A stretch of DNA of 23,054 bases from a virus, in IMG/VR virus record IMGVR_UViG_3300045825_000395, positions 1 to 23,054 of that record. The stretch is one strand, 5' to 3'. The notes under the pieces were generated by a model, which made no database searches, was not told the DNA's origin, and was given only the letters and a program-made list of their open reading frames with translations. Below, piece by piece: positions 1-23,054 of this stretch (its first letter is position 1; each line of letters begins with the position of its first letter). The position numbers were made by a program, and so were the translations under genes.

Positions 1-23
1 TCACCGTCCAGTGGTGGGGCTGA
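1..23 (+). CDS. possible 3' end of an upstream tail gene (partial)
   Basis: The third forward frame ends in a TGA at 21-23 after residues TVQWWG. The other frames also close or run on, so this assignment is tentative. A tail-completion or tail-terminator gene usually precedes the tube gene in siphoviruses, which fits. Too little sequence is present to name it. Confidence 0.25.
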
Positions 24-61
24 TAGGAAAGACATGAAACAGCCCCACAACCCCACCCCCA

Positions 62-90
62 CGGGCCGCCATGAGCGGCCCGAATTGTTT
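62..90 (+). terminator. terminator-like hairpin before the tail tube gene
   Basis: An 8-bp GC stem (62-69 with 75-82) with loop CATGA is followed directly by AATTGTTT. It lies in the roughly 110-bp gap between the upstream gene end and the tube gene. It could end or attenuate the head-gene transcript so that the abundant tube protein is tuned separately. Only the sequence supports it. Confidence 0.5.
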
Positions 91-134
91 CTGCAACCGG
101 CCACACCTGCGGCCATTTTTCGAGAGGAACTGCG

Positions 135-785
135 ATGAGCATCACCATCGCCACCGGCACGCTGATCGCGGTGGCATCCACTTACGGCTCCGTCGTCAAC
201 ATGACGGCCATCACCAACGCGTCGGAAGCCGTGGCCACCCTGGCCGTGGGCCACGGCGTGGTGGTGGGTGACTTCCTGGAAGTCACCTCCGGCTGGGACC
301 TGCTGAACGGCAAGATCGTCCGCGTGAAGACCGTGGCCACGAACGACATCACGTTCGAGACCATCAACACCACCAGCACCAGCAGCTACCCCGTCGGCAC
401 CGGCACCGGCACCATCCGCCGCATCACGGCCTGGACCAACGTCACCCAGGTGCAGGGCATCGACACCGGCGGCGGCGAACAGAACTACGCCGACATCACG
501 GCGGTGACCGACCGCACGCAGAAGCAGGTGCCCACCACCCGCAACGCGCAGGCCATCAACCTCACCGTGTTCGATGACCCGGCGCAGAGCTACTACGCCG
601 TGGTGGTGGCCGCGGCCGACAGCTCCAGCACCATCGGCCTGCGCATCATCTTCCCCAACGCCAGCCGCCTGGTCTGCAACGGCTACATCAGCCTGCAGAA
701 GACGCCCAAGGTGGCCAGCAACCAGCCCCTCACGGCCGACATCAACTTCAGCAGCTTCTCCGAGCCGGTGCGCTACGCCACCTGA
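135..785 (+). CDS. phage major tail tube protein
   Basis: 216-residue, Thr/Ser/Val/Gly-rich, beta-type protein with few Lys and no membrane segment. It is likely the subunit that polymerises around the tape measure to form the tail tube. The call rests on length, composition and position: it lies immediately upstream of the chaperone frameshift pair and the tape measure gene, the standard siphovirus order. The start is set by an AGAGGA Shine-Dalgarno (SD) site a few bases upstream of ATG 135. No sheath gene is visible beside it, which supports a non-contractile tail. A minor tail protein is a less likely alternative. Confidence 0.75.
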   Translation: MSITIATGTLIAVASTYGSVVNMTAITNASEAVATLAVGHGVVVGDFLEVTSGWDLLNGKIVRVKTVATNDITFETINTTSTSSYPVGTGTGTIRRITAWTNVTQVQGIDTGGGEQNYADITAVTDRTQKQVPTTRNAQAINLTVFDDPAQSYYAVVVAAADSSSTIGLRIIFPNASRLVCNGYISLQKTPKVASNQPLTADINFSSFSEPVRYAT

Positions 786-796
786 AGGAAGCGCCC

Positions 797-1231
797 ATGG
801 ACTTCAACGACCTCAAGCGCAAGGCCGAGGCGGCGCGCGAATTCGCCGTGCGCGTGCGCCACATGGCCTTCACCCTGCGCCTGCCCACCCAGCACGAGCT
901 GGAAGTGGAAGTGGCCCGCGCCCGCGTGCACGACAACGGCGCCGACTCGGCGCTGCTCGTGCGCCTGCGCCGCACCCTCATGGAACGCGCCGTGGTCGCC
1001 TGGGAAGGCGTCACCGGTGCCGACCTGGCGCCCGAAGGCGGCACCGATGCGGTGGACCTCACGCCCGCCGCCGTGGGCCTGCTGCTGGACCACGCGCCCA
1101 GCGCCGACGCGGCGGCCGCCCTGTACGACGGCTATGTGCGCAAGCGCGAAGAACGTGCCGCCGCGCACGAGGCCGCCGAAAAAAACTCCTTGAGCGCATC
1201 GCCTGGGACAAGTCCCGCGCCGATGCGCTGA
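797..1231 (+). CDS. tail assembly chaperone, unshifted form (gpG-like)
   Basis: 144-residue protein rich in Ala, Arg and Glu, from ATG 797 (GGAAG upstream) to TGA 1231. Position between tube and tape measure genes matches the lambda G/GT chaperones, which coat the tape measure protein and recruit tube subunits. The N-terminal part is helical and charged. The last codons after the slippery site at 1180-1186 (Ser/Pro-rich) look like a short unshifted tail, while the frame one base back continues with a well-formed protein. Homology is inferred from position and the frameshift signal, as these proteins diverge quickly. Confidence 0.75.
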   Translation: MDFNDLKRKAEAAREFAVRVRHMAFTLRLPTQHELEVEVARARVHDNGADSALLVRLRRTLMERAVVAWEGVTGADLAPEGGTDAVDLTPAAVGLLLDHAPSADAAAALYDGYVRKREERAAAHEAAEKNSLSASPGTSPAPMR

Positions 1232-1428
1232 AACTGCAGGAGCAAGGCCTTGGCGACCTCATCGCACCCCCGCCCGTGCTGTGCGCTGCAGCCCACGCGG
1301 CCGCGCACGCCTGGCGCTGGTGCGGCGGCTGGGCGCCCAACCTGTGGCCGGCCTACGCCGCGCTGCATGACGTGGCCGACTGGGCAATGCTCATCGACCT
1401 GATGCAAACCATACGCGACGCGGACTGA
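797..1428 (+). CDS. tail assembly chaperone, -1 frameshift fusion (gpGT-like)
   Basis: Shifting back one base at the heptamer 1180-1186 joins 797-1186 to 1186-1428 and gives about 210 residues. The added segment begins LLERIAWDKS and ends MQTIRDAD, with many Trp residues and no suitable start codon of its own near the junction, so it would be untranslated without the shift. Its stop lies 4 bases before the tape measure start. In lambda the GT fusion, made at a few percent of G, binds both tape measure and tube protein; the same role is inferred here. Confidence 0.75.
1180..1186 (+). other. programmed -1 ribosomal frameshift site, A AAA AAC
   Basis: In the frame of the chaperone gene the codons read GAA AAA AAC, so the heptamer A-AAA-AAC obeys the X-XXY-YYZ rule for tandem slippage. 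It lies close to the end of the upstream reading frame, where the two frames overlap, and leads into the only long open frame downstream. No simple stem-loop stimulator was identified by eye. Confidence 0.8.
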
Positions 1429-1434
1429 CACACC

Positions 1435-3600
1435 ATGGCACTGGCAAAACTGTCCATCGACCTCGAAGCCAAGCTCGCCAGCTTCGACGCCGATCTCAAG
1501 CGCGCGGCGGCCAGCGCGGAGCAGACGGGCAGCCAGTTCGCGTCGGCCTTCGGCCTGGCCAAGTCCGCGCTGGCCGGCTTCGTCGGCGCGTTCTCGGTCG
1601 GCACGCTGGTCGAGTTCTTCAAGAGAACGGCCACGGGCGTCGACAACCTCAACGACCTGGCCGACGCCACCGGTGCCAGCGTGCAGAACCTCAGCGCGCT
1701 GGAAGACGTGGCCGCCCGCACCGGCACCGGCTTCGACGTGGTGGGTGACGCGCTGATCAAGCTCAACAAGGCCCTGGGAGATGCCGCGCCCGGCAGCAGC
1801 CAGGAAGCCGCGTTCAAGGCCATCAACCTCAGCGTCGCCGAGCTGAAGACGCTGGACCCGGTGGAAGCCCTGCAGCGCGTGGCCCGTGCGCTGGGTGGCT
1901 TTGCGGACGACAGCAGCAAGGCCCGGCTGGAGCAGGAGCTGCTCGGCAAGAGCCTGCGCACCATCGCGCCGCTGCTGAATGACCTGGCCGAAGCCGGCCA
2001 GCTCAACGCCACCGTGACCGAAGAGCAGGCCAAGCAGGCCGAGATCTTCAGCCACCAGATGTCGCAGCTGGCCAAGAGCACGCAAGACTCGGCGCGTGCC
2101 ATCGTGGGTGAACTGCTGCCCGGGCTGAACAACATGCTGGCCCTGTTCATCCAGCTCAAGACGGGGCCGGGGCTCCTGGCCTCCGTGCTGGAAGCCTTCA
2201 AGGGCAACGTCTTCGAAGATGCCGCGCAAGGCCTGGCGGCCTACGAAGCGCAGCTCAGCCAGATCGACGCGCAGCTGGGCCGGCTGAACAAGCAGCGCCA
2301 AGACTCGCGCTACAGCATCGCGGCGTCCGCCGACGTCGAGATTGCCAAGCTGCAGAAGCAGCGCCAGGAGGTGGAGGCCTTCGCCCGCGCGTATCGCAAC
2401 GTGCTGAACGTCAGCAACGGCAACAGCCAGCTGGCCCGTGATCTGGGAGATCCCACCCAGGCGCTGAAGAAGAGCAGCGTTGGCGACTTCAAGCCCGACA
2501 AGGAAGCCGAGAAGGCCGCCGACCAATACCGCAAGCTGGCCGAGGCCATCGGCATGACCGCGGCCGCCACCGCGTCTGAGCTGGAAACCGGTGAGAAGCT
2601 CAGCGCCACGGCACAAAACCGCGTCAAGGTGCTGCAGGTCCTCACCAGCGGCCAATACGCCTTCACCCAGGCCCAGCGCAGCAGCATCCTGGCCGCGCTG
2701 GATGGCGCCACGGTGCTGGACACCCAGAACACCCTGCGCAAGGCCGAGGCCGACATCCTGAAGATGGTGACGGACCTGAACCGCCAGCAGGTGCAGCAGC
2801 TCGAGCAAGAGGTCGACAGCCGCAACGCCATCACCAAGACGCTGGAGCAGCAGATCGAGGAATACGGCAAGAGCGCCGACGCGGTGGAAAGCCTGCGCAT
2901 CGCCCGCCTGCAGGAACAGGCCGCCAATGAAGCCCTGGTGCTCAGCAACGCTGCCGCCATCGGCTACAGCAGGGAAGAGACAGACGCGCGCCAACTCCTG
3001 CTGCAGGCCCTGCTGCGCCAGATCGCCGCCCGTGAAAAGCTGGCCGGTCTGGAAAACACCGACCGCACCGACCCCCTCAAAGGCGCCAAGGACGCGCTGG
3101 ACGACTACATCAAGCGGGTGGCCGACATCGGCACCGACACCCGCAGCGCCGTCGGCCGCGGCCTCAGCATGCTGGAAGAAGACATCACCCGCAGCCTGGC
3201 CACGGGCAAGGGCGGCATCAAGGAATTCGTCGACTACGCCAAGTCGGAATTCATCCGCCTGAACCTGGTGCGCCCCGCCATCGCGGCCATCAGCTCGGGC
3301 GGCGGTGACCTGCTCAAGAGCTTCGCCGCCGCCTTCGGCTTCAAGGGCCTGTTCGCCAACGGCGGCACCCTGGGCGCCGGCAACTGGGGCATCGCCGGTG
3401 AGGCCGGGCCCGAGCTGGTGCGCGGCCCCGCCACCATCCAGCCGCTGGGCGGGGCAGGGCGCGCCAGCATCGACGCCAGCGTCACCATCGGCAGCATTGG
3501 CGCCGGCACCAGCCGGGCCGAAGTCTTCGCCGCCGTGCGCGCCGCCCAGGCGCAAACCATCGCCCAGTTCCGCCGCATGCAGATGCAAGGCCTGGCATGA
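1435..3600 (+). CDS. tail tape measure protein
   Basis: 721-residue, long alpha-helical protein rich in Ala, Gln, Glu and Leu, with coiled-coil-like stretches over about residues 270-560. The C-terminal part has the tape-measure motif FANGGTLG...GEAGPELV, shared with lambda gpH-like proteins. It sets tail length and is ejected ahead of the DNA. By the usual 0.15 nm per residue rule the tail would be near 105-110 nm, an estimate only. It starts 7 bases after the frameshifted chaperone stop and overlaps the next gene by ATGA. No lysozyme or peptidase domain was recognised inside it. Confidence 0.9.
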   Translation: MALAKLSIDLEAKLASFDADLKRAAASAEQTGSQFASAFGLAKSALAGFVGAFSVGTLVEFFKRTATGVDNLNDLADATGASVQNLSALEDVAARTGTGFDVVGDALIKLNKALGDAAPGSSQEAAFKAINLSVAELKTLDPVEALQRVARALGGFADDSSKARLEQELLGKSLRTIAPLLNDLAEAGQLNATVTEEQAKQAEIFSHQMSQLAKSTQDSARAIVGELLPGLNNMLALFIQLKTGPGLLASVLEAFKGNVFEDAAQGLAAYEAQLSQIDAQLGRLNKQRQDSRYSIAASADVEIAKLQKQRQEVEAFARAYRNVLNVSNGNSQLARDLGDPTQALKKSSVGDFKPDKEAEKAADQYRKLAEAIGMTAAATASELETGEKLSATAQNRVKVLQVLTSGQYAFTQAQRSSILAALDGATVLDTQNTLRKAEADILKMVTDLNRQQVQQLEQEVDSRNAITKTLEQQIEEYGKSADAVESLRIARLQEQAANEALVLSNAAAIGYSREETDARQLLLQALLRQIAAREKLAGLENTDRTDPLKGAKDALDDYIKRVADIGTDTRSAVGRGLSMLEEDITRSLATGKGGIKEFVDYAKSEFIRLNLVRPAIAAISSGGGDLLKSFAAAFGFKGLFANGGTLGAGNWGIAGEAGPELVRGPATIQPLGGAGRASIDASVTIGSIGAGTSRAEVFAAVRAAQAQTIAQFRRMQMQGLA

Positions 3601-4280
3601 CCACCTACACCTGGCCCGGCTGGAAGGTCAGCCGCTTCGAACTGCGCGTGCAGCCCAACCTGCGCACCTTCATCGGCACCTACACGCCCACCGTGCAGGT
3701 GCTCGACTTCATGGGTGAACGGCTCACCGGCACGATCACCCTCGTGCTCACCAATGACCCCATTGAAGGCGCCGCGCGTGAAGCCTTCTTCGACCGGCTG
3801 AAGGGTCAGGCCAACACCATCCAGCTCTATCACCTGAAGCTGAAAGCCCCTCAGGGCACCGCGCGTGATGGCGCCGCGGTGGTGCTGACCAACACGGCCG
3901 GCGCCGCGCTGAACCTGGTGAACACCGCCGGCAGCGCCCTGGTGCTGGTGAGCGGCTACCTGGCGGTGCGCTACGGCGCAATGCAGGGCGACAACACGGT
4001 GCAGCTCAGCACCCAGCCCGGCAAGACGCTGCTGGCCGGTGACCCGCTCAGCATCAACGGCCAGTGGATTCGCGTGATGGCCAACGCCACGGCTGATGGG
4101 GGCGGCGCCATCATCATCGAATTCCAGCCCCGGGCCCGCGCGGCCTGGGCGGTGGGGCTGCCCGCCACCTGGAACCAGCCCACCTTCAACGCGATGCTGA
4201 AGACCACCGACGCCCCGCCCACCGCCTGGGTGCCGGGGTACACGGAAGGCATCAGCTTCGACTTCATCGAACAACTGTAG
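3597..4280 (+). CDS. distal-tail / minor tail protein
   Basis: 227-residue beta-rich protein whose ATG overlaps the tape measure stop (ATGA). The N-terminal part (TWPGWKVSRFELRVQPNLRTF...) is followed by a Val/Asn/Thr-rich middle and a C-terminal region ending in FDFIEQL. Placement directly after the tape measure matches the distal tail protein slot, which joins the tube to the tip or baseplate. No signature motif was recognised, so the name rests on order and beta-rich composition. Translation is probably coupled to the tape measure gene. Confidence 0.55.
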   Translation: MTTYTWPGWKVSRFELRVQPNLRTFIGTYTPTVQVLDFMGERLTGTITLVLTNDPIEGAAREAFFDRLKGQANTIQLYHLKLKAPQGTARDGAAVVLTNTAGAALNLVNTAGSALVLVSGYLAVRYGAMQGDNTVQLSTQPGKTLLAGDPLSINGQWIRVMANATADGGGAIIIEFQPRARAAWAVGLPATWNQPTFNAMLKTTDAPPTAWVPGYTEGISFDFIEQL

Positions 4281-4295
4281 AAGAGGCCACAGACC

Positions 4296-4823
4296 ATGGC
4301 GCAGATCATCCTGGGCGGCAAGACCGCCGGCAGCAACGTCAACGCGGGCACCGAGCTGGACCCCATGTTCACCGAGCTGTACCGGATATGGAACCAGTCG
4401 CACTTCGACGCCGCCAACAGCTGCGACCGCATCTACTTCAACGGCACGGCCGGCAGCTACATCACGTTCCAGGGCACTGGCGTTTCGATGGGCGACCTTG
4501 GCACCGCAGACAATGCGTTCGGCGGCGGTTCCCCAACCGACTTCGCCATCACCTCACGCGGTGGCAGCCTCGATTTCGGTACCGGCAGCACGCGCCGCGG
4601 CCGCTTCGACACCAGCGGCAACCTGCTCATCAACCGCAGCGCGCAGTCCAGCGGCGGCAAGGTGGAAATCACCGGCAACCTGGTGCTGCAGCCCGCGGCC
4701 GCCGCGCCCACGCTGGGCACCAACGGCGACATGAGCTTCCAGCTGGTCAGCAACACCAGCCTGAAGATCATGGTGCGTGGCAGTGACGGCGTGACGCGCA
4801 GCAACACGCTGACCCTGGCCTGA
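4296..4823 (+). CDS. small tail-fibre-like structural protein
   Basis: 175-residue Gly/Ser/Thr-rich protein with an AGAAGAGG SD site before ATG 4296. The middle holds FDTSGNLLIN, a phrase typical of trimeric phage fibre and spike repeats in which a Phe-Asp/Ser-Gly-Asn-Leu unit precedes short beta strands. The N-terminal 40 residues contain a Met/Phe/Tyr/Trp-rich segment that may be the attachment end. Its place between distal-tail-like and hub-like genes suggests a tip-associated fibre or decoration. Receptor binding is possible but not shown; an intrachain chaperone domain is absent. Confidence 0.5.
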   Translation: MAQIILGGKTAGSNVNAGTELDPMFTELYRIWNQSHFDAANSCDRIYFNGTAGSYITFQGTGVSMGDLGTADNAFGGGSPTDFAITSRGGSLDFGTGSTRRGRFDTSGNLLINRSAQSSGGKVEITGNLVLQPAAAAPTLGTNGDMSFQLVSNTSLKIMVRGSDGVTRSNTLTLA

Positions 4824-4830
4824 ACGCCCC

Positions 4831-5400
4831 ATGCGCATCCTGAGCGTGGCCGCGCAGACGGCGCTGCGCAGCTCGCCGCTGCCCCTGGCCGTGCTGGTGG
4901 AGATGGACCTGCTGTCGGCCCCGCTGAACCTGAACACCACGTCCAGCACGCTGACGATCGGCGGCACCACCTACCTGGGCACGCTGGGCGTGGGCAAGAT
5001 CGACGCCATGGCCGACACGCCGGCGGAGGTGAAGGCGCTCAGCTTCGAGCTCTCGGGCGTGCCCGCCGCGCAGATCGCCCTGGCGCTGACCGAGCCCGTG
5101 CAGGGCAGGGCCGTGCGCGTGAAGCTGGCCATCTACGACCGCGCCACCTACCAGGTGCTGGCCACCGATCTGCGCTGGGCCGGCGTGCTCGACACGCTGA
5201 ACATCAGCGACGGCCAGCCCACCGCCACCCTGCAGGTGACGGCCGAGCACGCCGGCATCGACCTGCTGCGCCCGCTGAACGCCCTGTACGCCGACGCCGA
5301 ACAGCAGCGCCTGGTCCCCGGCGACACCGGCCTGCAGTACATGGCCGACCAGGTGGACATGCGCGTCATCTGGCCCACCGCCGACTTCTTCAAGAAGTAG
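4831..5400 (+). CDS. tail hub / tip assembly protein
   Basis: 189-residue protein with strands typical of tail hub proteins (LAVLVEMDLLSAPLNL near the start) and a C-terminal segment with QQRLVPGDTGLQYMADQV, a pattern common in proteins encoded just before NlpC/P60-like and J-like tail genes. It begins 7 bases after the previous stop. In gene transfer agents and related siphoviruses the equivalent slot holds a hub protein that caps the tube and carries the tip. Assignment is by order and pattern recognition, without a clear catalytic motif. Confidence 0.5.
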   Translation: MRILSVAAQTALRSSPLPLAVLVEMDLLSAPLNLNTTSSTLTIGGTTYLGTLGVGKIDAMADTPAEVKALSFELSGVPAAQIALALTEPVQGRAVRVKLAIYDRATYQVLATDLRWAGVLDTLNISDGQPTATLQVTAEHAGIDLLRPLNALYADAEQQRLVPGDTGLQYMADQVDMRVIWPTADFFKK

Positions 5401-5416
5401 CCCCCAAGAGCCCCCC

Positions 5417-5839
5417 ATGAGTGACCCGTTCGACGCGGTGGCCGACCCCGCCCAGGTGCGGCTGAACCGCCTGCTGGCCGATCGCATGGCGCGCCCCTTC
5501 GCCTGGGGCGTTCAGGACTGCTGCATCTTCGCGGCCGACTGCGTGCAGGCGCTGACCGGGGTGGACCCGGCCGCAGACGTTCGCGGTACCTATGCAGATG
5601 CGGCCGGTGCCCTGGCCACGCTGGAGGCGCAGGGCGGCATCACCACCGTGGGCGCACGCGCCGGGGCGCCCATACCGCCGCTGGACGCGCGGGCTGGCGA
5701 CGTGGGCGTGGTGCGCCTGGACGCGCGCGACATGCTGGCCGTGTGCGTGGGCGCGCTGTGGCTGGCCCCGGCCGCGGGCGGCCTGGCCGCGCTGCCGTTC
5801 ACCGCCGCCGCCCAGGCCTGGAGGGTGCCCCGTGCCTGA
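5417..5839 (+). CDS. DUF6950-like protein, NlpC/P60-related tail peptidase candidate
   Basis: 140-residue protein with the pattern FAWGVQDCCIFAADCV around Cys35, followed by ALTGVDPAADVRGTY. This WG-x-x-DC block is the one I associate with the DUF6950 family, a relative of NlpC/P60 cysteine peptidases at this slot in siphovirus tails. Cys35 would be the nucleophile that opens peptidoglycan during entry. No histidine follows in the GDVGVV region where NlpC/P60 enzymes have one, so activity is uncertain and the role may be structural. It overlaps the next gene by 8 bases. Confidence 0.65.
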   Translation: MSDPFDAVADPAQVRLNRLLADRMARPFAWGVQDCCIFAADCVQALTGVDPAADVRGTYADAAGALATLEAQGGITTVGARAGAPIPPLDARAGDVGVVRLDARDMLAVCVGALWLAPAAGGLAALPFTAAAQAWRVPRA

Positions 5840-8783
5840 AGCCGCCGCCGCCGCCCTGGCCGACTTCGCGTTCGAGGTGGGCGCCAACACCATTGGCGCT
5901 TACCTCACGTTCTACGGCGCCGACATCCTCACCGCCGCGGCGGTGGCGTCGTCGGTCTACAGCCTGCGCGAAGACCAGCGCAAGGCGCGCAACCGCCAGC
6001 TGTCCGACTACAACGCCAGCCTCAAAGACCGCTACGTGATGGTGCGCAGCACCACCGAGCCGCGCGCCATCGTGCTGGGCCGGCAGCGCGTGAGCGGCCC
6101 CGTGGCCTACATCGGCAGCTACGGCACCAACCGTGAACACCTGGTGCTGTGCGTCATCCTGGCCGCGCACCAGATCGACGCGGTGGAGGCCATCTACTTC
6201 GACGACGAACAGGTCACCCTGGACGGCAGCGGCAACGTGCTGGCCGTGAACCGGCGCGACCTGTTCACCCTGAGCGGCACCGGCGCGGCCTTCACGCTCA
6301 GCTCGGCGCCCAACGCCGCCACCGTGGCGGCCGTGGTGGCCTACGGCAGCAGCAACGTCGCGCTGGGCGTCAGCGTGGCGGGCAGCGTGGTCACCGTCAG
6401 CGGCGGCACCGCCGGGCTGACCGGCACCGTCACCATCACCTACCAGCCGGCGCAGAGCCCCTACACGTCGTACCCCGTCACTGACGCCACCACCACCGTG
6501 GCGCTGAACGGCAGCGGCAACGGCAGCGTGGTGCTGCCCACGCCGCCCGTGGCCGGCAGCGTGCATGTGCTGTACGAATCCGGCGGCGGAGACACCCTGC
6601 AGCAGGCCGCGCTGGACGCCTACTTCAGCCTGGCCGGCAGCACGGTGACGGTGACCGGGGCCCCGGTCACCAGCGCCACCGCCACCGTCAGCTACCAGAC
6701 CACCGGCGCCAACACCAGCAAGGCGCGCGTGCGCAGCTACCTGGGCGCCCCGGGCCAGGCGGCCGACGCGGCCATGATCACCAACCTGCCGGGCGTGTGG
6801 GACAGCAGCCATACTCTCAGCGGCCTGGCCTACCTGGTGGTCGAGCTGGACTACGACACCGACGCCTTCCCCAGCGGGCTGCCCAACGTGTCGGCCCAGA
6901 TCCGCGGGGCGCTGTGCTATGACCCGCGCAGCGGCGCCACCGTCTGGACGCAGAACCCCGCGTTGCACATGCGCCACGTGGCCACGCACGCCCTGCTGGG
7001 CCGCATGAGCACCGCGGTGGTGAACGACACGGCCATCGCCGTGGCCGCCAACATCTGCGACACCAGCACCGCCTACGTGGTGAACGGGCAGACCTACACC
7101 CGGCCGCTGTACCAGAGCGGCCTGGTGGTGAAGACCAGCACGCGCGCCAAGGACGCGCTGGACGACCTGGCCAAGGCCATGTGCGGTGACTGGACCTTCA
7201 ACGGCGGCACCTTCCGCGTGCGGGCCGGCGCCTACGTCACCCCGCTGCAGACGCTGGACGAAAGCTGGCTGGCCGGCGGCTCGCCCATCACGGTGCAGAC
7301 GGCCACCGCCCGGCCCGACCTGGTCAACAACATCTCGGGCCGCTTCCTGGACGAGCAGCACGACTACGTGGAAGTGCAGTACCCGCGCGTGGTGTCCAGC
7401 ACCTACCAGGCCATCGACGGGGCCGACCTGCCCATGGACATGCCGCTCAACGCGGTGACCTTCAGCGGCCAGGCGCAGCAGGTGGTGGCCGCCCGCATGC
7501 GCTACGTGCGCGCGGGCCTGCGCTTCAGCGTGCTGTGCAACATGGCCGCCTACGCGGTGGAGGTGTTCGACACCCTCTACGTCACGCTGCCGCGCTTCGG
7601 CTGGGTGGCCAAGGTCTTCGAGGTGCTGGACATCAGCTACACGGTGGACGGCGGCAGCCTGCTGACGCTGAAGGCCACCGACCCCAGCATCTGGGCCCTG
7701 GGCACCAGTTTCAGCGCCCCGGCGATGAGCGCCAACACCCTGTTCCCCAGCCCCTGGCAGGTGCCCACCATTGCGGGCCTCACGTGCGCCAGCGGCACCG
7801 GGCAGCTGCTGAAGATGGCCGACGGCACCGTGCTCACCCGCGTGCAGGTCACATGGACGGCCGTCACCGACGCCCTGGTGCTGCAGGGCGGCGGCGTGGA
7901 CGTGCGCTACGGTCTGGCCGGCACGGCCGAAGCCACCTGGGACACCGTCACCGCCGAACGCGGGCAGAGCACCATCTACCTCACCAGGAACATCCGCGAA
8001 GGGCTCATCTACCTCATCAAGGCCCGCGCGGCCAACGGGCTGGTGAACGGCGTGTGGAGCGCCCCGGTGGCGCACCAGGTGGTGGGCAAGAGCGCCGCGC
8101 CCAGCGCCGTGGCCGGCCTGGCCGTGGCCGGCATCCCCGGCGGCGTGCAGGTCACCTGGACGCCCAACGCCGATGTCGACTACCTGGAAACCGAGGTGCG
8201 CTACGGCGCCAGCTGGGCCGCCGGCACGCAGATCTTCCGCGGCGCGGCGGCCGGTTTCGTGTGGCCCTGGCCGGCGGCGGCCAGCTACACGGTGCGCGTG
8301 AAGCACCGCGACACCAGCAAGAACGAAAGCGCCGAGAGCACGGCGGCTATCACGGTGGGCACCAGCAGCCTGATCGACACGGCGCAGGTGAATGCCAACG
8401 CGGCCACTAAGGTGACGCAGGACACCTACGACTTCGCCGGCGCTTCATCGGGCGGCGGCTCCAACATCGTGCAGCGTACGGTGAACGTGACGCCGGCGGC
8501 GGACTGCACCATCGAATTCACCGCCACGCTGAACGCCAGCGTTGTGCTGGGCGACTCCGGCAACAGCCTGGGCTGGTACTACACCCCATCAGGCGGCAGC
8601 GCCACGGTGCTGGGCGGCAGCGCCACCAACAGCACGGCCCGGCAGGACTTCATCTGCAGCAGCAGCTTCGCGGCCACTGGCGGCGTGGCCATCGCGTTCG
8701 AGCTGCGCACCAACGTGGCCGGCGGCAACCCCAACATCCTGCTGAACAAGAGCTCGATGCGCATCACGGAAGTCAAGCGATGA
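5832..8783 (+). CDS. tail tip / host specificity protein (J-like)
   Basis: 983-residue central tip protein. I place the start at GTG 5832 because GGAGGG lies 7 bases upstream and the 80 codons before it overlap the previous gene in a Trp/Arg/Pro-rich frame. The first 35 residues are hydrophobic; RAIVLGRQRV and GPVAYIGSYG (about residues 70-100) are typical of J-like tip proteins. Two fibronectin type III-like domains lie near residues 642-750 and 753-840, and the C-terminal 140 residues are Ser/Gly/Thr-rich and probably bind the receptor. It likely decides host range. The next gene overlaps by ATGA. Confidence 0.8.
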   Translation: MPEAAAAALADFAFEVGANTIGAYLTFYGADILTAAAVASSVYSLREDQRKARNRQLSDYNASLKDRYVMVRSTTEPRAIVLGRQRVSGPVAYIGSYGTNREHLVLCVILAAHQIDAVEAIYFDDEQVTLDGSGNVLAVNRRDLFTLSGTGAAFTLSSAPNAATVAAVVAYGSSNVALGVSVAGSVVTVSGGTAGLTGTVTITYQPAQSPYTSYPVTDATTTVALNGSGNGSVVLPTPPVAGSVHVLYESGGGDTLQQAALDAYFSLAGSTVTVTGAPVTSATATVSYQTTGANTSKARVRSYLGAPGQAADAAMITNLPGVWDSSHTLSGLAYLVVELDYDTDAFPSGLPNVSAQIRGALCYDPRSGATVWTQNPALHMRHVATHALLGRMSTAVVNDTAIAVAANICDTSTAYVVNGQTYTRPLYQSGLVVKTSTRAKDALDDLAKAMCGDWTFNGGTFRVRAGAYVTPLQTLDESWLAGGSPITVQTATARPDLVNNISGRFLDEQHDYVEVQYPRVVSSTYQAIDGADLPMDMPLNAVTFSGQAQQVVAARMRYVRAGLRFSVLCNMAAYAVEVFDTLYVTLPRFGWVAKVFEVLDISYTVDGGSLLTLKATDPSIWALGTSFSAPAMSANTLFPSPWQVPTIAGLTCASGTGQLLKMADGTVLTRVQVTWTAVTDALVLQGGGVDVRYGLAGTAEATWDTVTAERGQSTIYLTRNIREGLIYLIKARAANGLVNGVWSAPVAHQVVGKSAAPSAVAGLAVAGIPGGVQVTWTPNADVDYLETEVRYGASWAAGTQIFRGAAAGFVWPWPAAASYTVRVKHRDTSKNESAESTAAITVGTSSLIDTAQVNANAATKVTQDTYDFAGASSGGGSNIVQRTVNVTPAADCTIEFTATLNASVVLGDSGNSLGWYYTPSGGSATVLGGSATNSTARQDFICSSSFAATGGVAIAFELRTNVAGGNPNILLNKSSMRITEVKR

Positions 8784-9214
8784 GCGAACTGCACCGCCAT
8801 ACCGCTGACCACCATGACGAAGCCGAAGGGCTGGCCTACCTGCGCGAACGGGTGGACGAGCATGAGCACGTGATCGAAGGTGTCTTCAAGAACTCGCACC
8901 TCACCGCACAACAGGTGAGCCTGCTGTCGCTGAAGGTGGAGGGCCTGTCTGGCGAAGTGCGCCACCTGCGCGCCGAAGTGCCGGCCATGCTGATGCAAAG
9001 CGCCATCGACATCGTCGGCAACCCGGCCGTGTGGGAAGCCGGGCGCCGCGCCATGGCCAGCCATGCGCGTGACGCGGCGGGAGGTTGGCTGCTGGGCTGG
9101 CTGGGCTCGCTGCTCACGCGGCCCCTGGGGCTGCTGATGGTGATCCTGGTGCTGTACCAGATGGGTGGTCTGGCGGCGGTGTGGGCGTGGCTGAAAACTC
9201 ACTTTGTGGGGTGA
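8780..9214 (+). CDS. membrane protein at tail-lysis junction (possible holin-associated)
   Basis: 144 residues. The N-terminal 70 residues are charged and His/Glu-rich with a likely coiled coil (residues 15-65). One strong membrane segment lies near residues 116-138 (LGLLMVILVLYQMGG), preceded by a Trp/Leu-rich stretch. The start overlaps the J-like stop (ATGA). A soluble coiled coil plus one C-terminal membrane anchor just before holin and lysozyme resembles XhlA-type or antiholin proteins, but no family was recognised. A tip-associated membrane protein is the alternative. Confidence 0.6.
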   Translation: MSELHRHTADHHDEAEGLAYLRERVDEHEHVIEGVFKNSHLTAQQVSLLSLKVEGLSGEVRHLRAEVPAMLMQSAIDIVGNPAVWEAGRRAMASHARDAAGGWLLGWLGSLLTRPLGLLMVILVLYQMGGLAAVWAWLKTHFVG

Positions 9215-9218
9215 CACG

Positions 9219-9428
9219 ATGAAGCTGATCGACAACTGGCACAAGGCCCACCGCATGCTCAGCGTGCAGGCCATGGCGCTGGCCGCCGCCATTCAGGGCG
9301 CCTGGCCGACGATTCCTGAAGACCTGAAAGCCGCCATTCCGGCCGTGTGGGTGCACTGGGTGAGCCTGGCCCTGTTGGTGGCCGGCATCGTGGGGCGGCT
9401 GGTCGACCAGGACGGCACCAAGCCATGA
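9219..9428 (+). CDS. holin-like small membrane protein
   Basis: 69 residues with two hydrophobic segments (about 13-30 and 42-62) separated by a short polar turn, and a charged C-terminus GRLVDQDGTKP. GGGGTGA lies just upstream of ATG 9219, so I prefer it over the ATG 15 bases earlier. The layout MKLIDNW...GIVGRLVDQ matches small phage proteins usually found directly before lysozyme and annotated as holin-like (DUF7940 type, recalled from memory). It would open the inner membrane to release the signal-less lysozyme. Its stop overlaps the lysozyme start by ATGA. Confidence 0.7.
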   Translation: MKLIDNWHKAHRMLSVQAMALAAAIQGAWPTIPEDLKAAIPAVWVHWVSLALLVAGIVGRLVDQDGTKP

Positions 9429-9865
9429 ACGTCTGCAAGCAGATCAAAGGCTTCGAGGGTGTGCGCAAAGCCGCCTACCCAGACCCGCTCACCGGCGGCC
9501 ATCCCTGGACTATCGGTTGCGGCCACACCGGCCCCGAGGTCAGCCCTGGCTGCGTGTGGGATGACGCAGAGATCGAGGTCGCCCTGCAGGCCGACGTCGA
9601 GAAGGCGCGCAAGTGGTGCGCCGAGCACCTGGCGCCGTGGTTCGATGGCCTGAACGAGCCCCGGCAGGCGGTGCTGATCGGAATGGCGTTCCAGATGGGC
9701 GGCGCCGGCCTGGCCAAGTTCGTGCAGACACTGGGCGCCGTGCGCGATGCGCGGTGGTATCTGGCAGCCGAGTGCATGCGGCAGAGCACCTGGGCGAAGC
9801 AGACGCCGCGCCGCGCCAACATGCTGGCGCACCAGATGGAGACGGGCGAATGGCAGGGCTTCTAG
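9425..9865 (+). CDS. endolysin, T4-type lysozyme (glycoside hydrolase family 24)
   Basis: 146 residues cleaving the N-acetylmuramic acid to N-acetylglucosamine bonds of peptidoglycan. The catalytic triad fits the T4 lysozyme pattern: Glu11 (KGFEG), Asp20 (YPDPLTGG) and Thr29 (WTIGCGHTG). There is no signal peptide or membrane segment, so export depends on a holin. ATG 9425 overlaps the holin-like stop (ATGA); an upstream in-frame ATG at 9347 would add an unrelated N-terminus lying within the holin-like gene, so it is rejected. The C-terminus ends with an Arg/Met-rich segment (RRANMLAHQ) normal for this family. Confidence 0.93.
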   Translation: MNVCKQIKGFEGVRKAAYPDPLTGGHPWTIGCGHTGPEVSPGCVWDDAEIEVALQADVEKARKWCAEHLAPWFDGLNEPRQAVLIGMAFQMGGAGLAKFVQTLGAVRDARWYLAAECMRQSTWAKQTPRRANMLAHQMETGEWQGF

Positions 9866-10458
9866 ACCTGGTGCCCGGCCCCATCAAGGCCAACGCCACG
9901 CTGGCCGGCGCGATCGCGGCGGCGGCGGCCATGGCCAGCCTGGCGCTGTGGCACCACCACCAGATCACCGAGCTGACGGCGGCGGCCGAAAGCCGGGGCG
10001 CTGCCCGAGTGCAGAAGGTGTTCGACGCCTACGTGACCAAGAACCAGCAGCAGGTGCTGGAGCAGGCCGGCAAGCGCCAGGCGGCGCAGGCCGGCATCGA
10101 GCAGGACCGAACGGAGATCGATCATGAAGCCCAACGAATCGCAGCGCGCGATCGCGCCCAGCTGGTGGCTGGCACTCGTGCTGCTGATGCTGCTGACCAG
10201 CGGCTGCAGCAGCGTCTCGACGCAGCCCGCGCCGCCGCCGCCGGTGGTGGTGCAGTGCCCGGTGATCCCGGAACTGTCGGACAGTGCCAAGTCGGCTTCG
10301 ACCCGCAAACGCGACTTCTCGGCGCAGCTCGCCGCGCTCTTCGACAGCTGGCTCGTGATGCCGACGCCGAGTTGGTCGACGTCGACGAACGGCTCGGGCG
10401 ATGCGTCGCCGAGTACGAAGCCGTGAGGCAGCGGGTGAACGGCCTGGCCGCGCCCTGA
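9850..10458 (+). CDS. Rz: i-spanin, Rz-like
   Basis: 202 residues with one N-terminal inner-membrane segment (about residues 16-34, Ala-rich, ending before WHHHQ) and a long periplasmic helical domain rich in Gln, Arg, Glu and Ala. With Rz1 it would span the periplasm and fuse inner and outer membranes in the last lysis step. ATG 9850 overlaps the end of the lysozyme gene by 16 bases. It is longer than lambda Rz (153 residues), and its C-terminal half is also read in another frame as Rz1. Confidence 0.85.
   Translation: MAGLLDLVPGPIKANATLAGAIAAAAAMASLALWHHHQITELTAAAESRGAARVQKVFDAYVTKNQQQVLEQAGKRQAAQAGIEQDRTEIDHEAQRIAARDRAQLVAGTRAADAADQRLQQRLDAARAAAAGGGAVPGDPGTVGQCQVGFDPQTRLLGAARRALRQLARDADAELVDVDERLGRCVAEYEAVRQRVNGLAAP
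10124..10426 (+). CDS. Rz1: o-spanin lipoprotein, Rz1-like, embedded in Rz
   Basis: 100 residues read in the +1 frame relative to Rz and wholly inside it, the same nesting as lambda Rz/Rz1. The N-terminus has a signal peptide (LALVLLMLLTSGC) with the lipidated Cys at residue 28, then a Pro-rich stretch (QPAPPPPVV) typical of Rz1. The -3 position is Thr rather than the usual Leu, a slightly unusual lipobox. The C-terminal 50 residues are constrained by Rz coding in the other frame. Confidence 0.85.
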   Translation: MKPNESQRAIAPSWWLALVLLMLLTSGCSSVSTQPAPPPPVVVQCPVIPELSDSAKSASTRKRDFSAQLAALFDSWLVMPTPSWSTSTNGSGDASPSTKP

Positions 10459-10466
10459 GCGGCAGT

Positions 10467-10490
10467 GCGCCCCCGGCGGGCGCGTAGTTT
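10467..10490 (+). terminator. weak terminator-like hairpin after the lysis genes
   Basis: GCGCCC (10467-10472) pairs with GGGCGC (10478-10483) around a 5-base loop, followed by GTAGTTT. The T-run is short. It lies 8 bases after the Rz stop and could end the late transcript before the integrase. The right arm merges with a repeat that may instead serve the integrase. Confidence 0.4.
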
Positions 10491-10637
10491 CCTGCGTAGG
10501 TTTCGTGTTGAACGGTTCAACAGCCTAGGGGAACACCCTGCGCCATCATCGGCGTGTGCTCCCTCGGAGATTCGCCGATCACCTCGGTGAACTCACGCAA
10601 AAGCAGCGCCAGTAAACCCCAGGAAACCCCAGCGAGC

Positions 10638-10663
10638 CGCAGAATCCAGCGTAGGATTCTGCG
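10638..10663. repeat. 10-bp perfect inverted repeat upstream of int
   Basis: CGCAGAATCC and GGATTCTGCG are perfectly complementary with 6 bases between. It lies 28 bases before the integrase start codon, so it may be the attP core, an int operator, or a hairpin in the int leader. No T-tract follows, so a terminator is unlikely. Confidence 0.6.
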
Positions 10664-10690
10664 CAACTTCTGCCGCTGAGTAGGTTTTCC

Positions 10691-11959
10691 ATGTTCGACG
10701 CGCGCGCCGCGAGGGCGCTGCAGGCTGGGCAGCACATTGTCATCGATGGCGCGCCGGGCCTGCGGCTCGAGGCCAGCGCCAGCACGCGGTCATGGACCTT
10801 CCGCTATCGGTCGCCCGTCGACGGCCGCATGCGCCAGGTGCGCATCGGGCACTGGCCGGCGATGACGCTGCCCGCCGCACTGGCGAGCTGGGAGCGGCTG
10901 AAGGCCGAGCGCGATGCCGGGCGCGACCCGGGCCTGGAGAAGCGCCAGAAGCGCCAGGTAACCGCCGCGCAGGCCGCTGCTGAGGCCTACACGGTGCGCC
11001 GCGCCTGCGCCGACTACCTGAAGGCCTATGCCGGCTCGGTGACGCCGAAAACCTACGCTGAGGCCGACCGCATGCTCAACGGCCCGGAGGTCAAACGGAT
11101 CGCCGAGCGCGAGGCCGCCAGCATCACGCGGGCCGATGCCTTCGACACGATCGAGGCGCTGGCGCAAAGTCCCGTCCAGGCCGGCCGCTTGCGCCAGCTG
11201 CTGGGCGCGGTCTGGGACCGGGGGCTGGATTCGGGCCGGCTGCCGGCGGATTGTCCAAACTGGTGGCGGCTGGTGCTGCGCGGGAAGCTGCCCAGCAAGG
11301 GCAAGCTCATCGGCGGGGAGCGGCGCGGCGTGCAGAAGCGCGTGCTGAGCGAGCCCGAGCTGCGCGCGCTGCTGCCCTGGATGCCCAATTTCAGCCGCGA
11401 CGTCGAGGACGCGCTCACGCTGGTGCTGTGGACGGCCTGCCGTGGCGCCGAGGTCGTCGCCATGCGCGTCGATGAGATCTCCGAGGAGGAGGGCGGCACC
11501 TGGTGGTGGACGATCCCGCGCGAGCGACTGAAGATGCGGCGCAATCCGCTGCTCACCGATCTGCGCGTGCCGCTGGTGGGCCGGGCCGCGGCCATCGTGC
11601 GCCGGCGGCTGCCTGGCGTGCGCAATGGCTGGGCGTTCCCGTCGGTCGGACGGTCGGGGCACATCGAGCAGAAGGCGCTGGGCGTCGCAGTGTGGACGCA
11701 CATGCCGGGCTGTGAGTCACGGCCGGAGTGGGAGCGGCAGCGGCTGCCGGTGGCGGGGTGGGCGCCGCACGATCTGCGGCGCACCGGGCGCACGCTGCTG
11801 GCCGCGCTGGGCTGCCCGGGCGAGATCGCCGAGGCGATTCTGGGGCACATGCTGCCCGGCATCCAGGCGGTCTACAACCGGCACGCCTACGACGCCGAGC
11901 GGCTGGACTGGCTCACCCGCCTGGCTGCTCGGCTCGAGGTTTTGGCAGCCCCGGCCTGA
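10691..11959 (+). CDS. int: phage integrase, tyrosine recombinase
   Basis: 422 residues. The N-terminal arm-binding domain resembles the DUF4102/P4-integrase type (about residues 10-80, GLRLEASASTRSWTFRY...). A SAM-like core-binding domain spans about 100-200. The catalytic domain holds Arg251 (TACRGAEV), His360-x-x-Arg363 (APHDLRRT), His386 (ILGHML) and the nucleophile Tyr395 (AVYNRH), so the active site looks complete. An AGTAGG site lies 7 bases before ATG 10691. It would insert the phage at attB. The C-terminal 47 bases overlap the opposing excisionase-like gene. Confidence 0.92.
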   Translation: MFDARAARALQAGQHIVIDGAPGLRLEASASTRSWTFRYRSPVDGRMRQVRIGHWPAMTLPAALASWERLKAERDAGRDPGLEKRQKRQVTAAQAAAEAYTVRRACADYLKAYAGSVTPKTYAEADRMLNGPEVKRIAEREAASITRADAFDTIEALAQSPVQAGRLRQLLGAVWDRGLDSGRLPADCPNWWRLVLRGKLPSKGKLIGGERRGVQKRVLSEPELRALLPWMPNFSRDVEDALTLVLWTACRGAEVVAMRVDEISEEEGGTWWWTIPRERLKMRRNPLLTDLRVPLVGRAAAIVRRRLPGVRNGWAFPSVGRSGHIEQKALGVAVWTHMPGCESRPEWERQRLPVAGWAPHDLRRTGRTLLAALGCPGEIAEAILGHMLPGIQAVYNRHAYDAERLDWLTRLAARLEVLAAPA

Positions 11960-12191
11960 CGGCGGGCAGCGACTCGGCCCAGGCCTCGAGCTCGCGGCGC
12001 AGGTAGCCGACGCGGTTGGCGGTGATGCGGCGCGGCGTGATCTCGCCGGCGGCCACCAGGCGGTCGAGCGACGTCTTGCCGATCGCGGCCAGGAACGCAG
12101 CGGCCTGCTCGGGGCTGAGCATGTAGGGCTCCAGCCGGAGCGCCGGTGTCTCGGCTTTGCGGCGCTTGGTGGTGGGGGTGTCGGTGGTCAT
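11913..12191 (-). CDS. excisionase/AlpA-like DNA-binding protein
   Basis: 92 residues. The central part (SPEQAAAFLAAIGKTSLDRLV...GYLRRELEAWAE, about residues 26-72) has the winged-helix pattern of AlpA/MerR-like excisionases: a helix-turn-helix followed by a wing and an E-x-W helix. Position beside int at the distal end of the leftward operon is where lambda-like phages carry xis. It would bend attP DNA and favour excision. It converges on int with a 47-base overlap, so each transcript is antisense to the other gene's end. Confidence 0.65.
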   Translation of the reverse strand: MTTDTPTTKRRKAETPALRLEPYMLSPEQAAAFLAAIGKTSLDRLVAAGEITPRRITANRVGYLRRELEAWAESLPAVRPGLPKPRAEQPGG

Positions 12192-12193
12192 GG

Positions 12194-12247
12194 TCAGCGG
12201 TCCATCGGCTCCAGGGCCGTCGAATAGCTCGTCTTCTTGACTGTCAT
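12194..12247 (-). CDS. 17-codon mini-ORF between two regulators
   Basis: MTVKKTSYSTALEPMDR. Its ATG overlaps the stop of the upstream HTH gene (ATGA), and its stop lies 2 bases before the excisionase-like start. Every other junction nearby is coupled the same way, so it may be translated, either as a tiny protein or as a device coupling the two flanking genes. There is no independent evidence for a product. Confidence 0.3.
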   Translation of the reverse strand: MTVKKTSYSTALEPMDR

Positions 12248-12453
12248 GGCTGCGCCTCGCGCCTGGCCTTGGCCTGAATGGCGCCCACCATCGAGCTGGG
12301 CAGGTCCATCGAGCGCAGGAAGGCGTTGACGGCCTGGGGGCTGATGCCGTCTTCGGCGGCCAGCACCTTCAGCGGGGTGCCTTGCTCCAGGCGCGCCACG
12401 TAGCGCGCGGCGCGATCGCGGCGGCGTTGCTCGAGGTCGAGCTGGCGGGTCAT
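12244..12453 (-). CDS. small helix-turn-helix protein
   Basis: 69 residues starting MTRQLDLEQRRRDRAARYVA. Residues 26-52 (PLKVLAAEDGISPQAVNAFL) form a plausible helix-turn-helix. GAGGA lies 7 bases before the start, which overlaps the preceding gene's stop as ATGA. Likely a phage regulator of the leftward operon or of excision. The family is not recognised. Confidence 0.6.
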   Translation of the reverse strand: MTRQLDLEQRRRDRAARYVARLEQGTPLKVLAAEDGISPQAVNAFLRSMDLPSSMVGAIQAKARREAQP

Positions 12454-12914
12454 GCGGGTGTCCTCGGCTGCACGGTTCGGCCTTCCACCTGCGTCTGCAG
12501 CGCATGGCATCGGCGCTCGGCCCAGTCGGCCGCGGTGCTGGCGGTGGCCTGGTCGACCAGCTCGGCCAGGATGTCCATCACCAGCACGCCCTGGCGCGCC
12601 AGGTCGTATTCGCCGGGGGCGAAGGTGACGTAGCCGGTGCGGACGTAGCGGGCGACGATGGTGGTGAGCAGGGTGTGCTGGGCCTGCATCTCTTGTTCGC
12701 CTCGGCCCAGGGCCTGGGCCACGCGCAACCAGGTGAGCACGCCGCCCATCGTCTGCCACATGACTTCTGGGCTGGCCTTGCCGCTGGCGATCTCGTCGAG
12801 GTTGACGGTGTGGGCCATGGCCAGGTCACGCACCTGCTGGGGCAGCAGGCGGGGGCGCAGGCCTCGAGGGGGCAGGGGCCGCACGATCTGGCGGCGGCAG
12901 CGCTTGCGGGCCAT
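12450..12914 (-). CDS. conserved-type phage protein of unknown function
   Basis: 154 residues beginning MARKRCRRQI, then a mostly helical acidic region (VNLDEIASGKASPEVMW..., QALGRGEQEMQAQH...) and an Arg/Pro-rich C-terminus. The basic start MxRKRC followed by a helical body is one I associate with proteins in early regions of betaproteobacterial phages, but no function is known to me. It overlaps the next gene as ATGA and lies 2 bases after the previous one, so it is cotranslated in the operon. Confidence 0.65.
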   Translation of the reverse strand: MARKRCRRQIVRPLPPRGLRPRLLPQQVRDLAMAHTVNLDEIASGKASPEVMWQTMGGVLTWLRVAQALGRGEQEMQAQHTLLTTIVARYVRTGYVTFAPGEYDLARQGVLVMDILAELVDQATASTAADWAERRCHALQTQVEGRTVQPRTPA

Positions 12915-12916
12915 GG

Positions 12917-13198
12917 TCAGTGCGCTCCGGCCGATGCGCCGGCGCCGGGGTCCAGGCCCTGCATCAGTTCCTGCGCGGCCTGCAGGCCCTTGATGAAGAT
13001 GGCGGTGGCCAGCGCGTGGCCGTAGTTCAGGCTGACCGTGGACAGCACGTGGCAGATGACGGCGGTGAGCAGCTGCAGGCGCTGTTCTTCGTCGGCAATG
13101 GTGCGTGCCACGGGCAAGATGGCCTGGGAGACGAGCAGCAGGCCCATCTGCACGGCGTCACCTTCCAGCGTGGTGCTGATGACGTGGGGCTCGGTCAT
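12917..13198 (-). CDS. small phage protein of unknown function
   Basis: 93 residues, from the ATG overlapping the ParB-like stop (ATGA, 13195-13198). The middle is amphipathic to hydrophobic helix (MGLLLVSQAILPVARTI, LLTAVICHVLSTVSL) with a Gly/Ala/His-rich end. Hydrophobicity is below a typical membrane segment, so a helical soluble oligomer is more likely. Family not recognised; coupled to the ParB-like gene. Confidence 0.6.
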   Translation of the reverse strand: MTEPHVISTTLEGDAVQMGLLLVSQAILPVARTIADEEQRLQLLTAVICHVLSTVSLNYGHALATAIFIKGLQAAQELMQGLDPGAGASAGAH

Positions 13199-15057
13199 GC
13201 CGCGGCCCCGGCCGCCGCCTGGGCGGTGCGCGCGCCTCGGTGGCCGGCAGGGCCGGCCTCGTCGGTCTGGATCTGGTATTGGGCCAGGGTGTCGCCGCGC
13301 TCGATGGCGACCTTCAGCCACTTGGGCATCAAGCCGCGGCCGCTCCAGGTGGCGCCGGTGGCGGGGTCTTGGTACTTCACGCCTCGGGGCGGCCGGGCCG
13401 TGTTCTTGGCTTTGCCTTTCGCGCTGGTTTGGGCCTGCGCAGCGGGCGAAGGGGTAGAAGCGGGTTCGGTGGCCGGCAGCGGGCCGGCGCGGGCGGCTTC
13501 GATGTCGATGCCGTGAAGGGAGGCCATGGCTTCCAGGACTTCGGCGCGATCGTCGAGGTCGTGGCCGCCGATTTCGACCTTGTGCACCAGCACGATGTCC
13601 AGCAGCAGCAGCGCGAGTTCGTCGGGCGACATGCGGTCGACGGCGGCGGCCAGGTTGTCGGTGGTTTCACGCAGGCCTTCGCTGTGGATGGCCAGCAGCT
13701 TGGCGATGAGTTCCTGGTCTTCCCAGTCCAGATGGTGGTTGAGCAGGGCATGCACGACAACGCGCAGTTCTGCGATGCTGCGGGGGCGCTGGGCGACGAC
13801 GGCGTGCACGTTGGCCAGCAGGTTGCGGCGCGCGGCGGTTTCCAGGTCGGCCTGGGCCTGACGCTCGCGGCGTTCGGCTTCCCAGTCGCGCTGGCCGTGA
13901 CCGTCGGCGGCCTTGTGGTCGGTGGCCTCGAGGTCCACGCCGGCCTTGCGCAGTTCGGCCTTGGCCACGGCCTTGACGGTCTTGCCGGTGCGCGGGTCCT
14001 GGATCTGCACCACGGGCACGGCGGCGCCGTTCTTGCCGATGCTCTTGATCTGGCCCTGCACGTCCTTGAGCGCGATGTAGGCGCCCTTGACGTTGCCGTG
14101 GGCGTCGAGCGCCGCCTTGGCCTTGCTGCCGGTGACCACGGTCTTGCCTTCGGACTCCAGGCGCTGGGCGATGCGGTCGAGGTGGGCCTTCTTCTTCAGG
14201 GCGAAGCACTCGGGGTCGGTGCACAGGCGCGGGCCGCTGCGGCGGTAGGGGGCGGTGTTCTCGTCCAGCAGGTCAGCGTATTCGGGGGCGTTGCCGCTGA
14301 GCTTGGGGCAGGCGGTGCAGTCGCCGGCCTCATGCACCAGGGTGCCGTCTTCGGGGTCGAAGAGGGCATCTTTGAGCTGGAGGGTGAACTTCTCGGCCAG
14401 CATGTCGCGGATGCTGCGGAAGCTGCGCTTGCCGCCGTCTTCCAGTTCCTTCAGGCCGTAGAAGGTGCGCTGGATCTCGGCCAGCGCCTTTTCTTGAACG
14501 GTGGGGTGGCCCAGGCGGGCAATGAGCAGGGCGGCTTCGGCGCCGATGTCGCCGGCCAGCAGCATGCTCTTGACGGCCGGCACCAGGGTGAGCAGCTTCA
14601 CGCGGCCGAGCACGTAGCTTTCGCTCTTGCCGATGGCGTGGGCGATTGCCCCGGCGGTGAGGCTGTCGGCCAGCATCTGAACCTTGAAGCCGGCGCCTTC
14701 TTCCAGGGCCTGCATGTTCTCGCGCTGGATGTTTTCGCTCATCTGCGCGCTGCGCACCTGGGCGTCGGTCATGCTGCGGACGATGCAGGGCACGGTGGTC
14801 AGGCCGGCCAGCTCGGCGGCGCGCTTGCGGCGGTGGCCGAAGACGATCTCGAAGCCGGGCTCGAACATGTCTTCGCTGCGGGTGGCGTGAGGGTCGGCCA
14901 GCGTGCAGCGCACCACCAGGGGTTCATGGATGGCGCCTTCGGCCTTGATGTTGTCGGCCAGCTCGGCGATGTGGCGGTCAGCGTTGCGGGGCTGGAAGGG
15001 GCTGTCGCGCAGCTGGGCCGGCGGGATCTGGCGGATGAGTTCGTCTTCGCGGTTCAT
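13195..15057 (-). CDS. ParB-like protein with zinc-cysteine motif and H-NS-like C-terminus
   Basis: 620 residues. Residues 8-115 are a ParB N-terminal domain with the GHRRKRAAELAG box (74-85) and ENIQRENM box (108-115), then a helix-turn-helix near 134-156. Cys247, Cys250, Cys279 and Cys284 form a C-x2-C...C-x4-C pattern likely to bind zinc. After a helical region, residues about 558-597 match the H-NS DNA-binding domain of Burkholderiales (KYQDPATGATWSGRGLMP). No ParA lies nearby, so a transcription or silencing role is more likely than partition, though the rest of the genome is not visible. It is the largest gene of the leftward operon. Confidence 0.85.
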   Translation of the reverse strand: MNREDELIRQIPPAQLRDSPFQPRNADRHIAELADNIKAEGAIHEPLVVRCTLADPHATRSEDMFEPGFEIVFGHRRKRAAELAGLTTVPCIVRSMTDAQVRSAQMSENIQRENMQALEEGAGFKVQMLADSLTAGAIAHAIGKSESYVLGRVKLLTLVPAVKSMLLAGDIGAEAALLIARLGHPTVQEKALAEIQRTFYGLKELEDGGKRSFRSIRDMLAEKFTLQLKDALFDPEDGTLVHEAGDCTACPKLSGNAPEYADLLDENTAPYRRSGPRLCTDPECFALKKKAHLDRIAQRLESEGKTVVTGSKAKAALDAHGNVKGAYIALKDVQGQIKSIGKNGAAVPVVQIQDPRTGKTVKAVAKAELRKAGVDLEATDHKAADGHGQRDWEAERRERQAQADLETAARRNLLANVHAVVAQRPRSIAELRVVVHALLNHHLDWEDQELIAKLLAIHSEGLRETTDNLAAAVDRMSPDELALLLLDIVLVHKVEIGGHDLDDRAEVLEAMASLHGIDIEAARAGPLPATEPASTPSPAAQAQTSAKGKAKNTARPPRGVKYQDPATGATWSGRGLMPKWLKVAIERGDTLAQYQIQTDEAGPAGHRGARTAQAAAGAAA

Positions 15058-15085
15058 GGGGGGCTTTCAGGGTGGTGGCGGCGGC

Positions 15086-15514
15086 TCAGGCTTCGCGCCA
15101 GACGCCGGTGGTGGCGGCATTCAGCTTGCGCAGGACCAGCTTCTTCTTCTGCTTCTTGCTCCAGGCGAAGAAGTTGAGGGCGACCTTGCGCGGCAGTTCG
15201 ACCATGTCACCCGCGCCCATGCGGGCGAACAGTTCGGCGTAGGCGCTGCCAGCGCTGCGGCTCACGTTCTGCGGCGGGACGGCGCGGCCTTTGACGATGA
15301 CAACCGCGAAGGGGTCGATGGGGGGGGACTTGGTGCGCTTGGTGGGCGCCACGGCCTGGTGGAAAACGCTGGGCACGGCGGTGGTGGTCAGGGCCAGTGC
15401 GGGGGCGCCGTAGGCCGAGCGCTGCACGATGGTCTGCACGGCGGCGGCGCCGGTGTCGGGCTTGTCTTCGGGGCGGGGCGCGGGGTTGCGGGCGTAGGTG
15501 GATTTACGGGGCAT
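15086..15514 (-). CDS. basic phage protein of unknown function
   Basis: 142 residues from ATG 15514, chosen because GGAG lies 6 bases upstream; a TTG start 12 bases earlier is possible. The N-terminal half is Pro/Ala/Thr-rich and probably disordered. The C-terminal half is compact and basic (ALNFFAWSKKQKKKLVLRKL), fit for nucleic acid binding. It precedes the ParB-like gene by 28 bases and overlaps the previous gene by 11. The function is unknown. Confidence 0.6.
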   Translation of the reverse strand: MPRKSTYARNPAPRPEDKPDTGAAAVQTIVQRSAYGAPALALTTTAVPSVFHQAVAPTKRTKSPPIDPFAVVIVKGRAVPPQNVSRSAGSAYAELFARMGAGDMVELPRKVALNFFAWSKKQKKKLVLRKLNAATTGVWREA

Positions 15515-15782
15515 GGTGGGCTCCAATCTGGGGGTGGGCCGCAGACGTCTGCGCGGCGTCGATCTCGGCGATGGCGCGGCGGGCGTAGACGGCGCCGTCG
15601 AGCAGTTCTTCGTACAGGTGGACCAGCCAGGCGCGCAGCTCCAGCGGGTTGGCGGCCACGGTGACGCCGTACTTGGCGATGCCGTGGGCCTGGCGGCGTG
15701 CGATGTCGGCGCAGACCAGGGCTTCGATGCCGGTGGGGACCGGGCTGTTCAGCGTTTCCCACCACGCGCGGGGGGAACTCAT
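15504..15782 (-). CDS. conserved phage early protein of unknown function
   Basis: 92 residues with the block HGIAKYGVTVAANPLELRAW followed by LVHLYEELLDGAVYARRAI. The KYG...NPL...WL.H.YEE.LD.AVY pattern recurs in phage early regions as I recall it; the YEE/LD spacing hints at a helical fold like small MazG-type pyrophosphohydrolases, which is only a suggestion. Start overlaps the upstream gene's stop (ATGA). Confidence 0.65.
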   Translation of the reverse strand: MSSPRAWWETLNSPVPTGIEALVCADIARRQAHGIAKYGVTVAANPLELRAWLVHLYEELLDGAVYARRAIAEIDAAQTSAAHPQIGAHHAP

Positions 15783-16054
15783 GGCCGACGCACCACGCGC
15801 ACCAGGTGCGGGTGCTTGGTGTCGGCCACCACCAGGCCGCGCAGCAGGGCGTAGACCACCGCTTGCTGGGCCATGTCGATGACGGGGCCGGCGTGTTCGT
15901 GCAGGTCGAGCATGGGGCGCAGGTCGTACCAGCGGTGGCCGTCCGCGCAGTGGGCGGAGCACTCGCCTTCGATGTCGGCGATGACGGCGCGGTCGGCGAT
16001 GTCGAAGGCCATCTGCGCGGCGGCGGCCAGGGTGGGGATGGGCAGGTGGTTCAT
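15779..16054 (-). CDS. small phage protein of unknown function
   Basis: 91 residues, with ATG 16054 sharing bases with the upstream stop (TGATG); a GTG one codon earlier is the alternative. It contains CSAHCADGHRWYDLRP, where two Cys and two His sit close together and could hold a metal, and a hydrophobic helix VIDMAQQAVVYALLRGLVV. Family not recognised. Confidence 0.6.
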   Translation of the reverse strand: MNHLPIPTLAAAAQMAFDIADRAVIADIEGECSAHCADGHRWYDLRPMLDLHEHAGPVIDMAQQAVVYALLRGLVVADTKHPHLVRVVRRP

Positions 16055-16287
16055 CACGCGCGCAGCACGCCGGCCAGCAGGTTTTCCTGGCGCTCACGGG
16101 CCAGGGCGCGGGTGCGTTCGGCGTTGAGCCAGGCGGCTTGGCGTTCGGCGGCCTGCAGGGTGAGGCATTCCAGGTCGACGGCGTAGTGGCCCAGCTGGCC
16201 GGCCAGCGTGTGCACCACGGCCCAGCGGTTGTTGGGCGCGGGGCGGACGATGTGGTACGCCGGGACGAAGGCGTCGCGGGCGCTCAT
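16054..16287 (-). CDS. small phage protein of unknown function
   Basis: 77 residues (MSARDAFVPAYHIVRPAPNN...). The first half is strand-forming, the second a long Ala/Arg/Glu helix (LQAAERQAAWLNAERTRAL). Both ends overlap neighbours by ATGA or TGATG, so it is translationally coupled. Family not recognised. Confidence 0.6.
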   Translation of the reverse strand: MSARDAFVPAYHIVRPAPNNRWAVVHTLAGQLGHYAVDLECLTLQAAERQAAWLNAERTRALARERQENLLAGVLRA

Positions 16288-16541
16288 GGCGTGGTGTTCC
16301 AGCCGGCGGCAAAGGCGGCGGCCACCAGGATGGCGCCGGTGAGCAGGCCGTTGATGGCGCCCCAGCGCCAGCCGCTGACGTAGCTGGCCAGGTGCAGGCC
16401 GTCACGCCATTCGTCGGCAGCGCTGGGGTAGGCGTCGGGCTGGAGCTGGGGGTCGGGCAGGGCGTCGACGGGCAGGCCGTCGACGATGCGCACCACGGTG
16501 GGCGGGATGCGCGGGGTGGTGCGGGCACTGGTGATCATCAT
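16284..16541 (-). CDS. small single-pass membrane protein
   Basis: 85 residues. The N-terminal 55 residues are Pro/Asp-rich and soluble; residues about 57-80 (GAINGLLTGAILVAAAFAAG) form one membrane segment very near the C-terminus. ATG ATG at the start overlaps the upstream stop. A C-terminally anchored protein in an early operon next to a lipoprotein gene suggests work at the cell envelope, for example superinfection exclusion, but no homology was recognised. Confidence 0.65.
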   Translation of the reverse strand: MMITSARTTPRIPPTVVRIVDGLPVDALPDPQLQPDAYPSAADEWRDGLHLASYVSGWRWGAINGLLTGAILVAAAFAAGWNTTP

Positions 16542-16723
16542 TTGCAGGCCTCCGGGTTGGTGGTGCAGTTCACGCTGGGGGTGGGCACGTCGACCTGGTC
16601 GTCGTCGGGGTCACCACCGCCGCAGGCGGTGAGAAAGACCAGGGCCACCAGCACGGCGGCCAGCAGCAGGTAGCGCAGGGCGCGCAGGTGCAGGTCGGGC
16701 CGGGCGGTGCGGGGTGGGTTCAT
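16538..16723 (-). CDS. small lipoprotein
   Basis: 61 residues with a basic N-region, a hydrophobic core (YLLLAAVLVALVF) and a lipobox L-T-A-C at Cys34. After Cys34 come GGG and an acidic stretch DPDDDQVDV, then two more Cys in the last 11 residues. The residue after the lipid Cys is Gly, so outer membrane sorting is expected. An early rather than lysis-operon location argues against a spanin role and fits a superinfection exclusion or other lysogen-surface function (inference). Confidence 0.75.
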   Translation of the reverse strand: MNPPRTARPDLHLRALRYLLLAAVLVALVFLTACGGGDPDDDQVDVPTPSVNCTTNPEACK

Positions 16724-17040
16724 GGCGCGGCTCCGGTGGTGGGCTGCATGGCGATGTAGGCCGCGGCGCGGGCGGCGCGGTCGGCGATGCGCTGGCGGGC
16801 GGCGGCGACGTCATCGGCCGTGACTTCGCGTTCCAGCGCTTCCTGCACGGCCTTCATCGCTTCGTAGCCGGCCAGCTCCAGCACCAGGTGCAAGAGTTCG
16901 CCTTCGAGCCGGACGACGTGGCTGATGCGCGCGCTGACGGACCATTCGCCGTCATTGCGTGCGACGTTGGTGGCGCGGCCTTCGAACAGGGTCTTGGCCA
17001 GGGCGGCGACGCGGGCCTGGGTGAGGCGCGGGCGGCTCAT
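16720..17040 (-). CDS. helical phage protein of unknown function
   Basis: 106 residues. The N-terminus MSRPRLTQARVAALAKTLF is a helix, followed by strand-forming residues (WSVSARISHVVRLEGELLHL) and a long C-terminal helix (AMKAVQEALEREV..., DDVAAARQRIADRAARAA). It overlaps both neighbours by ATGA. No recognised family; an oligomeric DNA-binding or anti-host factor is possible. Confidence 0.6.
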   Translation of the reverse strand: MSRPRLTQARVAALAKTLFEGRATNVARNDGEWSVSARISHVVRLEGELLHLVLELAGYEAMKAVQEALEREVTADDVAAARQRIADRAARAAAYIAMQPTTGAAP

Positions 17041-17234
17041 TGCCGCACCTGCGCGGTGGCCGACAGCGGCGTGGCGCGGCGGCGCAGATCGGCGCCCTGG
17101 TGGGCGTGTGCGGCGGCCTGGTGCGCGGTGAGGGCCGCGAAGGGCCAGTAGGGCGGCCGGCGCGCTTCGTCAGCGCGCTGCTGGATCAGCTCGAGCTCGG
17201 CCGCAGTGTAGCGGCGGGGGGAGGGGTAGAACAT
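17037..17234 (-). CDS. first gene of leftward operon, small protein of unknown function
   Basis: 65 residues (MFYPSPRRYTAAELELIQQR...). Start chosen at ATG 17234, with GGAGA 8 bases upstream and about 24 bases downstream of the predicted transcript start. The frame stays open upstream past the promoter, so longer starts are unlikely. Short, His/Ala/Arg-rich, without recognised motifs. As first gene of the early leftward operon it holds the slot of lambda N or host-takeover genes, but does not look like N. Confidence 0.6.
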   Translation of the reverse strand: MFYPSPRRYTAAELELIQQRADEARRPPYWPFAALTAHQAAAHAHQGADLRRRATPLSATAQVRQ

Positions 17235-17262
17235 CTGCGCGTCTCCGTCTGTGCGACGGGAC

Positions 17263-17278
17263 GCAGTATGCAATCTGC
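17263..17278. promoter_or_regulatory. candidate operator at the leftward promoter
   Basis: The 16-mer GCAGTATGCAATCTGC reads as an imperfect palindrome (12 of 16 positions symmetric, centred on TGCA). It covers the -10 box. A related 16-mer lies over the -10 of the rightward promoter at 18403. Likely bound by the repressor or the Cro-like protein (inference). A weaker 9 of 16 match at 17295-17310 is 32 bases away. Confidence 0.55.
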
Positions 17279-17294
17279 CTAACTCACGTGTCAA
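17265..17294 (-). promoter_or_regulatory. leftward early promoter (PL-like)
   Basis: On the minus strand, -35 TTGACA (17294-17289) is perfect; -10 CATACT (17270-17265) matches 4 of 6; spacing is 18. The predicted start is near 17258, about 24 bases before the first gene. It drives the operon from 17234 to 11913. The -10 lies inside a dyad shared with the rightward promoter. Confidence 0.75.
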
Positions 17295-17356
17295 GCACGA
17301 TGCATAACACAAAGCCGAAAGGCCGCTGTAGGCTCGCAGGTGAAGGAAGTGCCAAC

Positions 17357-17728
17357 ATGAGAGCGATTCGACCGATCTGCGGCGGCTTGATGAGTGTGAT
17401 CTGCACGGGCTTGGCGCTACCTGCAACGGCTGGAAAGTTGTCTTGCTATGACAACGACGTCACCGCTTCGCGAACGTGTTATGCACCGTCCGAGGTCAAG
17501 ATGCGCGATGGCATTCGCTATGCGCCGATGTACTACGGCGGCCCCCAGCGCGTGCATGAAAGTGGAGTCACGCTCGCGATCAACTGCTCGACTGGTCAGG
17601 TGCACCTGAAAGATCGCGATGGCGTCAGCTTCGCAGGCGGCCAGGGCGGGACACCTGCGCTGACAGCACTCCGCAACTGGATCTGCGAAGAGCGCATAAA
17701 GGCCCCGGCCGCAAAGGCGAAGCCATAA
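17357..17728 (+). CDS. secreted small protein, moron candidate
   Basis: 123 residues from ATG 17357, chosen because GAAGGAAG lies 8 bases upstream; the frame opens earlier at GTG 17288 without an SD. Residues 1-25 look like a Sec signal peptide ending ALPATA. The mature part has four Cys (LSCYDND, RTCYAP, AINCST, NWICEE), enough for two disulfides in the periplasm. It is rightward, flanked by the leftward repressor and leftward operon, and visibly less GC-rich than its neighbours. Such placement is typical of morons expressed in the lysogen (lysogenic conversion or exclusion). No family recognised. Confidence 0.7.
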   Translation: MRAIRPICGGLMSVICTGLALPATAGKLSCYDNDVTASRTCYAPSEVKMRDGIRYAPMYYGGPQRVHESGVTLAINCSTGQVHLKDRDGVSFAGGQGGTPALTALRNWICEERIKAPAAKAKP

Positions 17729-17745
17729 GCCGCCCCCCTCAAGCC

Positions 17746-18366
17746 TCAGTGGTCGTCGGGCTCGAGCCGTCCCTTGTACACGGCTAGCACCTGCAGGCCC
17801 TCTTCAGTGCTGGCGAGGCTGATGAAAGCCGAGTTTGTCGGCATGGCAAGCCATTGGCCGGGCTCGCGTCCCTGGTGACAGATGCGCGCGTGCAAGGTGC
17901 CATGTCGGTCACGCAGCAGCACGATGCGACCCGGTGCTATACGTCGCCGCGTCGTCCAGACGATCTCTGTGCCCTTGGGAAATTCAGGCGCAAGCGCATC
18001 GTCGGGTAGGGCTGCTCGAAAGATTTCAGGCACCGGCAACTTCATCAGATCCTCCCAGATCATCAATGGGAGGTCATCAGAATCCGTGGGGTGGCTCACT
18101 GGACGAGCCACCGTGTAGGCGGCCGGAGCTTCCCCCGCACCTTGATGCTGTTGGTCCATCCAGCCGGGTGCGTGGCCAGCGGCGCGCTCGATCGCGGCGG
18201 CCAGGTCATCGCCCATGCCGCGCCGCCCGGCGCGGACATTGGACAGATGAGCCTTCATCTTCGGCTTGTCGATCAAGCGCGCCAATTCGGCGGGGCCGCC
18301 GATCTCGGGATCGGCCAGCACCAGCTCAAGGTTGGTGCGGCGTAAGACCTGACGGGGGCTGGACAT
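17746..18366 (-). CDS. CI-like phage repressor with degenerate S24 domain
   Basis: 206 residues from ATG 18366 (GTG 18372 is possible; SD weak). Residues about 10-65 hold a lambda-repressor-like helix-turn-helix (ELARLIDKPKMKAHLSNVRAG). The C-terminal half has the shape of a LexA/CI S24 domain (LPDDALAPEFPKGTEIVW, APGRIVLLRD...HARICHQ, LQVLAVYKG). Where S24 peptidases have D-S-M this protein has DDA, and the usual Lys is replaced near LHARIC. It may thus dimerise yet not self-cleave. It is divergent from the Cro-like gene over an operator-bearing promoter region, the lambda immunity layout. Confidence 0.8.
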   Translation of the reverse strand: MSSPRQVLRRTNLELVLADPEIGGPAELARLIDKPKMKAHLSNVRAGRRGMGDDLAAAIERAAGHAPGWMDQQHQGAGEAPAAYTVARPVSHPTDSDDLPLMIWEDLMKLPVPEIFRAALPDDALAPEFPKGTEIVWTTRRRIAPGRIVLLRDRHGTLHARICHQGREPGQWLAMPTNSAFISLASTEEGLQVLAVYKGRLEPDDH

Positions 18367-18390
18367 GCTCACGCCCAAAGGGTAAGCGAC

Positions 18391-18419
18391 TTGTCTACGC
18401 GCTAAGTATGCAGTATGCT
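18391..18419 (+). promoter_or_regulatory. rightward early promoter (PR-like)
   Basis: -35 TTGTCT (18391-18396, 4 of 6), -10 TATGCT (18414-18419, 4 of 6), spacing 17. Predicted start near 18426, only about 4 bases before the Cro-like ATG at 18430, so the mRNA may be nearly leaderless. The 16-mer operator candidate at 18403-18418 covers its spacer and -10. Confidence 0.55.
18403..18418. promoter_or_regulatory. candidate operator at the rightward promoter
   Basis: TAAGTATGCAGTATGC matches the leftward operator 16-mer at 12 of 16 positions and shares its TGCA centre. AGTATGC is also repeated in tandem here (18405 and 18412), and the 9-mer GCAGTATGC occurs only here and at 17263 as far as I could read. 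It lies 37 bases before the repressor start. Confidence 0.5.
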
Positions 18420-18429
18420 CATCGTCCAA

Positions 18430-18738
18430 ATGAGCAGCATGCCTACCTCCAGCCTGAAGTCCTTCCTGGACCAATTGCCCGACGGCGGCGTCACCGCACT
18501 CGCGGGGCGCTTGGGTATTCATCGCGTCTACCTTTCACAGTTGGCCGCCCGGCTCGACGGTCGGGAGCCGAGTCCAGCCTTGTGCGTGCGGATCGAGAGG
18601 GAGACCGATCGTGCCGTGTGCCGTTGGTCGCTGCGCCCCGGGGACTGGCACCTCATCTGGCCCGAGCTGGTGAGCGACGAGCACCCGGCGCCCACCGCCA
18701 TCGAACCCACCGCCCAGGAGGTGACCCGTGCAGCGTGA
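18430..18738 (+). CDS. Cro-like / YdaS-type transcriptional regulator
   Basis: 102 residues from ATG 18430 (ATG 18439 is the alternative; neither has an SD). LKSFLDQLPDGGVTALAGRL...HRVYLSQLAARLDGREPSP is the YdaS/Cro helix-turn-helix pattern, and RWSLRPGDWHLIWPELV is typical of the C-terminal end of this family. It sits divergent from the repressor, as Cro does, and would repress early promoters in lytic growth. The last 15 codons lie in a 46-bp sequence duplicated 399 bases downstream. Confidence 0.85.
   Translation: MSSMPTSSLKSFLDQLPDGGVTALAGRLGIHRVYLSQLAARLDGREPSPALCVRIERETDRAVCRWSLRPGDWHLIWPELVSDEHPAPTAIEPTAQEVTRAA
18689..18734 (+). repeat. 46-bp direct repeat, copy 1
   Basis: Matches 19088-19133 at 45 of 46 positions by eye (only 18710 C versus 19109 T). 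It holds the end of the Cro-like coding sequence, a strong AGGAGGTGA SD site and the GTG start of the next gene. Confidence 0.9.
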
Positions 18739-18922
18739 GCGCGCGGCCGTGCCCGTGGTGGTCGAGGTCAGTGAAGGTCGATGGACCGCTTCGGTAGTGA
18801 TCCCGACGTCAACTGATCCGCAAGAGTACGAAGCGCGTCGGCTGTTCTTTGAGCGTCTCCTGTCGCAAGGCACACCCGCAATCCGGTGGTGGGCGCCGCG
18901 TGGGACTGGAGGTCGAGCATGA
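18728..18922 (+). CDS. small protein of unknown function, antisense-overlapped
   Basis: 64 residues from GTG 18728, with AGGAGGTGA a few bases upstream; it overlaps the Cro-like stop. Sequence VPVVVEVSEGRWTASVVIPT then EYEARRLFFERLLSQG suggests a strand-strand-helix fold. From 18768 to its end it overlaps the leftward gene 18768-19028. Third-position GC is lower in the overlap than in unshared coding, as expected if both strands are constrained. Function unknown. Confidence 0.5.
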   Translation: MQRERAAVPVVVEVSEGRWTASVVIPTSTDPQEYEARRLFFERLLSQGTPAIRWWAPRGTGGRA

Positions 18923-19028
18923 CGCCCAGGCCTTCGGTGTCGAAGTGCACGGCCAGCACGTGCTGCACCAGGAAGAGTTCCAGCGTGATGTTTGGCGGCT
19001 GCGGTGGCATGTCTAGATCGTTTCTCAT
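18768..19028 (-). CDS. small leftward protein with structured leader (unit 1)
   Basis: 86 residues (MRNDLDMPPQPPNITLELFL...). GGAGGG lies 5 bases before ATG 19028. Residues 13-40 (ITLELFLVQHVLAVHF, TEGLGVMLDL) are well-formed with almost all codons ending in G or C; the part overlapped by the rightward gene keeps an open frame with looser codons. It sits against the direction of the rightward early operon, as a moron would. Family not recognised. The leader is a long hairpin shared with the gene at 19188. Confidence 0.6.
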   Translation of the reverse strand: MRNDLDMPPQPPNITLELFLVQHVLAVHFDTEGLGVMLDLQSHAAPTTGLRVCLATGDAQRTADALRTLADQLTSGSLPKRSIDLH

Positions 19029-19091
19029 GGGGGCCCTCCTCGGGCTGGCGGTTGTGGTGATTGCCAGCATAAGCCGGGGAGGGCGCCCGCC
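19026..19091 (-). promoter_or_regulatory. conserved hairpin leader, copy A (SD-sequestering candidate)
   Basis: Nested stems: GCCCTCC 19033-19039 with GGAGGGC 19078-19084; CGG 19041-19043 with CCG 19074-19076; GCTGGC 19044-19049 with GCCAGC 19063-19068; an asymmetric bulge ATAAG. In the minus-strand mRNA the SD GGAGGG of the 86-residue gene is in the outer stem. Copy B at 19485-19550 keeps all three stems with roughly 55 of 67 aligned positions identical by eye. Confidence 0.6.
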
Positions 19092-19133
19092 CACCGCCAT
19101 CGAACCCATCGCCCAGGAGGTGACCCGTGCAGC
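19088..19133 (+). repeat. 46-bp direct repeat, copy 2
   Basis: 45 of 46 identical to 18689-18734. Here no regulator gene precedes it: the bases that encode the end of the Cro-like protein in copy 1 are left without a gene body, directly against hairpin copy A. The SD and GTG are kept and start the 77-residue gene. Confidence 0.9.
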
Positions 19134-19360
19134 TTGACCAGCACTTTGCGGATCTGTATCGGCTTTGGCGCCCCCGGCGCAGGCCTCTTAACCGTCGGAC
19201 CGTGGCGGCGCGAGCGCCGGCGCATCGGAAGTTGCGTCCAGTTGCTGCAGCAGTGCCGCCAGCACTGTCTCGTGCAGAAGTGATTGAACTAATGCGGCAG
19301 CAGCAACGGCAAATCCTGAAGGCGATCCGTCGCATGCACTTGCAGGGATGGGCACCGTGA
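19127..19360 (+). CDS. small basic protein of unknown function, antisense-overlapped
   Basis: 77 residues from GTG 19127, using the same AGGAGGTGA cassette as the gene at 18728. The first half is Arg/Pro-rich (YRLWRPRRRPLNRRT), the second a helix SRAEVIELMRQQQRQILKAI. Basic and small, it could bind nucleic acid. Residues from 19188 on are shared with the leftward gene 19188-19487. Not similar in sequence to the 64-residue gene in the matching slot of unit 1. Confidence 0.5.
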   Translation: MQLDQHFADLYRLWRPRRRPLNRRTVAARAPAHRKLRPVAAAVPPALSRAEVIELMRQQQRQILKAIRRMHLQGWAP

Positions 19361-19487
19361 TGCTGATGGCAGCCGGCCCGAATGCCGGCTCGTCCTGCTG
19401 GGCCAGTCGGACCGAGAGCGTGGCATATGCCCGCGTGCTGTCCGCCGGGTCGAACGTCAGTTTTAGCAGATCGTATTTGAGTGTCAT
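19188..19487 (-). CDS. small leftward protein with structured leader (unit 2)
   Basis: 99 residues (MTLKYDLLKLTFDPADSTRA...). GGAGGG lies 5 bases before ATG 19487. Residues 1-50 are strand-rich with G/C-ending codons; the C-terminal half, which overlaps the rightward gene, is Ala/Leu-helical with looser codons. Same layout as unit 1, but the proteins are not clearly alike. Family not recognised. Confidence 0.6.
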   Translation of the reverse strand: MTLKYDLLKLTFDPADSTRAYATLSVRLAQQDEPAFGPAAISITVPIPASACDGSPSGFAVAAAALVQSLLHETVLAALLQQLDATSDAPALAPPRSDG

Positions 19488-19550
19488 GGGAGCCCTCCTT
19501 CGGGCTGGTGGTTGGGGAATCGCCAGCGTAACCGTTGGAGGGCGCCCGCC
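19485..19550 (-). promoter_or_regulatory. conserved hairpin leader, copy B
   Basis: GCCCTCC 19492-19498 pairs with GGAGGGC 19537-19543; CGG 19501-19503 with CCG 19532-19534; GCTGG 19504-19508 with CCAGC 19523-19527; bulge GTAA. It precedes ATG 19487 and would hide its SD. The sixth inner pair is G-C in copy A and T/G here: a wobble on the plus strand, a mismatch on the minus, so the working strand is not settled. Confidence 0.6.
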
Positions 19551-19569
19551 TTCCATGGAGGCCTGACGC

Positions 19570-19881
19570 ATGCATCTGCGCTGCCGTGCCGGTGACCTGG
19601 CCGAGATCATCCGCAGTGAGGCCGGCAACGAAGGCAGGCGCGTGGTGGTCGAGCGTCCAGGCCACCCCGGCCGCGACGGGTTCGAATGGGTGGTGCTGCC
19701 ACTGCAGCCGCTGCGCCAGGTGCTGTTGATCGGCGGCTTCCATGCAGGGCATCGCTTCACCCTGGAGCGCGGCTGCTTCCCCGACACGTGGCTCAGGCCC
19801 ATCCGGCCGGACGCAGACGGCCGGGCCTCCGACACGCAGCTGGACGTCGAGCTGCAGGCGCACGGCCTGGCGCACGGGTGA
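19570..19881 (+). CDS. conserved phage protein of unknown function
   Basis: 103 residues from ATG 19570 with GGAGG 7 bases upstream. It opens with CRAGDLAEIIRSEAGNEGR and ends its fold with PDTWLRPIRPDADG. The R.GDLA.I.....N.G...W......LRPIRP pattern is one I know from many phage and prophage early regions without assigned function; the N-terminal strands resemble a small beta-barrel. It follows hairpin copy B, so it is the next rightward gene after the two units. Confidence 0.75.
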   Translation: MHLRCRAGDLAEIIRSEAGNEGRRVVVERPGHPGRDGFEWVVLPLQPLRQVLLIGGFHAGHRFTLERGCFPDTWLRPIRPDADGRASDTQLDVELQAHGLAHG

Positions 19882-20143
19882 ATGGTGCGCCTTCTGGCCC
19901 TGCTTTTCCCCTTCAGCCACGCCGGCACAGCCGTTGCCGGCCGCAGTGTGGCGACGCTTCAGGCCGCACGTCCGTGCGGCGCCGTACTGAGTGCGCCAGC
20001 GTACATAGGTGTCTCCGGCTCGCATTGGCACTGGCCTACCCAGCTGCCGCACTTCTCCTCCCTTGGCGCGGCGCGAGCCTTTGCCCCGGGCCTTCGGGCT
20101 CGGGGCTTCTTCTTCAACCTCTACTGATCGGCGTGGTGTCGTC
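19882..20143. other. non-coding region upstream of cII
   Basis: 262 bases with no convincing gene. An open rightward frame (19882-20127) contains the terminator below and is Phe/Ala-rich without an SD. A leftward frame from 20145 is Arg/Gly/Lys-rich with a poor SD. The region has a 7-bp hairpin at 19963-19980 (GCCGCAC/GTGCGGC) and the UUCG-loop terminator at 20083. A leftward PRE-like transcript would cross it. Confidence 0.5.
20083..20115 (+). terminator. intrinsic terminator with UUCG loop before cII (tR1-like)
   Basis: GCCCCGGGCC (20083-20092) pairs with GGCTCGGGGC (20097-20106) with one G-T pair; the loop TTCG is closed by C-G, a very stable tetraloop. TTCTTCTTC follows. Position between the small early genes and cII is that of lambda tR1, which limits cII and replication transcripts unless antitermination occurs. 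Confidence 0.7.
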
Positions 20144-20449
20144 ATGGCTGCAGTGTCTTCGCCCCCACCTGAAAGAGCCCGCAAGACAGTGCAAGTCGTC
20201 TTGCAGCGCCTGCAAGAGCCTGGAATGGGCGTTGCACTGGCCGCCTCAATGGGGGTGAGCGAGAGCACGGTCAGCCGCTTCAAGACCGACCGGCTGGAGG
20301 AGGCCGCCATGTTTCTGGCCCATCTCGGGCTGAAGGTGGTGCCGGCCGAGTTCAAGTGCGTGGAGCCTTCGGCCTATGCCTTCCTGACGGCCACGCACGA
20401 GAAGGTGATGCGCGTGGCGCCGCAGCTGATCTGGGAGGCCGACGCATGA
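20144..20449 (+). CDS. cII: CII-like transcriptional activator
   Basis: 101 residues from ATG 20144. VVLQRLQEPGMGVALAASMGVSESTVSRFKTDRLEEAAMFLAHLGLKVV (described here in parts: helix-turn-helix ALAASMGVSESTVSRFK, residues about 31-47, then the LEEAAMFLAHLGLKVV helix-strand) matches the phage CII family. CII activates PRE, int and antisense promoters to favour lysogeny. The gene carries GCAA-N6-GCAA near its start, the minus-strand form of the lambda CII site. The SD is weak. The next gene overlaps by ATGA. Confidence 0.85.
   Translation: MAAVSSPPPERARKTVQVVLQRLQEPGMGVALAASMGVSESTVSRFKTDRLEEAAMFLAHLGLKVVPAEFKCVEPSAYAFLTATHEKVMRVAPQLIWEADA
20181..20216 (-). promoter_or_regulatory. cluster of CII-type TTGC half-sites (PRE-like candidate)
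   Basis: On the minus strand TTGC-N6-TTGC occupies 20194-20181, the exact spacing of lambda CII sites. A CTTGCAG/CTGCAAG palindrome at 20200-20216 adds two more half-sites. Same-strand GCAAG motifs start at 20181, 20191 and 20212, about one and two helical turns apart. No good -10 is seen 17 bases after the N6 hexamer, so promoter strength is uncertain. Confidence 0.5.
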
Positions 20450-20739
20450 GGCCGCGTGGCGACATTGCGCGGGCGCTGCATGGCGCCGCATTGCAGGGGC
20501 CGGGCACGGTAACGCAGCTGGCGCACCGGGCGCAGGTGGGTGAATCGGTGGCGCGCTACACGGCCAGCCGCATGGTCTCACGCGGCGAGCTGGTGGAGGT
20601 GCAGCCCGGCCGTCCGGCGGTGCTGGGGGCGCCCTCAGTGGCAGCCCCGCCCGTGTCGGACGCACCCGAGTGGTTTGGCGTGCTGCATGGAATGGCCCGT
20701 GGTGCGCAGGAAAGCGCCAGTCACTTCGCCGCGTTGTAG
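20446..20739 (+). CDS. winged-helix-like phage protein
   Basis: 97 residues from ATG 20446, with GGAGG 7 bases upstream and ATGA overlap with cII. Residues 15-55 (GPGTVTQLAHRAQVGESVARYTASRMVSRGELVEV) read as a winged helix-turn-helix: helix, turn, recognition helix, then a wing with GELVEVQPGRP. It sits between cII and the replication gene, the lambda O-N-terminal/ren slot, and may bind the replication origin or regulate replication. Family not recognised. Confidence 0.6.
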   Translation: MRPRGDIARALHGAALQGPGTVTQLAHRAQVGESVARYTASRMVSRGELVEVQPGRPAVLGAPSVAAPPVSDAPEWFGVLHGMARGAQESASHFAAL

Positions 20740-20791
20740 CAGCACCATCCATTGGCCCATTCCACCTTCGACGTCGCCGGTTCGGTAGCGT

Positions 20792-23054
20792 ATGGCTGAG
20801 CTGCCCCCCATCAACTTCAAGGCGCTGAACGACGCGCTGCTGGGGCGCATCGAGTTCCTGGTGGAGGCGTGGCTGCCCGGCGGGAAAGCGCAGGGCGGCG
20901 AATATGTGGTGCATTCGCCCTGGCGGTCTGAGAAGACGGCCAGCCTGGCGGTGCGGCTGCACGGTGAGCGGGCAGGGCATTGGGGCGACTTCGGCGGCGA
21001 CCGGCGCGGCACCGACCTGGTGAGCCTGTACGCCGAGATCCACGGCATGGGCTCGGGCGCCGCGGCGGTGGAGCTGGCCCGGCAGTATGGGCTGGAGGAT
21101 GTGGCGGGGGTGGTGAGGAGTGGCCAGGCGCCGGCGAATCGTGCGCCGCCGCCGCCACCACCGCCGCCGGCCAAGCCCGACCGCGGGCCGCCCGAGGAGT
21201 GGCGCAGTGTGTGGCCGGTGCCTGAGTTCGCGCCGGCGGCCACGTTCAAGCACTACCACCGCAAGGCCGAGGACATTGCCCACACGGCGGAATTCCGCGT
21301 CGACGGGCACTTGATGGGCTACGTGGTGCGCTTCCGCACCAGTGATGGGGGCAAGGAAACGCTGCCCTACACCTGGTGCCACAGTGAGGCCAGCGGCGCG
21401 GCGCGCTGGCACTGGCGGCAGTGGGATGAGCCGCGCCCGCTGTTCTACCCGGGCGGGCGTTCACCGAAGGCGGTGCAGGGCGAGCGCATGGAGCCGCCCA
21501 CGGTCATCGTGGTGGAGGGTGAGCGCAAGGCGGCCGTGCTGCAGGCGCTGCTGGACGCCGGCGCGCCTGACGTGTACCTGGTGGTGAGCTGGCCCGGTGG
21601 CAGCAAGGCCTGGAAGAAGGCGCTGTGGGACTGGCTTGCCGGCTGCACGGTGCTGCTGTGGCCGGACTGCGATGGCAAGCGTGAGGCGCTGACGCGCGCT
21701 GAGCTGGCTGAGTTCACCGAAGAGACCGCGCGTGCGGTCGTCCAGGCGGGCAAGCCGCTGCTGCCGGCCGACAAGCAGGTGGGCATGGTGGCCATGCAGG
21801 GCATTGGCGCGCTGTTGCGCGACGTGCATGCCTGCAGGGTGAGTCTGCTGCCGATTCCGGCGCCGGGCGATGTGGTGGACGGCTGGGATGCAGCCGACGC
21901 GATCGAGCACGACGGCTGGGACTTCATGCGCGTGCTGGAGTTCTTCGGGCGCGCGCAGCCTTTGCTGGCCAGCACGGCCGAACCTGCCGAGCCTGCTTTA
22001 GCGTCTGCCGAGCCTGCACAAGGAGGGGGCGGTAAAAAACCGCCGGCTTCTGGCGATGGCCAGGGGGGCGGGGTTTCGGACGGTGATGACGACGGTGCCG
22101 GCGGCAATGGGGATGATCCTTTTGCCGAGCACCTGGAGTTCATCTGTGCACAGATGGCCTGCAAGGTTTACCAGCTGCGGGTGAACCGGAAGCTGGTTAT
22201 CGCGGCGCTGCGCAAGAGTTCGATGCTGGTGAACTGTGTCGGCTACAACGAGCTGACCGAAGGGCCTGAGACGCATGAGCCGTGGCCGTGGCGCACGGAT
22301 GCGGGGCCCTTGATCGACAGTGACCCGCTGCGGCTGGGTGATTTCCTGAGCCAGCACTACAAGCTGCCAGGCTGCAGCAAGGCGGCGCTGGAAGAGGCGA
22401 TTGCCACGGTGGCCGACGAGAACCGCTTCCACCCGGTGCGGGACTGGATGCGACGGCTCAAGCACGACGGCAAGTCCCGCATCAACGGCTGGCTGCTGCA
22501 TGTGCTGGGCGTGGACCCGGCCACGGCGAAGCCGGCGCTGTTGCGCTACACGGAGCTGGTGGGCCGCTACATGCTGCTGGGCCTGGTGGCGCGCGTGATG
22601 ACGCCAGGCTGCAAGTTCGACTACACGCCGGTGCTGGAAGGCAAGCCCGGGCTGGGCAAGAGCACGCTGATCAAGGTGCTGGTGGGTGAGACCTACTTCA
22701 GCGACACGCACTTCGAAATCGGCAGCGGCAAGGACCCGTATGAGCAGCTGGCCGGCATCTGGGGCTATGAGCTGAGCGAGATGACGGCGCTGAGGCGCGC
22801 CGACTCGGAGCAGGCCAAGCAGTTCCTGTCGAGCCAGGTGGACCGTTTCCGTGGCGCCTATGGGCGCTACGTGGTGGCGCATCCGCGGCAGTGCGTGGTG
22901 TTCGGCAGCACGAACAAGCGGCAGTACCTGTATGACCTGACGGGCAATCGGCGGTACTGGCCGATCTGGGTACAGATGCGGCCCGATCTGGCCTGGCTGC
23001 GGGAGCGGCGCGACCAGCTGTTCGCGGAAGCTCTGGCGCTGTTCCAGGCCGGAG
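20792..23054 (+). CDS. primase-helicase, Toprim plus VapE-like ATPase (partial, runs off the end)
   Basis: 754 residues visible from ATG 20792, still open at the window end. Residues 1-110 resemble a primase N-terminus without zinc Cys. A Pro-rich linker (PPPPPPPP) leads to a Toprim-like domain: VIVVEGERKA (about 237) and LLWPDCDG (about 285). A low-complexity Gly/Asp linker lies near 395-445. The C-terminal domain is VapE/VirE type: Walker A EGKPGLGKSTL (about 613-623), YELSEM, FGSTNKRQYL and GNRRYWPIW (about 717). It should prime and unwind phage DNA at the origin. No nearby origin iterons were found. Confidence 0.85.
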   Translation, partial: MAELPPINFKALNDALLGRIEFLVEAWLPGGKAQGGEYVVHSPWRSEKTASLAVRLHGERAGHWGDFGGDRRGTDLVSLYAEIHGMGSGAAAVELARQYGLEDVAGVVRSGQAPANRAPPPPPPPPAKPDRGPPEEWRSVWPVPEFAPAATFKHYHRKAEDIAHTAEFRVDGHLMGYVVRFRTSDGGKETLPYTWCHSEASGAARWHWRQWDEPRPLFYPGGRSPKAVQGERMEPPTVIVVEGERKAAVLQALLDAGAPDVYLVVSWPGGSKAWKKALWDWLAGCTVLLWPDCDGKREALTRAELAEFTEETARAVVQAGKPLLPADKQVGMVAMQGIGALLRDVHACRVSLLPIPAPGDVVDGWDAADAIEHDGWDFMRVLEFFGRAQPLLASTAEPAEPALASAEPAQGGGGKKPPASGDGQGGGVSDGDDDGAGGNGDDPFAEHLEFICAQMACKVYQLRVNRKLVIAALRKSSMLVNCVGYNELTEGPETHEPWPWRTDAGPLIDSDPLRLGDFLSQHYKLPGCSKAALEEAIATVADENRFHPVRDWMRRLKHDGKSRINGWLLHVLGVDPATAKPALLRYTELVGRYMLLGLVARVMTPGCKFDYTPVLEGKPGLGKSTLIKVLVGETYFSDTHFEIGSGKDPYEQLAGIWGYELSEMTALRRADSEQAKQFLSSQVDRFRGAYGRYVVAHPRQCVVFGSTNKRQYLYDLTGNRRYWPIWVQMRPDLAWLRERRDQLFAEALALFQAG

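Follow-up and report, generated by a model that had tools for sequence, protein, structure and literature searches.

A previously unnamed hairpin RNA element tied to a modular cargo slot between cro and cII in temperate phages of Burkholderiales-type bacteria

What does a small gene do that runs against the early operon of a temperate phage, and why would the same arrangement be laid down twice in a row around two different genes? This question was raised by a 23,054-nt stretch of viral DNA (IMG/VR record IMGVR_UViG_3300045825_000395, positions 1 to 23,054), here called the window. The window is a 23-kb virus contig, the left half of which carries tail genes and an integrase. A lambda-like immunity region lies at 17.7-20.7 kb; it encodes CI-like, Cro/YdaS-like, and CII-like proteins and shows the order by which we recognise such a region, with cI and cro diverging and with cII and the replication genes behind cro. 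The two tandem units were found at the positions given in a preliminary description of this DNA, 18689-19087 and 19088-19550. In each unit a leftward open reading frame (ORF) overlaps a short rightward ORF in antisense, by 155 nt in unit 1 and by 173 nt in unit 2; both overlaps had been claimed earlier and follow from the ORF coordinates in Table 1. The units open with a 50-bp direct repeat, and the hairpins themselves form a 67-nt direct repeat (19025-19091 and 19484-19550) with 72% ungapped identity. Both hairpins fold better than dinucleotide shuffles, more strongly on the plus strand (z = -2.65 and -5.19) than on the minus strand (z = -1.13 and -2.71). No DNA similarity to the window region or to the hairpin was detected in phage and plasmid records. 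The rightward ORF of 103 aa located behind hairpin 2 had no relatives among phage records; it is missing from L106, the nearest relative of the window, whose CII is 78% identical to the window CII.

Table 1. Features of the immunity region of the window (plus strand, rightward; minus strand, leftward).
Feature	Position	Strand	Description
CI-like repressor	17746-18366	-	phrog_12107 transcriptional repressor, E 1.6e-11; start at 18366 probable
Cro/YdaS-like regulator	18415-18738	+	phrog_35, E 7.5e-14; Pfam YdaS_toxin, E 5e-6 (below cut-off)
First copy of cro 3' end ("cassette")	18689-18738	+	Embedded AGGAGG and GTGCAGCGTGA
Short rightward ORF, unit 1	18728-18922	+	Coupled to cro stop; doubtful gene
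Cargo gene 1, 86 aa	18768-19028	-	ATG preceded by AGGAGGGCCCCC; coding signal
Putative antisense hairpin RNA 1	19026-19091	+	CAU, stem 19029-19088, tail RCC 19089-19091; complementary to cargo 1 RBS and start; R2 model match 69.9 bits
Second copy of cro 3' end, unit 2 start	19088-19137	+	96% identical to 18689-18738
Short rightward ORF, unit 2	19127-19360	+	Doubtful gene
Cargo gene 2, 99 aa	19188-19487	-	ATG preceded by AAGGAGGGCTCCC; weak overall codon signal
Putative antisense hairpin RNA 2	19485-19550	+	CAU, stem 19488-19547, tail RCC 19548-19550; complementary to cargo 2 RBS and start; R2 model match 63.5 bits
Rightward ORF, 103 aa	19570-19881	+	Between hairpin 2 and terminator
tR1-like intrinsic terminator of rightward transcript	20081-20113	+	Just before cII
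CII-like activator	20144-20449	+	phrog_725, E 5e-17; ~40% identical to Pseudomonas phage D3 CII
Candidate CII box of pE/PRE	20181-20194	-	TTGC-N6-TTGC at cII start, as in phage D3

Relatives of the hairpin were searched for with sequence patterns and with a covariance model, the latter as the preliminary description had proposed. The first hairpin pattern returned 14 matches, none of them true. A pattern of hairpin arm plus start codon gave mostly true relatives in viral contigs, and a second hairpin pattern that did not require a Shine-Dalgarno (SD) sequence or ATG added further members, which still show an SD at the element together with a start codon, once GTG and otherwise ATG. The covariance model located copies in phage and prophage records, always in the same slot: 1-3 copies in 40/40 records, in one orientation and in one cluster per record. 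The window hairpins belong to a family of 74-nt elements present in about 45 virus or prophage records with 1-3 copies each, and no Rfam family matches the element. The two hairpins are far beyond chance, since about 45 further records contain the element and compensatory changes are seen among the copies. Seven records kept outside model building, among them L106 and the Mu-like L116, contain the same element in the same placement with a leftward cargo ORF of 52-125 aa, and the ORF starts at the element in 8 of 8 copies. In L116 (G731) the element (7031-7106) has a largely rewritten outer stem and sits with a leftward 71-aa gene just before a transposase-like gene of 671 aa; this phage looks Mu-like. 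Loop identity was 0.77 within one phage versus 0.54 between phages (L048, L059, L020, and L047), with differing cargo, and either gene conversion or a partner that reads the loop could account for this likeness.

The layout cI (leftward), cro (rightward), small gene with hairpin (leftward), CII-like gene (rightward), and replication genes is seen in almost every sufficiently flanked record, and a homologous cro was found upstream of the element at many loci. The CI, Cro, and CII proteins at element loci are of many unrelated types. About a dozen loci, with the window among them, have small gene and hairpin more than once. The conserved hairpin at the leftward start and the repeated plan, both proposed earlier, recur in many unrelated phages. 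The preliminary description had regarded the absence of related phages with this plan as an argument against itself; since the same plan was found in many unrelated phages, this objection falls away. We are practically certain that the family exists and that its placement is fixed, and we concluded that the 74-nt hairpin is an RNA element without an earlier name that goes together with a modular cargo slot. The element is carried by temperate phages of Burkholderiales-type bacteria. When bacterial genomes were scanned by pattern, it was detected in Pelomonas, in Piscinibacter defluvii, and in a Lysobacterales MAG, the last with the element on two separate contigs. By covariance model it occurs in 7/251 genomes of the Piscinibacter family (Burkholderiales); beyond the centre genome itself, sampling the order yielded 0 more genomes and sampling the class 1, and a broad host range was rejected on these counts.

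The end of each hairpin coincides exactly with the ribosome-binding site (RBS) and ATG of a leftward gene, whose product measures 52-176 aa. An ORF begins at all 42 elements of the model set examined in this way; these ORFs are 59-176 aa long (median 88), and their composition by codon position is normal. The idea of a constant frame with differing cargo is borne out by the 47 model-set cargo genes, which fall into 33 clusters, 25 of them singletons, and nearly all of which lack an annotated function. The proposed modular cargo site in the early operon needs one correction: the cargo is modular, but the leftward genes are antisense to the rightward early operon rather than members of it. Neither cargo gene of the window had a close protein relative in viral contigs, nor did cargo 2 have one in phage records; a single comparison of cargo 2 with the first L106 cargo gave no homology, with the L106 query coordinates off the gene frame. 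Pfam and PHROGs searches of the cargo returned a few marginal or unnamed matches and a PADLOC scan only a few marginal ones. The sole cargo family with relatives in named phages is the class of L028, L061, L064, and L067 (phrog_1244), which is related to JBD30_030 of DMS3-like Pseudomonas phages and has no known function. JBD30_030 (L104, 2498-2992) is a lone gene against the direction of its operon without a hairpin, possibly a moron. Substitutions between related cargo genes are in several cases mostly at third positions (28/18/41 for L032 versus L066), as expected of coding sequence. An anti-host or anti-defence role of the cargo, as suggested earlier, is speculative.

The rightward side of the units required a different reading. 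A separate 46-bp cassette with SD and GTG start had been described at the head of each unit. The repeat and its RBS and GTG are real, but the block does not stand apart from cro: AGGAGG-N6-GTGCAGC-N-TGA closes that gene, and the final cro codons contain the RBS and the overlapping GTG of the coupled rightward ORF. The cro-end block recurs 83-134 nt past the first hairpin start in seven phages (the window, L106, L030, L021, L047, L025, and L109) and opens a second unit in six of them, one hairpin being found in L109. The units therefore have constant borders, the cro end and the hairpin, and variable contents. As described earlier, codons of the leftward genes end less often in G or C inside the overlaps (GC3 from 0.80 to 0.67 and from 0.76 to 0.54). 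It was further claimed that both strands of the overlaps are constrained as coding sequence, and this we could not support. The leftward genes carry a codon-usage coding signal in 47/47 cases; the rightward ORFs show one before the overlap in nearly all cases, and it is lost within the overlap in most. The rightward frames opposite the window cargo genes are no longer than synonymous resampling gives, so their openness alone is no evidence for rightward genes. We regard the rightward ORFs as translated starts of doubtful gene status.

Which strand of the hairpin is under selection was examined by base-pair analysis. RNAalifold produced no useful structure from the raw MAFFT alignment, and the fold was therefore set by hand and tested by pair counts and slid controls. 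In the alignment of 53 elements, which was fitted to the proposed structure so that pair counts are raised, 93% of the cells of the 23 pairs are paired, and both partners have changed in 20/23 pairs. Covariation scored 0.284, compared with 0.108 after shuffling and at most 0.065 for slid partners. The non-Watson-Crick stem cells in the gene-strand alignment are C-A in 53 cases and G-U in 3; in the alignment to the model of the pR (rightward) strand, 89 G-U cells were counted on the pR strand versus 12 on the gene strand. The G-U polarity is consistent in 16/17 pairs and in 42/43 informative sequences, and it is the same at stem pairs that are free of SD constraint. The pR strand also folds more stably in 49/53 elements, and the apical extension covaries on that strand (helix 4; GGUU/AACC, GUC/GAC, and UGAU/AUCA). 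A C-A mismatch read from the opposite strand is a G-U pair, and the polarity therefore identifies the pR-strand RNA as the selected molecule. The hairpin had been described as a leader of the leftward gene, and the base-pair evidence places the selected fold on the opposite strand. We consider it very likely, from these alignments, that pR is the folded strand, the RNA of which matches the cargo RBS precisely in antisense; a folded single strand of DNA with G-T pairs would, however, show an identical strand polarity.

On the pR RNA the stem begins with G in 52/53 elements and is directly followed by an unpaired tail, R in 48/53, C in 53/53, and C in 50/53, for which no function is apparent on the gene strand. 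Bacterial RNase P reads RCC(A) behind an acceptor-like stem (PMC11143913; PMC12710915), and the C4 antisense RNA of phages P1 and P7 is reported as an RNase P substrate that is cut at the GG start of its stem (Hartmann et al. 1995, as cited in PMC5320573). By analogy, the 3-nt tail and the likeness in shape suggest that the pR element may be cleaved by RNase P. The resemblance to C4 (RF01695) extends to location, form, and complementarity. Like C4, the element is an immunity-region RNA on the early transcript of temperate phages; it has a long stem that starts with GG after AU, a hairpin followed by AACCC, and an RCC-like 3' tail; and it is antisense to an RBS, in this case with complementarity to the cargo RBS that is exact by position. 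The element consists of an outer stem and one apical hairpin, whereas C4 has stems P1, P2, and P3, of which P2 is absent here (C4 anatomy: PMC5320573). Its complement is the gene on the opposite strand, whereas C4 has separate targets on the same transcript; in a search for a1/a2-type targets, the best complementary stretches within 2 kb were no longer than those of shuffled queries. The Rfam C4 model scored 27.1 and 25.4 bits on the pR strand of two elements, below the cut-off of 45, and had no match in the window. Assignment of the element to C4 was rejected because of the sub-threshold score, the missing stem, the lack of separate targets, and the presence of C4 and the new element as distinct copies in one record, L045. 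The canonical C4 of L045 (5773-5864, minus strand, 56 bits) has an isrK-like match just upstream, and ATTGGCGT-type sequences, complementary to the ACGCCAAT of this C4, flank it on both sides. We think that the element probably works like C4.

Transcription signals were inspected on both strands. Behind the element, the pR strand has a terminator-like hairpin in 21/36 records, versus 3 for the other strand. In the window, positions 20046-20113 (plus strand) gave sub-threshold Rfam matches to Burkholderia anti-hemB (E 0.0017) and Betaproteobacteria toxic sRNA, which probably reflect a shared terminator shape. A constant pR-strand block, TGTCTCC ... GGTGCCGGCCTATCCGGC ... CTCCTCCC, lies between the element and the terminator, past the last hairpin, in the window (20008-20062), L025, L032, L046, L051, L059, and L106, and may form another RNA component of this leader; several records have a constant block TGTCTCC ... 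GGCCTATCC ... CTCCTCC ahead of the terminator-like hairpin. Leftward promoters for the cargo are weakly indicated by a small rise of -35/-10-like sites 100-200 nt upstream. Pseudomonas phage D3 has an annotated leftward pE with a CII box, TTGC-N6-TTGC, inside cII, and L106 contains this motif at the same place as the window; taken by itself, with two matches seen versus 1.0 expected, the window motif is not above chance. Tandem leftward TTACCAGTTGA repeats stand directly before the cII start in L041, L066, L025, L019, and L052, and other loci have the palindromes TTATCACTG and CTCAACACC just 5' of the CII-like gene; these are probably activator or operator sites of a pRE-like promoter. The hairpin itself was considered as a promoter, with TAYGCT as the -10 box, and rejected, as it has no -35 box and the element shows no excess of promoter-like sites.

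We propose that the cro-cII site of a lambda-like temperate phage serves as a cargo slot, in which the RBS and start of each leftward gene would be covered by a folded antisense RNA on the pR transcript, made up of stem, apical hairpin, and 3' RCC. With pR active in the lytic programme the antisense RNA would be made, host RNase P would probably cut it at CAU^GGG, like the C4 RNA of P1/P7, and the product would pair with the complementary leader of the cargo mRNA and prevent cargo translation, although the stable self-fold of the pR RNA can slow such pairing. With pR off, a leftward transcript, started at a CII-type pE/PRE towards cI or at a separate promoter, would allow the cargo to be made. 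Cargo expression is predicted in lysogens or at establishment, the pattern of a conversion gene. Recombination at the cro 3' end and at the hairpin, the constant borders, may swap or duplicate the units. As deduced from sequence, this whole chain, with silencing by the pR RNA in lytic growth and leftward expression otherwise, has in our estimate a probability of about 0.5.

In a different reading, the cis leader of the preliminary description, the hairpin acts in the cargo mRNA and the SD is hidden in its 3' arm until a signal opens it (thermosensor, riboswitch, or protein). In nearly all copies the SD AGGAGGG does lie within the stem with the ATG right after it, and the fold of the gene strand likewise surpasses that of shuffles (z = -2.4). 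This reading is nevertheless unlikely, given stem mismatches on the gene strand that are C-A and not G-U, the greater stability of the pR strand, and a conserved GGY before the stem (RCC on the other strand) that would be roleless there. A fold on the pR strand between cro and a terminator is also what one would look for in a nut- or put-like RNA that acts in the nascent pR transcript for read-through of the tR1-like terminator, with the overlap of the cargo start being incidental; in lambda, nutR lies between cro and a terminator. Antiterminators of this type require copies on both pL and pR, but no pL-side copy was found in the 40 records, in which the 1-3 matches each are all in the cro-cII slot, and membership was rejected. 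Moreover, every copy has its own RBS, ATG, and cargo, none of which antitermination needs, and several records are without a detected terminator; we give this reading a low probability.

Single-stranded DNA is compatible with a strand-biased fold as well, through G-T pairs, and the hairpin could then be an attC-like site for cassette exchange. Tandem units with unrelated small genes fit this picture, as does the somewhat greater likeness of copies in one phage (loops, 0.77 versus 0.54). However, the element is found at the 5' end of a gene with RBS and ATG, whereas attC sits behind its gene; the arms are of the GGGCGCCC type, without a GTTRRRY/RYYYAAC core; there are at most three units per phage; and the unpaired RCC tail suits RNA processing better. 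Membership of integron attC was rejected on the missing core and the gene start at the element, and we judge an attC-like role to be improbable. Ordinary overlapping ORFs with a chance inverted repeat and no function deserve mention because GC-rich DNA yields long open antisense frames by chance. For the hairpin and the leftward genes this is already refuted by the compensatory changes, the invariable placement, and the held-out matches, and it may apply to the 3' parts of the rightward ORFs; as an account of the whole locus it has hardly any credit.

The proposed antisense slot shares traits with several known systems. The cargo resembles phage morons or lysogenic conversion genes, which are small accessory genes that vary between phages and point opposite to the operon around them. 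A classical moron brings a promoter and a terminator of its own, whereas the shared control element here is the antisense RNA. Lambda offers a parallel in the pRE/cI leader and OOP, with leftward transcription over cro towards cI and antisense control around cII; to our knowledge, no gene is present in the cro-cII part of the lambda pRE leader. In Pseudomonas phage D3, with its related CII and annotated pE, cro and cII are adjacent without cargo. The SAS/ESAS elements of cluster K mycobacteriophages, also inverted-repeat elements directly at the starts of many small non-structural genes, consist of a 13-bp SAS and 17-bp repeats in 11-19 copies per genome, and their function is not known (PMC3203893). 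They differ in sequence and hosts, are not described as antisense to a regulatory operon, and were rejected as an identity for the element, since the 13-bp SAS GGGATAGGAGCCC (PMC3203893) does not occur upstream of the starts, where the consensus is GGAGGGCGCCC-ATG.

Whether the unnamed RNA family is a general modular slot, in which antisense transcription from lytic pR gives any cargo lysogeny- or establishment-specific expression, is a tentative proposal to which we assign somewhat less than even odds. If true, the element would be a genomic tag for hidden accessory genes, possibly with anti-phage or anti-defence functions, in Burkholderiales phages. Since the proteins have no sequence in common, such genes are difficult to spot in temperate phages; the 74-position covariance model finds the slot in phages whose CI, Cro, and CII proteins are unrelated, a Mu-like phage included. 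Should the antisense model prove right, an inserted gene would follow the lysis/lysogeny switch without a repressor site of its own, and C4-type, RNase P-linked antisense control would gain a new role.
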